Shown one piece after another: positions 1-64,000 of a stretch of 64,000 nt of DNA (its first letter is position 1; each line of letters opens with the position of its first letter). Position numbers and translations under genes: made by a program. This DNA is from Myxococcales bacterium. Its GTDB lineage: Bacteria > Myxococcota_A > Polyangia > Polyangiales > Polyangiaceae. The stretch lies in the NCBI GenBank assembly GCA_013297655.1, contig JAAFHV010000002.1:1-64000 (forward strand), given 5' to 3'. The notes below the pieces were generated by a model that was not told the origin of the DNA, did no database searches, and saw only the letters and a list, made by a program, of their open reading frames with translations.

Positions 1-899
1 AAGCCATCGCCGTCCGCGTCGCGGTACCAGAGGCGACACGCGCCGGTCGCGCACGCCGAGCACGTGCACTGCCCCACTTTGCCAGGCACGGTGCACGAGG
101 CGCCGACCACGTCGGCCGGGTTGCACGCATCGTTGCAACATACATTGGTCGTGCAGAACCCGGTCTGGCACTGCGGCGCCGCCGCGCAGACCGCGCCGTT
201 GCCGAGCCGCGGCTTGCACACGCCCCCGTCGCAGTAGTGGCCCGCCGCACAATCGGCTTCTACCGTGCACGCGGTCTTGCACGTGGTGTCTCCCGCGGGG
301 CACGAGTACGCGTTGCAGCTCTCGAGGCCGACCGCGCAGTGCCCGAGGCCGTCGCACGCCGCGCGACCGCGATCGCTCGAGGTGTTGCAGAACGAGCCGC
401 CGCACGCCTTCGTCGCGTTCGGATACGCGCACGCGCGCTTGCCGTCGCACTTGCCAGCGCAGGCCGTGTCGTCGCTCGCGACGCCGCCCTCGGGCACGTT
501 CACCGAAGGACCCGCGTCGGCCGCTGCGTCTTGTTCGACGATGATCCCGCCGTCCTCGCCGGGGCGCGCCTTGGGAGCACACTCGTTCGCGGGATCTTGT
601 CCCTCTGCCACCGGCGCGCACGTGCCCGCTTGGCCAGGGGCGTTGCACGTCTCGCACGCGCCGCCGCACGCGCTCTCGCAGCACACGCCGTCGACGCACT
701 GCCCCGTTCCGCACTCGGCCGCGGTCGCGCACGCCGCGCCCTTGGCCTTCGCTCCGGGATTCACCTGCCCGTCCGTGTCCGGCTTGCTCGCGTCTCCCGC
801 AGGCACCGGATCGTCGCCTACGCACGCGACGACGGCGTGGCCGGTCCATGCGACGCCGACGACGGAGGCCAGAGCGAGAGCAGCAGTGCGTAGCTTCAT
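1..899 (-). CDS. Cys-rich secreted lipoprotein, C-terminus cut by window edge
   Basis: Reading leftwards from an ATG at 897-899, the frame stays open to the window edge for 299 codons, so the 3' end is missing. The product begins with a signal peptide whose VVAC at residues 23-26 fits a lipobox. An Asp/Gly-containing linker follows, then many closely spaced cysteines in repeated patterns such as [18 protein letters not shown] and CCNDACNP. The visible end carries YRDADGDG, a Ca-binding-like acidic motif common after Cys-rich blocks in myxobacterial surface proteins. It is probably an envelope or extracellular protein stabilised by disulfides. No catalytic motif is visible and no function can be assigned. 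It is divergent from clpB, with 231 bp between the two start codons. Confidence 0.8.
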
Positions 900-1130
900 G
901 GCAAAAGTGTACGCCATTCACGGACGTCGCGCCGGTGCCTCCCCGCGGCCCGGTTCGTGGGATGGTACGCGTCTTGCGGTAGGTGCCTTGCGTCGACGTT
1001 CGGCGTGCTTATTTCCATGTCGTTGGTTGGCGTGCGGGGAACCACACGAGACCTCCCAAGAATGCGACGGCGCTCGCCACCGTCGCCACCGGATGCGCCG
1101 CATCGTGAACGACGCGCGCGAGGAGAAGCC

Positions 1131-3740
1131 ATGCGTCCCGAGAAGATGACCACGAAGAGCCAGGAAGCCGTGCGCGGCGCCATCGAGCTCGCCGCCAGAC
1201 GCGGGAGCCCCGAGGTCATTCCCGAGCACCTGCTCCTGTCCGTCATTGCCCAAGAAGATGGCGTCGCGTTCCCGCTTTTGCAGAAGGCCGGCACGAACAT
1301 CGACGCCGTGATCGCCGACGCGACGAAGGTCGTGAGCGGGCTGCCGCGTGTCTCAGGCGGCGCGGAGCCCGGCTTTTCGCGCCGCACGCAAGACGTGATG
1401 CGACGCGCGGAGGACGAAGCAAAGAACCTGAAGGACGACTTCGTCTCGGTGGAGCACTTCGTGCTCGCGATGGCCAAGCACGACGCCCAGGTGAAGACCG
1501 CGCTCGAGCTCCACGGCGGCGTCACCTACGAGAAGCTCCTCGCGTCGCTCGCTCAGGTGCGCGGCAGCCAGCGGGTCACCGATCGCGATCCGGAAGGGAA
1601 ATTCCAGGCACTCGACAAATACTGTCGTGACCTCACCGAGGCCGCGCGGAAGGGCAAGAACGACCCCGTCATCGGGCGCGACGAGGAGATCCGTCGCGTG
1701 ATGCAGGTGCTCTCGCGCCGCACGAAGAACAACCCCGTGCTCATCGGCGAGCCCGGCGTCGGCAAGACCGCCATCGTCGAGGGCATCGCGAACCGCATCA
1801 TCCGCGGCGACGTGCCGGAGTCTCTCAAGGACAAGCGGCTCGTCGCGCTCGACATGGGCGCCCTCATCGCCGGCGCAAAATACCGCGGCGAATTCGAAGA
1901 TCGCCTCAAGGCGGTGCTCAAGGAGGTCGAGAGCTCCGGCTCGCGCATCATCCTGTTCATCGACGAGCTCCACACGCTCGTGGGCGCGGGCGCGTCCGAA
2001 GGCGCGATGGACGCGGCGAACCTCTTGAAGCCCGCCCTCGCCCGCGGCGAGCTCCGCTGCATCGGCGCGACGACCCTCGACGAGTACCGCAAAAAGATCG
2101 AGAAAGACGCCGCTCTCGAGCGCCGTTTCCAGCCCGTCGTCGTGTCGCAGCCCTCGGTCGAGGACACCATCGCGATCCTCCGTGGCCTCAAGGAGCGCTA
2201 CGAGGTCCACCACGGCATTCGCATCCAAGACGCGGCCCTCGTCGCCGCCGCGACCTTGTCCGACCGCTACGTCACCGAGCGTTTCCTCCCCGACAAGGCG
2301 ATCGATCTGGTGGACGAGGCCGCCGCCAAGATCAAGATGGAGGTCGACAGCATGCCGGCCGACATCGATCGGGTGGAGCGCAAGATCACGCAGCTTCGCA
2401 TCGAGCAGGAGGCCCTCAAGAAGGAGCGCGACCAAGCCTCCAAGGCCCGCCTCGGCAGCATCGGGGGCGAGCTCGCCGATCTCGAAGAGCGCAGCAATGG
2501 CATGAAGGCGCAATGGATGCGCGAGAAGGAGATCATCGAGGCCATCCGCAAAGCCAAGCCCACCCTCGAGACGCTCCGCGCCGAAGCCGACGAAGCCCAG
2601 CGCAAAGGCGACCTCGGGAAGGCGGCCGAGATCCGCTACGGCAAGCTCCCCGAGACCGAGCGCGAGATCGAGACGCTCCGCGCCAAGCTCGCGAAAGTGC
2701 AGGAGAAACAGGCCTACCTCACCGAGGAGGTCACCGATCAGGACATCGCGCAGATCGTCGCCAAGTGGACCGGCATTCCGGTCGCGAAGATGCTCGAAGG
2801 CGAGATGGCCAAGCTCCTTCGCATGGAAGAGGCCCTCGGCTCTCGCGTCGTCGGTCAACGCGCGGCGATCGAGGCGGTGTCGAACGCGGTCCGACGCGCA
2901 CGCGCTGGCCTCGGGGACGACAAGCGACCGGTGGGTAGCTTCTTGTTCCTCGGCACCACCGGAGTGGGCAAGACCGAGCTCGCCCGTGCGCTCGCGGAGT
3001 TCCTCTTCGACGACGAGCGCGCCCTCTTGCGACTCGACATGAGCGAGTACCACGACAAACACACCGTCAGTCGGCTCATCGGCGCGCCGCCCGGATACAT
3101 TGGATACGACGAAGGCGGTCAACTCACGGAGCCGGTCCGCCGAAGGCCCTATTCGGTCATCTTGTTCGACGAGGTCGAGAAGGCCCACCCGGACGTTTGG
3201 AACACCCTCCTCCAAGTCTTGGACGACGGGCGCCTCACGGACGGACAAGGCCGCACGGTCGACTTCAAGAACACGGTCATCATCCTCACGAGCAACGTGG
3301 GCTCTCAGCGCGCCGAGGCGATCTCCGAACAGGGGCTCGACGAGGCGACCGAGCGCAAGGTGTTCGAGGAGGCGGTGCTGAACGACGTCAAACAGGCGTT
3401 CCGCCCCGAGTTCTTGAATCGCCTCGACGAAATCGTGGTCTTTCAGAAGCTCGACCGGTCCGAGGTTCGGCGCATCGTGGACCTCCAACTCGACCGCTTC
3501 GCCGAGCGTCTGTCCAAGCGGTCCCTCGGGATCGATCTCTCCGACGACGCGAGGGCGTACCTCGCCGAAGTGGGTTGGGACCCCAAGTATGGCGCGCGGC
3601 CTTTGAAGCGCGCGGTCCGTAAGCACCTCGAGGACGAGCTCGCCAAGCACGTGCTTCGTGGCCAATACGCCCCCGGCACCGTGGTCCGGGTCGACCGTCA
3701 GGGCGACGGCCTCGTCTTCAAAGACGTCGTCGCAAACTGA
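1131..3740 (+). CDS. clpB: ATP-dependent disaggregase ClpB
   Basis: An 869-residue Hsp100 chaperone, the family's usual length, which extracts polypeptides from aggregates together with the DnaK system in the cytosol. The N-terminal Clp repeat domain covers about residues 1-145. The first AAA+ module has Walker A GEPGVGKT at 206-213 and Walker [11 protein letters not shown] coiled-coil middle domain (about 400-520), the mark that separates ClpB from ClpA and ClpC, is present. The second AAA+ module has Walker A GTTGVGKT at 608-615 and ILFDEVEKA. The frame is open 174 bp further upstream, but ATG 1131 was chosen because GAGGAG lies 5-10 bp before it and [12 protein letters not shown] aligns with the family N-terminus. 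A strong hairpin terminator follows. Heat-shock control is expected from the family, but no heat-shock promoter was recognised. Confidence 0.97.
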
Positions 3741-3758
3741 TAGGTCATCCGGTGTGAC

Positions 3759-3793
3759 GAAGAGAGCGCCTCACCCCACGAGGCGCTCTCTTC
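3759..3793 (+). terminator. Intrinsic terminator of clpB
   Basis: A perfect 14-bp inverted repeat (3759-3772 with 3780-3793) with a 7-nt loop lies 19 bp after the clpB stop codon. It is followed by ATTTTGT. The stem is GC-rich in its upper half, as expected for a factor-independent terminator. Confidence 0.85.
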
Positions 3794-3835
3794 ATTTTGT
3801 ACGGGCGGCGGTCTACTGACGACCCGCGCGCACGG

Positions 3836-3898
3836 GGCGAGATGGCTATCCGGACCGGCGAGATGGCTATCCGGACCGGCGAGATGGCTATCCGGATC
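3836..3898. repeat. Three tandem copies of a 21-bp repeat
   Basis: The unit GGCGAGATGGCTATCCGGAC plus one C occurs three times head to tail at 3836, 3857 and 3878. Only the third copy differs, at its penultimate base (ATC instead of ACC). The unit length is a multiple of three but no convincing gene uses it; it sits between the clpB terminator and the 3' end of the convergent transglutaminase gene. Each copy contains TCCGGA, a 6-bp palindrome. Confidence 0.9.
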
Positions 3899-3931
3899 GC
3901 ACGCCCCTGCCCTCTCCCTATCCGCGACGGA

Positions 3932-6100
3932 TCACGGCGAGGGCGACGCGGGCATCGTCTTGTACGAGCGCACGCTCTTTACGCCGCGCTCGAAGCCCTT
4001 CCGTTTCGGCTCGTCGAGCTCGACGCCACCGAAGCGTACTTCCAAGTACGTGAGGGTCATCGCGTGCACTTCGTCGGCGAGGGGGTGCTTCTTGCGGAGC
4101 AAGTCCTCGGCGTGGCGCAAAGGCGGAACCGCGAGCGGGCGCGCGAGCCCTTGCGTCGATAGTGCCGACTCGAGCGATTGGTAAAGCTCGGTGACCAAGA
4201 GGGCGGCGCGGCTCTTCTTCGCCTCGGGCTTCTTGTCGGTCGGGATTCGCTTGGGGCGCTGGCGACGCCAGAACACATAAGCGCCAACGCCGACGAGGAC
4301 CACGATCGCGGCCATCACCGGGGCCTGCGTCATCTTGCCCGCCACACCCTCGCGGAGCCCCGCCTTCGCGCGCACGCGGTCGTACTTGCGACTCGCCTCT
4401 TCGAAGAGGCGAACCTGCGTCCCGAGGTCGTAGCCGACCACGTAGCGATTCCACCTTTGCGAGAGCGCCTCGACGAAATCACGGAGGTATACGAACGCGC
4501 CTCCCGTCTCTTGGAGCGGGCGCGCCGCGGACGTAGGCGTGGGATCGAACGTGACCCACCCGAGCTGCGGATCGTCGAGATAGGCCTCTACCCAGGAGTG
4601 CGCGTCGCCCTCGCGGACGGCGTAGTACTTTCCGAAGCGGTTGTACGTGCCACCGACGAAGCCCGTCACGTTGCGCGACGGAATGCCCACTTCGCGCAGC
4701 ATCATCACCATCGCGGTGGAGAAGAACTCGCAGTGCCCGCGCTTGGTCTCGAAGAGGAAGTGGTCGAGCGGCTGCGGCTTCCCGCCCGAAGGCGACGTGA
4801 CGTCGTATTTGAAGTCGTTCCGGAGGTGCTCCTCGATCGCCTTCGCTTTGCCCATCGGCGTCGATTGCCCCTCTGCGTACGAGCGGGCGAGATCGGCGAT
4901 ACGGCCCGGGAGCGCAGGCAGCGCGAGGTAACGCGCGCGGTCTTGGGCGCTCAGGATCTGCGGGATCGGCTCGTTATCTCCAGCGAGATATACATCGTAG
5001 CGAATGCCGTGGGTGCCAGGGCTCGCATAGCGAAACTCCCCTTCTGGCCCCTTCGAGATGACGACGCTGTCTTGGGGGATCGCGGTCTGCGGGAGCCGTA
5101 GCTCTACGCCGACGGTGCGCGGGGGAAGGAAGAGCACCGGCGGATCGATGGGCTCGAGGTCGAACGAGATTCGCCTGTCTTCGCGTGACCGCGGTACACG
5201 CGCGATCGTCAGCACGTTCGGATAGAGCAAATCCACCGGCCGGCGGTCACTCGACGAACGCGACCACGCGCGACCGTCGTAGGTGTCGAAGGCCGTGCCG
5301 CGGAGGCGAATCGTCATTCGAATCGGCGGGTCGGGGTTGTCCGGCAGCGTAAACCGGAGCGCCACCGTGGGGTCGGTCCGCAGAGTGCCCACGTCGCCCA
5401 AGTCGACGTGATCCGAGAAGCCGACCATTCGGCCCGAGCGCTGGTGATTCACGAGGAGGAGCGAGAGGCCCACCCGCGGAAAGAGCACGAACAGCGCGCC
5501 GGTGAATACGAAGATAGGGAGCGCGAGCAGGCACGTGGTCAGCAAAAATCCGCGCCCCACCACCCGCCGGCTGCGGAGGATGCGCGGTACGTCGACGGGG
5601 AGACCGGTGCGGTCGCGCGCGCCTTGGCGATAGTTGCCTTCCACTTCGCGCCGAAGATGCGAGAGCACGAGCGCGCCGGGAGCGACGACCAAGAATCCCA
5701 AGAAGCAGAGGCCGTAGCTGAGCCCGCCCCCGAGCACCGTGCCGGCGACGAAGTGCAAGAGCGCCAAGATGATGATCTGCTGGTCGTGCGCCGCCCCACG
5801 CCGGGTCGCGACGCGGATCACCTGGAGGAAGCCCGCGAACTCTACTGCGGTATCGAGCGCCGACGCCCCGAGCACGACGCGAACCACCTCGACGACGAAG
5901 AGCGCGAGCGGTCCGATCGTGGCGAGCGTACGCATCCATGGTTTGGATTGGATGGTCTCCGGGAGCGCGACGGCGACGGCCAAACCGAAGAGCACGAGGC
6001 CCGCGGTGAAGGGCGCCATTCCCACCGTGTTCACGACCGCGAGCACGCCGAGGGTGGCGAGCGCGTTCGTCATGAGCCTATGGACGAGGCCGAATCGCAT
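3932..6100 (-). CDS. TgpA-type membrane transglutaminase-like protein (DUF3488/DUF4129)
   Basis: A 722-residue inner-membrane protein. About six membrane segments fill residues 10-220. A large soluble domain follows with the transglutaminase/protease triad C457 (GHCEFFSTA), H501 (DAHSWVEAY) and D519 (TFDPTP). One more membrane segment lies near residue 600, before a cytoplasmic DUF4129-like tail. This matches TgpA of Pseudomonas, whose periplasmic domain has transglutaminase fold and activity. Its ATG lies 3 bp after the DUF58 stop codon, so moxR, DUF58 and this gene form one operon, the usual arrangement of the family. The physiological substrate is unknown; a role in envelope maintenance is inferred. 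Confidence 0.9.
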   Translation of the reverse strand: MRFGLVHRLMTNALATLGVLAVVNTVGMAPFTAGLVLFGLAVAVALPETIQSKPWMRTLATIGPLALFVVEVVRVVLGASALDTAVEFAGFLQVIRVATRRGAAHDQQIIILALLHFVAGTVLGGGLSYGLCFLGFLVVAPGALVLSHLRREVEGNYRQGARDRTGLPVDVPRILRSRRVVGRGFLLTTCLLALPIFVFTGALFVLFPRVGLSLLLVNHQRSGRMVGFSDHVDLGDVGTLRTDPTVALRFTLPDNPDPPIRMTIRLRGTAFDTYDGRAWSRSSSDRRPVDLLYPNVLTIARVPRSREDRRISFDLEPIDPPVLFLPPRTVGVELRLPQTAIPQDSVVISKGPEGEFRYASPGTHGIRYDVYLAGDNEPIPQILSAQDRARYLALPALPGRIADLARSYAEGQSTPMGKAKAIEEHLRNDFKYDVTSPSGGKPQPLDHFLFETKRGHCEFFSTAMVMMLREVGIPSRNVTGFVGGTYNRFGKYYAVREGDAHSWVEAYLDDPQLGWVTFDPTPTSAARPLQETGGAFVYLRDFVEALSQRWNRYVVGYDLGTQVRLFEEASRKYDRVRAKAGLREGVAGKMTQAPVMAAIVVLVGVGAYVFWRRQRPKRIPTDKKPEAKKSRAALLVTELYQSLESALSTQGLARPLAVPPLRHAEDLLRKKHPLADEVHAMTLTYLEVRFGGVELDEPKRKGFERGVKSVRSYKTMPASPSP

Positions 6101-6103
6101 CTG

Positions 6104-7182
6104 TCACTCCGCCGCCGATTTCAGCTCGGGCCCTTCGTCGATCGAGTCGACCAAAGCGAGATACCGAAGAATGGCGTCCGACCCGGTGTTCTTGTCGGCG
6201 CGGACCACGTCGCCGGACGTGACACGGAGCGTGACGCGATCACCGCGCTTGATGTGCGCGACGACGCGAGACGATACCTCACGAATGCGACGCTCGAACC
6301 CGGGACCGAAGTCGTCCCCCGAGCCGCGCGGCTTCTTCACGTCGAGGCGGAGCGTGACTTCCGGGTGCGCGTCGCGCGCGCGCTCGCGGCGAACCAAGTG
6401 CCCAGTCGAAGCCGACTTGCGCCAGTGCACGTCACGGAGATCTTCGCCGTCGCGCACGGAGCGAAGTCCGAAGTGGTCTTCGCCATACCCACGACCGAAC
6501 GCGGACTCTCCTCCCGAGTCCCTCCCTGGCGGTGCGGCGCCGAGCTTGATCGGATCGGCGGCGGGGTAAATCACGAGGTCGCCCTCGGCCGGTACTTCAC
6601 GAGACTTCTCGAAGAGGCCAAACGGAAAGCGCGTCGCGATACGAAAGCCCACGTGGCGATCGCGCCCCCGCTTTTGGGGAGTTCGCCGATAGGCCGCGAC
6701 TTGAGCGCTGTTGGGGCTGATCTTCAAAAAGAAGCATCGCTTGTCGGCGGGCTGTCCGTGGCGCAGGTCTTCCACTTCGATGGCATACGAGGGCACACGG
6801 CCCTTGTGATTGAACACCTCGATCTCGACGAGGTGGGGCCTACCCACTTGTGCACGCGCCGGCAGCCTGCGCACCACGGAGAGGTCGCGGAGCGAGAGCT
6901 CGCTCATGAGGCCACTCACCACGATGAGCGCGAGCAGGAGCCCGAGCAGGAGATAGAGGAGATTGTTGCCGGTGTTGATCGCGGCGAACCCGACGCCGAG
7001 CGTAATGCCGACGAAGAACTTCCCTTCCCTCGTGAACTTGAGCTTCCGCGGCGGCTTCTTGCGCGACAAGAGCCCGCTCACGAGGAGCGAAGCGCGCGAA
7101 GCCTCGTGGGTGGCTTTTCGTAGTGACTCCGCCGGCTGCTTCACCGGAGTCTTGCGTTTGGGAGGGGCGGGCTTCTCGGAGC

Positions 7183-7186
<4 letters not shown>
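6104..7186 (-). CDS. DUF58 domain membrane protein
   Basis: A 360-residue protein starting at GTG 7184-7186, whose start overlaps the moxR stop codon as GTGA. A basic N-terminus of about 45 residues precedes two adjacent membrane segments (about 50-100). A cytoplasmic region follows with the DUF58 core, seen as GEDHFGLRSVRDGEDLRDVHW around residues 225-250. DUF58 proteins often carry a von Willebrand-like fold and are nearly always encoded beside a MoxR ATPase, which is thought to remodel a metal-dependent complex. No MIDAS-type DxSxS motif was obvious. Function is inferred from the operon only. Confidence 0.88.
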
Positions 7187-8145
<959 letters not shown>

Positions 8146-8788
8146 GCTTGTGAGGTTAGCATGAGGTCCACGGCTTCCTACTAGTGCTCCGCGCTTCGTT
8201 TTCGAGCGGATCGCCAGGGATCCGCACGGTGAACGTTTGCTCCCTCGCGGTCGGCGCAGCAAGTGACGCGCCCGCGCCCGCGCTGCACTCCTGGTTGCCC
8301 GGTCAGACCCGTCTTCATCCCGCCGCGCGTTGGCCGCTCGTGGGCATGGCGCAACGCGAATCCGAGGGGCTTTTCTCGCGTTTGGTTCTTCTCGCCGCGT
8401 CTTCGACGAGACTCCCGCGCCTCCGGAGCGTCGCGACTCCCACGCCTCCGGAGCGCCGCGACTCCCGCCTCCGGAGCGCCGCGACTCCCACGGGACCGGA
8501 GCGCCGCGACTCCCACGGGACCGGAGCGCCGCGACTCCCACGGGACCGGAGCGCCGCGACTCCCACGCCACCGGAGCGCCGCGACTCCCGCGCCACCGGA
8601 GCGTCGCGACTCCCGCCACCGGAGCGTCCTGACGCTCGCGACGCGCTCGCGCCGCGAACCAACCGTGCCAACGGGACGAGCGCAGCTCGGACCGGTGGCC
8701 CGATGGTCCGCGGGGAGGAAGGTCCGAAGGACCGACCGAGCCGAGAATCGTTGGGCCATCGACCGGATCGGCGCTCTAGGATGCTCGC
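8146..8788. other. 643-bp intergenic region holding a tandem repeat block
   Basis: Between the divergent moxR and ABC ATPase start codons. The first 270 bp show no recognisable gene. The middle is the 25-bp repeat described separately. The last 145 bp lead to the GTG start of the ATPase gene. Frames remain open on both strands only because of GC-rich repeats. Confidence 0.7.
8423..8643. repeat. Tandem array of nine 25-bp units
   Basis: CCGGAG-starting units begin at 8423, 8448, 8471, 8496, 8521, 8546, 8571, 8596 and 8619. The period is 25 bp with two 23-bp steps. The shared core is CCGGAGCGCCGCGACTCCC, followed by a variable ACGGGA, ACGCCA, GCGCCA or ACGCCT linker. The four central units are near-identical and the outer ones diverge, as in an array growing by slippage. 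A period of 25 is not a codon multiple, so the block is unlikely to encode a repeat protein. Confidence 0.92.
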
Positions 8789-9427
8789 GTGAGCTCTGCC
8801 CCCGAGGTGCGCCTGCGCCGCGTGACCAAGACGTACGGTCCGGTCCGTGCGCTCGTGGCCGTCGACACCACCTTTTCCGCCGGCCGCGTCACCGCGGTGT
8901 TGGGCACGAACGGCTCGGGAAAGAGCACGCTCCTCGCGATCGTCGGCACTCTCGCGAAGCCCACCTCTGGCGCGATCACGCACACGGGATTGCCGACCGC
9001 CGCAGACATCCGTCGCGTGCTCGGGTGGGTCGGACACGCGTCGCTTTGTTATCCCGACCTCACCGGCGCGGAGAACATTCGCCTCGCGGCGGAGCTCTAC
9101 GGGTGCCCGGAGGACGAGAGCCTCCGAGAGGCGAAGGAGCGCTTCGAGCTCGGATCGTTCGTCGATCGCCCGTTCCGGGAGTACTCGCGCGGGCAACGGC
9201 AGCGTGTCTCGCTCGCGCGCGCGCTAGTCCATCGGCCCACGTTGCTCTTGCTCGACGAGCCCACCACCGGCCTCGATGGCTCTGGGGTCGCGCGCCTCGT
9301 CAAGGTCGTCGCGGACGAGGCCGCGCGCGGCGCGACGATCATCGTGGTCTCGCACGACGAGCCCTTCGCGCGCCAGGTCGCGTCGAGCTCGATCCGCCTC
9401 GAGCGTGGGCGCGTCGTAGAGCAGTAA
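8789..9427 (+). CDS. ABC transporter ATP-binding protein, CcmA-like
   Basis: A 212-residue single ABC ATPase starting at GTG 8789; a nearby ATG at 8781 is followed at once by a stop. Walker A is GTNGSGKST (about 37-45), Walker B LLLLDEPTTGLD, and the H-loop VVSHDEP. The signature reads YSRGQRQR rather than LSGGQ, a form also seen in heme-exporter CcmA-like ATPases. Length and the TTGLDGSGVARL segment also resemble CcmA. No membrane partner gene is adjacent: moxR lies upstream in the opposite direction and bioD is convergent. The ccmF-ccmH operon 20 kb away could use it, but this is inference, and a different exporter partner is equally possible. Confidence 0.8.
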   Translation: MSSAPEVRLRRVTKTYGPVRALVAVDTTFSAGRVTAVLGTNGSGKSTLLAIVGTLAKPTSGAITHTGLPTAADIRRVLGWVGHASLCYPDLTGAENIRLAAELYGCPEDESLREAKERFELGSFVDRPFREYSRGQRQRVSLARALVHRPTLLLLDEPTTGLDGSGVARLVKVVADEAARGATIIVVSHDEPFARQVASSSIRLERGRVVEQ

Positions 9428-9438
9428 AGTTACTTTAC
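9424..9438. terminator. Short hairpin between convergent genes
   Basis: GTAAAG-TTA-CTTTAC is a 6-bp inverted repeat spanning the stop codons of the ABC ATPase and bioD genes. It is AT-rich and without a clear T-run, so it is a weak terminator candidate only. Confidence 0.35.
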
Positions 9439-10095
9439 GAGCACGGCATCGAGGAGCGCGCCGACCGAAGCGCCCGCCGCCAGCGCCTCGCGCGAGCCAC
9501 GTGGGACGACATGTGCCGAGACGAACGCGCCAGCGATCACGTCGATGTTATGGCCTGTCGACGCGTCGGTCTGCGCGGGTACGACGAGGGCGAGGTGCAT
9601 CGGGGGCAGCGCTCGCGAGGGGCCCGCGAACAGGACGGCGCGTACGTCGTGGAGCACACCGAGGCCGTCGTGGGCGACGAGGACCGTGGCGTCCGGGGCG
9701 AGCTCGGCGAGGAGCGTCGCGTTGTCGGAGCTCGGACCGATCGGCGAGAAGAGGCCTCCCGCGAGCTCGACCACGACGAGGTCCGCGTTGCTCTGGGCGT
9801 CGCGGACAGCCTCGACGATGCGCGGGCTCTCGATCGTGACCGACGTGCGTGCGGCGGCGAGGTGAGGGGAGACCGGGTCGACGAACGCGTAGAGCGGGCT
9901 CGGCGCGATAGGGTGCGACGAGGCCTCGGTGAGGTCGTGTGCGTCGCCTTCGTTTGCTCTCGCGAGCCCGCTCTCGATCGGCTTGTACCCGGTCACGCGG
10001 ATGCGCCTCGCTCGCGCGGCGAGGACGAGCGCGACCGCGAGGTGCGTCTTCCCGAGCTCGGTCCCCGTCCCCGTTACGACGACCAGCCGACCCAT
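9430..10095 (-). CDS. bioD: Dethiobiotin synthetase
   Basis: A 221-residue protein with N-terminal P-loop GTGTELGKT (8-16), the BioD form of Walker A. GYKPIESGL follows (around 36-44) with the conserved substrate lysine, and then VVVELAGGLFSPI. It closes the ureido ring of dethiobiotin from 7,8-diaminopelargonate with CO2 and ATP, the step before biotin synthase. Its ATG overlaps the bioF end by 22 bp, showing translational coupling in zapA-bioF-bioD. bioA and bioB are not in the window. Confidence 0.93.
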   Translation of the reverse strand: MGRLVVVTGTGTELGKTHLAVALVLAARARRIRVTGYKPIESGLARANEGDAHDLTEASSHPIAPSPLYAFVDPVSPHLAAARTSVTIESPRIVEAVRDAQSNADLVVVELAGGLFSPIGPSSDNATLLAELAPDATVLVAHDGLGVLHDVRAVLFAGPSRALPPMHLALVVPAQTDASTGHNIDVIAGAFVSAHVVPRGSREALAAGASVGALLDAVLVK

Positions 10096-11192
10096 GATTC
10101 TTTCACCTCGGACACTGCGCGCAGGAAGCCTGCGATTTGCTCCTCACGAAGGTCCGCGCTCACGGTGAGCCGAATGCGCGAGGTCCCCTCGGGGACGGTA
10201 GGGGGGCGAATCGCTTGCACGAAGTACCCGCGCTCCTTGAGCTGCTCGGCGAGGGCGACCGCGTGGCCAGGGTCCGACAGCACCCACGGGATGATCGGGC
10301 CCTGGCCTCGGACGTCGCAGCCGAGGCTCCGGAGCCCTTCACGCAAATGTCCCGCGATGCGAAGGACGTGGGCCCGCTCCGCGTCCGCGCGGCGAATCCT
10401 GGGAAGACGAACCCGCCCTTCCGCGGCGAGGATCGGGCTCAGCCCGGTCGAGAAGACGAACGAGCGTGATCGATTCCAAAGCCACTCTCGGACCACCTTC
10501 CGCCCGCCGACGAAGGCCCCGCCGAGGCCGAACGACTTCCCGAGGGTCCCCACGAGGACGTCGGGGACGACGCCGAGCTCCGCGCACAACCCTCGTCCTT
10601 CGGGTCCATAGACGCCGACGGCGTGAGCGTCGTCGACGTAGAGCGACGCGCCAGCTCGAGCGCAGAGGTCCGCGAGCTGGGGGAGGGCAGGGACGTCGGC
10701 GTCCATGCTGAAGTAGGACTCGGTCACCACCCACGTCGGCGGGGCCCCCGGAGCCTCGAGGAGCCGTGCGACGGCGCCCACATCGAGGTGCGGGACGATC
10801 TCGACATGCGCGCGCCCGAGACGGAGCCCGTCGATCATCGAGGCATGGTTGAGCGCGTCGGAGAGCACACGATCGCCGGGGCGCACGAGCGAGCTGAGCG
10901 CTCCGAGGTTCGCGGCGTACCCGCTCGTGTAGAGGAGGGTCGCTTCGAGCCCGAGCCAGGCCGCGAGGTCCGCCTCGAAGGCCTCGTGCTCCCGCTGGTT
11001 CCCCGAGACGAGACGAGACGCCCCCGAGCCGGCCTCCGCGCGCGCCTCGACAGGTTCCCGGCCGAGCCCGAGGTAGTCGTTCGAGCACAGGGTGACCATA
11101 CCCTCCGGCACCACGGTCGGGACCCGTCGCAGGGACTTCGCCTCGAGGACCGCGAGCTCGTCTGCGAGGGCGTCGATGGGGGACCGTTTCAC
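10074..11192 (-). CDS. bioF: 8-amino-7-oxononanoate synthase
   Basis: A 372-residue PLP enzyme of the alpha-oxoamine synthase family that condenses pimeloyl-ACP or -CoA with alanine in biotin synthesis. It shows LCSNDYLGL (35-43), YVDDAHAVG (185-193), and the PLP lysine K219 in TLGKSFGLGG. Translation starts at GTG 11190-11192. The ribosome-binding sequence TGAGG just upstream includes the TGA stop of zapA. The GTG lies exactly inside a GTTTCACGTGAAAC palindrome (11186-11199), so a ParB-type site and the gene start share bases. The operon order is zapA, bioF, bioD. Confidence 0.95.
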   Translation of the reverse strand: MKRSPIDALADELAVLEAKSLRRVPTVVPEGMVTLCSNDYLGLGREPVEARAEAGSGASRLVSGNQREHEAFEADLAAWLGLEATLLYTSGYAANLGALSSLVRPGDRVLSDALNHASMIDGLRLGRAHVEIVPHLDVGAVARLLEAPGAPPTWVVTESYFSMDADVPALPQLADLCARAGASLYVDDAHAVGVYGPEGRGLCAELGVVPDVLVGTLGKSFGLGGAFVGGRKVVREWLWNRSRSFVFSTGLSPILAAEGRVRLPRIRRADAERAHVLRIAGHLREGLRSLGCDVRGQGPIIPWVLSDPGHAVALAEQLKERGYFVQAIRPPTVPEGTSRIRLTVSADLREEQIAGFLRAVSEVKESWVGWSS

Positions 11193-11199
11193 GTGAAAC
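11186..11199. promoter_or_regulatory. parS-like ParB-binding palindrome A, over the bioF start
   Basis: GTTTCACGTGAAAC is the 14-base core of the widely conserved chromosomal parS site TGTTTCACGTGAAACA. The flanks here are CC on the left and CTC on the right, so the outer T/A pair is lost. The central GTG is the bioF initiation codon. Three further copies lie within 1.43 kb. Confidence 0.78.
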
Positions 11200-11200
11200 C

Positions 11201-11518
11201 TCAGACCGAGGAGGGCGGGGTACGCCCGTCGCCGTTGCCTTCGAGCACTTGGTCCACACGAACGAGCATCCGCCGAACCGAGTCCCGCGTCTTGCGCTCG
11301 AGGGCTTGCCGGCGGCCGCGTTCGACCTCGAGGTCGTGCGCGAGCGCCATCGCCGCCAACACGAGGGCCTGCGGGGTCGACGGCCGTCCGCGGGGAGCGA
11401 CCTGTTCGACCTTCTCGGTCACGGCGGCCGCGAGCGCGCGGAGCTCATCCTCGGTGGCCGTGCTCACCACCTTGACCTTCTGGCCAGCGACGATCAGTTC
11501 GACCGAGCGACGATTCAT
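11201..11518 (-). CDS. zapA: Cell division protein ZapA
   Basis: A 105-residue protein starting MNRRSVELIVAGQKVKVVS, with EDELRALAAAVTEKVEQV and a long C-terminal helix containing ALVLAAMALAHDLEVERGR. This is the ZapA layout: an N-terminal globular part, then a coiled coil used for tetramerisation. ZapA binds FtsZ and bundles protofilaments at the division ring. ATG 11516-11518 was chosen over an in-frame ATG 13 codons upstream because the family begins at this point. The stop codon lies 8 bp before the bioF start. It is first in the operon and next to the parS cluster. Confidence 0.88.
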   Translation of the reverse strand: MNRRSVELIVAGQKVKVVSTATEDELRALAAAVTEKVEQVAPRGRPSTPQALVLAAMALAHDLEVERGRRQALERKTRDSVRRMLVRVDQVLEGNGDGRTPPSSV

Positions 11519-11600
11519 GGGGAGGGGGACCATACACCGAACCCCCCACCTGCGCACGCCAGGCCCGCGAATCCATTGGTAGGGCTCCGCCGCGACACGT

Positions 11601-11620
11601 GACGTTTCACGTGAAACGTC
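11601..11620. promoter_or_regulatory. parS-like palindrome B, 20 bp perfect
   Basis: GACGTTTCACGTGAAACGTC is a perfect 20-bp palindrome around the parS core. The identical 20-mer recurs at 12599. Confidence 0.8.
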
Positions 11621-11672
11621 GCGGCGCTATCGCCATCGGCCGGGCAGCGCCCGTACACCCGGACGCCTCCTT

Positions 11673-11686
11673 GTTTCACGTGAAAC
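11673..11686. promoter_or_regulatory. parS-like palindrome C
   Basis: GTTTCACGTGAAAC preceded by T, so TGTTTCACGTGAAAC matches 15 of the 16 consensus bases. It lies 69 bp from site B. Confidence 0.8.
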
Positions 11687-12598
11687 CTTCCGGCGTGGAC
11701 GCGCCACCGAATGAGGGAGGGCGACGGCCACAACGCGCGACGGCCACGATGCGGCAGTCCCGCCGCGAGGCTCGACACGGACACGCGCGAATCGGAGCTC
11801 CAGGACCGCGAACGCCGAGAGCAGCCCTGGGCGCCGGGTGCACGGCTCCGACGGAGGCCCAACGCAAACGTCGCCCAAGCCGCCGGTAGGCCAGCCCCAC
11901 AGCCCCCGGGGACGGACATGCGCCCGAAGGCCCCCCGCGCCTCCGCACGCAGAGCTCGTCCCAAGGCACCAGCCCTCGCGCCGTCAGGGCGAGCTCGGCA
12001 AATCGTTGCGCGAGGTTCTTCACGGCAGAGCCAATGACCGAAGCGCCAAGACGGAGGAGCGGGACGAGGGAGTGGGAGCACCGGGCCCAGCCGAGCCGCT
12101 ACCACCGCCCACGGATCGGACGGCTCGACCGTTGAGCCAGGCATCCATGACGTGCGCGAACGGAGCGGTCGACGGGTCTCAACCGACGAAGGGCCGGACT
12201 CCGCGACGAACAGCCCGCCATTCGCGCCGCTCCACCTGCAGACCGCTGTCCGCGGGGCTCCCGCGCAACCCTACGAGCCTCGAACACCCTCGGGCCTCAC
12301 GCGACGGACCGACCCGACCGGGACCGCCCCGGACGGACGCAGACCGAGACACGTATGAAGGGCACCCCAACGAACACGCCATGGCGCTGCGGGCGTGGGC
12401 GCAAGGACGGAGAGAGCCGAAGCGCGACGCGACCATTAGGAATGCGGGACGACCCGTCGCCGCCGCACGCGGAACGAACCACCCCCTCGGGAGCGCCCCG
12501 GATTCCAAAGACCGCTCGGAGAGCCGGCGCAGGTCCGCCAATGAGCAAACTCTGGAAGCCGTCCGGCGCGACCTCCCCTCGGGCGCTCGCCGAAGCCG

Positions 12599-12618
12599 GA
12601 CGTTTCACGTGAAACGTC
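12599..12618. promoter_or_regulatory. parS-like palindrome D, 20 bp perfect
   Basis: GACGTTTCACGTGAAACGTC, identical to site B over 20 bp. It ends 10 bp beyond the stop codon of the neighbouring minus-strand gene. Confidence 0.8.
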
Positions 12619-12628
12619 GAAGGCGAGC

Positions 12629-13177
12629 TCAGCGGGCGGCGTTGACGATCAACAGGAAGGGGAGGGCGAGGATCGCGAAGTCGACCTGGACCCCCGTCAC
12701 GAGGTCAAAGGCGCGGGAATCGCCAAGCGCGTAGCGACCCTGCGCGAACAACCCGAGCCCGAAGCCATAGGCCGAGTGAAAATTATAGCTGCGTGAGCCC
12801 CAGAAGAGCCCCCAGGTGAGCACCGGGTCGACGCCGCTCGCCGCGCGGACCGCGCCGCCTCCAGACGCAATGAACGAAGTGCCGCCCGCGGGGATGAGCC
12901 ACGACACGCCTCCGCCGGTCTCGAACGCATCGAACCCGGACGTGCCGAGCTCGACGTACGGCCCGAGGCCCATGTCGCGCTGCGAGTTGCGAAGGAAGAT
13001 GACGTCGGCACGCGCACCAAGGTGGAACGCAGGCTTCACCGGCCCAACGCGCAAATGGCGAAACGCCGGCCCCAAAGTGAGACCGGCGCTAAACTGTGGA
13101 TCTGCCGCCGCCGGAGAGGCCGCGCTCGCGATGAGGGCGAAGAGCCCGACCGCGACCGACCGCGACGTTCGCGACAT
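12629..13177 (-). CDS. Uncharacterised exported protein, possible outer-membrane barrel
   Basis: A 182-residue product from ATG 13175-13177, which overlaps the previous gene's stop as ATGA. The signal peptide ends near SPAAADPQF. The rest is Gly- and aromatic-rich with alternating hydrophobic stretches (LGPYVELGTSGFDAFETGG, GFGLGLFAQGRYAL), as in small outer-membrane beta-barrels. No family was recognised. Translational coupling to the Cys-containing protein upstream suggests the two act together in the envelope. Confidence 0.7.
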   Translation of the reverse strand: MSRTSRSVAVGLFALIASAASPAAADPQFSAGLTLGPAFRHLRVGPVKPAFHLGARADVIFLRNSQRDMGLGPYVELGTSGFDAFETGGGVSWLIPAGGTSFIASGGGAVRAASGVDPVLTWGLFWGSRSYNFHSAYGFGLGLFAQGRYALGDSRAFDLVTGVQVDFAILALPFLLIVNAAR

Positions 13178-13995
13178 CAGGGAGCGAGGGCGCGGGCGCA
13201 CTGCTTCGGGAGAACGCTGACCGCGCCGTTCGCGCAGTACTCCGAGATGGACTTGCATTTGTCGCACGTGATCGAAGCGTCCTGGCCCGGGTTGCAGGTG
13301 GGCTTATCGTCGCCCGCAGCGGCCGCCGGCGCAGAGCAGACGCCCCCTGCAAGCGTAACATTCGCGAGGCAGCCCCAGCAGACGTTAATCGGGAACTGGA
13401 ACTCTTGCGACTCGATCGACAGACCACCGAGGGTCTGCGCCTGAACGCGGGCGAAGGCGATGACCTGAACGCTCTGGTCTTGCGGTCGCACCTTCAGGTT
13501 GTTGACGCGCTCTTCCACGCGACGGGCGATCTGACACACGGCCGCTCCGTCGAGGAGGTTGACCGTAATCGAAGACAACGTGCCTGGTTCGAGGAAGCCG
13601 CTCCCTTCGGTGCGGAACTCGTTCCCCGCACGACCATCGAGGCCGGGGTCGCTGGTGAGTGCCTCGCCGGACGCCAGCGTTAGCCGAACGGTTGCCCCGA
13701 GCAGGTAGACGTTGCTCGCCTCGCTGCGGGCTTTGCCGAGATCCTTGGAGGACCGGAGCTCGTTTCGGACGGCAAGCGACGCGGAATACGACTGCGCAAT
13801 CAACACGTCGAGCGTGCCGTTCACGAGCCCGTTGGCGTCGGGCTCGACGGTGCAGCCCCCCTCCTCGTTCGGCTTCGGCCTGACGACCTTCAGCACGACA
13901 ATCGACTGCGGATACTCGACACACGCAGGCGACGCCATGGCAGCGATGACAGCACCAAAGACGGCGACGATGGCCCCTCGAACAGTTCGATTCAT
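13177..13995 (-). CDS. Uncharacterised Cys-containing lipoprotein
   Basis: A 272-residue protein. The signal segment ends MASPAC with C25 as a probable lipidation site, although the lipobox is not classical. The body holds two Cys clusters near the C-terminus, including INVCWGCLANV and ITCDKCKSISEYC, whose spacing could form disulfides. No known domain was recognised. It is first in a two-gene unit, overlapping the downstream barrel-like gene by 1 bp. The 156 bp between this start and aroKB show nothing distinctive. Confidence 0.72.
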   Translation of the reverse strand: MNRTVRGAIVAVFGAVIAAMASPACVEYPQSIVVLKVVRPKPNEEGGCTVEPDANGLVNGTLDVLIAQSYSASLAVRNELRSSKDLGKARSEASNVYLLGATVRLTLASGEALTSDPGLDGRAGNEFRTEGSGFLEPGTLSSITVNLLDGAAVCQIARRVEERVNNLKVRPQDQSVQVIAFARVQAQTLGGLSIESQEFQFPINVCWGCLANVTLAGGVCSAPAAAAGDDKPTCNPGQDASITCDKCKSISEYCANGAVSVLPKQCARALAP

Positions 13996-14151
13996 GGCTT
14001 TCTCCAGCGGCCCCGAGTCACCCGTCGCCGCTTACGAAAGCGTACTGACATCGGGGAAGCCGGGCCAAAATCGTGACACTTTGCGAGGCCTCACACAACC
14101 CAACCTCGCCCCCGATCCCCACTCCGCGGAGTGCGTGTAGGCAGCTCGGCG

Positions 14152-15720
14152 CTACGAGTGCAGCGCCGCCGCGAGCTGCGCGACCGTCACCTCGAGGAGC
14201 TCACCTTCGCCGACGGCCTTCGCGATCGGGAGAACGAGCCTGCCGTGGCGCCGCTTCTTGTCCACCTCTACATAAGAGGAGGAGGCCGCGAGCTCGGCGC
14301 GCGTGACGTCGGTCGGAAGCCCGAGGGACTGAAGGAGCGAACGTGTGCTCGTGACGAGCTCCTTCGGTGCCCTGCCCATCCCGGACGCGACCTCGAGCTC
14401 GGCGATCATGCCAAGCGCGACCGCCTCGCCGTGGAGGTACTTCGTGTAGCGACCGTGAGCCTCGAGCGCGTGGCCGACCGTGTGGCCGAAGTTCAGCAAC
14501 GCTCGCTCGCCGCGTTCGGTCTCGTCGCGCGAGACGACGCGGGCCTTCAGGGCGATCGCGCGACGAACCACGCTCGTGAGCGCCTCGGGAGGACCCGAGA
14601 CGAGCTCGTCTGCGCGGACCCTGAGCTCGTCGACGAGGCTCGCGTCGAAGAGGAGCGCGATCTTGGCGATCTCGGCGAGGCCTGCTTTCCGATGACGCGC
14701 AGGGAGGGTCGAGAGGTGCGCGAGATCGACGACCACCGCGGAGGGCTGGAAGAACGAGCCGACGAGGTTCTTTCCCGCGGGCAAGTCGAAGCCCGTCTTG
14801 CCTCCGACCGACGCGTCGACCATCGCCAGGAGCGTGGTGGGAACCTGCACCGCGCGCACGCCACGGAACAAAGTGGACGCCGCGAAGCCGGTGAGATCGC
14901 CGACGACGCCGCCACCGAACGCGACGAGGACTCCCTCACGATCGAGGCCCTGCCCGATCGCGGCCTCCCAAATCGTGTCGATCGTCGCGAGCCGCTTGTG
15001 CTCCTCCCCCGGCGGCAACGTGCAAATCCGGTGAGGCGTCGCAATGGCCCCGAGAGCACGCTCGAGCGACACGCCACGTGCGCGGACCACGTGGCTGTCG
15101 GTGACGGCGAGCACCCCGCTCGGACCAAGCCGCGCCACCGCATCGGTGAGGGCCTCGGGTCGCTCGTGGACGACGTGCACACGATAGCTGCGCGCTCCGA
15201 GCGGAACTACCAAGGGATTATCGTTGAATATCGAACAGATAGCGTCGCACGACTGCTCCTCGTCGAGGTCGTCGGTGAACACCTCGCCGTGGCACTCGGC
15301 GTAGGCCGCGGAGCGCTCTTTTAGGAGCTCGTGGATTCGCGCGACGGGGTCGCCAGCGAGCATCGGACGTTCGTTCACCCGGCTCGCGGTGCGCTCCAGA
15401 ATGGTCGCCTCCGAGGCACGAAGCGTAACGAGCACACCGCCAGCGAGGAGCGCCGAACGCGCGCGCGCCGACACGACGGACCCACCTCCGAGCGAGACGA
15501 CGGCTCCCTCGGAAGACCCCGCGAGCTCGACGACGATCGACTCCTCGAGCGCGCGAAAGGCACGCTCGTCGCTGCGCAAAAGATCCGCCGCCGAACGACC
15601 GGCGCGCGACGCGACGAGCGCGTCGACGTCGACGAAACGCAACCCGAGGCGCGCGGCCACGAGGGGCCCGAGCGTCGACTTCCCGGTCCCCATGAAGCCA
15701 GAGAGAAACAGGCTCGCCAT
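14152..15720 (-). CDS. aroKB: Bifunctional shikimate kinase / 3-dehydroquinate synthase
   Basis: A 522-residue fusion. Residues 1 to about 165 are AroK: P-loop GFMGTGKST (8-16), DVDALV with the shikimate-contacting Asp, and GGGSVV. The rest is AroB: LPPGEEHKR, AFGGGVVGDLTGFAAS for NAD binding, PTTLLAMVDASVGGKTG and FGHTVGHALE with metal-binding histidines. The protein catalyses steps 2 and 5 of the shikimate pathway. The frame is open 255 bp further upstream, but that overlaps aroC; ATG 15718-15720 gives a start directly before the AroK fold and lies 2 bp after the aroC stop. AroKB fusions are known in several lineages. Confidence 0.95.
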   Translation of the reverse strand: MASLFLSGFMGTGKSTLGPLVAARLGLRFVDVDALVASRAGRSAADLLRSDERAFRALEESIVVELAGSSEGAVVSLGGGSVVSARARSALLAGGVLVTLRASEATILERTASRVNERPMLAGDPVARIHELLKERSAAYAECHGEVFTDDLDEEQSCDAICSIFNDNPLVVPLGARSYRVHVVHERPEALTDAVARLGPSGVLAVTDSHVVRARGVSLERALGAIATPHRICTLPPGEEHKRLATIDTIWEAAIGQGLDREGVLVAFGGGVVGDLTGFAASTLFRGVRAVQVPTTLLAMVDASVGGKTGFDLPAGKNLVGSFFQPSAVVVDLAHLSTLPARHRKAGLAEIAKIALLFDASLVDELRVRADELVSGPPEALTSVVRRAIALKARVVSRDETERGERALLNFGHTVGHALEAHGRYTKYLHGEAVALGMIAELEVASGMGRAPKELVTSTRSLLQSLGLPTDVTRAELAASSSYVEVDKKRRHGRLVLPIAKAVGEGELLEVTVAQLAAALHS

Positions 15721-15722
15721 GC

Positions 15723-16889
15723 TCAGTACTCCTCGAGACGCGTCCGCAGCGCCCGTGCATTGTCCAAGAGCTCCCGCATCGAATCGCCGCCGAGCTTCTC
15801 GAGGACCGCGTCGACCAGCGTCAGCGCGACCATCGCCTCGCCGACGACCGACGCCGCCGCGACCGCGCACACGTCGCTCCGCTCGAAGGCCGCGTCGAAC
15901 GATTCTTTCGTGCGCACGTCGACGCTCGGGAGCGCACGTTTGAGCGTCGCGATCGGCTTCATGACCGCGCGACAAATCACGGGCTCACCGTTGGTGATGC
16001 CGCCTTCGAGACCGCCGCAGTGGTTGGAGGACCGGGTGAAGGCGCGCGCTTCAGGGTCGTAGCCGATGGGATCGTGGACCTGGGAGCCTCGCGAGCGACC
16101 GGCGGCGATGCCGTCGCCGATCTCGACCGCCTTGATCGCGTGGATGCTCACGAGGGCCTGCGCGAGGCGCCCGTCGAGCTTGCGATCCCAGTGCACGTGC
16201 GAGCCGAGACCAGGGAAAACACCGGTCGCGACGACCTCGAACACGCCGCCGAGGGTGTCTCCCGCGTGCGCCGTCTCGAGGATCGCGGCGCGCATCGCGG
16301 CCTCCGCGACGGGGTCCGTGCACGCCAAATCGCTCGCGCGAGCGGCCGCCTTGAGCTCCGCGTAGGGGAGGGGAGGCACCGTGGCGGTGACCGGGCCGAT
16401 CGCCACGACGTGGGCAAAAATGTCGATCCCTAGCGCGGCGAGCAGCTTCTTCGCGACGGCCCCTACCGCCGTGCGAGCCGCCGTCTCCCGCGCGCTCGCG
16501 CGCTCGAGGATGTCGCGGAGATCTTTGCGGTCGTACTTCAGACCCCCCGCGAGATCGGCGTGCCCAGGACGCGGGCGGGTGAGCGGCTCGGGGGTGCTCG
16601 CCATCGGCGCGGGCGACATGCGATCGAGCCACGAGGCATGATCGCGGTTCTCGATCGAGAGGGCGATCGGCGAGCCGAGCGTCTCTCCGCCGCGAACGCC
16701 GCCGAGGATGTCGACCCGGTCCTTCTCGATCTTCATCCGGCCACCACGGCCGTAGCCGCGCTGGCGCCGCGCGAGATCTTCGTCGATGTCGGCCGCGACG
16801 AGGGAGAGCCCCGCCGGTACGCCGTCGATGACCACGCTGAGACGCGGGCCGTGCGATTCTCCAGCCGTCAGAAAGCGAAATCGAGCCAT
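15723..16889 (-). CDS. aroC: Chorismate synthase
   Basis: A 388-residue protein starting [17 protein letters not shown], the canonical AroC N-terminus. It shows [12 protein letters not shown] (42-53), [35 protein letters not shown] and [17 protein letters not shown]. It converts EPSP to chorismate with reduced FMN. The much longer open frame upstream is antisense to dapF and is ignored. It is followed after 2 bp by aroKB, so steps 2, 5 and 7 of the shikimate pathway are co-transcribed. The divergent DUF167 gene begins only 21 bp away, so the two promoters must overlap coding sequence. Confidence 0.97.
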
Positions 16890-16910
16890 GCCCGAGCGAC
16901 GGTACCAGAC

Positions 16911-17222
16911 GTGCTGAAGGTCACCCCCAAAGACACGGGCCCCGGGGCGGAGGGACCGAGGACGCGCTTCGCCGTGCACGCCAAGCCACGTGCGAAAAAG
17001 AGCGCGATCGTGGGAGTGTCGGAGGGGGTCCTCGAGGTCGCGATCGCGGCGCCCCCGGTCGACGGCGCCGCGAACGAAGAGCTCGTTCGCACCCTCGCGA
17101 AGGCGCTCGGAGTCGCGAAACGTTCCGTCGCGGTCGTTCGCGGAGACTCGTCGCGGCACAAGCTCGTGGAGGTGTCCGGCCTCACCGCCGATGAGGTCGT
17201 CGCGCGCCTCGGTGCCGGGTAG
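16911..17222 (+). CDS. DUF167 (YggU family) protein
   Basis: A 103-residue protein containing the DUF167 pattern: [16 protein letters not shown], then [23 protein letters not shown] and [17 protein letters not shown]. The family is widespread and of unknown biochemical role. GTG 16911 was chosen as start from domain position; no clear ribosome-binding site precedes it and the frame is open upstream, so the start is uncertain. It lies 48 bp before dapF on the same strand. Confidence 0.8.
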
Positions 17223-17270
17223 CCCGTTATCTGTCCGACGATGGTCGGCCTCTGCTAGCCTCGCGACGGG

Positions 17271-18083
17271 ATGGGCGCTCTTCGGTTCGCGAAGTACGAA
17301 GGCCTCGGAAACGACTTTCTCGTGGTCGACACGAAGAGCGAAGGGGAGGTCTCCGAAGCGAGCGCCGCCAAGCTCTGCGATCGAAGACGCGGGGTCGGTG
17401 GCGATGGCGTGCTCCTCGTGTCGCCGCCTTCTTCGGCCGCCAACCGCGCGCGCATGCGTGTCATCAACGCCGACGGCTCCGTCCCCGAGATGTGCGGCAA
17501 CGGCCTCCGCTGCGTCGCGCTCCACCTCGCGACCGCTGGCGCAGCGCCGACTGAACCTACCGAATTTACAGTCGAAACCGACGCCGGGCCCAAGGTGTGT
17601 GTCGTCGCACCCGATGGCGGGGGCGGCGCGGAGATCACGATCGACATGGGCGTCGTCTCGGTCACCGGCGAGACCTCGATCACGATCGACGACCGCACCT
17701 TCGCGTTCGTCACCGCCGACGCAGGCAATCCGCATGCAATTTACACGGGCCCGTTCACCCGCGCCGACGCGGAGCGCTTCGGCCATGCGCTCGCCACCCA
17801 CCCCTCGTTTCCTCGCGGGAGCAACATCGAGCTCGTCGCGCAGACCTCGCCGACCCGCGCGGAGGTGCTCGTGTGGGAGCGCGGAGTGGGCATCACGCTC
17901 GCGTGCGGAACCGGGGCGTGCGCGACCGCGAGAGTGCTCACGAGCCTCGGGCGCTCGCCGTTCGACGAGGAAATCACGATCGAGCTGCTCGGTGGTCCCC
18001 TCGCGATTCGTGTCGCTCGCGACGGCCGGGTGCGCATGCGAGGGCCGGCGCGGCTCGCGTTCGAGGGCGTGGTGAACGCATGA
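17271..18083 (+). CDS. dapF: Diaminopimelate epimerase
   Basis: A 270-residue enzyme that converts LL- to meso-diaminopimelate for lysine and peptidoglycan. [13 protein letters not shown] is at 8-20. The two catalytic cysteines are C75 in MCGNGLRC and C212 in ACGTGACA. Its TGA stop overlaps the ATG of the receiver-domain gene as ATGA, which couples a cell-wall precursor gene to two signalling proteins. Confidence 0.96.
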
Positions 18084-19933
18084 GTGAGCCTCGTCCAGCG
18101 ACTGCGGCCCCGAACCGGCCGAACCCTGCCTCGGCACCTCGCGCGAGCGGCGGGTCTCCGATCACGATCCTCGCCGTCCTCGGCGACGCGGGCTCACGCG
18201 CCCAAGTCGAGCTCGCCGCCGCCGATCTCGGCGACCGGTTGCTTATCGCGCGCGACGTGAACGAGGCGATCGATCTCGCGAGCGCGGAGGACATCCACCT
18301 GGCCATCGTCGACGTCTCGGTCGACGGCGGAACCGGGCTCGCCCTCGTTCATCACATCCCGGCCGTCTCCCCCGGCGCGCGCGTGGTCGTCGCTGCGCAC
18401 AAGAACGACATCGCCCGCGGCGCCGATGCGATCGCGGTCGGCGCCGACGCCCTCCACGTGCTCCCTCTCACCGGCGACAGCGTCGCGACCACGATCGGAG
18501 CCGCGCGAGAGCGTGTCGTCGAGTCGCGCGAGCGAAAGGCGCTCGCGGTGGAGCTGGGGCTCGAGCGGAGGAGGCGCGAGCTCCGTGACCGCGTGCTCCG
18601 TCGCTCCCAACGAGGCGAGTATGCCGACGCGACGCGCGCGCTCGTCGAGGGCCTCGTCGAACAAGCCGCGGCTCGCGGCGTCGCGCTCTACTACGAGGTC
18701 GCGAGCGTGGACGGCGCGCCTCGCCACCGACGCGCCGCTGCGGCAGGCTCCCTCCTGACGCTGCCACACGAGACGACAGACCTCCTCGACCTCGGGCGAT
18801 CGAGCTCACTCTTCATATGGTCGCTCCCCTTCGCGGGAGAAGATCTGGGCGCCCTCGTCGCCGACGAACCCGCCGACGAACGGGTCGTCACCGGCATCAT
18901 CGAGCTCGCGTCGCTCGTGCTCGCGCTGTCCACCCGCGACGCGCGCAAAGCAGGCATCGCGGTCGAGACATACGACCAGGGGCGCCTCCACTCGCCCGCG
19001 TACTTGCACGTGCTCGGGCCGCGCGAAATCGAGCGCGCGCGGAGGCACGGGCGCAGGCTCTCGCTCGTCACGATGAGCGGGACCTCCCTCCGCGCCTTCG
19101 CACCTGCGCTGCTCGCGACGCTTCGAAGCTCCGACGTTCTCGTCGAGACCCACACCGACGAGCTCGTGCTGCTGCTCCCCGAGACGGGCGCGTTCGGGGC
19201 CCACGCTTGCCGCAAGCGTCTCTTCGCGCGCGTCCTCGGCGATCCTCGCGCGCGGCCGGTACCCGCGCTTCGCTCGACGGCAGCGGCCCCCGGATTGGGC
19301 CTCGGCGTTGCCACCTTCCCCCACGACGGCGACGATCTCAGCGCCCTCCTCCGCGTCGCGAAAGATCGCGCCCGCGCCGACGCACACAGCGCGGTTCACA
19401 GGCTCGATCTCGGCGCAAAAACCCTCGCCGAAGTGGTCGACACGTTGCTCGCGAAGCCGCTCACCGAGGCGGGCACGCGGTCCACTTATCCACTCGATCT
19501 CACGCTCTCGTCGCTCGCGTCTCTCGTGGAGCACGTTTGCCACGAGTCCAAGCGCGGCGGACACGCCACGTTCCTGTCGACGTTCCACCCAGGTAAGGGC
19601 CTCGGCGGAGTCGCGCGCTCCCTCATGCCTTCACCGAGCGCCGAGCCTGCGCGGCGGAACTCGAACGCGGGTCCGCCCTCGCGCGGTCGAGAGCGCCGCT
19701 CGCGCACCACTCCGCGCACCGTGGTCGAGCTCCGCGACGTGCAGATGTTGCCCGGCGCGACCGACGTGCTCGCCATCGTCATCCGCGCCGAGCACGGAGT
19801 ATGGGTCACCTGCGGGCGCCTCGAGCGCGAGAGGTTCATCGGTGTGCACGCCGCCGATCCGCTCCTCGCCGATCTCGTGACCGATCGCCTGCTCCTCGGT
19901 CAACGCCCCACCGGAGACGACGACGTCCGATGA
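18080..19933 (+). CDS. Receiver-domain protein with degenerate GGDEF-like module
   Basis: A 617-residue protein. An N-terminal receiver (about 27-145) has its likely phospho-acceptor D78 in LAIVDVS. A helical linker and a GAF-like region (about 170-290) follow. Residues 305-450 have the layout of a diguanylate cyclase ([23 protein letters not shown], then a final GVATFP and a closing helix), but the GGDEF signature is replaced by THTDE at 388-392, so cyclase activity is unlikely. The last 170 residues match nothing recognised. It could act as a phosphorylation-gated or c-di-GMP-sensing scaffold; this is inference. It overlaps dapF and the next gene by ATGA. Confidence 0.75.
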
Positions 19934-21300
19934 GGATCCTCCTCGTTCATCACGACTCGCCCACGTTGCTCGGCCTCTCGCAGGTGCTCCGCGAACGCGA
20001 GATCGTCGTCTCGATCGCGCACAACGCCGCGATGGCGACCGAGCGCGCGAGCCTCGGCGAATACGACGTCGTGCTCGTGAGCCGCGTGCTCGCGGAGGCG
20101 ACCGACGAGGGCCTCGGCGTGATCGACGCGCTCGCCCTCGAGCTCCCGTCTCCACCCCCCGTGATCGTGCTCGCCACGCCGGGGACCGAGGCCTCTCCCT
20201 CGGAGGTCCACGAAGGCGACATCGACGGGATGCTCACGAAGCTCGGCGAGCTGGCGCCCGTCGAACGCGAGCGCACGAGCCTCATGCCGGCGAGCTTCAC
20301 CATGAAGCGCACGCCGGTCGCCTCGCTCCTCCTCGCGTTCGCGGACGAGAAGCGCTCCGGCACCCTCACCGTGACCACCGCGAAGGGCCGCGCGGTCGCG
20401 TGTGTCTTCGAGGGCCAGCTCGTCGACGTGCTCTTCGGAAAGCACCAGGGCGAAAAAGCGCTCGCTCGCCTCGTCGCCGCAAAAGACGGAAATACTCAAT
20501 TCTCTCCAGGAGATCCGGGTGTGCTCGCGCGGCTCGACACCCCCACGCAGGCGCTCGTCTCTCGCGCTTCGGAGCGAGCCGAGGCCTTCGCGATGCTGGC
20601 CGCGCGCTTCGACGTCCCGATCGAGGACGTCTATTATATGCAATCTGCAAACTTCACCGAGGGGGACGACCGAGGGCTCGCGTCGCGGATCCTCGATCGC
20701 CTCCGCGGCCCGATGAGCCTCGGGCAGCTCGTCGACGAGCTCGGCCCTCCCGACGTCGAGATCCTCGGCGCGGTCGTCGCGCTCGAGGCCACCGGCCACG
20801 TTCGACGCGTCGACGGCGACGTGGGCGAGCGCGCTCCTATCGCGTCGCACGAAGAGGTGCAGCAGCTTCGCGCTTCGGCCTCGAAGGCGCGCGGCCACGG
20901 GTACGCGGGGCTCGGTCGCATCATCATCGCCGCGGCTCCATCGCGCCTCGCGGGTCTCTCGCAGGCGCTCCTCGGGATCGTCGAGGCGGTCGCGCCGGAC
21001 GATCCGAACCCCACGTTGCCGCTGCCTCATACGATGGCCGAGCTTCGTCTCGGCGAAGGCGTCGCGGTCGACGTGGTCGCGCTCCCCCTCGTCCCTGCCT
21101 ATGCGCCGCTCTGGCCGCTCGCGGTCGCGGGTGCGCACGCGGTGGTCACCTTGGACGACTCGCACGAGGCGCTCGAAGAGGCGTGCGCATCGACCGCGAG
21201 GCACCTCCACTCGGCGCGCGCCCTCGTGACCTCGTTCGATCCCACACGCCCCCAAGACGTGGCCGCGCTCCTCCGTGCCGCGCTCGAAATCGGCGGGTAA
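19930..21300 (+). CDS. Pseudo-receiver protein with DUF4388 (PATAN) domain
   Basis: A 456-residue protein. Residues 1-110 have a receiver fold ([20 protein letters not shown]), but the acceptor position reads VVLVSRVLA with S51 in place of Asp, so it is probably not phosphorylated there. Residues about 121-205 form a DUF4388 domain (ASLLLAFADEKRSGTLTVT, then VACVFEGQLVDVLFG), common in myxobacterial and cyanobacterial signalling proteins. A C-terminal region of 150 residues is unassigned. It is translationally coupled to the preceding receiver protein, which suggests a shared complex. Confidence 0.78.
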   Translation: MRILLVHHDSPTLLGLSQVLREREIVVSIAHNAAMATERASLGEYDVVLVSRVLAEATDEGLGVIDALALELPSPPPVIVLATPGTEASPSEVHEGDIDGMLTKLGELAPVERERTSLMPASFTMKRTPVASLLLAFADEKRSGTLTVTTAKGRAVACVFEGQLVDVLFGKHQGEKALARLVAAKDGNTQFSPGDPGVLARLDTPTQALVSRASERAEAFAMLAARFDVPIEDVYYMQSANFTEGDDRGLASRILDRLRGPMSLGQLVDELGPPDVEILGAVVALEATGHVRRVDGDVGERAPIASHEEVQQLRASASKARGHGYAGLGRIIIAAAPSRLAGLSQALLGIVEAVAPDDPNPTLPLPHTMAELRLGEGVAVDVVALPLVPAYAPLWPLAVAGAHAVVTLDDSHEALEEACASTARHLHSARALVTSFDPTRPQDVAALLRAALEIGG

Positions 21301-21332
21301 CACTTTCGACGTAGCGGCACGTAGGCCTCTCC

Positions 21333-21839
21333 ATGCGAGCGCTCACACTCACCACCGGGATCGTGATCGCCCTCTTCGCCTGCGCGAAGGCGGAGCCGAC
21401 CCCCACGAGCTCCACGACCGCTCTCCCACCGAACGCGAGCACGTCGATGTCCCCTCCCTCGGCCCCGCCGTCGAACCCTCCCTCGGCGACCGCGGATGCT
21501 TCGTCCCATTCCTCGGTGGCGAAGGTCGACCCCGTCGATGGTCTCGTCGCCGAGCTCTCTGCCTCTCCGATGTGGAACAACGGCGGCTTCCCCAAGATCG
21601 ATCTCCCCGCGAGCACCCCGATCGCCGACGTCGTCGCGACGGTGTTCAAGAACGTCTCGTTCGACAAGGGCCGGGTCACGAGCCACCGCGTCGTCTCGAC
21701 CAAGAGCGTCACGATCGGCCGTGAGCCCTCACCCCACACCGCCGTCGTCGTCGAGACGAACCAAGGCCCCAAGATCGTGCTCCTCCAACACGGCCCGAGC
21801 GGCTGGTGGAGCCGCGTCTACCCGATCAAAGACCCTTGA
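21333..21839 (+). CDS. Small lipoprotein, function unknown
   Basis: A 168-residue protein with a short signal peptide ending LFAC (C17). A Ser/Pro/Thr-rich linker of about 50 residues follows, then a compact C-terminal domain with MWNNGGFPKIDLP and GPSGWWSRVYPIKDP. No family was recognised. It starts 32 bp after the PATAN-domain gene and is followed by the terminator shared with gyrB. Confidence 0.7.
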   Translation: MRALTLTTGIVIALFACAKAEPTPTSSTTALPPNASTSMSPPSAPPSNPPSATADASSHSSVAKVDPVDGLVAELSASPMWNNGGFPKIDLPASTPIADVVATVFKNVSFDKGRVTSHRVVSTKSVTIGREPSPHTAVVVETNQGPKIVLLQHGPSGWWSRVYPIKDP

Positions 21840-21883
21840 TCGAACCGCTCCCTTCGCTCTGCGAGTCGATGGGACGACATAAA

Positions 21884-21914
21884 AAGGCCCGCGCCTCTCT
21901 CGAGGGCGGGCCTT
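21884..21914 (-). terminator. Intrinsic terminator between the lipoprotein gene and gyrB
   Basis: AAGGCCCGC (21884-21892) pairs with GCGGGCCTT (21906-21914), with an inner CCTC/GAGG. Read leftwards the stem is followed by TTTTT, so it mainly terminates gyrB transcripts. It can also pair in the other direction but lacks a T-run there. Confidence 0.8.
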
Positions 21915-21935
21915 CTCCGTGAGCGCGCGTTCGAC

Positions 21936-24551
<2,616 letters not shown>

Positions 24552-24696
24552 CTAGCAAATCGGCCCTGAACAGGCAAGCGGTGGGACGTGATTAATCCTC
24601 GTCATTTCGACTAGTTACGACCCAATTCTAGCCACGCGTCGCGGGCACGACACGGCGCGCCGAAAGGACCCCTCGCGGCGCGCCTCCACGTCCCCG

Positions 24697-25788
24697 TCAC
24701 GAGGGGGTTACGGAGCCCGATTCGACGCGGAAGTCTTTGCGACTTTCGGCGGTCCCGACCGTGATCATCTCCGGCCTCGTGGTGGTGAGGAGCACCTGCC
24801 CCTCGTGCGCTCCGAGGAACCGAAAGAGCGCCTCGGTGCGCGCCGCATCGAGCTCGCTCGAGACATCGTCGAGGAGCAAAATGGGACGCACGCCCCGCGC
24901 GTCCGACACGACCTCGATCTCGGCCGACTTGAGCGCGAGCACGATCGCGCGGTGCTGCCCTTGCGACGCGGTGCCCTTTGCGACGTGCCCCCCGAGCGTG
25001 AGCCGAAGATCGTCGCGATGAGGGCCCACCGTCGCCGCGCCCCTCGCGCGATCTTTCACCCGTGACTCTTCGAGCGCACGACGGAACGACGCTTCGTCCG
25101 CGGGCGCGTGGCCGAGGTAGGTGACCACGAGGGGAAGACCGGGGGTCCCGATCCGCGCGAAGCCCTGCTCCGCGCGTGGCCCGAGCTCGGTCGCGGCGCG
25201 CTGGCGAATCTCGGCGACCCGCAGCCCATGGGTGACGACGAGGGCCTCCCAATCGGGGAGATCACGCGCCGAGACCCCACGCACCTCGAGCGCGCGTTGA
25301 CGCTCGCGGACCGCCCGCCGGTACGACTCGAGCTCCACGAGCAGACCGGGCGAGAGATACGCGCCGACCCGGTCCATGAGCTTGCGACGCTCTGCGCTCG
25401 GGCCCATCGAGAGCGCGACCTCCGCGGGGTGAAACACGACCACCGGCGAGCGAACCGCGTACTCGAAGAGCGACTTGGGCCGCTTCCCGTCGACCTTCGG
25501 CGCGCGGGCGGCTCCACGAAGGCCTATCGACTGCTCGCGGTAATCCGGCCCTTCACGAAACTTTCCACGCACCCCCGCCACGTCCGCGCCATGGGCACCG
25601 AGCTCCGCGAGCTTGCTCGTGCGGAAGCTCTTCGACGTCGCGAGCACGTACGCCGCTTCGAGCAGGTTCGTCTTTCCCTGCCCATTTTCGCCTGAAAAAA
25701 CGTTGAACGACGGGCCGAGCGTGACCGAGACCTCGACGAGGTTACGGAACGCGAACGTCGCGAGCGACTCGAGGACCAAAGGGCGCAC
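24697..25788 (-). CDS. recF: DNA replication and repair protein RecF
   Basis: A 363-residue SMC-like ATPase that helps load RecA at gaps. Walker A GENGQGKTN is at 33-41. KSFRTSKLAELG follows, and the C-terminal ABC-type signature TASQGQHRAIVLALK precedes Walker B ILLLDDVSSELD. The start is GTG 25786-25788, giving a RecF-typical MRPLVLESLATFAFRNL. It lies 86 bp after dnaN in the classical origin order. Confidence 0.95.
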   Translation of the reverse strand: MRPLVLESLATFAFRNLVEVSVTLGPSFNVFSGENGQGKTNLLEAAYVLATSKSFRTSKLAELGAHGADVAGVRGKFREGPDYREQSIGLRGAARAPKVDGKRPKSLFEYAVRSPVVVFHPAEVALSMGPSAERRKLMDRVGAYLSPGLLVELESYRRAVRERQRALEVRGVSARDLPDWEALVVTHGLRVAEIRQRAATELGPRAEQGFARIGTPGLPLVVTYLGHAPADEASFRRALEESRVKDRARGAATVGPHRDDLRLTLGGHVAKGTASQGQHRAIVLALKSAEIEVVSDARGVRPILLLDDVSSELDAARTEALFRFLGAHEGQVLLTTTRPEMITVGTAESRKDFRVESGSVTPS

Positions 25789-25874
25789 GCAAACCTCGCC
25801 TCATCGAATACCAACGCCGAGCCGCGCGGCTCCACTCCCACGGGCTGCTCTCTCCCGAGAACATCCGTAAAAGC

Positions 25875-27029
25875 TCAGATCCGCATCGGCATGATCACGG
25901 CGAGAAAGTCGCGATGAACCGCGCCCTTTTCGCCCGCGTCGCCAGGGCGGAGCACCGCCGGATCGAGCTCGCCGGAGAGGTTCAACATGACCTCGTCGTG
26001 GGTGAGCGCGGCGAGCACGTCGAGGAAGTACTTCGCGTTGAAGCCGATCGAGATCGTCTCCCCCGCGTAGTCGACGGGGAGCTCGTCGAAGCCTTCGCCG
26101 CTCTCCGGGGACTCGCTCGAGATGCGCATCGTGCCGGACTGGAGGGAGAGCTTCACGCCGCCGGTGCGCTCGTTGGCGGCGATGGAGACGGCGCGGAGGG
26201 CGTCGGTGAAGGCGGCGCGGGGGGCGCGCACGGTCTTCGCGAACGACTGCGGAATGACCTGCGAATAGGGCGGAAACTGCGCGTCGACGAGCTTCACGCT
26301 GAACGTCATGCTGCCCGCTTGGAAGAACGCGGAGGAGCCGCTCTGCACGATCGTGATCTGCGGGCGATCGCCCTTTTGGCTCTCGGAGGCGACCTCGTCG
26401 CACAGCTTGCGGAGCTCTTGGATTGCCTTGAGCGGGATGAGCATCGTCGCCGACGCCTGCCGACCCTCGACCTTGACCTCCATCTTCGAGAGGCGATGGC
26501 CGTCGGTCGTGACCATGCGGACCATGTCGCCCTCCCACTCGAAGAGCGCGGAGTTCAGGTGGGCGCGGGTCTCGTCGGTCGAGATCGAAAAGTGGGTCTT
26601 CGCGATGAGCTCCTGGAGCACGTCGACCTCGATCGCGAGGGACGGTGCGCCTTCGGCCGGCTGCGGGAGGGGCGGGAAGTCTTTGCCCGGCATGCCGCGG
26701 AGGGTGTAGCGGCGCGCGCTTCCGGCGGCCTTCAGCACGGTCTGGCCGCTCTCCTGGGTGCTCAGCGAGATGGGGCCGTCCGGCATCATCTTGATGCGGT
26801 CGACGAGCTCCTTCGCGGGGAGCGCCATGCTGCCGGGCTTGCCGATTTCGGCTGGGATTTTGCCGCTCAGGCCGAGGTAGAGGTCGGTCGCGGCGAGGCG
26901 GAGGGAGCTCGTTCCGTCGGCGGCGAAGAGCACGTTCGAGAGCACGGGCATGGTGCTCTTGCGCTCCGCGACTCCCTGCATCCGCGTGGCAATTCTCAGG
27001 AGATCTTTCTTGGCGACGACGAGTTCCAT
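25875..27029 (-). CDS. dnaN: DNA polymerase III beta sliding clamp
   Basis: A 384-residue protein beginning MELVVAKKDLLRIATRMQGV, aligned with family N-termini. TMPVLSNVLF, then VTTDGHRLS near the middle and the C-terminal DFLAVIMPMRI are clamp hallmarks. It encircles DNA as a dimer and tethers polymerase III. dnaA is not directly upstream, as it is in many bacteria; instead a 390-bp non-coding stretch separates it from an unrelated membrane-protein gene. Confidence 0.97.
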   Translation of the reverse strand: MELVVAKKDLLRIATRMQGVAERKSTMPVLSNVLFAADGTSSLRLAATDLYLGLSGKIPAEIGKPGSMALPAKELVDRIKMMPDGPISLSTQESGQTVLKAAGSARRYTLRGMPGKDFPPLPQPAEGAPSLAIEVDVLQELIAKTHFSISTDETRAHLNSALFEWEGDMVRMVTTDGHRLSKMEVKVEGRQASATMLIPLKAIQELRKLCDEVASESQKGDRPQITIVQSGSSAFFQAGSMTFSVKLVDAQFPPYSQVIPQSFAKTVRAPRAAFTDALRAVSIAANERTGGVKLSLQSGTMRISSESPESGEGFDELPVDYAGETISIGFNAKYFLDVLAALTHDEVMLNLSGELDPAVLRPGDAGEKGAVHRDFLAVIMPMRI

Positions 27030-27419
27030 GCGGGTCGGTCTAGGTGCCCAAATTCCCCGAAATGGTCAAGACACACCGGACCTTCCTTTTGGTCCCCGCC
27101 GAAGGTGCCCGAGGCGCTCCCGAACCGACGCTCTCCCCAGGCCCGGCCCGAGCTCTCTCTCTGGGAGAGTATGGAAAGAAATAAAATAGCAGTGGAGATA
27201 GGGCCTGTGGACACAGGGGAGAACGCCGAATTCGACGTAGATACGAAGGCTTGCGAGGCTTTGGGCTCGGGAGAATCTTGGGGCTCGGGGGGTGGATGGA
27301 GGTGTGGGAAATCGTGTGTGAGGGTGCCCCACGACTTTTCCACCGGTTCTTGGGGCCCGGCTCCACAGGGCCACGAGGCCTCCCGAGCCGCCTCGTGAGC
27401 GCCCGAAAAATCGAGACCG
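27030..27419. other. Non-coding region upstream of dnaN; candidate promoter/origin element
   Basis: An AT-rich island at 27170-27189 stands out in GC-rich surroundings and can serve as a dnaN promoter or an unwinding site. CCTGTGGACACAGG at 27204-27217 is a 14-bp palindrome. Near-match DnaA boxes are TGTGGGAAA (27303-27311) and TTTTCCACC (27336-27344), each one mismatch from TTWTNCACA or its complement; TGTGGACAC at 27206 has two. An 8-bp hairpin (27372-27379 with 27390-27397) lies close to the end of the neighbouring gene but has no T-run on that strand. No perfect DnaA box was seen, so origin function is only a possibility. Confidence 0.45.
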
Positions 27420-28844
27420 TCAGCTCGCCGCGCGAGGCTCGTGGTCGCGAAGCACGGCGGCGAGGCGCTCGAGGAGGACACGCTTCTCGCGCTCGTAGGT
27501 CTTGGGGCCTACGTCGCCGCGGCGGTGCGCGCGCTCGAGGTCCTCGAGGTCCTCGAGGAGCCCCTTGCGGGCCACCCGGAGGTCGCGCGGGCCCTTGTTC
27601 GGATCGATCACGAGCGCCATCACGATGGCGCCGAGCATGACGACGAGCGCGATCACGGAGACGATCCAGCGGCCGGGCCCGGCGGTCGGCAGGTCGCGGA
27701 GCTCGACCTTGATGCGGCTGACGGCGGCCTCGTCGCGGCGCATCTCGCGCTCGGTGACGAGGATGCGCTGGCCTTGGTTGTCGGTGCGGGTGATCGCGGT
27801 AGGGAAGCCGTTGACGAGGAGCTTCATTTGCGTCGACGAGGGCGCCATCACGCGGCCTTGGGCGAGGTGCGGGGGCATGCCGCTGAAGAGCGTGAGATCG
27901 CGTTCGCCCGAGTAGGGGACCTGCCAGCGGAAGTCGATCTCGTGTTTTCCAGGGCCGAAGGTGCCGCGGATGCGGGCGCCCTTTTGTTCGACCGGCTCGA
28001 CGGTCACGTCGCTCATTTCCTGCTGCGAGGTGAGCGCGGTGAAGGTCTCCGGCAGCTCGATGAGCAAATCCTTGGGCACCCAGGTGGTCTTCCCGAAGTT
28101 GTAAACCGAGAGGATTTCCTCGATTTGCACGCGGTCGTCCTTGAGCTCCACGTAGAGGATCGCCTGCGAGACGATGGTGGCGCCGGCGAGGTCGTTCACC
28201 ACCGGGTAGAGGTGAAGCACGCAGCGCACGCCCTTGTCGGCGGAGAGCTGGAACGGAGGCACCGCGAACGACGCGCCGTCCTTCGTGACCGAGACCCGGT
28301 ACGCGATGAGCTGGCCGCGATCTTGGTCTTTGAGGAGGCACTGGCCGTCGCCGTCGGTGGTGCACTCCACGCGCTTGCGGCTCTCGCCCTTCGCGATGCT
28401 GTTGTTGATGATCCCGATCGTGACGACCTGATTCGCGATCGGCTTCGCGTCCGCGTCGACGACGTGGATGCGGATGCTGCCGGGGGGCAAGTTGGGGTCG
28501 ATGTCGGCGGTGTCGGGAGGGGCCTGGAAGAGGCCGTTCGCGTCCATGCCGCCCGCGCCACCGTGGGGGTTCCCACCGGCGCCAGGACCGTGCGGATCGC
28601 CCGCGGCGGGGTCGTCCATGTCGTCGTCGCCGAGCGGGTTCATCGTCGGCGAAGCGCGTCCGGCGTCGTTGGCGTTGGCGCCCGCGTCGGTCTTGGGGGA
28701 CCCAGCGTCGCCCTTCGAAGCCGCGGCTCCGGCGTCCTTCGGAGCCGATTTTCCGGCGTCCTCGCCTGCCGCGAGGGAGAGGTTGCCGACGAGCACGAAG
28801 GCGGCGGCAGCGGCGATCGTGGCGAAGAGCTTTCGACTACGCAT
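27420..28844 (-). CDS. Membrane-anchored protein of the cytochrome c biogenesis operon
   Basis: A 474-residue protein with a signal peptide (ending near LSLAAGEDAG) and an Asp/Gly/Ala-rich linker to about residue 110. A periplasmic region of Ig- or carboxypeptidase-regulatory-like beta character follows (GSIRIHVVDADAKPIANQVVTIG). Near residue 400 is a transmembrane helix (IVSVIALVVMLGAIVMALVI) before a charged cytoplasmic tail with ARKGLLEDLEDLERAHRRGDVG. That tail resembles the CcmI-type helical motif. Function is unknown. Its ATG overlaps the zinc-ribbon gene by 8 bp, so it is co-translated with the ccm-type genes. Confidence 0.72.
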   Translation of the reverse strand: MRSRKLFATIAAAAAFVLVGNLSLAAGEDAGKSAPKDAGAAASKGDAGSPKTDAGANANDAGRASPTMNPLGDDDMDDPAAGDPHGPGAGGNPHGGAGGMDANGLFQAPPDTADIDPNLPPGSIRIHVVDADAKPIANQVVTIGIINNSIAKGESRKRVECTTDGDGQCLLKDQDRGQLIAYRVSVTKDGASFAVPPFQLSADKGVRCVLHLYPVVNDLAGATIVSQAILYVELKDDRVQIEEILSVYNFGKTTWVPKDLLIELPETFTALTSQQEMSDVTVEPVEQKGARIRGTFGPGKHEIDFRWQVPYSGERDLTLFSGMPPHLAQGRVMAPSSTQMKLLVNGFPTAITRTDNQGQRILVTEREMRRDEAAVSRIKVELRDLPTAGPGRWIVSVIALVVMLGAIVMALVIDPNKGPRDLRVARKGLLEDLEDLERAHRRGDVGPKTYEREKRVLLERLAAVLRDHEPRAAS

Positions 28845-29913
28845 GGTCCACCCGCGATTTTCCGGCGCGCTCGTCTTCGTCGTCGCCCTCGTCCATGTTC
28901 TCGATGACCGGGCTCGCGCTCACGGGCTTGGTTTCGCGCTTGGATGCGGCGTCGCGCTCGGCCTTCGGGTCGGCTTTGGCGGCTCCGTCTGCTTCGTCGT
29001 CTTCGTCGTCGCTGTCGCTGTCGTCCGTGGCCGAGGCGTCGATCGCGTCGACCCGCTTCTTGTGAGCCTCGGCGTCGACGAGGTGGGCGGCGGCATCGAA
29101 GACGGCGTCGAGGTCCTTTGGTGACTGCGTGACGACGGGGAGGGTGGCGCCGCACGACTTGCAGAAGCGCGCGTCCGGATCGTTCGACGTGGAGCACGCG
29201 GGGCAGGTGGGCCGCGCCGAAGTGACGGTGGCTGCCTCTCCCGACTCGGGCGCGTCGTCTTTTGCGAGCGCCTCTTCTTTGGCTTGGGCCGCCTTGCCGC
29301 TCGTGCGGAAGGGATCACCCGCGAGACCGACGCGGACCAAGTGCTTCTGGAACGCGGCCTCGGCGTCCTTCACGTGAGGCGCGATCGAGGCATCCATGTT
29401 GCGCATGATGTCCTTGATTTCCTCACGATATCGCTGAGATAGGCTCGCGTAGTCGGCCGCGTGGATTTTTCCGATCGCCTTCTCGCCGTCGAGATCTTTG
29501 AGCGCGCGGAGGAGCATGGTCTTGCGCGCCGCGAGCGGGTCGGCGGGCGCCGAGAACGTGAACTGCTCGAGGTCCGACGCGAGGGGAGCGTCGCCGGTGA
29601 GGGTGCGCAGGCTCGCCCAGAAGAGCGCGATCGTGCCCAGGATAATGCCTCCCGCGAGCACGAGGAGCGCAGGACCCGGGCTCGTGATCACGCCGACGAC
29701 GAGGGACGTGAGCACGGTCGCGACCGGGATCAGGATCGCCGCGCCGCGCGCGAGGCGACGTTCGTCCTCGGCCATCGCCGCGGGAGTGGGCGCTTCGGTC
29801 TTTGGCAGCGGAGCCGCGCTCTTCGAGTTGGGGGCGGCCTTCGCGGGTGCCTTCTTTTTGGGGCGCGCCTTGCCGACCTCGCCCTTAGCCGCGCTCTTCG
29901 TGTCAGGCGTCAT
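28837..29913 (-). CDS. CcmI-like membrane protein with zinc ribbon
   Basis: A 358-residue protein. A Lys/Ala-rich N-terminus is followed by two membrane helices (about 57-101). Then comes a helical segment KTMLLRALKDLDGEKAIGKI (121-140) with DYASLSQRYREE, the pattern of CcmI-type cytochrome c biogenesis proteins. A zinc ribbon has C217, C220, C231 and C234 (CPAC...FCKSC). The last 100 residues are acidic and low in complexity. It overlaps the ccmF-ccmH gene by 11 bp. A role in apocytochrome handling is inferred from the motif and operon. Confidence 0.75.
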   Translation of the reverse strand: MTPDTKSAAKGEVGKARPKKKAPAKAAPNSKSAAPLPKTEAPTPAAMAEDERRLARGAAILIPVATVLTSLVVGVITSPGPALLVLAGGIILGTIALFWASLRTLTGDAPLASDLEQFTFSAPADPLAARKTMLLRALKDLDGEKAIGKIHAADYASLSQRYREEIKDIMRNMDASIAPHVKDAEAAFQKHLVRVGLAGDPFRTSGKAAQAKEEALAKDDAPESGEAATVTSARPTCPACSTSNDPDARFCKSCGATLPVVTQSPKDLDAVFDAAAHLVDAEAHKKRVDAIDASATDDSDSDDEDDEADGAAKADPKAERDAASKRETKPVSASPVIENMDEGDDEDERAGKSRVDHA

Positions 29914-32896
29914 CGAGGTCCTTGAGCTCGTCGTCGAGGCGCGAGTCGTAGTCGTCGTTGCCCTTCTTCGCTTTCGCGGCGCTCTTCACGTTCGCGGAGG
30001 CCTCGGACTTCTTGGGCTTGCTCTTCGTCGTGCCTTCGTCGCTCTTGGTGTCGTCGCTGGAGGCGAGCTCGCCGGCGTCGGTCGAGAGGACGGGGAGCGG
30101 GGCTCGGAAGCGCTTGATCATGAGCCCGAGGCCGATCGCGCCGCCCGCGATCACGGTGAGCGGCACCACGTAAATCGCCTTCATCGCGCCCGAGTTCGGC
30201 GGGATCGCGAGCGACGCTACGCCGAACTGGGCAGAGTACTCGGCGACGATTTGCTCCTTCGAGACGCCGGCCGCGATCTTCTCGCGGAGCTTCTCGCGCA
30301 TCTCGTCGGCCTCGCCGCACCCGCAGGTGGAGAGGAGGTCACGCGCGCAGGTGCCGCACATGCAGCGGAGCGCGCCGAAGATCTCCTTCTCCTTCTCGTT
30401 TTCGATCTTCACGGTGCCGGAGTGGAGGCTCGAGGCGCCGCCGCTCTGCGCGAACGCGGGCGAAGGCATGAGCGCCAAGATGAGCCCGAGGAGAATGCTC
30501 GCCGTCACCGCCGCGGTGCCACGCGCGAACCTCCATGCGCGGGACTCGTTCTCCTGGAGCTCTGGCCACATGCAAATGAAGCTGCCGAAGATGAGCACCA
30601 AGCACCCGATCCAGATCCACCCCACGAGCGGGTTGATGTGGACCTGGAGCGACGCGAGCTTGCTCTGGGGGTTGATCGAGCCGACCACGATGTAGAGATC
30701 GTCGCGGATCGAGTGCAGCATCGCGACCTCGGTCGTGGGCGACTCGGGCATCTTTTTGTAGATGAATTTCGCGGGGTTGAGCACACCGAGCTCTTTGCCG
30801 TTCTCGCTCACGCGGATGTCGGCGAACACCATCCGCTTCTCGGTGTCGACCTCCATGCGCGGGCCCTTGTAGGTGAGCGTGAGGCGCTGCACTTCCATGG
30901 TCTGGCCGGGGGCGAGGGAGGCCTCCTTGTCGATCGTCCACGACTTGCCGGTGAAGCCGAGGAACATGAGCACGATCCCGAAGTGCACGATGTAGCCGCC
31001 GTAGCGACGGCGCGACGTGGGCGGGAGGGTGACCATCGTGTAGACGAAGCCGGGGAGGAGCCCGAGGTAGTAGAGGACCTTGGGCGTGTCGTTCGCCCCC
31101 GAGCGCGCGCGGGCGATGTAGAGGAGCGCGAACTCCTGCACGATGATCGCGGTGTTGAACACGCAGAGGGAGAGCGAGAGCACCGGCGTGATCGCGTTGA
31201 ACGCGCGGAGACCGGCGCCGAGCGCGCCGTCGTAGATGGGCTCCGAGACGACCACCGCGGGGTACCCGATGCTCTTGCCGACCGCGAGGTGCAGGACGGC
31301 GAACACGACGGTCGCGAGGATCGGTTTGAGCGCGTTTTTCTTGAGCAAATCGTCGCTCGTTTTCTTCCAACCGAAGAGCGTGCCAGCGCCCATCAGGAAG
31401 AAGATCACGAGCCCAATCGGCTGCACCCACGCGTTGTAATAGGGCGGGCCAACAGTGACCTTCTCCTTCCACATCGCCTCGCTCACCATCGGGAACGTGG
31501 TCGCGGCGAGCACGAACAACATGAAGCTCAAGAGGCCCCAGTTGTTCAGCATGAAGGTGAACTCGCGCGACCAGATCGACTCGAGGCGCGGCAAGGTGGA
31601 GACGAGCTTGAGCCCGTGCGTGAGGCGACGGTGGAGCAGCTCGAGGGCCGCGTAAACGGCGCCGCCGGCGAGGAGCGAGAAGACCACCACCTTGATGAGG
31701 GTGCGCTTCAGGTTGTAGGCCGACATCGCCTCTTGCGTCATCGCGTCGGCGGGCGAGTGCGAGAGCGCGGGGCCGCCCACCTTGGTCGCGATGAAGTACG
31801 AGGCGACGAGCAAACCGAGCATCGTCCAGCCGGTGGCGATCGCGGCGCCGCGGAGCTGGGCCGAGGGCGGGAGGTCACGCAGCTCCGGCCAGCGGTACAT
31901 GATGAGCGTGAAGCAGAACGCGGCGACGAGGACGAGGAACCACACGAAATACGTGCCGATCGACGACTGCGCGAACGAGTGCACGCTCGCGATGGTTCCC
32001 GAGCGCGTGAGGAACGTGCCGAAGATCGTCATGAAGAACGTGAAGCAGATGAGGAAGACGTTCCACACCTTGAACATGCCGCGACGCTCTTGGATCATCA
32101 CCGAGTGCACGAAGGCGCTGATGACGAGGAACGGCATGAACGCCGCGTTTTCGACCGGATCCCAGGCCCAGTAGCCGCCCCAGCCGAGCTCTTCGTAGGC
32201 CCACAGCATGCCGAGGGTGTTGCCGATGCCGAGGAACAGCCAGGCGAAGAGGGTGAACTTGCGGCAGGCCTTGATCCACTCGTCGCCGAGGCGCCCGGTC
32301 ACGAGGGCCGCGACGCAAAATGCGAACGGGATCGTGCACCCTACGAACCCGATGTAGAGGCTCGGCGGGTGGATGATCATGTAAAAATTCTGGAGGAGCG
32401 GGTTTAACCCCTCGCCGTCGTTTCGCGCCCCGGCCACGCTCGTGGAGAACGGGTTCGCCGCGAACGCCATGAGGATGCAAAAGAACATGACGACGCTCAT
32501 GAGCGTCGCGATGATGCTCGGCTGGAGCTCGAGATGCTTTTTTCCCAGGGTGAAAACGCAGACGCCGATGTAGAGGCTGAGCAGGAACAGCCACCACAAG
32601 AGCGACCCGTCTTGACCACCCCAGAGCGCGGTAAAGAGGAAAATCGTGGGCATCCCGCGGTCCGAGTAGTGGGCCACGTAGCGGAGCCGGAAGTCGTGGC
32701 TCACGAACGCGTAGGCCAGGCACACCACCGCGACGGCGATGAGGGCCACGGTTCCGTAGGCACCGAAGCGCGCCGATTGCAGCGCGCGCATGGTGCCCTT
32801 CCGATGCGCGACGACGGACACGGCGAACGTGTACGCGGCCGCGAGCATCACGCAGAGGAGGAGCGAGCTACCGAAGAGCGGGAACGATTGCCACAT
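29903..32896 (-). CDS. Fused CcmF/CcmH cytochrome c maturation protein
   Basis: A 997-residue protein. Residues 1 to about 800 are CcmF/NrfE: about 15 membrane helices, GGQDGSLLWW near 93-102, and the heme-handling WWD motif GWGGYWAWDPVENAAF (228-243). Residues about 820-930 are CcmH-like: a signal-like helix, then LRCMCGTC (843-850) and a further CGCG (856-859), then a membrane helix and a Lys-rich cytoplasmic tail. CcmF and CcmH together attach heme to CxxCH apocytochromes outside the inner membrane. ATG 32894-32896 gives MWQSFPLFGSSLLL, a normal CcmF start. The unusual point is five cysteines where CcmH has the plain LRCxxC. Confidence 0.9.
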   Translation of the reverse strand: MWQSFPLFGSSLLLCVMLAAAYTFAVSVVAHRKGTMRALQSARFGAYGTVALIAVAVVCLAYAFVSHDFRLRYVAHYSDRGMPTIFLFTALWGGQDGSLLWWLFLLSLYIGVCVFTLGKKHLELQPSIIATLMSVVMFFCILMAFAANPFSTSVAGARNDGEGLNPLLQNFYMIIHPPSLYIGFVGCTIPFAFCVAALVTGRLGDEWIKACRKFTLFAWLFLGIGNTLGMLWAYEELGWGGYWAWDPVENAAFMPFLVISAFVHSVMIQERRGMFKVWNVFLICFTFFMTIFGTFLTRSGTIASVHSFAQSSIGTYFVWFLVLVAAFCFTLIMYRWPELRDLPPSAQLRGAAIATGWTMLGLLVASYFIATKVGGPALSHSPADAMTQEAMSAYNLKRTLIKVVVFSLLAGGAVYAALELLHRRLTHGLKLVSTLPRLESIWSREFTFMLNNWGLLSFMLFVLAATTFPMVSEAMWKEKVTVGPPYYNAWVQPIGLVIFFLMGAGTLFGWKKTSDDLLKKNALKPILATVVFAVLHLAVGKSIGYPAVVVSEPIYDGALGAGLRAFNAITPVLSLSLCVFNTAIIVQEFALLYIARARSGANDTPKVLYYLGLLPGFVYTMVTLPPTSRRRYGGYIVHFGIVLMFLGFTGKSWTIDKEASLAPGQTMEVQRLTLTYKGPRMEVDTEKRMVFADIRVSENGKELGVLNPAKFIYKKMPESPTTEVAMLHSIRDDLYIVVGSINPQSKLASLQVHINPLVGWIWIGCLVLIFGSFICMWPELQENESRAWRFARGTAAVTASILLGLILALMPSPAFAQSGGASSLHSGTVKIENEKEKEIFGALRCMCGTCARDLLSTCGCGEADEMREKLREKIAAGVSKEQIVAEYSAQFGVASLAIPPNSGAMKAIYVVPLTVIAGGAIGLGLMIKRFRAPLPVLSTDAGELASSDDTKSDEGTTKSKPKKSEASANVKSAAKAKKGNDDYDSRLDDELKDLDDA

Positions 32897-33141
32897 GAGG
32901 ACCTCGGGGGCGACGCCCCGCCGGTAGGGTTTCCGGCCCCCGAGAAGAAAGGGGTCCGGCGAGCCTTCCTCGAAAAGACTGAGGAAAGTGCCCTCCGCCG
33001 AGTCCGAAGACCCTGCGGAACCCGCGGAGGATGCACGGAAAGTGCCGCTTCCACGGGAGGCGCGAGCGCCGACGCAGTGTACTCCGCTGTGGAGGAAATG
33101 GGCGCATCTTGGGGAAGAGCTTGGGAAAGGTTGGCCAGCCC

Positions 33142-34077
33142 GTGACAGGCGGTGCCACGAAGAGCCACGCATCCTTTGCGCCGCACGCCGCGCTTCTCGT
33201 CGTTCAGATCGCGTTTGCGTCGCAGGCGGTGGAGGCGAAGCTCGCGATGCTCCCGCGGGAAGCGGGTGGCGAGGCGATCCCCCCGCTCGCGATCGCGATG
33301 GCGCGGATGCTCGTGGGGGCCGCGTTTTTCCAGGTATTTTGCCGGCTCGTGGCCCCGAAAGAGGCGCGCGAGCCCATTTCGCGGATCGACCACGCGCGTC
33401 TCTTGGGGCTGAGCGTGCTCGGGATCACCGCGAATCAGGCGATTTTTCTGCTCGGGCTCGGGCGCACCACGCCGTTCGCGGCCGCGCTGCTGAGCGCAAC
33501 GATCCCGGTGTGCACGTCGCTCCTCGCGGCCCTCTTCGGGGTGGAGAAGCTCTCTCTCCGTACGCTCCTCGGGTTCGCGGTCGCGGTCGCCGGGGTGCTC
33601 GTGCTCACCGGTGTGCGCTCGGTCGATCGCGGGGCGCTGCTCATCGCCGCGAACTCGCTCCTCTATTCGGCGTACCTGGTGCTGGGGAAGAACACGATTT
33701 TGCGCCTCGGCGCGCTCCGCGTGGTCACGTGGATTTTCACGTGGGGGGCGCTCGTGTTTTTGCCGTTCGGTGCGCTCACCCTCGCGCGCGCGGTGCCAGA
33801 AATGCACCCCCGCGGTGTTGCGCTCGTCGCGTACATCCTGTTGATGCCGACGATCGTGGCCTATTCGCTGAACGCGTGGGCCCTAGGCAAGACGAGCCCC
33901 ACCTTGGTGACGGTCTACATTTATCTCCAGCCCTTGATCGCGGCCGTCTTGTCGTATGTGCAGCTCGGCATCGTGCCGAGTCGAACGATGGGGCTCTCGA
34001 GCGTGCTCATCTTGGCGGGGGTCGCGATCGTGGCCTTTCGGCGCCCGGCGGGTCGGCCGCTCGCGAGTGCAAAATAA
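33142..34077 (+). CDS. EamA-family drug/metabolite transporter
   Basis: A 311-residue protein with about ten membrane helices in two EamA repeats. The first has AMARMLVGAAFF, then GLGRTTPFAAALLSATIPVCTSLLA; the second has NSLLYSAYLVLGKN and GKTSPTLVTVYIYLQPLIAAVLS. The family exports small metabolites or drugs. GTG 33142 is preferred because GGGAAAGG lies about 12 bp upstream and the transporter fold begins soon after; the frame is open upstream. Substrate cannot be predicted. It is divergent from the ccm operon, with a 245-bp gap. Confidence 0.87.
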   Translation: MTGGATKSHASFAPHAALLVVQIAFASQAVEAKLAMLPREAGGEAIPPLAIAMARMLVGAAFFQVFCRLVAPKEAREPISRIDHARLLGLSVLGITANQAIFLLGLGRTTPFAAALLSATIPVCTSLLAALFGVEKLSLRTLLGFAVAVAGVLVLTGVRSVDRGALLIAANSLLYSAYLVLGKNTILRLGALRVVTWIFTWGALVFLPFGALTLARAVPEMHPRGVALVAYILLMPTIVAYSLNAWALGKTSPTLVTVYIYLQPLIAAVLSYVQLGIVPSRTMGLSSVLILAGVAIVAFRRPAGRPLASAK

Positions 34078-34166
34078 CCATCGGTGAGTCACCGACGATC
34101 CATGGCATAAAAGCCATTTGCTCGGCCGGCCTGCGCGTTGGCACCGAGCTGCTATAGGGTGCGCCT

Positions 34167-36980
34167 ATGAAGGTTAGCCCGCTTCGTGGTCTCCATGGCC
34201 GAGTCGCTCTCGTCGCGCTTTTTGCCGCTGCCCAGGCCTGTGCGTCGGAGCGCGACGCCAACGATCCGCGCGATACGAGCGATACGGAGCTAGGCACCAG
34301 CGAAGAGGCGCTCACCACGCCGAACGGGTCGAATTGGATCGTGCTCCCGCGTCCGCCCGCGCGCACCACGCGTGCGTTCGGCGACGCCTATGTCGCGCCT
34401 TTTGCGGCTTCGGGAACGGGCTATACCGCGACCCCGACCACCGCGACCAAGTACGAAGGCACCACCGGCCTCGCGGTGAATCTCGCCGGCCCGGCGTCCA
34501 GGTTCGCGCTCCGTGCGACGAGCACCGCGCCGCTGGCGGGGGCGGGGCAGACGGAGCTCTCGTTCGCGTTCAACGCGGGCCCCAGCGTCTCCGCCGGGCT
34601 CGACACCCTGCGCGTCGCAGTGGAAGACGACGACGGCGGCACCGCGACCACGTGGATCGACGTGAAGCCCTACCTCGTGACGACGGGAAACGTCGCCGCG
34701 AGCACCTGGTACCAAGCGCGCATTCCGATGAGCGCGCTCAACCCGAGCGGGCGCGCGATTCGGCAGGTGGTCTTCGCGACCGCCGGCACCAACGTGCCCT
34801 TTTTCCTCGACGATCTGCGCCTCTCGTGGACCGACGCGGCCCCCACCGAGCGCCTCGTTTATGCCGACGCGGCGGCGCCGAGCTTCTCCGTCGGCGGCTG
34901 GTCCGTCACGAGCGCGACGGACACGTTCCGCACCACCGGCGCCAGCTCGCGCAAAGCCACGTTCACCGGCGCGTGGGGCGCGCTCACGTTCACCTACGAT
35001 TGGAACCTCGCCGCGTTCCCGGCGGGCACCCACACCACCGTCTCGTTCGATATCTCCGCCGGTCCTGGCGCGCCGCCTGCGGCGATGGGAAACCTCTACG
35101 TGGGCCTCAATGGCTCGCCGACGAAGCGGCTCCTTCCGTATGTTCCGGGCGGGTTCGTCGCGAACACCTGGCACCGCGTGACGATCCCGGTGACCGACCT
35201 CGTCACCGGGGCGTACCGGCAAGTCACGTTCAAGAACGAGTCGACCAGCCTCTATCCCATTTACGTCGATCACGTTCGTTTCGAGACCGACCACGCCGCG
35301 CCCGCGCTCTACGACACAGCGCCGCCGCTCGGTGATCCGGACGGGTTCGCCGCCGGCGAGGTGGACGTGGTCTCGGTGGTGCGTACGGGGGTGGAGCGAA
35401 AGCCGATTTCGCCGCTGCTCTATGGCATCAACGCGTTTGCTTCGACGAGCTTCCCCGCGAACGTGCTCGCCGCCGTCACCCTCGTTCGACGCGGGGGCGA
35501 TCGTGGCAACTCGTACAACTGGGAGACGAACGTCTCCAACGGATCGCACAACAACGGATTCGTGAACGACATGGTGCTCGCGGGGGGCACGCCGAACCAA
35601 AACGCGCCCGCCGCTCAAGACGTGGCGCTGCTCGCCGCGCATCGCCCCGCCGGTCGCGCCGTGATGGTGCCGTTCGTGCTGAACGATTGGGTTTCAGGCC
35701 CCCTCGGCGGCATCGGCGCGTGGAACCAGCCCGGCTGGAACCGCGACACGTACTTCAATCGTGTGGGCCTCGTGAAACCGACCGCGTTCTCGGCGACGCC
35801 GAACCTGTCGGACAACATGGTCTATACCGACGAGCATCTTGCCTATCTGATGGGCAGGTATCCGGGAGTGGACATCACCGCGCCGGGGCCGGGGCGCCTC
35901 CTCGTCGGCATCGACAACGAGCCAGACCTTTACGCCTACAACTTCCCGCAGCTCCAGCAGGGCAGCGGCGCGGCGATCGTGCAAAACGGCACTACGGTGG
36001 GCAACCGGGTCACGACCACCGAGTTCACCCAGCGCACCATCAGCTTCGCCCAGCGGGTAAAGGAGTTCGCTCCCCAAGCGCACGTGGTGGGTCCGAGCCA
36101 TTACCACTTCGACGGCTGGACCACGTTCTGGGCCGAGAACACCACCGCGTACTCCAACGCCGGGACCGCGCGCTGGTACGTGGACGACTTCTGCGCCGCG
36201 ATGAAGACCGCGAGTGAAGCAGCAGGCAAGCGACTCCTCGATACGTGGGACTTCCACTGGTACCCGCAGGGCATGTCGCGCGGCACCTACGTGTGGAACC
36301 TTGACCATGCCGCCCGCGCGCTCACCGCCGGCGAGATCGATCAGATCGTGCAGGGCTCACGCAGCTATTGGGACCCTACCTACGACGAGAATTCCTGGAT
36401 CACCGAGCCGTGGCACCTCGGCGGGCCCATTTACGCGCTCCCGCGCTTGAAGACGCGCATCGCGGCGGCGTACCCGGGCACCAAGATTGGCGTGACGGAG
36501 TACAACCCGGGCGGCCGCAACCACATCGCGAGCGGCCTCGGCGTGGTCGACTCCCTCGGTGTGTTCCAGCGCCAAGGGGTAGAGATGGCCGCGTTCTGGC
36601 CGGTGGGCAGCAACGCCGCGATGGCGCACGCGTTCGGTGGGCTCTTGCTCCTTCGCAACGCCGACGGCGCGGGCCTGAAGTACGCCGAGACGGACGTGAA
36701 GGTGGAGCACCCCGAGATCGCGCCCTCTTCGGTTTATGCCGCCAGCGACACGAGCGACCGCGTCACGGTGATCGTGGTGAACAAGACCCAAGCGCCGCGT
36801 AAGTTCGGTGTCCGCGCCTTCCACGACGCGCGCCTCACGCGGGTCGACGCCTACCGGATCGATGCCACTCATGCGTCGCCGTTCCTCGCGTCGTCGGAGG
36901 CCGTCACGAAGGTGAACGCGTATGCCTACGAGGCGCCCGCGCTCAGCGCGACGATGCTCGTGTTCCGCACCGCGCCCTGA
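34167..36980 (+). CDS. Glycoside hydrolase family 44 lipoprotein with two N-terminal beta-sandwich domains
   Basis: A 937-residue protein. The signal peptide ends QACASE and is probably lipidated. Two related beta-sandwich modules follow (about 60-230 and 230-385), each containing a TWYQARIPMSAL or TWHRVTIPVTDL type strand and ending in FFLDDLRL or IYVDHVRF. These resemble carbohydrate-binding modules. The GH44 catalytic part starts near 395 (ISPLLYGINAF), with RGGDRGNSYNWETNVSNGSH, likely acid/base E585 in NEPD, WDFHWYPQG, and likely nucleophile E778 in VTEYNPGG. GH44 enzymes are endoglucanases or xyloglucanases. A secreted plant-polysaccharide-degrading role is inferred. Confidence 0.85.
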   Translation: MKVSPLRGLHGRVALVALFAAAQACASERDANDPRDTSDTELGTSEEALTTPNGSNWIVLPRPPARTTRAFGDAYVAPFAASGTGYTATPTTATKYEGTTGLAVNLAGPASRFALRATSTAPLAGAGQTELSFAFNAGPSVSAGLDTLRVAVEDDDGGTATTWIDVKPYLVTTGNVAASTWYQARIPMSALNPSGRAIRQVVFATAGTNVPFFLDDLRLSWTDAAPTERLVYADAAAPSFSVGGWSVTSATDTFRTTGASSRKATFTGAWGALTFTYDWNLAAFPAGTHTTVSFDISAGPGAPPAAMGNLYVGLNGSPTKRLLPYVPGGFVANTWHRVTIPVTDLVTGAYRQVTFKNESTSLYPIYVDHVRFETDHAAPALYDTAPPLGDPDGFAAGEVDVVSVVRTGVERKPISPLLYGINAFASTSFPANVLAAVTLVRRGGDRGNSYNWETNVSNGSHNNGFVNDMVLAGGTPNQNAPAAQDVALLAAHRPAGRAVMVPFVLNDWVSGPLGGIGAWNQPGWNRDTYFNRVGLVKPTAFSATPNLSDNMVYTDEHLAYLMGRYPGVDITAPGPGRLLVGIDNEPDLYAYNFPQLQQGSGAAIVQNGTTVGNRVTTTEFTQRTISFAQRVKEFAPQAHVVGPSHYHFDGWTTFWAENTTAYSNAGTARWYVDDFCAAMKTASEAAGKRLLDTWDFHWYPQGMSRGTYVWNLDHAARALTAGEIDQIVQGSRSYWDPTYDENSWITEPWHLGGPIYALPRLKTRIAAAYPGTKIGVTEYNPGGRNHIASGLGVVDSLGVFQRQGVEMAAFWPVGSNAAMAHAFGGLLLLRNADGAGLKYAETDVKVEHPEIAPSSVYAASDTSDRVTVIVVNKTQAPRKFGVRAFHDARLTRVDAYRIDATHASPFLASSEAVTKVNAYAYEAPALSATMLVFRTAP

Positions 36981-37007
36981 TTCGCTCGCCTCGATCGATG
37001 CAAAGTA

Positions 37008-37028
37008 CACGGCCCGCGCGGGGCCGTG
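37008..37028. terminator. Hairpin between convergent genes
   Basis: CACGGCCC (37008-37015) and GGGCCGTG (37021-37028) form an 8-bp GC-rich stem with a GCGCG loop, 27 bp after the GH44 stop. No T-run follows on either strand, so strength is uncertain. Confidence 0.5.
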
Positions 37029-37073
37029 GTTCGTTCGTGTGCGCATGCATGCATGGTGCACGCGTTCGGCGTC

Positions 37074-37796
37074 TCAGGGGTCCAAAGGGGCGAGCGCGAT
37101 TCGAATGAGCGCGTCGCAGCGTGGCCGCGGGCGCGTGGCGTTCGGGGTGGGGCCGAAGCACGAGGCGTTGTCGCCGCCCGTTGCGAGGGAGCGCACGCTT
37201 CGCTGCGGTGGACCGGGCGTGGCGCGGAACGTATCGGCGAGGGAGGCCTTGGCACCGGAGGCGTCGACCTCGAACGCGAACGCGCCGACCAACATCGACG
37301 TGACGACGTGGGTGGCGCGCGCGCAGTCGCCGCGGAGCTCGCTGCGGGTGGGGATGCGATCGAGGGTGTAGGCCCCGGCGGACGTGGCCAAGAGCGTGAC
37401 GATCGCGCCGCGCGCGCGCTCGTTCTCCGTCTCTTTTTCTAGGGTCTTTCCGCGGAACGGCAACTCGGCTGCGAGCGACACGAAGACCTTCTTGAGCGGC
37501 TCGGGGGCGGTCCCCGCGAAGGCGTAGGTGCCTATGCCGGCGCAGTCGCGCGCGACCGCGAGGCCGCTCATGTCGTACACGACGACCAGCGCCCCACGCC
37601 GCGCGGCGACCTCGAGCTGGGTGGACTTCTCCACGCTGTCGACCACGAACGGGGTGAGGCTCGGCGGCGCTTCGGCCGCGGATGGCGGCGTCGCGGGTGG
37701 AGGCTCGGTCGCCGGCGGGTCGCAAGCGCCGAGGGCAGGCGCGGCGAGCGCGACGAGGACGAGAAAGAGACTCTGCGCGACAACGGACTTTCTCAC
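37074..37796 (-). CDS. Lipoprotein, function unknown
   Basis: A 240-residue protein from GTG 37794-37796, chosen because it leads straight into VRKSVVAQSLFLVLVALAAP with lipobox LGAC (C25). A TTG 12 codons upstream is the alternative. After a Pro-rich linker, residues 55-240 contain VVVYDMSGLAVARDCAGIGTYAFAG and paired cysteines; no known family was recognised. It is convergent with GH44 and divergent from the penicillin acylase gene. Confidence 0.68.
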   Translation of the reverse strand: MRKSVVAQSLFLVLVALAAPALGACDPPATEPPPATPPSAAEAPPSLTPFVVDSVEKSTQLEVAARRGALVVVYDMSGLAVARDCAGIGTYAFAGTAPEPLKKVFVSLAAELPFRGKTLEKETENERARGAIVTLLATSAGAYTLDRIPTRSELRGDCARATHVVTSMLVGAFAFEVDASGAKASLADTFRATPGPPQRSVRSLATGGDNASCFGPTPNATRPRPRCDALIRIALAPLDP

Positions 37797-37885
37797 TGCT
37801 CCATTTGACACGGAAGCGCGTCCAGCGCGCAACCGTCGACGCGGCGCGCGATTGACGAAGCGAGCGATATCGATAGGGTTCGAGC

Positions 37886-40681
37886 ATGCGACGCCCCCTT
37901 CTTCCCGTACTCGCGCTCGTTCTTTTGGCTGCCTGTGGAGGCGACGACGCCCCCGGCACCACCCCCCCGACCGTCGACGGCTCGGTCCCCGAGACGGGCC
38001 CCGGCCCGGAGACGAATCCGCTCGACGTGCTCCCGGTCGCGGAAGAGCTGAAGGGCGCTGGCCTCTCGGCGCCCGTCGACGTGGTCCGCGACGACGCGGG
38101 CATTCCCCACATCTACGCGGCCAACATCCCCGACGCGGCCTACGCGCAGGGCTTCATGATGGCGCAAGATCGCTGGATCGAGATGGACTTCGGGCGCCGC
38201 CAAGCCTCCGGCACCTTGAGCGAGATCGTGGGCGAGTTCAGCGCCGCTGCGACCGCGAGCGACATTCGCTACCGCTCGCACCACCTTCGCCGCACCGCGG
38301 AGGACGGCTGGAAGAAGCTCAACGCCTCGGCCGATCCGGAGGACCAGAAGCTCGTCGCGATCTTGAAGAGCTTCTCGGCCGGCGTGAACGCCTGGCAGGC
38401 CGCTGCGCGCGGCGGGAAGTACCCCCTCCCGAAAGGTGGCCTCGAGGGTTATTACGATGTCTCGAGCATCGCGGCGTGGTCGGAGCTCGACTGCCTCGTC
38501 CTCGGCGAGCTGCAGGCGTTCCAGCTCGCGTTCGACGCGAACACCGATATCGCGCGCAGCAACTGGGAAAAATCCGAGCAAACCAAGTTCGTCGGCAACG
38601 CCGATCCGCAAAAGGCGCTTCGTGTGGGGTTCACCGAAGACTACTGGCGCTTTGCTCCGTTCGATCCCACCTACACCGTAGACGGCTGGAAAGAAGTACC
38701 CGGCTCCGCTACCGCGATGAAGGCGCCCAAGAAGGGCAAAGGCACGAAGACCTCCCTCCCGACCATGCGCTCGGCGCTCGCGAGCACGCAGGGCGTGGGC
38801 CTCGACCGCAAGAACGACCCTGACCGCGGGTCGAACAACTGGGTCGTGGGCCCCAAGGCCTCTGCGACCGGCAACGCGATGGTCGCGAACGATACCCACC
38901 TATCGCTCGGGAGCCCGGCGATCTTTTACTTGAGCCACCTCTCCACGAAAGACGGGCTCGACGTCATGGGGGCGCAATTTCCGGGCATTCCGCTCGTGAC
39001 GCTCGGCATGAACAAGAACGTCGGCTGGGGTAGCACGGTGAGCTACATCGACGTGACCGACGTCTACCAAGAGACGGTGGTGCCCTGTACCGCCGGCGGC
39101 GGCCAGTGTGTCGTCTTCAAGGGCGCGCAAGTGAAGCTCGTGCCGCGCGAGGAGACGTTCACGATTGGCGCGTTCGGCCGCAAGGGCGAGCCCATCAAGA
39201 TTACCTATTGGGACGTGCCCCACCACGGGCCCATCATTCCGCGCATTCAAGGCACGGGCGTGGAGCCCCTCGGCGCGGAAGAGCTCTCGATTCGGTATAC
39301 GGGATACGAGACCGGCCCGCTCCTCAAGGCGATCATGGGCCTCAACCTCGCGAAGAACGTCGACGAGAGCGTCAAAGCGGTCGAGACCCACTTCACCTAC
39401 GGCGGGCAAAACTGGGTGTTCGCCGACACCGCCGGCAACATCGCGTGGAGCCAGGCCATTCGTGTCCCGCGCCGCCCGAAGGGCTCGAAGCCGTGGAAGA
39501 TCATGCCCGGCGACGGCTCCGCCGAGTGGGACGGGTACTTCGACTCCAAGCTCGCCCCCCACGCGAAGAACCCGGCCAAGAATTACCTCGTGACGGCGAA
39601 CGCCGATCCGGTGGGGCTCACCGCGCTGAACACGCCCGGCGCGCAGCCCGAGGTGGCGGGCTTCCCGCTGTACATGGGCTCCGACTACGATCCCGGCACT
39701 CGCGCGGGCCGCATCACGAGCCGCATCAAAGACGCGACCGAGGGCGGAAAAAAGGTCGATCGTGACGGCATGGCGAGCATCCAGGCCGACGCGATCACGA
39801 ACTGGGGCAAGACGTGGAAGCCCTCGTTCGGCGCCGCGATCGACGCCCTCATCGCGGAGGCGGCCACCTCCGGCACGCACGCCGATCTCGCCACCATGGT
39901 CACCGCGGCGACTCCGGCGGTGAAAGCAGCGCTCGCGGAGGTGAAGACCCTCGTCGAGGGCTGGTCGTTCGACACCCCCGCTGGCACCGAAGAGGGCGCG
40001 ACGGCCAAACAAATCTCGGACTCGAAGGCCACGCTGATCATGGCCGCCTACGCGACCAAGCTCGCGCAGGGCACGTTCTCGGACGAGATCGCCGAGCTCG
40101 GCGTGAACCTCACCCGCGCGCAGACCCTGAAGCTCTTGGCTCAGCTCCTCACCGCGCCGGACACGCTCAAGACGAAAGAGCACGCGTTCGACGACCTACG
40201 CACGGTCGAGGTGGAGACGAAGAAGATCACGACCGCCAAGGCAGTGCTCGATGCGGTCGGTTACATCGTGGGCTCCCAAGGGGCCGACGCGAGCAAGTGG
40301 CGCTGGGGCGCGGTGCACACCCTGAACCCGCAGTTCTTCCTCCCCCTCGAGCCGCTCGCCTTGAAGAAGGTGGGCCGTCACGGCGGCGACGGCACGGTCG
40401 ACGTCGCGAGCCACGGCATCGAGGACGACGATTACACCTACGCCTCGGGCGCCTCGATCCGCTTCGTCGCGGAGATGGACCCGCAGAAGGGCCCCATCGC
40501 GCGCAACGTGATCCCCGGCGGCCAGGTGTTCGATCCGGGCTCGCCGCACTTCACCGACCTCTACGATCTCTACGTGCAGAACAAGACCGTCGACCTCGCC
40601 TTCCGCGTGGAAGACGTGATTGAGCGCGCCAAGAAAGAGGCCGAGAAGAACAAGATCGGTCGCCGCCGCTTCGTGCCCTGA
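37886..40681 (+). CDS. Penicillin acylase family lipoprotein
   Basis: A 931-residue Ntn-hydrolase precursor. Lipobox LAAC puts the lipidated Cys at 17. The alpha-chain region holds PVDVVRDDAGIPHIYAAN and AYAQGFMMAQDRWIEMD. Autoproteolysis is expected before S316 in RGSNNWVVG, the N-terminal nucleophile of the beta chain. GNAMVANDTHLSL and the C-terminal HGGDGTVDV support the family. These enzymes cleave amide bonds in penicillins, acyl-homoserine lactones or related acyl amides; the substrate here cannot be told. Lipidation would hold the enzyme at the envelope. It starts 89 bp from a divergent lipoprotein gene. Confidence 0.9.
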   Translation: MRRPLLPVLALVLLAACGGDDAPGTTPPTVDGSVPETGPGPETNPLDVLPVAEELKGAGLSAPVDVVRDDAGIPHIYAANIPDAAYAQGFMMAQDRWIEMDFGRRQASGTLSEIVGEFSAAATASDIRYRSHHLRRTAEDGWKKLNASADPEDQKLVAILKSFSAGVNAWQAAARGGKYPLPKGGLEGYYDVSSIAAWSELDCLVLGELQAFQLAFDANTDIARSNWEKSEQTKFVGNADPQKALRVGFTEDYWRFAPFDPTYTVDGWKEVPGSATAMKAPKKGKGTKTSLPTMRSALASTQGVGLDRKNDPDRGSNNWVVGPKASATGNAMVANDTHLSLGSPAIFYLSHLSTKDGLDVMGAQFPGIPLVTLGMNKNVGWGSTVSYIDVTDVYQETVVPCTAGGGQCVVFKGAQVKLVPREETFTIGAFGRKGEPIKITYWDVPHHGPIIPRIQGTGVEPLGAEELSIRYTGYETGPLLKAIMGLNLAKNVDESVKAVETHFTYGGQNWVFADTAGNIAWSQAIRVPRRPKGSKPWKIMPGDGSAEWDGYFDSKLAPHAKNPAKNYLVTANADPVGLTALNTPGAQPEVAGFPLYMGSDYDPGTRAGRITSRIKDATEGGKKVDRDGMASIQADAITNWGKTWKPSFGAAIDALIAEAATSGTHADLATMVTAATPAVKAALAEVKTLVEGWSFDTPAGTEEGATAKQISDSKATLIMAAYATKLAQGTFSDEIAELGVNLTRAQTLKLLAQLLTAPDTLKTKEHAFDDLRTVEVETKKITTAKAVLDAVGYIVGSQGADASKWRWGAVHTLNPQFFLPLEPLALKKVGRHGGDGTVDVASHGIEDDDYTYASGASIRFVAEMDPQKGPIARNVIPGGQVFDPGSPHFTDLYDLYVQNKTVDLAFRVEDVIERAKKEAEKNKIGRRRFVP

Positions 40682-40779
40682 CAGCCTCTCGTCAGGTCGT
40701 GAGCGACCCCTTTCGCAGGCCGCGTCGACTCGGGATTTCCCGGTCGATGCGGCCTTCGTCGTTTCGACGGGGGAAGGGA

Positions 40780-41742
40780 ATGTCCTCCGCGGCGGTACAC
40801 CGGTTCATGATCTCTCTTCGCGTCGTCTCCTTCGTGGTCGTGGTCGCTGGGCTCTCGGCGTGGTCGGCCGCATGCACGGTGACGAACGGCACGACCGAGA
40901 GTGACGGCGGGGCGGTGGCGGCCGATGGCGCGCCGCTGCCCGAGGGCGACGGCGGTGTGCTCGCCGATGGTGCCCTCGCGGATGGCGCGAGCGGGGTTCC
41001 CACCGACTACGGCTCCGTGTCCGTCACGTATGCCGACTTCGGGACCACCAAGTCGCTCACCGGATCTGCCCAGTTTCAAAAGCTGGTCACCGCGCCCACG
41101 CTGCCCACCTGCCAGCAAGAGGTCGAGGGCGACTGCATGCTTTACCTCTGCGCCGCGGCGCCTCCTGTCGAAGCGGGCGCACAAGACGCGGGCGCGACGA
41201 ATCCGCACTCGGGTGTCATCACGCTCTCGGGCGCGCGCATTCCAGCGGGCACCACGCTGACCCCCGTCGCGAATGGCAAATATCCCACCCTCTCGGAGAC
41301 GGGGATCGACGCGTGGTCGGGAGGCGAGACGCTGACCGTGAAGAGCGCGGGCGGCGAGGTGCCAGCGTTCTCCGGCACGCTCACTGCGCCGGCGCCGACG
41401 GTCACCCTCACCGCCCCGGTGATGGCCCCGCCGCAAAAGACGGAGATCGATCGTTCACGCGCGCTCGCGGTGGCGTGGTCGGGTGCCGGCGCGGGCACGA
41501 TCGCGGTGAGCGCGAGCGCGCTCGCGGGAGGCGGCGGCTCGGCGAGCGTGTCGTGTCGCTTCGACGCCACGAAGGGGAGCGGGCAAATCCCCACCAAGCT
41601 GCTCGCCAAGCTGCCCGCCGGCGACGGCGCGTTCGGCGCTTCGATCTCGACCAGGTCGCAGGTGAAGGCCGCCGACTACGTGGTCACCCTCCTCGCCTCG
41701 AGCATCGTGAAGAACGCCGCCGGCCAAGTGACGCTGAAGTAG
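40780..41742 (+). CDS. Lipoprotein, function unknown
   Basis: A 320-residue protein. ATG 40780 is preceded by a purine-rich GGGGGAAGGGA, so it was chosen over ATG 40807 (no ribosome-binding site) and an upstream in-frame ATG at 40699. The signal ends WSAAC (C32). An Asp/Gly/Ala linker follows, then Ser/Thr-rich beta-type sequence with ISLSGARIPAG-like strands and two isolated Cys pairs. No family was recognised. It lies about 100 bp after the penicillin acylase gene. Confidence 0.68.
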   Translation: MSSAAVHRFMISLRVVSFVVVVAGLSAWSAACTVTNGTTESDGGAVAADGAPLPEGDGGVLADGALADGASGVPTDYGSVSVTYADFGTTKSLTGSAQFQKLVTAPTLPTCQQEVEGDCMLYLCAAAPPVEAGAQDAGATNPHSGVITLSGARIPAGTTLTPVANGKYPTLSETGIDAWSGGETLTVKSAGGEVPAFSGTLTAPAPTVTLTAPVMAPPQKTEIDRSRALAVAWSGAGAGTIAVSASALAGGGGSASVSCRFDATKGSGQIPTKLLAKLPAGDGAFGASISTRSQVKAADYVVTLLASSIVKNAAGQVTLK

Positions 41743-41765
41743 GCGTTCGCAGACGCTCGCGGCGT

Positions 41766-42317
41766 TCAGTTGGGTGTCACGGGGGCCACCTCCGCGAGCG
41801 CCGCGTCGCGCGCTTCTTCGCCGAGGAGCGACGCTATCGCCCACCCCGCGAGATCGATCCCCGCGAGGCACGCGGCGCCGGTCGCGATGTTCCCCTCGAC
41901 GACGAACGGGGCATCCACGACAGTGACACCGAGCGCGGCGAGGAGGTCCTTGGTCGTGGGGTACGTAGTGGCGCGTTTGCCTTCGAGGAGCCCGAGCGCG
42001 GCGAGGAGCAGCGCGCCGGAGCACATCGCGCCGATCTTTTGGCGGCGCGGATCGAGGGCGAAGCGGGCCAGGTACCCCGCGTCGTCCATGAGCACCCGTG
42101 TCTCGGGCCCGCTCGCGAACAGCACGACGTCGGCGTGTTTGGCCTCGTCGATGGTCCCGTGCATCGGGATCGTGAGCCCGGTGATGCTCGTGTGGGAGGG
42201 CTGCGTCCCCAAGAGACGGACGCGGTAGTCGGGTCGCCGCACCCGATTCAAGAGGTCCCACGCGAGGAAGACGTCGAGGTCGGTGAATCTATCGAAGACG
42301 ATCTGTACGAGCTCCAT
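41766..42317 (-). CDS. DJ-1/PfpI family protein
   Basis: A 183-residue class I glutamine amidotransferase-like protein: MELVQIVFDRFTDLDVFLAWDLL at the N-terminus and the nucleophile-elbow motif GAMCSGALLLAALGLL with its reactive Cys. The family includes chaperones, glyoxalases and isonitrile hydratases, and the exact activity is open. ATG 42315-42317 matches family starts. It lies 46 bp from a divergent MocR-type regulator, which suggests the regulator controls it. Confidence 0.88.
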   Translation of the reverse strand: MELVQIVFDRFTDLDVFLAWDLLNRVRRPDYRVRLLGTQPSHTSITGLTIPMHGTIDEAKHADVVLFASGPETRVLMDDAGYLARFALDPRRQKIGAMCSGALLLAALGLLEGKRATTYPTTKDLLAALGVTVVDAPFVVEGNIATGAACLAGIDLAGWAIASLLGEEARDAALAEVAPVTPN

Positions 42318-42363
42318 GCGGCGCGAGCCTAGCCGCGGGTGGTATGAACGAAAGGTCCACTTC

Positions 42364-43857
42364 ATGGCCGATCGAGCAGTCCACTCCGGGAGGTCGTTTC
42401 GCCACCCCACGACGAGCTTCCGCCTCGGCGCGACAGGCACGCTCCAGCAGCGGCTCGCCACGTCGATTCGCGAGCGCATCCTCGAAGGCACCCTCGCGAG
42501 CGGCGCGCGGCTCCCCTCGACGCGCGCCCTCGCCGAGAGTCTCGGGCTCTCGCGCGCCACCGTGACGGCCGCGTTCGAGCAGCTCGTGGCGGAGGGTTAC
42601 ATCGAGGCGCGCCACGGCTCCGGCTCCTACGTGCGCCGGGAAGAGCTCGCGCGTCCGGTGCCCACCCCGGTCGAGAGCGCGGCGCCGCGGTTCGTCGCCA
42701 CCGCGTCTGTGGAACGCATGCTCGCCTCGCCGAGCGCATCGCTCCGTCGTGACGGGAAGCCGCGCGCGTTTCGAATGGCCGTGCCGGAGCTCTCGACCCT
42801 CCCGATCGCGACGTGGGCGCGGCTCTCCAGCGCGGTGTGGCGGCGCGCATCACCGAGCTTGCTCTCGTACCAAGATCGGAGCGGCCTTCCGGCGCTGCGG
42901 GAGGCGATCGCGCGGTACCTCACCGCGGAGCGAGGCGTGCGCTGCGACGCATCGCGCGTGCTCGTCACGAACGGGTCGCAGCAGGCCTTGCGTCTCGTCG
43001 CGCAGGTGATGGTCGAGCCGGGCGACGACGTGTGGATGGAAGAGCCGGGCTACTACGGCGCCCGCGCGGCGCTCGCCGACGCTGGCGCGCGCGTGCACCC
43101 GATCCGGGTCGACCGCGATGGGCTCGACGTGGCGCGCGCGCTTCGCATCGCGCCCTCCGCGAAGCTCGCCTACGTGACGCCCCGCCACCAGATGCCGCTC
43201 GGAGTGGCGCTCTCGGCGCCGCGTCGCCTCGCGCTCCTTTCGTGGGCGGCCAAGCACGACGGCCTCATCGTGGAGGACGACTACGACGGCGAGCTGCTCC
43301 TTCGCGGAAAGCCACTGCCTACGCTCCACGAGCTCGACGGCGGGAGGCGCGTCTTCTACGTCGGCTCGTTCAGCGTCGTGCTCTTCCCCGGTCTCCGCAT
43401 CGGGTACCTGGTCGTGCCGGCCGCGTTGGTCGACCTCTTCGCGTCGGCCCGCGCGCAGGCCGATCTCGGGTCGGGTGGGATCGACCAGGCCGTGCTCGCG
43501 CGGTTCATCAGCGAGGGTCACCTTCATCGCCACGTGCGACGCATGCGGCGAACCTACGCCGAGCGCGCCACGGTGCTCGAAGACGAGGCGCGTCGTCTCC
43601 TGCCCGGCGTGCGCCTCGACATCGGCGCGGTCGGCATCCACGCCGTCGCCTGGCTCCCTCGCGGGACTGACGAGGTCGCGCTCACGAGGGTGCTCGCCGC
43701 GAACGGCGTGGAAGTGCGGCCACTCGGCGTCTACCGCGCGCGTCGCTCGTCGCGATCCGGGCTCGTGCTCGGCTTCGGCGCGACCGCTCCACCGCTGCTT
43801 CGTGCCGGGGTCCGCGCCATCGCGGACGCGCTGTCTTCGCCGCGGCACTCCGGTTGA
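42364..43857 (+). CDS. MocR/PdxR-type GntR regulator lacking the PLP lysine
   Basis: A 497-residue protein. The N-terminal GntR winged helix (about 25-95) has LPSTRALAESLGLSRATVTAAFEQL and ARHGSGSYV. An aminotransferase fold-I domain follows with LLSYQDRSGLPALREAIARYL, TNGSQQALRL, DVWMEEPGYYGA and VEDDYDGEL. At the place where MocR proteins carry the PLP-binding lysine (SFSKxLFPxLRxGY) this one reads SFSVVLFPGLRIGY, with V338 instead of Lys. Schiff-base formation with PLP is therefore not expected. It is divergent from the DJ-1/PfpI gene and probably regulates that 46-bp interval. GAAAGG lies upstream of ATG 42364. Confidence 0.9.
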   Translation: MADRAVHSGRSFRHPTTSFRLGATGTLQQRLATSIRERILEGTLASGARLPSTRALAESLGLSRATVTAAFEQLVAEGYIEARHGSGSYVRREELARPVPTPVESAAPRFVATASVERMLASPSASLRRDGKPRAFRMAVPELSTLPIATWARLSSAVWRRASPSLLSYQDRSGLPALREAIARYLTAERGVRCDASRVLVTNGSQQALRLVAQVMVEPGDDVWMEEPGYYGARAALADAGARVHPIRVDRDGLDVARALRIAPSAKLAYVTPRHQMPLGVALSAPRRLALLSWAAKHDGLIVEDDYDGELLLRGKPLPTLHELDGGRRVFYVGSFSVVLFPGLRIGYLVVPAALVDLFASARAQADLGSGGIDQAVLARFISEGHLHRHVRRMRRTYAERATVLEDEARRLLPGVRLDIGAVGIHAVAWLPRGTDEVALTRVLAANGVEVRPLGVYRARRSSRSGLVLGFGATAPPLLRAGVRAIADALSSPRHSG

Positions 43858-43908
43858 GGCACGGAGAGAACCTCGCCGGCCACCTTCGCTACCGCACGAC
43901 GCACGCGG

Positions 43909-43939
43909 CTTGACATATGTAGACGCAGCGCCCACATAT
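43909..43939 (+). promoter_or_regulatory. Sigma-70-like promoter and candidate TetR operator of the efflux operon
   Basis: A consensus -35 TTGACA at 43909-43914 is followed 19 bp later by CATATT (43934-43939), four of six matches to -10. The 8-bp palindrome ACATATGT (43912-43919) overlaps the -35, and ACATAT recurs at 43933, 21 bp or two helical turns away. This spacing would suit the TetR-type repressor encoded inside the operon. Confidence 0.5.
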
Positions 43940-43984
43940 TCCCGCGGGCGCGGTCGTCGCGTCGAAAGGAAGCTCGGACCCACC

Positions 43985-46900
43985 GTGTGGCTCGTCCGTC
44001 TCGCGCTTCGTCGTCCCTACACGTTCGTAGTGATGGCGCTCATGCTGCTTTTGTCCGGCGTCTACGTTGTCCGGCAAACACCGACCGACATCCTGCCGGA
44101 GGTCGACCAGACCGTGATCGCGGTGGTGTGGACGTACGGAGGTTTGCCCGCGAAGCAGATGGAGCGGCAGATCACGCAGTTCTCGGAGTACTCGCTCTCG
44201 GGGAACGTCGCCGACGTGAAGGCGATCCAGTCCGATAGCTACGACGGCGTCTCGGTGATTCGCCTCTCGATGCAGCCCGGCGCCGACGTGCCCACCGCGA
44301 TGGCGCAGGTGACGGCCGTCTCGCAGACGATCGTGCGGCGCATGCCCCCGAACACGATCCCGCCGATCATCTTGAAGTACTCGGCGTCGAGCGTGCCCAT
44401 CTTGCAGCTCGCGTTCAGCAGCGACACGCTCACGGAGGCCGAGATCTTCGACCACGTGAACCAGCGCGTGCGCACCATGCTGAGCGTGGTGCGCGGCACC
44501 CGCTTCCCGCTCCCGTCCGGCGGAAAGGCGCGGCAAATCTCGGTCGATTTGGACCTCGGCGCTCTCCGCGCGCAGGGCCTCTCCCCGAGCGACGTGAGCC
44601 TCGCCGTCGGCGCGCAGAACCTCACCCTGCCGACCGGCACCACCAAGATCGACGACCGCGAGCTGCGGGTGTCGCTCAACTCGAGCCCCGAGGTCGTGGC
44701 TCAGCTCAACGACATTCCGATCCGCAAATCGGACGGCAAGGTTATCTTCCTCCGCGACGTCGCCTACGTGCACGACGGCTTCGCGGTGCAGACGAACCTC
44801 GCGCGGCGCGACGGCAAACGCTCCGTCGTGCTCTCGGTCATGAAGACCGGCTCGGCCTCGACGGTGGAGGTCGCGGAGCGGGTGAAGGCGATGATGCCCA
44901 CGATCCGCGCGTCGGCGCCGCCGGGGCTCGAGGTCGAGCTCCTGTCCGACCAGTCCACGTTCGTCACCCGCGCGATCGACGGGTTGCTGGTGGAGGGGCT
45001 CATCGCCGCGCTCCTCACCGCCGCGACGATCTTGCTCTTCCTCGGCAGCTTGCGGAGCACGATCGTGGTCGCGGTCTCGATCCCGCTCTCGGTCACCGCC
45101 GCGCTGCTTCTGATGCGCGCGTTCGGCGCCACCATCAACGTGAGCACCCTCGGGGGTCTCTCGCTCGCGGTCGGCATCCTCGTCGACGACGCGACGGTCG
45201 AGATCGAGAACATCCATCGGAACATTTCGCAGGGAAAAAACCTGACCCGCGCCATCTTGGACGGCGCCGAGCAGATCGCGGTCCCCGCCTTCGTCGCGTC
45301 GAGCAGCATCGCGATCGTGTTCGTGTCGGTGGTGTTCCTCGAGGGCCCCGCGAAATCGATCTTCCTCCCGATGGGGATGGCGGTCGGCTTCTCGGTCATG
45401 GCCTCGTACGTGCTCTCGCGAACGCTGGTCCCCACGATGGTGGCGTACCTCTTGAAGGCCGAGCTCGAGGCGCACGGAAAAAAAGGGCCGCTCGGGTTCT
45501 TCGGGCGCATCCACGCGCGGTTCGAGGCGGCCTTCGAGTCGTTCCGTGCATCGTACACGCGCCTCTTGGCGAAGGCGCTCGTGTCCCCGAAGACCACGTT
45601 CGCGATCTTCGTCGCGATGGTGGTGCTCGCGTGCGAGCTCGTCCCCTTCGTGGGTCGCGACTTCTTCCCGAAGGTCGACGGTGGTCAGGTGCGCCTCCAC
45701 GTGGTCGCGCCTCCCGGCACGCGGATCGAAGAGACGGAGCGCTGGTTCTCTCGGGTCGAGGCGAGGATCCGCGAGCTCGTCCCGGACGAAGACCGGGTCT
45801 CCATCTTGGACCAGCTCGGCACGCCGAGCGGATACAACCTGGCGATCACGGACACGAGCACCGTCTCGTCTGCCGACGGTGAGATCTTGCTCACCCTCCA
45901 GCGGAAGCGCGCGAAGAAGACCGACGAGTACGTGAAGATCTTGCGCGACGATTTGCCCGGGAAATTTCCCGAGCTCTCGTTTTATTTCCAGCCCGCCGAC
46001 GTGGTCACGCAGATCGTCAACTTCGGTCTCCCGTCGCCGGTCGACGTGCAGGTCTCGGGTCCCAAGCTCGACGACAGCTTCGCGATCGCGAAGAGCATCG
46101 AAGCCGATCTGCGCGTGCTTCCGGGCGCGGTCGACGTGCGGCTCCATCAAGTCACCTCCGCGCCTCGGCTCCACGTCGACGTCGATCGCATCCGCAGCGC
46201 GGACGTGGGCCTCACCGAGCGTGACATCGCGCAGAACCTGCTCCTCGTCGTGTCGTCGAGCTCGCAGGTGTCGCCCACGTTCTGGACCGATCCGGTCACC
46301 GGCAACTCGTACCCCGTCTCGATCGGCGTCCCGGACTACAAGGTCGCGTCCACCGACGACCTCGGCGCTCTCTCGTTCTCGTCGCCGCGTGGCATCCAGA
46401 CGCTCGGCGATCTCTCGAGGATCACCCGCAAAACCACGCCTGTCTTCGTCACCCACGCCAACGTGCAGCCCACGTTCGACATCCGCGCCGATGTCGAGAA
46501 CGCCGACCTCGGCCTCCTCGCGAAGAACGTCGACAAGGTGGTCGCGAAGCACTCCAAGAAGCTCCCTCCCGGCACCACCATCTCCGTGCGCGGGCAAGCC
46601 GAGAGCATGAACGACGGCTTCGCGAGCCTCGGTCTCGGCCTCGCCCTCGCCGCGATGCTGGTCTACGGGCTCATGGTGGTGAACTTCCAGTCGTGGAAGC
46701 ACCCGTTCATCATCTTGATGGCGCTCCCGGGCGCGGGGGTGGGCCTCGTGATCGCGCTTTTTGCGACGCGGACCACGTTCAGCATCCCGTCGCTCATGGG
46801 CGCGATCACGAGCGTCGGCGTCGCGACCGCGAACTCGATCTTGGTCGTCACGTTCGCCAAAGAGCAACGCGAGCACGGGCTCTCGTCGCGCGAGGCCGCC

Positions 46901-47203
46901 CTCGAAGCGGGTCGCGTGCGCCTTCGTCCCGTCGTGATGACCGCGCTCGCCATGATCGCCGGCATGCTCCCGATGTCGCTCGGTCACGGCGAAGGCGGGG
47001 AGCAAAACGCAGCCCTCGGTCGCGCGGTGCTCGGCGGTCTCGTCGGCGCCACCCTCGCGACGCTCCTCTTCGTTCCCGTCGTGTACTCCGTGCTCGCCAA
47101 AAACGACGCGCCGCGCGTGGTCGATCCCGAGCTCGAAGACTCTCCTCGATCCCCCGCGCGAGGCATCTCCCTCGCCGAGCCTTTGCCGGAGCCTGCCGAA
47201 TGA
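43985..47203 (+). CDS. RND efflux pump inner-membrane transporter
   Basis: A 1072-residue AcrB/MexF-family proton antiporter with 12 membrane helices in two repeats separated by large periplasmic loops. The first helix is RRPYTFVVMALMLLLSGVYV. TM4 contains the proton-relay pair in LVDDATVEIENIHRN. GTG 43985 gives a normal RND start; the open frame extends upstream into the previous gene. Its stop overlaps the adaptor gene as ATGA. Substrate (drug or hydrophobic compound rather than metal) is an inference. Confidence 0.92.
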   Translation: MWLVRLALRRPYTFVVMALMLLLSGVYVVRQTPTDILPEVDQTVIAVVWTYGGLPAKQMERQITQFSEYSLSGNVADVKAIQSDSYDGVSVIRLSMQPGADVPTAMAQVTAVSQTIVRRMPPNTIPPIILKYSASSVPILQLAFSSDTLTEAEIFDHVNQRVRTMLSVVRGTRFPLPSGGKARQISVDLDLGALRAQGLSPSDVSLAVGAQNLTLPTGTTKIDDRELRVSLNSSPEVVAQLNDIPIRKSDGKVIFLRDVAYVHDGFAVQTNLARRDGKRSVVLSVMKTGSASTVEVAERVKAMMPTIRASAPPGLEVELLSDQSTFVTRAIDGLLVEGLIAALLTAATILLFLGSLRSTIVVAVSIPLSVTAALLLMRAFGATINVSTLGGLSLAVGILVDDATVEIENIHRNISQGKNLTRAILDGAEQIAVPAFVASSSIAIVFVSVVFLEGPAKSIFLPMGMAVGFSVMASYVLSRTLVPTMVAYLLKAELEAHGKKGPLGFFGRIHARFEAAFESFRASYTRLLAKALVSPKTTFAIFVAMVVLACELVPFVGRDFFPKVDGGQVRLHVVAPPGTRIEETERWFSRVEARIRELVPDEDRVSILDQLGTPSGYNLAITDTSTVSSADGEILLTLQRKRAKKTDEYVKILRDDLPGKFPELSFYFQPADVVTQIVNFGLPSPVDVQVSGPKLDDSFAIAKSIEADLRVLPGAVDVRLHQVTSAPRLHVDVDRIRSADVGLTERDIAQNLLLVVSSSSQVSPTFWTDPVTGNSYPVSIGVPDYKVASTDDLGALSFSSPRGIQTLGDLSRITRKTTPVFVTHANVQPTFDIRADVENADLGLLAKNVDKVVAKHSKKLPPGTTISVRGQAESMNDGFASLGLGLALAAMLVYGLMVVNFQSWKHPFIILMALPGAGVGLVIALFATRTTFSIPSLMGAITSVGVATANSILVVTFAKEQREHGLSSREAALEAGRVRLRPVVMTALAMIAGMLPMSLGHGEGGEQNAALGRAVLGGLVGATLATLLFVPVVYSVLAKNDAPRVVDPELEDSPRSPARGISLAEPLPEPAE

Positions 47204-48420
47204 GCGCCCACGACGAACACGTAGACACGCACCCCGTCGCCGACGCACACGCGCCGCCGGTACCGAAGGGCGACGCGGAGGTCGTCGCGGAAGCTTCGCG
47301 CGCGAAGCCCGGGCTCGCGCTGGTGCTCGGGCTCCTCGTCGTCGGCGGCCTCGTCGCGATCGGGGTCGTCCCTCGCCTCGCGCAGCGCGAAGCCCTCGCC
47401 AAAGGCCAGACCGCGGCGACCGCGCCTCGTCGGGTACGAGTCGCGATCGCGAAGACCGGAACACCGATGACGGAGGTGAAGCTGCCCGCCACCTCGTCGC
47501 CCCTTCGCTCCACTCAGCTCTTCGCCAAGACCACGGGTTTCCTCAGGAAAAACCACGTCGAAGTGGGCGACACAGTGAAGCTCGGGCAGGTCCTCGCCGA
47601 CGTCGACTCGCGCGAGATGGACCAGGAGCTCGTGCTCGCGGAGGCGCGCGTGGCGGAGTCGAAGGCGAACATGGGCATCGTGCAGGGCACCGCCGAGCGC
47701 AACGCGGATCTGTCGAAGCAGGGGGTCGTCTCGAAGCAACAATCGGAAGATTCGCGCGCGGCGGCGAACAGCGCCGAGGCCACCCTCAAGATTCGTCAGG
47801 CCGACGTCGAGCGCCTGCGCGCGCTCCGTTCGTATCAAAAGGTGGTCGCGCCATTCGACGGCACCGTGCTCCGCAGGAACGTGGATCCGGGGGCGCTCGT
47901 AGGTCCGGCAGGAGCGGCGAGCGTGGCCCTCTTCGAGATCGCTTCGGTCGACGTGCTGCGTGTCGTCGTCGACGTGCCGCAGGCGTTCGCGAAGGACATC
48001 ACGACCGCGGTCGAGGTCCAGGTGTACATGCCGCAGACGCCAAACAAGATCGCGAAGGGGAAGGTCGCCCGCACGAGCGCGGCCCTCGATCCGGCGACTC
48101 GCACGCGGCGCACCGAGATCGAGATCCCCGGTGGCGAGGTGCTGCCGAACGCGTTCGTCTACGTGAAGCTCGCGCTCCCGAAGACCACCGTCGGCATCGC
48201 GGTGCCTTCGGCCGCGCTGATCGTGCGCAAGGAGGGCACCCTCGTCGCCAAGATCCAAGGCGACCACGTGGTGCTCGTGCCGATCGAGATCCTCCGCGAC
48301 CAGGGAAAAGACCTCGATCTCGCGATGGGCGCGATCGTGGGCGGGGATCGTGTGGTGCTAAACCCGGCCGACGATCTCGCCGACGGGACCAAGGTCGACG
48401 TCGCGGAAGGTGGACCATGA
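47200..48420 (+). CDS. RND efflux periplasmic adaptor (membrane fusion protein)
   Basis: A 406-residue HlyD/AcrA-type protein. A His-rich cytoplasmic N-terminus precedes one membrane anchor (LALVLGLLVVGGLVAIGVV, about 38-56). Lipoyl-type strands flank an alpha hairpin, with FLRKNHVEVGDTVKLGQVLADVD and VVAPFDGTVLRRNVDPGALV. The beta-barrel and membrane-proximal domains follow. It links the RND pump to the outer-membrane channel. It starts and ends with 4-bp ATGA overlaps. Confidence 0.92.
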   Translation: MSAHDEHVDTHPVADAHAPPVPKGDAEVVAEASRAKPGLALVLGLLVVGGLVAIGVVPRLAQREALAKGQTAATAPRRVRVAIAKTGTPMTEVKLPATSSPLRSTQLFAKTTGFLRKNHVEVGDTVKLGQVLADVDSREMDQELVLAEARVAESKANMGIVQGTAERNADLSKQGVVSKQQSEDSRAAANSAEATLKIRQADVERLRALRSYQKVVAPFDGTVLRRNVDPGALVGPAGAASVALFEIASVDVLRVVVDVPQAFAKDITTAVEVQVYMPQTPNKIAKGKVARTSAALDPATRTRRTEIEIPGGEVLPNAFVYVKLALPKTTVGIAVPSAALIVRKEGTLVAKIQGDHVVLVPIEILRDQGKDLDLAMGAIVGGDRVVLNPADDLADGTKVDVAEGGP

Positions 48421-49067
48421 GCGCCGGCGACGAGGGTCCGTGCACGAAGGAGCGCCGCGGACCGGGGCGCCCCCGCAGCGTGGAGTGCCAGACCGCGGTG
48501 CTCCGTGCGACCGCGGAGCTGCTCGACGAAGGCCGCTACGTGGAGGTCACGATGGAGGCGATCGCCAAGCGCGCCGGGGTCGCGAAACAGACGCTCTACA
48601 AGTGGTGGCCGTCGCGCGCGCGGATCGTGATGGAGGCGTACCGCGAGAAGGTCGGCGGCACGATCCGGATCGCCGACACGGGCGACTTCGATCAGGACCT
48701 CGAGCGCCTCATGATCGAGACCGCGACCGGCCTCCGTAGGTCGAGCGACGGGCTGCGTGGCCTCGGCGCGGTGCTCGCCGGGCTCATCGCCGACGCGCAG
48801 AACGACGTGGAGCTCTTGGAAGAGTTCAAGACCAGCTATTTTGAACCCCGTCGCGCGCGGGTGGTCGCCCTCGTCGAAGGCGCGAAGGCGCGCGGCGAGC
48901 TGCCGAAAGACGCAGACGTGGAGCTCGTGCTCGACCTTCTGTACGGCCCGATTTGGGTGCGTCTACTCGTCGGTCACGCCCCGCTCGACGCGAAGTTCGC
49001 GCGTGAGGTCGTCGCGAACGTACTCCGTGGTTTGCGTGCGGGCGCGCCTGCCCGGAGGTCGAAATGA
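48417..49067 (+). CDS. TetR-family regulator inside the efflux operon
   Basis: A 216-residue protein with an N-terminal HTH (EVTMEAIAKRAGVAKQTLYKWWPS, the usual TetR recognition region, about 43-66) after a Gly/Pro/Arg-rich GPGRPRS tail. The C-terminal ligand domain has a TetR_C-type helix set. It overlaps both neighbours by ATGA, so the regulator is made with the pump it most likely represses. The operator candidate is the ACATAT pair before the RND gene. Confidence 0.9.
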   Translation: MSAGDEGPCTKERRGPGRPRSVECQTAVLRATAELLDEGRYVEVTMEAIAKRAGVAKQTLYKWWPSRARIVMEAYREKVGGTIRIADTGDFDQDLERLMIETATGLRRSSDGLRGLGAVLAGLIADAQNDVELLEEFKTSYFEPRRARVVALVEGAKARGELPKDADVELVLDLLYGPIWVRLLVGHAPLDAKFAREVVANVLRGLRAGAPARRSK

Positions 49068-50323
49068 AATCTCGTGCATGGTGCACCGTTGCTCTCGGTG
49101 CGGTTCTCTTCTTCGCGGGCGAGGCACGGGCAGAAGCCCCCCGCGAGCAGATGACGTTTGGTCGCGCGCTCACCCTCGCGCGCGCGCGCAATGTCTCGGT
49201 CGCGGTCGCCGAGGCCGACGTCGCGCGAGCCGAAGGCCTGATGAAGCAGGCGCGCGCGGCCGCGTTTCCGACCCTGACCGGGAATGGCACCTACACGCGC
49301 CTCGACAACGATCGCCTCGTCGGTGATCGCGTCGCGCAAGGCGCCGATTCGCTCGCGCTGAACTTGAACGTCACGGTCCCGATCCTGGCTGCGTCGCGCT
49401 GGGGCGCCTGGAAACGCGCAGAAGACACGGTCGACGTGGCGCGCTTCCAAAAACGCGCCGAGGAGCGCGGGGTGGTGCTCGCCGCGGGACGTGCGTACCT
49501 CGCCGTTCTGCTTCAAAAAAAGGCGATCGTGGTCGCCGAGCGCGCGCGGGACGTGGCCAAGAATCACCTCGCGTTCGCCGACGCGCGGGAAAAAGGAGGT
49601 GTCGGCACGCGGCTCGAGTCGGTCCGCGCGGCACAAGAAGTGGAGTCCACCGAGACGCAGCTCGCGCAGACGCGGATCTCGCTCGTGCGCACCGAAGAAG
49701 CGCTCGGAACCACCCTCGGCCTCGACCACCCCGTCGACGCGGTGGAGGAGCCCGCGCTCGAAGTGCGCGGCGCGGGAGACGATCTCGCGCAGCGCCCCGA
49801 CCTCCGCGCGCAGCAACGCGACGTGGACGCCAAGGAGCGCGCGACCCACGACGCCTTCCGCGACTACGTGCCGAACCTCTCCGCGAGCTTCCAGCCGTTT
49901 TACCAAAACCCGCCCACCCTCACGTTGCCGGAGACTGGCTGGCAAGCGCAGCTCGTGCTCTCGGTCCCGCTGTTCGACGGCGGGCTTCGTTACGGGCAAC
50001 AAGACGAACGCAAGGCCCTGCTCGTGCAGGCGCGCGCCCGCTACGAAGACGCGCTCCGTCGCGCGAGGTCCGAGGTGCGCGTCGCCGAGACCGCGATCGA
50101 AGAGTCGTCGAAGGTGGTGGAGCGTGCGCGGGCTTCGGTCACCCTCGCGCGCGAAGCGGCCAGCCTTGCGCAGATCGCCTATACCCGCGGCGCGAGCACG
50201 AACCTCGAGCTCGTCGACGCCGACCGCCGCGCGCGCGACGCCGAGAGCCAGCTCGCCCTCGCGGAGGACACCGTGCGCCAAGCCCGCCTCGAGTGGCTGC
50301 TCGTCACCGGCGCGCTCAAATGA
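49064..50323 (+). CDS. TolC-family outer-membrane efflux protein
   Basis: A 419-residue protein with a signal peptide (ending GEARAEAP) and two long coiled-coil OEP repeats, with FGRALTLARARNVSVAVAEADVARAEGLMKQ and its later counterpart DLRAQQRDVDAKERATHDAF. LVLSVPLFDGGLRYGQ is a typical OEP strand. It forms the trimeric exit duct for the RND/adaptor pair. It is last in the four-gene ATGA-coupled operon. Confidence 0.9.
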   Translation: MKSRAWCTVALGAVLFFAGEARAEAPREQMTFGRALTLARARNVSVAVAEADVARAEGLMKQARAAAFPTLTGNGTYTRLDNDRLVGDRVAQGADSLALNLNVTVPILAASRWGAWKRAEDTVDVARFQKRAEERGVVLAAGRAYLAVLLQKKAIVVAERARDVAKNHLAFADAREKGGVGTRLESVRAAQEVESTETQLAQTRISLVRTEEALGTTLGLDHPVDAVEEPALEVRGAGDDLAQRPDLRAQQRDVDAKERATHDAFRDYVPNLSASFQPFYQNPPTLTLPETGWQAQLVLSVPLFDGGLRYGQQDERKALLVQARARYEDALRRARSEVRVAETAIEESSKVVERARASVTLAREAASLAQIAYTRGASTNLELVDADRRARDAESQLALAEDTVRQARLEWLLVTGALK

Positions 50324-50408
50324 GCCATTATCCGCGTGTGGATAGTCTGCGTTCTCATCGGCGATCGACTTTGGCGGCGCGTTCCGTCTCGGGGTACGCT
50401 TCCTAAGC

Positions 50409-51278
50409 GTGCGCTTCTCCTCGGCTTCCTTCGTCGTCATCGGTGCCGTCGCGATCGCGACGGCGTGCGCGAGCGTGTACGTGGGGGAGGGCAGCGACGC
50501 CGCGGCTCCCGATGCGCAGACGATCGCCCCGCCCGCGCCGACCGATGCGGCCATCGACGGTGCTCCCCAAGACGCCGCGGTGCCAGGCTTCGACGCGCAG
50601 ACCGACGCGACGGTGCTCGTCTTCGCGGACGACTTCGAGCGCAGCGACGCCTCGCTCACCCCGCCGTGGAACAGCGAGAGCCTCCAAGATGGGCGCCTCG
50701 CGGTGGAGATCCCGGACGGCGGCTCGTCGCGCATGCTCACCGCCCTCACCTCCGGCCCCGACTCCGACGCGTTCGTCGAGCGGCGGTTCAGCGGCGCCCC
50801 CGTGCGTCGCGCGCGCGCCAGCTTCGTCGTGAAGATGATCGACTTCTTCCCGCGCGACGGCGGCTCGGGGGAGACGGTGAACCTCTTCTCGATCCGCCTC
50901 GACACCACCCCGAGCGACGCCGGTCCCGGCCCCGAGCACGTGCTCCGCGTCGGCCTTCGTCGCAGGGGCGCGCGCACCTTCTCGCTGTTCGTCATGTCGC
51001 AGTTCAACCCGGGCCAGACCCGCGTCGCCGACTCGACGACCCTGCTCGACGTGGGCGAAAAATACGCGATCCGCCTCGAGGTCGACACGACGACCCCGCA
51101 GCCCGGGAAGCCGGTCGCTACCGGGTACGTGAATGATGCACGCGTCGTTTCGCTCGATAGCGCGGGCGAGCGGGTGTACGGCTACGTCGATACGGGGCGC
51201 ATGTACTTTCCGGGCGCTGTCTCCGGGGCCGGCTTCCACCTCGAGCTCGACGATCTGTCCGTCGTCGGCACGCGCTGA
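50409..51278 (+). CDS. Secreted lipoprotein with LamG-like beta sandwich
   Basis: A 289-residue protein from GTG 50409. The signal ends IATAC (C20). A Pro/Asp/Ala linker of 50 residues follows. Residues about 70-289 show FADDFERSDASLTPPWNSESLQDGRLAVEI and a C-terminal GAGFHLELDDLSVVGT. This is the pattern of LamG/concanavalin-like lectin sandwiches in myxobacterial exported proteins. No catalytic residues were seen. It starts 85 bp after the TolC gene. Confidence 0.7.
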   Translation: MRFSSASFVVIGAVAIATACASVYVGEGSDAAAPDAQTIAPPAPTDAAIDGAPQDAAVPGFDAQTDATVLVFADDFERSDASLTPPWNSESLQDGRLAVEIPDGGSSRMLTALTSGPDSDAFVERRFSGAPVRRARASFVVKMIDFFPRDGGSGETVNLFSIRLDTTPSDAGPGPEHVLRVGLRRRGARTFSLFVMSQFNPGQTRVADSTTLLDVGEKYAIRLEVDTTTPQPGKPVATGYVNDARVVSLDSAGERVYGYVDTGRMYFPGAVSGAGFHLELDDLSVVGTR

Positions 51279-51324
51279 GCGCCCTCGCGCGAACGAGCCC
51301 GAGCGACGAAGCAGCGGGGGCGTC

Positions 51325-51729
51325 TCAGCGGCAAATCAGCACTTTGTGGGTGTGGTCGGCGAAGTACGACCACTGGCGGCGCGCGGTGTTCGTGCGCGTG
51401 TTCACCTTCCCGTCGATGTCGTTCACGCCTTTGACGTACCAGCCGCTCCACGCCCCGCTCGACCACTGGATTTGATACGCGACGACGTTGCCGCCGTAGT
51501 TCTTGCGATCGATCTCGGTGGAGAGGCCCGTGTGCCAACCGGCCGTCTCGCCCTGGGGCCCTTTGACCTCTTCGGTGCACGCCGCCTGCGTGTCGATGCG
51601 ATGGGCGATGCAGTCGTGGGTGGGGCACTGGTTGCCGGCGGGCGCGATTTGCGCGTGCACGGTGAGCGCCGAGAGCGAGACGACGGAGACGAGAGCAGCC
51701 AACGAGAGGACGAGCGATCGCGCGTTCAT
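51325..51729 (-). CDS. Small exported protein, function unknown
   Basis: A 134-residue protein with a signal peptide (LSLAALVSVVSLSALTVHA). The mature part has four cysteines (C35, C40, C51 and the penultimate C133) and is rich in Trp/Tyr and Asn/Lys (YQIQWSSGAWSGWYVKGVND). The composition fits a small disulfide-bonded, possibly lectin-like domain. No family was recognised. Confidence 0.65.
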   Translation of the reverse strand: MNARSLVLSLAALVSVVSLSALTVHAQIAPAGNQCPTHDCIAHRIDTQAACTEEVKGPQGETAGWHTGLSTEIDRKNYGGNVVAYQIQWSSGAWSGWYVKGVNDIDGKVNTRTNTARRQWSYFADHTHKVLICR

Positions 51730-51841
51730 GTGGGAATTTCCTGGGTAAAGGGCCGAGAGCTTCGGGCCTCGACTCTGACGCGCGGGCCCCGTCGGCGATC
51801 CGTGGACGCGCGTACGAGACGCGCGCGAGACACGGCTCGGC

Positions 51842-52468
51842 TCAGGGAACGTCGAGGGTGCGCAAGAGAAGCTCCTTCACCGCGCGACGAACGCGCTCGC
51901 GTTGCTCGCTCGGAAGATCTTCCGCGAAGGTGTGAATGGTCACGTTTCGCGCCGCGCGAACGGCCACGAAGGCGCGCGTGGTCAGCTCTTCGCGGGTGAC
52001 GCTCGGGAGCCGTGTCTCGAGCCACGCGACGAGCTTCTCTTCCGTGTACCGGTCGCTCGCGATGTACGGCTCGAGGCCTTGTTGGAGCGCGAACTCGTGA
52101 CTCAAGATGCGCTGGAGCGCTGGTCGCGCGGAGTGGAGCGCGAAGAGCCCGTCGACCACGCGGCCGACCGCGATTGTCACCTCGGCGTCGCGAAGCTCGA
52201 GGAACGCGCTGTCGATGAGGTCGCGCACCCCGCGTACGTGCCGCTCGCAAAGCGCGCGAACGATTTCGTCTTTGCTCCCGAAGTACTCGTAGAGCGAGCC
52301 GATGCTGACCCCCGCCTCGCGCGCGATGCGGTTCGTACCGAAGGAGCGACCGAGGCCCTCGCGCTCGATAATCCGAGCAGCCGCCTCCAAGATGGCCTCG
52401 ACAGTGGCGTGGGCGCGCTCCTGAGAGGGTTTTCGCGCGGCTTTCGTGACGGTTTTGGTGCGCTTCAT
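51842..52468 (-). CDS. TetR-family regulator divergent from P450
   Basis: A 208-residue protein with a basic N-terminus. The HTH is FGTNRIAREAGVSIGSLYEYFGSKDEIV (about 42-69), and the C-terminal helical domain contains VRAARNVTIHTFAEDLPSEQRERVRR. ATG 52466-52468 is preferred over one 14 codons upstream. It lies 89 bp from a divergent CYP102-like gene. CYP102 of Bacillus is repressed by a TetR-type protein (Bm3R1) sensing fatty acids, so a similar circuit is likely. Confidence 0.88.
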   Translation of the reverse strand: MKRTKTVTKAARKPSQERAHATVEAILEAAARIIEREGLGRSFGTNRIAREAGVSIGSLYEYFGSKDEIVRALCERHVRGVRDLIDSAFLELRDAEVTIAVGRVVDGLFALHSARPALQRILSHEFALQQGLEPYIASDRYTEEKLVAWLETRLPSVTREELTTRAFVAVRAARNVTIHTFAEDLPSEQRERVRRAVKELLLRTLDVP

Positions 52469-52557
52469 CGCTGTGCGAGAACCCGAGTCGCGAGCCCCCG
52501 CCCGCGACACTACCTTACGTCTCTATCGCGACGCCAATCGCGACCGAAAGGATCCCC
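52469..52557. promoter_or_regulatory. Divergent TetR/P450 control region
   Basis: The 89-bp interval must contain both promoters. ATCGCGAC is directly repeated at 52525-52532 and 52537-52544, a 12-bp spacing near one helical turn. It is a candidate for the TetR operator. AAAGGA at 52547-52552 is the ribosome-binding site of the P450 GTG start. Confidence 0.45.
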
Positions 52558-53973
52558 GTGGCCGACGGCACTCTCAAGAACCTCGTTCCGCTCTCCGAGC
52601 TCCCTGTTTTGCCGAGCGTGCCGCTGCTCGCGAGCTTGCCGTGGCTCTACCATCGCGAGGGCTTCATGGCGCGCATGGCCGAGCTCGCGGAGCGCCATCG
52701 GCACGTGGGCATGTTCCGCGTCCCGATGCCGGACGGCCGCGAGCCCATCTTCGTCGGCAACGTGTCGCTCGCGACCGAGCTTTGCGACGAGGCGCGCTTC
52801 GAGAAGCAGCTCTTCGGGCCGCTCGTGCACATTCGCGACTTCGCCGGCGACGGCCTCTTTACCGCCCTCCCGGACGAAGCAAACTGGCATAAAGCGAACC
52901 GCATTTTGTCGCCCGGGTTCTCGAGCGCGTCGATCGACCGCTATTTCCCCGCGATGACGAGCGCGCTCGACGAGCTGCTCGAGCATTGGCGCCGCGCCGC
53001 GAGTACGAAGAACGCGGGGGTCGACGTGGTCGCCGACATGACGAAGCTCACCCTCGAGACGATCTCGATCGCCGGCTTCGACTACCGCTTCGGCAGCTTT
53101 GGCACCCCCGAGCTTCACCCGTTCTTGAAGGCGCTCGCGCGCGCGTTGCAAGAGAGCATCGACGTGCTCCGGCGGCCCCCGCTCTTTGCGCCGCTCTATG
53201 CCGGAAGGCGCGCGCGCTACCAGCGAGACATCACGTCGATGTTCGATCTCGTCGATCGTGTGATCGTCGAACGGAGGCTCGTTCCCCAGGAGCAGTGGCC
53301 AAAAGACTTCCTCTCGCTCATGCTCGCGGAGGCCGATCCGAAGACGGGGGAGCGCCTCTCGGACGAGAACATTCGGTATCAAATCCTGACGTTCCTCATC
53401 GCCGGCCACGAGACCACGGCGGGCCTACTCGCCTTTACGTTTCATCAGCTCGCGCGGAGCCCGGAGCTCTTTCAGGCGGTGCGGCGCGAGGTAGACGAGG
53501 GGCTCGGCACGGACGACGCGCCGACGATGAAAGACGTGATGAGCCTCGATCTGGTCCGTCGTGTGCTCTCGGAGGGGCTTCGGTTGTGGCCTACGGTGCC
53601 GTCGATCGCGCGCGCGGCAAAAGAAGACACCGTGCTCGCGGGCCGCTACGAAGTGCCAAAGGGTCGGCCCCTCGGCCTCCTCGTGAACGCGATTCATCGT
53701 GATCCTTCGGTATGGAAGGACCCTCTGAAATTCGATCCGGACAGGTTTCTCCCCGAAGCGGTGAAGGCGCGCCCGTCCGCCGCGTACAAGCCATTCGGGA
53801 TTGGCAAACGCGCGTGCACGGGAAAACACTTCGCCCTCGTGGAAGCCACAGTGTGCGTCGCGCTGGTGGTGCGCGCGTTCGACTTCGCGGATCCGGGCCC
53901 GCTCTCCGTCGCGCCTACGGTGTCGCCGAAGCCCAAGGGTTTCCGCCTCGTGGTCACTCCGCGCCCGCGCTGA
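52558..53973 (+). CDS. CYP102-like cytochrome P450, heme domain only
   Basis: A 471-residue cytosolic P450. The I-helix oxygen motif AGHETT is at 282-287, ExxR at E339-R342, and the heme-binding loop FGIGKRACTGKHFA has Cys420 as ligand. C-helix W-HKANRILSPGFSS and ADMTKLTLETISIAGFDYRFGSF align with the BM3 heme domain. CYP102 enzymes hydroxylate fatty acids near the omega end. Unlike BM3 there is no fused reductase, so a separate redox partner is needed and is not encoded here. GTG start 52558 has AAAGGA 5 bp upstream. Confidence 0.92.
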   Translation: MADGTLKNLVPLSELPVLPSVPLLASLPWLYHREGFMARMAELAERHRHVGMFRVPMPDGREPIFVGNVSLATELCDEARFEKQLFGPLVHIRDFAGDGLFTALPDEANWHKANRILSPGFSSASIDRYFPAMTSALDELLEHWRRAASTKNAGVDVVADMTKLTLETISIAGFDYRFGSFGTPELHPFLKALARALQESIDVLRRPPLFAPLYAGRRARYQRDITSMFDLVDRVIVERRLVPQEQWPKDFLSLMLAEADPKTGERLSDENIRYQILTFLIAGHETTAGLLAFTFHQLARSPELFQAVRREVDEGLGTDDAPTMKDVMSLDLVRRVLSEGLRLWPTVPSIARAAKEDTVLAGRYEVPKGRPLGLLVNAIHRDPSVWKDPLKFDPDRFLPEAVKARPSAAYKPFGIGKRACTGKHFALVEATVCVALVVRAFDFADPGPLSVAPTVSPKPKGFRLVVTPRPR

Positions 53974-53985
53974 TCGCGCGCGGGC

Positions 53986-55602
53986 TCAGTCCCACGCGTC
54001 GGTGACACCGAAGAAGTACTCGCTGTACCGGCTGTCGACGTCGAGCGAGACACGCTTCACGTCCTTGACGCAGCTCGCATCTACCTTCGCCTTCGGATCT
54101 TTCAAGAAGGCTTCGAGCATCGCGAGGGAGCACTCGCTGTCGAACACGACACCGTGGTTTCCGCCGTCGATTCGTACGAACTGGAGGCTCGGATCTTCCA
54201 CGTACTTCAAGGCTTCTTGCGAGAGCGAGTACACGGTTTGAAAATCGAAGGTGCCTTGCATCACGAGCCACGGCACGTCGCGCTTCACCCAGCCGTTCAC
54301 CAAGGTGTCGCGCGGGTAGGGCTGCCACGCCTCGAAGTACGAGAGATCGAGCGAGTCTTCTCCGGGCCGAAGCTCGAGCATCGCGGCCTTCGCGGCGAGC
54401 ACGGCGCGGCTCGGCACCGGGCGCGAGATCATCTCCGACGCGACGACGTGGACGAGGAGCGCGGTCGACATGCCGTGCGCGCTGCTCGGGTTCGGCGTGG
54501 GGCCGAAGCGATGCACCGGCAGCGGGCTCCGTTGGTTCGCCTCCTCGAGCTTCTCGACGAGCGTATCGAGCACCTTCACGTCGGCGTCGGAGCAGCGGTT
54601 CAAACGGTAGAACGTAGGGAAGATGCCTTGCTGCCAGGAAGGCCCGAGCGCGAGCGCGATGTCGGCGGGGGCGAGCTGGGAGAGCTTGGTGCGCGCGCAG
54701 TGGCCGGTGGCGAGCTTCGCCAGCACCTCGCGGAAGAACGTACGCGGCTCTGCTCCGAGCTTGGCGGTGCACGAGGCCGTCTCTTTGCAGACGTCGAGCA
54801 TCGCGCCCACCGCCTCGTCCATCCCGAAGGTTTGTGGCGTATCGAACGAGCAGGTGGAAGATAGGCAGTTACCGTCGGTCACCACCGCGTCCACTTTGGA
54901 GTCGGGGAGCTGGAGGAACCGGTGCGCCCAATAGGAGCCGTACGATCCGCCGTAGAGGAACACCTTCTGCGCGGGCGTCGCCGTCGCCGCGATCAAGTCT
55001 CGTACGTCTTTGGCGGACTCGGTCGTCGAAAATCCGTCCAGCTTGTCGCCCAAGATTCCGCGCACTTCGTCGGAGCACTTCTTGGAAAAGTCGTTCGAGG
55101 TGGACGCCGTTCGGTACGCCTTCGGGCAATCGAGGTATCCGGACTCGCCTGTTCCTCGGTGGTCGACGAGGTACACGTCGATCCCCTGCGCGAAGCTGCT
55201 CGACACGATTTCTCCGTAAGGAGCCAAGCTGAAGCCCGCGCCACCGGGGCCGCCGTTCAGCATCCAGAGCTGGCCCGTCGCGGGCTGCTTCCGTGACTTG
55301 AGCCTATAAATGGCGACCGGAACGGTGCCGCTGCCGACGACCTCGCGCCGCGCGGGCAGGTCGACCGTCGCGCACTCGGCTTGAATCCCGCCGCGGTATC
55401 CCGGCACCTCGCACGTGCCCCACGCGATCGTGGGCTTCACCGCGGGCGGATCGATCGGGGGCACGCTCGGCGGGGTCGTCGGTGTCGCCGTCGGCGCGGG
55501 CGTCACGATCGGGTCGTCTACGATCGATCCATTGCACGCGATGGAGAGTGTCGCGACGCACGCCAAGAGAGCGGGGCCAATCGGCCCGAGCGAGAGCTTC
55601 AT
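53986..55602 (-). CDS. TAP-type alpha/beta hydrolase, exported
   Basis: A 538-residue protein. The signal ends SIAC (C23), then a Pro/Thr linker. The hydrolase fold has oxyanion loop NGGPGGAG (116-123), nucleophile S220 in GGSYGS, Asp in VMQGTFDFQTV and His in DGGNHGVVF. The layout matches tripeptidyl aminopeptidase-like S33 hydrolases, which have a cap between the core and the C-terminal Asp/His. ATG 55600-55602 was chosen at the signal peptide start. It is convergent with the P450, whose stop is 12 bp away. Confidence 0.85.
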   Translation of the reverse strand: MKLSLGPIGPALLACVATLSIACNGSIVDDPIVTPAPTATPTTPPSVPPIDPPAVKPTIAWGTCEVPGYRGGIQAECATVDLPARREVVGSGTVPVAIYRLKSRKQPATGQLWMLNGGPGGAGFSLAPYGEIVSSSFAQGIDVYLVDHRGTGESGYLDCPKAYRTASTSNDFSKKCSDEVRGILGDKLDGFSTTESAKDVRDLIAATATPAQKVFLYGGSYGSYWAHRFLQLPDSKVDAVVTDGNCLSSTCSFDTPQTFGMDEAVGAMLDVCKETASCTAKLGAEPRTFFREVLAKLATGHCARTKLSQLAPADIALALGPSWQQGIFPTFYRLNRCSDADVKVLDTLVEKLEEANQRSPLPVHRFGPTPNPSSAHGMSTALLVHVVASEMISRPVPSRAVLAAKAAMLELRPGEDSLDLSYFEAWQPYPRDTLVNGWVKRDVPWLVMQGTFDFQTVYSLSQEALKYVEDPSLQFVRIDGGNHGVVFDSECSLAMLEAFLKDPKAKVDASCVKDVKRVSLDVDSRYSEYFFGVTDAWD

Positions 55603-55820
55603 TGCGCCGTGTCGAGCAAATGACGCGCCAATCGAATTATTCGGAAAAAGCCCAGCCATCGAGACGGCCCGTTAGCCAGGTGACGGACGCCGTCGTCGTG
55701 CGAGTTGCGCAGCCGTGCGTGGTCGGGCATACGGGTTGCCCACGGTGTGCGAGAGGGTCTTCGGTCCAATCGATCACTGTGCTTCTCGAGATACCCATCT
55801 TCATTGAACTAAGGAGAACC

Positions 55821-57254
55821 ATGGTGAACAAAGCTCACCTTGCAGCAGGCATCCTGGCCTGTGTCCTCGTCGCGTGCTCCGGCACCGACGGCGCGTCCGG
55901 CAGCAAAGGCACCGCCGGCGACAAGGGCACACCTGGAACCGCCGGCACTGCAGGTACGACAGGAAAATCCGGGGAGGCGAGCATCAGCCTCGTCTCGCCG
56001 CGCGCGGCCGTGCTCGACGGCATCGCCGAGGTCACCATCTCGGTCGACGGCGCCGACCTCCCGAGCGCCGCGACCGTGTCGTTCGGCGCGGGCGTCAAGG
56101 TGGGGCAGAGCGTCGTCACGAAGCGCTCGATGATCGTCGAAATTCAGGTCGATCCTACGGCCGCGATAGGTCCCCGCGACGTGGTCGTCTCCGGCCCCGA
56201 TGGCTTCAAGCTCACCTACGCGGGCGGCTTCGCGGTCGGCGCTGGCCTCGGCGTAAAGGTCTCCGGCGGCAAGGGTGAGCAGGGTGGCCTCGTGCAGGTC
56301 GACCTCACCAACCACGACGCCGAGTACTTCGACAGCGAGAGCTTCTCCCTCGTGCCGAGCGCGGCCGATGGGCTCTTTCTCCGGATCAATGCACCCTACA
56401 CGGGCCCGAAAGACGCGCGCGCCATCCTGCTCGTCGACCCGACGGCGAAAGCGGGCAACCTCGGCATCATCGGGACGAACTACCCCGGCGAGACGAACGC
56501 GCCGATTTACATCGCCGATCCGAAGGCCGTCACCGTCGCCGCGCGCACCGCCGAGACGCTCGGAACGACCGAGGTCACGAAGGTGATCACGACGCCTTTC
56601 CAGAGCTATCTCTTCAAGTACACCACGGGCGTCAACAAGCTCAACGTGATCAGCGTCGTGCCCAATACGGCGGCGCTCGTTCCTTTCGCGGTCGGTCTCG
56701 GCCCCGCGGGCAAGCTCTCGGACGTGATCTCGTCTGCGGCGTTCGTGGCCTATCCCACCACCGTCGGCGGCTCGGGCACCCTCATCGTCGCGAACAGCAA
56801 GTTCGCCGAGGCGGGCGCCTCCGCGGCCGACTTCGGGTTCAAAGCGACCGCGCGCTCCTTCGACGCGGAAGCTCCTATCGTCGAGGACGACGGCGCGCAG
56901 CACGACGGCGCGGGCGGCACGTTCCAAGCTTGGGGCGCGCTCCCGGCGGCCAACGCGGCGGTGCCCGTGCTCCTCCTCAACGGCGAGCTGAAGACGGCAG
57001 ATACGGCCGACGTGTACCGCGTCACCGGCGCGGCGAACCAGCAGGTGGAGGTCTCCATCCTGGGCGACGCTCCCGTCGCGCTCGCGATCTCGTCGAACGT
57101 GAATTTTCCCAACAACGCGAACACCGTGCGCGCCACGTTGAACACCAAAGCCGGCACCCTCGTGCTGGCGAACGCCGCTGCGAATCGTTTCATTCGCGTG
57201 GCCCCGGCCGATCGTCGAGGCAAGTACACGCTCGCCATTCGCGTTCGCCCGTGA
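55821..57254 (+). CDS. Collagen-like lipoprotein 1
   Basis: A 477-residue protein from ATG 55821 with AAGGAG upstream. Lipobox LVAC places C19 as the lipidated residue. Residues 21-53 are 11 Gly-X-Y triplets (GTD GAS GSK GTA GDK GTP ...), enough for a short collagen-like stalk. An IPT/TIG-like Ig domain follows (about 55-145: SLVSPRAAVLDGIAEVTIS). A large beta-rich region carries SNVNFPNNANTVRATLNT and a C-terminal domain of about 90 residues ending GKYTLAIRVRP, similar to pre-peptidase C-terminal domains. It is paralogous to the next gene. Confidence 0.82.
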   Translation: MVNKAHLAAGILACVLVACSGTDGASGSKGTAGDKGTPGTAGTAGTTGKSGEASISLVSPRAAVLDGIAEVTISVDGADLPSAATVSFGAGVKVGQSVVTKRSMIVEIQVDPTAAIGPRDVVVSGPDGFKLTYAGGFAVGAGLGVKVSGGKGEQGGLVQVDLTNHDAEYFDSESFSLVPSAADGLFLRINAPYTGPKDARAILLVDPTAKAGNLGIIGTNYPGETNAPIYIADPKAVTVAARTAETLGTTEVTKVITTPFQSYLFKYTTGVNKLNVISVVPNTAALVPFAVGLGPAGKLSDVISSAAFVAYPTTVGGSGTLIVANSKFAEAGASAADFGFKATARSFDAEAPIVEDDGAQHDGAGGTFQAWGALPAANAAVPVLLLNGELKTADTADVYRVTGAANQQVEVSILGDAPVALAISSNVNFPNNANTVRATLNTKAGTLVLANAAANRFIRVAPADRRGKYTLAIRVRP

Positions 57255-57288
57255 ACCTTTCTTTTCCTAGTTTTTCGGAGATTTCCCG

Positions 57289-58776
57289 ATGAAAAAGACT
57301 CTCTCCATTCTCGGTCTCGTGGGTGCGACGCTCCTCGTCGTCGCGTGTGGCTCGGACGGCGCTCCCGGCACCGATGGCGCCAAGGGCGACAACGGCGCGA
57401 AGGGTGACAACGGCACGCCCGGCACCGTCGGCAAGGACGGCGTCGTGACGCCCTCGCTCGAGTTCGTGACGCCGAACCGCGGCGTGCTCGACCGCACGAT
57501 CGAAGTGACCATTAGCGCGAGCGGCACCAAGTTCGCGGGCAGCCCCAAGGTCGACCTCGGCGCCGGCATCACGGTGTCGGAAGTGAAGGCCCTCAGCGCC
57601 ACGTCGATCTCGGCGAAGCTGGTGATCGCGGCGAACGCTGCGATTGGCGTCCGGGACGTGACGATCGACGGGCAGAAGCTCGAGAAGGCTTTTGCGGTCA
57701 TTCCGGCGATTTCGTCGACCATCGTGGGCACCGCGCAGCAGGGCGGCGTCGCCAACGTCGCGATCCAGAACAACGATCTCGCGAACCCGTTCGACAAGGA
57801 GAACCTCGCCCTCGTCGCGCCGGATCTCATCAACCTCAACGTCGGCGCGGAGTCGAACATCTTCGCGGGCGGCGCGTTCATCGTCCCGCCGCTCGTTACG
57901 GGCTCGCCCGCGTTCTCGCTCGCGAACATGGACGCCGAAGGAAAGCCGCGCACCACGTTCCTCGGCAACCCGAACGACGTGAAGGTCACCGCCCGCGCCG
58001 CCACCGCGCTCACCGTGAACGCCGCGCCGCAGGCGATCACGCTCGGCGCACAGCTCGCGTCGTTTTACGGCAAAGGCACTATCCCCGCGAACACCGCCAT
58101 GATCGCCGACTACCGCATTCAGGTCGGCGCCACCGCCACCACGTCGCCGCTCGGCTTCTTGTTCAGCAAGGGTGGTACCGCGAAGGACATCCTCGGCGTG
58201 GCGCAACCCCCGCAGAGCTTCTTGGGCGCCGAACCGCCCCCCTACGACCTTCACCTCGTCGTTCCCTTCCCCACGCAGGCGGCGGCGGAAGACGAATACC
58301 TCGTGCTCGTCGACAGCTCTGGCACCGGCGGTCCCGCCACCTTCAGCGCTACCTTCGTGAAGGCCGAGTCCATCCCCGAAGGCGCTCTCGCTCACAACAC
58401 CGCGCCCCTCGCGCAAGACCTCGCGGTGCTCCAAGCGATCCCGGCCAACCTCACCACCGACATCGGCGGCAAGGTCGTGGCCGGAAATCTGCTCACCACG
58501 ACCGAGGTCGACATCTACAAGATCACGGTCGCGAACAACGATCGTCTCCAGATCGGTATCGGCGGCGACGGCGAGTACGACGTCATCGTGTCCACCGACG
58601 GCACGACCGATCCGGAAGGCGCCAACGCCCTCGGTTACGTGTACTCCGCAACCAAAGGCCAGCTCGGCAGCGACGTGGTGACCGCGACCGCGACCACGAT
58701 TTACATCGCCGTGACGCCGTACCAAGCGCGCAACGGCAAGTACACGCTCTCGGTCCGCAAGATCGCCGCGAACTGA
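57289..58776 (+). CDS. Collagen-like lipoprotein 2 (paralogue)
   Basis: A 495-residue protein with lipobox VVAC (C20). Residues 21-53 are again exactly 11 Gly-X-Y triplets (GSD GAP GTD GAK GDN GAK GDN ...). The same order follows: an IPT/TIG-like domain (EFVTPNRGVLDRTIEVTIS) and a C-terminal domain ending GKYTLSVRKIAAN. The body diverges strongly from the first copy, but TPNRGVLDRTIEVTISASG versus SPRAAVLDGIAEVTISVDG shows common origin. Separation from gene 1 is 34 bp, and a terminator follows, so the two form one unit. Surface display with trimerisation is inferred. Confidence 0.85.
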   Translation: MKKTLSILGLVGATLLVVACGSDGAPGTDGAKGDNGAKGDNGTPGTVGKDGVVTPSLEFVTPNRGVLDRTIEVTISASGTKFAGSPKVDLGAGITVSEVKALSATSISAKLVIAANAAIGVRDVTIDGQKLEKAFAVIPAISSTIVGTAQQGGVANVAIQNNDLANPFDKENLALVAPDLINLNVGAESNIFAGGAFIVPPLVTGSPAFSLANMDAEGKPRTTFLGNPNDVKVTARAATALTVNAAPQAITLGAQLASFYGKGTIPANTAMIADYRIQVGATATTSPLGFLFSKGGTAKDILGVAQPPQSFLGAEPPPYDLHLVVPFPTQAAAEDEYLVLVDSSGTGGPATFSATFVKAESIPEGALAHNTAPLAQDLAVLQAIPANLTTDIGGKVVAGNLLTTTEVDIYKITVANNDRLQIGIGGDGEYDVIVSTDGTTDPEGANALGYVYSATKGQLGSDVVTATATTIYIAVTPYQARNGKYTLSVRKIAAN

Positions 58777-58807
58777 CGTTCGATAGCCAACGTCAGGCGT
58801 AAACACG

Positions 58808-58838
58808 AGGCCCCACGGTTCGCTCCGCGGGGCCTTTT
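58808..58838 (+). terminator. Intrinsic terminator of the collagen-like gene pair
   Basis: AGGCCCC (58808-58814) pairs with GGGGCCT (58829-58835), with an inner CGG/CCG, followed by TTTTGTATTT. This is a clear factor-independent terminator. Confidence 0.88.
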
Positions 58839-59201
58839 GTATTTCGGACAGCATGAAACGCCGGGTTGGAGTCGACGGGACGGATGGCGCGCTGAGCTGC
58901 TGGTAGCAAATATGTCGCGTGATACGACCAATCCGTTCGGAACGGTACTCGCCTCTCGAGTCACTTACACGGCGTAGCGGCGTCGCACCGCAGCGTCTCC
59001 CGGAATCAAGTTTTCGCCCTCGAACCGCTTGTGCCACCGACATCGACTTGGCCTATGGGTTCCATGCTGGAGATCGTCGAATGCCGGGGCGACGGCGCGA
59101 TTGCGGCCGCTTCGCGACTCGCCGAGCCAGAACGACGAAGACAGGACCGTCCCTGCGGCAGGTCGGCGCGCTCGCGAGGCAAGGCCAGCTCTGCGCCTTG
59201 G
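58839..59201. other. 363-bp region without a recognised gene
   Basis: Lies between the collagen-like terminator and the 3' end of the minus-strand gene at 59202. Open frames here show no family signature. Nothing structural beyond the terminator was recognised. Confidence 0.6.
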
Positions 59202-60074
59202 CTAGGACGCTCGGTCGACGGCGCGGAGACGACGGCGTGCGAACAGCGTCATCAGCGCCGCCGTCATCAGCGCCACGTCGCTCGGGTCGACCCCGCTGGG
59301 GGCGAAGGTGCAGTGGCAGGAACGCGACGGCTTGGGCGCGACGGGCGCGCCCGCATCGGACGTGGATGAGCCGCTGTCGGTGCCCGTGGCGGAAGCCTCC
59401 GACGTGCCCGCGTCGGGTGGGCCTTCGACCGCCGCGATCGCGTCGCGGGCGAACGCATCTCGGTTCTCGACGTCGTAGCGAAACTCGGTTTTGGCGAGCT
59501 CGGCGAACTTTTTCCAGTAGGGCGCGCAGCGCTCGACGTCGATCGCGCACCTTCGATACTTGTCCGCGAGCGCGAAACAATCGAGTCGCATCGGATCGCG
59601 CGGAGGGGGAGGGTCTGCGTCGCCCGCGAGCCGATTCGACAGTCGCTCGGACATCGCGCGCAAGTACTGCTCGGTGTAGGTGCCGAACGTGAGCTCGCGC
59701 TCGATGCCACCGAATTCGCGCATGCGCAACGTATCCCAAGCGGCAAGCTTGGCGTTCGCGGCCTCGATTTCGCTCTCGGACGCGCCAGCACGAGGGGCTT
59801 TCGGAGGCGGCGGCAAACGTCGCGCGCGACACCAATAGGACTCGATCCGGTCGTTGTGGCTCGCCCCGCAGTGGAACCGAAGGCCGAGGCGAACGAGCTC
59901 CTTTTGCGTGCACTCGTCCACGTCTTCGCGGGCGCGCGAGCCGCTCGCGCACTCCAGCCACGCGGGTGCCTCGCACGTCTGCGCACCGGGCAACGCATCC
60001 GCGCGCGCCGAGTGAACCGGCGCGAAGAGCACGGCCGCGCCGAAGACGGCCGCAGGGAGGATCCGATGAAACAC
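59202..60074 (-). CDS. Exported protein with possible MYXO-CTERM-like tail
   Basis: A 290-residue protein with a signal peptide (FGAAVLFAPVHSARADALPG). A Cys-containing domain (about 30-220) shows TCEAPAWLECASG, FHCGAS, YWCRARR and ERCAPYWKK. An acidic Ser/Thr/Gly linker precedes the C-terminus, which has CHC, then a hydrophobic stretch (VALMTAALMTLFARR) and basic RRRLR. Cys, hydrophobic segment and Arg cluster are the elements of MYXO-CTERM sorting tails, but the fit is loose. Function of the body is unknown. Confidence 0.68.
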   Translation of the reverse strand: MFHRILPAAVFGAAVLFAPVHSARADALPGAQTCEAPAWLECASGSRAREDVDECTQKELVRLGLRFHCGASHNDRIESYWCRARRLPPPPKAPRAGASESEIEAANAKLAAWDTLRMREFGGIERELTFGTYTEQYLRAMSERLSNRLAGDADPPPPRDPMRLDCFALADKYRRCAIDVERCAPYWKKFAELAKTEFRYDVENRDAFARDAIAAVEGPPDAGTSEASATGTDSGSSTSDAGAPVAPKPSRSCHCTFAPSGVDPSDVALMTAALMTLFARRRLRAVDRAS

Positions 60075-60378
60075 CGAATCACCCTATCAGGTGCGAAAAG
60101 CGGCGCGTGAGCTCCCGGGCGCGGCTATGCGTCGCGCCCGCCTTTCGGGATCACGCCAAAACGGGCGACGTGCGCGGACTCCGGCGCGCCTCGCGACGCG
60201 AGCACCGACGGAGCGCACGGCGCCGAGCCACGAATGGCTCGCGTGGCGGCCCCAGCGCGCCATGGCAGCTCCTCGAACGTGGCCGAAGAGGGAAGGCCAC
60301 GGCGCCCACGCAACTCCGCGACCAAGACGGGAGTCGATCGACGAGCTGTCGCCGAGGACAGAGGCGGAGCCGGACTCT
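60075..60378. other. 304-bp region without a recognised gene
   Basis: Sits between the start codon of the exported protein gene at 60074 and the 3' end of the oxyR-like gene. No RNA, repeat or operator pattern was seen. Confidence 0.6.
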
Positions 60379-61302
60379 TCACGGCGCGTTTGGGTGCACG
60401 GCCTTCGGGTAGGCCTGACGAAGCGCGGTCGCCAACGTTTGGAGCGAGGGCTCGAGGGCCGAGCCCTTTCGCCAGATCAACGCGACTGTGCGGTGCGCGG
60501 CCGGTCCGGCGAGAGGGCGCACGTGGAGCCGCGCGCGTCGCGTCTCCGTGTCCACGGCGATGGCGGGGATGAGCGTGATGCAGCCGCCGCCCGCGACCAT
60601 TTGCACGAGCGTGGTCAAGCTCGTCGCGCGAAAGTCGCTCTCGTTCATTCGCGCGGCGCTGCACGCTTCGAGAGCTTGGGTGCGGAAGCAATGGCCCTCG
60701 TCGAGGAGCAGTAGCTCTTCGCCTCGAAGCTCGGCCTCGGTCACGTGCGTGCTCTTCTTGGCGAGCGCGTGATCGGGGGGCGTGAGGACGACGAAGGGGT
60801 CCTTCGCGAGGACCTGCTGCGCGACCTCGCCGATGTCGGCTTCGAGTGCCAGGATGGCCCCCTCGAGCTCGCCGTCGTCGAGGCGCTTCACCAGCACGTC
60901 CGTCTTCTCCTCGGTCCACCGGATGCGCAGCTTCGGGAACCGCTTGCGCAAAGGCGCCGTGATGCTCGGGAGCAAGTACGGCGCGAGCGTCGGAATGACG
61001 CCCAGCCGCATCGTTCCGGCGAACGGATCCGAAGTCCGCGTGGCCGCGCGAACGAGCTCGTCGGCTTCGACGAGAGCCCGCTTGGCGCGCGCCGCGAGGT
61101 CACGGCCTGGCACCGTGATGAGGACCTTCTTTCGGGTGCGCTCGAAGAGCGTTACGCCGAGCGCTTCCTCGACCTGCGCGAGCTGCGCGCTGAGCGAAGG
61201 CTGCGACACCCCGCAACGCTCGGCCGCGCGCCGGAACGAGAGCTCTTCGGCGATAGCCACGATGTACTGGAGCTGACGGAGGGTGAAGGGGTGGGGGGCC
61301 AT
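60379..61302 (-). CDS. oxyR: OxyR-type hydrogen peroxide sensor
   Basis: A 307-residue LysR-type regulator. The N-terminal HTH (LSFRRAAERCGVSQPSLSAQLAQVEEALG, about 21-49) has the classic LysR form. The redox pair is C205 and C214 in GHCFRTQALEAC, nine residues apart as Cys199 and Cys208 are in E. coli OxyR. It senses peroxide by disulfide formation and activates the divergent katG. The start ATG at 61300-61302 leaves a 95-bp interval to katG. Confidence 0.92.
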   Translation of the reverse strand: MAPHPFTLRQLQYIVAIAEELSFRRAAERCGVSQPSLSAQLAQVEEALGVTLFERTRKKVLITVPGRDLAARAKRALVEADELVRAATRTSDPFAGTMRLGVIPTLAPYLLPSITAPLRKRFPKLRIRWTEEKTDVLVKRLDDGELEGAILALEADIGEVAQQVLAKDPFVVLTPPDHALAKKSTHVTEAELRGEELLLLDEGHCFRTQALEACSAARMNESDFRATSLTTLVQMVAGGGCITLIPAIAVDTETRRARLHVRPLAGPAAHRTVALIWRKGSALEPSLQTLATALRQAYPKAVHPNAP

Positions 61303-61308
61303 CGTTGG

Positions 61309-63707
<2,399 letters not shown>

Positions 63708-63741
63708 CGCATTCGCGCTCGGCGTCGCGCGTCCGCCGAGG

Positions 63742-63936
63742 ATGAGCCTCTTCCGGAAGATCACGGGAACCGCGCGCGTCGCGCGGCTCGAGTCGACGAA
63801 GTGCGGAGTGCTTGCCTGCTTCGGGTCCGCTCCGCCCTATCCCGATTTCGATCCCGTTCTTTTCAACACGCCCGTCGATCGCGAAGGTCTCGAAGGTTCA
63901 TCGTATGTCGCTCGATGTCGTCCTCGTGGACCATAG
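63742..63936 (+). CDS. Possible small ORF, doubtful
   Basis: A 64-codon frame with GAGG just before its ATG, beginning MSLFRKITGTARVARLESTK and ending in a Pro/Arg-rich tail. It starts 34 bp after katG. There is no homology signature and its composition does not distinguish it from chance in this GC content. It may be spurious or the remnant of a longer gene. Confidence 0.25.
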   Translation: MSLFRKITGTARVARLESTKCGVLACFGSAPPYPDFDPVLFNTPVDREGLEGSSYVARCRPRGP

Positions 63937-63943
63937 AGCGTAG

Positions 63944-64000
63944 GTGAATCAAGTCACTTTCACAGGCGAGGTCCCGATGCACCAACTTCACTCCGCGCGG
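63944..64000 (+). CDS. Possible gene start cut by window edge
   Basis: GTG 63944 opens an 18-codon frame to the edge (VNQVTFTGEVPMHQL...), with an in-frame ATG at 63977 that has GCGAGG upstream. Too little is visible to identify a product; this may be only the open end of intergenic DNA. Confidence 0.2.
   Translation, partial: MNQVTFTGEVPMHQLHSAR

Follow-up and report, generated by a model that had tools for sequence, protein, structure and literature searches.

Two adjacent genes in the window, a 64-kb stretch of DNA (contig C112) belonging to a genome of 9.9 Mb (G000), encode homologous lipoproteins, P1 and P2, in which the lipobox cysteine is followed by a short collagen-like Gly-X-Y segment, two IPT/TIG-like domains and two PPC domains. 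They define a myxobacterial lipoprotein family with this order of elements (lipobox, collagen-like tether, two TIG-like and two PPC domains), which has not previously been described as such; literature searches found no published description of the lipobox/stalk/TIG/PPC architecture in myxobacteria. The best explanation, in which we place about even confidence, is that P1 and P2 form an ancient duplicated pair of outer-membrane lipoproteins with non-catalytic binding heads carried on a modular collagen-type tether. In this model the N-terminal cysteine would be lipidated and the protein exported to the outer membrane, where the Gly-X-Y segment would tether the chain and pack with two others into a collagen-type triple-helical stalk, about 9-10 nm long for 11 triplets. 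The ligand bound by the head would belong to the cell envelope, to the extracellular matrix or to a neighbouring cell. Different lineages would have lengthened or shortened the stalk, or moved it between heads, and divergence of the heads after the duplication would have produced two copies with different specificities.

The gene pair and its domains

P1 and P2 are adjacent and co-directional, separated by a gap of 34 bp, and are probably co-transcribed (Table 1). BLASTP aligned the two proteins at 38% over residues 13-191 (E=1e-22) and a second comparison at 31% across nearly their full length; they are homologous, judging from these alignments. Both present the short n-region, hydrophobic h-region and lipobox ([LVI]-x-[AGS]-C) that characterise signal peptidase II substrates. 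The lipobox cysteine that the sequence-only reading had pointed out in both proteins was found at C19 (LVAC) in P1 and at C20 (VVAC) in P2, and it is conserved in nearly all family members. Lipidation and an outer-membrane or surface location are predicted rather than observed features of the pair.

Table 1. Features of the P1-P2 locus, with positions in the window.
Feature	Position	Strand	Remarks
Shine-Dalgarno-like AGGAG preceding the P1 start	55812-55816	+	sequence
P1, lipoprotein encoded by the first gene	55821-57254	+	477 aa; lipobox, 11 GXY, TIG-like x2, PPC x2
P1 type II signal peptide, lipobox LVA-C at end (Cys19)	55821-55877	+	sequence
P1 collagen-like stalk, 11 GXY triplets, residues 21-53	55881-55979	+	
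P1 IPT/TIG-like domain 1, ~residues 53-139	55977-56237	+	structural matches to 1jmx (QHNDH alpha domain III) and plexin IPT
P1 TIG-like domain 2, ~residues 140-241	56238-56543	+	plexin IPT3-IPT4 alignment, residues 52-242
P1 PPC-like domain 1, ~residues 242-347	56544-56861	+	5iku, 5sv5 matches
P1 PPC-like domain 2, ~residues 348-476, end ..GKYTLAI	56862-57248	+	1nqd/4hpk, Z 13.5-13.6
P2, lipoprotein encoded by the second gene	57289-58776	+	495 aa
P2 type II signal peptide, lipobox VVA-C at end (Cys20)	57289-57348	+	sequence
P2 collagen-like stalk, 11 GXY triplets, residues 21-53, two KGD motifs	57349-57447	+	
P2 IPT/TIG-like domain 1, ~residues 54-139	57448-57705	+	PF09099, 28 bits (cut-off 22); 1jmx_A, Z 13.6
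P2 TIG-like domain 2, ~residues 140-235	57706-57993	+	plexin A1 IPT3-IPT4 alignment, residues 54-236
P2 PPC-like domain 1, ~residues 236-355	57994-58353	+	5sv5 Z 12.3, 1nqj Z 11.8
P2 PPC-like domain 2, ~residues 356-492, end ..GKYTLSV	58354-58764	+	1nqd/4hpk/5iku, Z 14.1
Terminator-like stem-loop, then TTTTGTATTT, downstream of P1-P2	58817-58834	+	consensus match only

Pfam recognises the heads in part. PF09099 (Ig-like) is found in P2, with P1 giving no Pfam match in the same place; PF01833 appears in homologues only, just below its cut-off (20.3 versus 20.9 bits); and PF04151 (PPC) scores 12.6 bits in P2 against a cut-off of 25.9, with a homologue (L055) above it at 44.4 bits. A profile of the whole family searched against the PDB retrieved the tandem s3a-s3b domains of clostridial collagenase ColG (E 3e-7) and 1jmx (E 1e-4). 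AlphaFold models, for which the window proteins were aligned with ten relatives from tandem pairs, show all-beta heads predicted with confidence (mean pLDDT values of 80.8 and 78.3). In these models the first TIG-like domain superposes on domain III of 1jmx (Z 13.6 for P2, rmsd 1.5 over 81 residues; Z 12.2 for P1), and the two TIG-like domains together align with plexin A1 IPT3-IPT4 (Z 9.9 / 9.7) at an rmsd of 9, a value that probably reflects the angles between domains. The first PPC domain matches the 5sv5 PPC domain (Z 12.3 in P2, 10.3 in P1) and the second matches ColG s3b (Z 14.1 in P2, 13.6 in P1), with an rmsd of 2.2-2.3 over 109 residues. The head is therefore modelled as two IPT/TIG-like and two PPC domains, laid out identically in P1 and P2.

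These folds agree with the IPT/TIG-like domain proposed earlier, and the similar C-terminal domain ending in GKYTL that had been noticed in both proteins proves to be a PPC domain, of which this motif is the last strand. The middle regions, which had been described as strongly different, have indeed diverged; they nevertheless hold the same domains, and the second TIG-like and first PPC domains can be aligned across the family.

The PF09099/TIGR03908 and PPC matches could also be taken to mean that P1 and P2 assist an enzyme as accessory subunits, for instance an amine dehydrogenase or a peptidase. Such a role seems extremely improbable, given that the match is confined to Ig-like domain III, that TIGR03908 scores 26 bits where its cut-off is 274, that neither protein contains a haem motif or peptidase domain, and that no quinohemoprotein partner occurs among the neighbours examined.

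The genes surrounding the pair in the window (an alpha/beta hydrolase, a LysR regulator, KatG) are ordinary ones, and no functional clue was found in them or in the rpsB/tsf and gatC/gatA neighbours of the Labilithrix-like genomes. The hydrolase is a TAP-like lipoprotein (53986-55602, minus strand) lying beside a cytochrome P450 (PF00067, 52558-53973). The LysR-type regulator (60379-61302, minus strand) is divergent from the catalase-peroxidase (PF00141, 61344-63707, plus strand), region 60379-63707 being an ordinary oxyR-katG-like arrangement, and an AcrB-type RND efflux pump (PF00873, E 2.8e-198) is found at 43475-47203.

The Gly-X-Y stalk and its range in the family

The exact number of 11 triplets at residues 21-53 claimed for both proteins was confirmed, and the two runs are uninterrupted. 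Since Gly makes up about 9% of the residues elsewhere, 11 perfect triplets cannot be put down to chance. The collagen model PF01391 scored 22.6 and 24.3 bits on the two stalks in hmmscan (cut-off 27.2) and 27.2-29.6 bits in the genome search, that is, around the same 27.2-bit cut-off, the proximity to the threshold being due to the shortness of the runs. In six orthologue sets, none of the 40 stalk Gly columns was replaced, with 16 changed synonymously, as compared with 27/80 X/Y columns (Fisher 3.8e-6) and 78/308 head Gly columns (Fisher 2.8e-5). From these substitution patterns, the Gly-X-Y periodicity itself is under strong purifying selection. Moreover, over the 377 triplets of the family, Gly occupies 13/754 X and Y positions versus 9.4% of residues elsewhere, and Pro accounts for 21% of X/Y positions. 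Preserved Gly together with nearly Gly-free X and Y positions is the signature expected of a triple-helix constraint, and is hard to explain for a linker indifferent to sequence. The AlphaFold monomer models are uninformative on the triple helix, stalk and signal peptide both having pLDDT values <50.

The window stalks are Pro-poor, with 1 and 2 Pro per 22 X/Y positions. Being also short, they could probably form a triple helix only with the help of a trimerising head or of anchoring in the membrane; no trimerisation domain was identified. Should a triple helix indeed form, few natural bacterial collagens would be shorter than these stalks, which selection on Gly would maintain.

Searching with a profile recovered full-length members from about 35 of the 183 genomes of the order, all within the window's own taxonomic family. 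More distant ones were found in a second family of the class and in other parts of the phylum. The five named records carrying the family are Labilithrix sp. and metagenome-assembled genomes of Polyangiaceae and Myxococcales. Among 53 members tabulated for lipobox and stalk, 50 have both the lipobox and the Gly-X-Y segment, whose length goes from 4 to 15 triplets. The other three (L127, L129, L132) have only 1-2 triplets and, in their place, an acidic or Pro/Ser-rich linker, so that a triple helix is not essential across the whole family. The idea that the stalk is under length constraint was thus contradicted by the homologues, and a variable triplet number is what the sequence-only reading had itself named as refuting it. 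The 11 = 11 match is a feature of P1-P2 and not of the family.

This variability is one of the grounds for a different reading of the segment, namely as a flexible, exposed lipoprotein linker that serves LolCDE sorting and the spacing of a monomeric head from the membrane, with no triple helix involved. For E. coli LolCDE, a linker must comprise about ten or more unstructured residues, whose sequence is immaterial (PMC11671585), and even the shortest stalks of 4 triplets supply at least 12 residues; the three members with non-Gly-X-Y linkers, the scarcity of Pro in the window stalks and the presence of unrelated heads behind the same segment all fit a linker as well. The retention of Gly at every third position and its near exclusion from X and Y, while X and Y drift, speak against it, and we regard the linker reading as a genuine but rather unlikely alternative. 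A dual role, as triple helix and as LolCDE linker, is possible.

The unrelated heads just mentioned include a multihaem c-type cytochrome of the window's own genome, in which a lipobox and 11 triplets precede the haem-binding part (G000:C11:27450-28754; L005:1426-2730, L133), and further heads other than TIG/PPC stand behind the stalk in relatives. Sequences matching the collagen model PF01391 were present in 55 of the 60 genomes sampled from the family. In this group a short collagen-like tether behind a lipobox is a display module that has been used with more than one kind of head, cytochromes included. Three other collagen matches of the same genome (on C254, C74 and C193) were set aside as low-complexity or devoid of a lipobox.

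An old duplication with matched stalks

In a maximum-likelihood tree, P1 falls among the first genes of the tandem pairs of five Labilithrix-like genomes, and P2 among their second genes. The first-gene and second-gene clades are separate, with support of 99/96 and 96/92, which dates the duplication to before the window genome and the Labilithrix-like lineages separated. The earlier proposal of a duplicated module with an envelope-anchored, collagen-like stalk and diverged heads is supported. The two genes have remained adjacent in 6/6 genomes with the old duplication. The Labilithrix-like genomes carry the pair in the interval from rpsB-tsf to gatC-gatA, a place occupied by a single copy in a more distant genome (G094); no other neighbours are common to the window and the Labilithrix-like genomes in the stretch compared. 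An independent tandem duplication was found in G064 (L063:266-4161), encoding mature proteins of ~620 residues.

Triplet counts within the old pairs are 11/11, 7/7, 7/7, 7/7, 6/7 and 4/5, and 15/15 in the G064 pair. The difference between partners averages 0.25, where randomly drawn family members would be expected to differ by 3.1 (P=0.0016 on the assumption of independent lineages). Gene conversion, considered as a source of equal stalks, is not obvious, the P1 and P2 stalks being identical at 6/22 X/Y positions and 32/66 nucleotides. Stalk lengths thus agree within tandem pairs, a weaker form of the proposed length constraint that hints at paired assembly, a result to be taken as suggestive only in view of the few independent lineages.

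The matching raises the possibility that P1 and P2 co-assemble, as mixed trimers or as paired partners, and have for this reason kept equal stalk lengths in each genome. The agreement of the counts against a family range of 4-15, the differing stalk residues and the conserved adjacency would all be accounted for. The old duplication, however, offers three independent lineages, in which the observed pairing is the best of 6 permutations, and adding the one other pair makes it the best of 24. Common descent accounts for some of the agreement, selection could favour an equal reach even if no mixed trimers form, and the 6/7 and 4/5 counts are inexact. Co-assembly is for these reasons unlikely. Its most specific form, in which P1 and P2 would build a length-matched heterotrimeric collagen whose stalk length co-evolves within genomes and drifts between them, is more doubtful still; if true, it would constitute a natural bacterial hetero-collagen system. 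The length-matched old pair provides a natural test of whether hetero-collagens are made by bacteria.

Ligands and comparison with known systems

Returning to the proposal of non-catalytic binding heads, the nature of the ligand can be approached through the PPC pair, whose nearest solved relatives are ColG s3a-s3b (E 3e-7; Z 14.1). In fold and tandem arrangement this clostridial pair, of the PPC superfamily, corresponds to the C-terminal half of P1 and P2, which differ from ColG in having no collagenase module. The similarity, the abundance of collagen-like sequences in the family's genomes and the finding that a divergent Grimontia PPC domain needs no Ca2+ to bind triple-helical collagen (PMC6168687) would suit true collagen-binding heads that grip the stalks of neighbouring molecules or cells, resulting in homotypic adhesion. 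Yet mutation of Tyr970, Tyr994 or Tyr996 of ColG greatly lowers collagen binding (PMC4356367), and the positions of Tyr994 and Tyr996 are unconserved, being aromatic in 2/31 members each. Tyr is found at 996 in P2 and not in P1, position 970 falls inside an unaligned insert, and members of the tandem-pair clade lack the ExEPND-like calcium motif. We consider collagen binding very unlikely, and a ligand of the matrix or of the cell surface the likelier one.

Such a ligand would be in keeping with FibA of Myxococcus xanthus, whose C-terminal fragment (the spore cuticula Protein C) consists of tandem PPC domains and is an extracellular-matrix/spore-coat protein (PMC3236237). Like P1 and P2, FibA is a myxobacterial extracellular or surface protein with two consecutive PPC domains; unlike them, it is an M4 protease and lacks a collagen-like stalk and TIG domains. 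The adhesion or prey contact suggested earlier is unproven as a role for P1 and P2, and no pointer to predation specifically was found in their analysis, gene neighbours included.

With regard to the stalk, the closest parallels are the streptococcal Scl1/Scl2 and the Burkholderia Bucl proteins, where a lineage-variable Gly-X-Y stalk likewise presents a non-collagenous head from the envelope (PMC8968730). P1 and P2 are distinguished from these by their N-terminal lipid anchor, a very short stalk (4-15 triplets in the family) and a C-terminal TIG and PPC head, and the NCBIfam Scl models match them in the stalk only, far under the cut-off. Bacteroides glycan-binding lipoproteins of the SGBP-B type, retrieved as weak Foldseek matches, share the lipid-anchored Ig-like chain; they differ in having no collagen-like stalk, and the examined neighbours of P1 and P2 include no SusCD or polysaccharide locus. 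In the Shewanella decahaem cytochrome MtrF, as in P1 and P2, the lipobox cysteine is directly followed by a short Gly-X-Y run; its multihaem head sets it apart from them and brings it closer to the stalked cytochrome of the window genome. Within the family itself, the homologue with the highest PPC score mentioned above (L055:9328-11496, from G070) is a member of ~700 residues with extra C-terminal PPC repeats.
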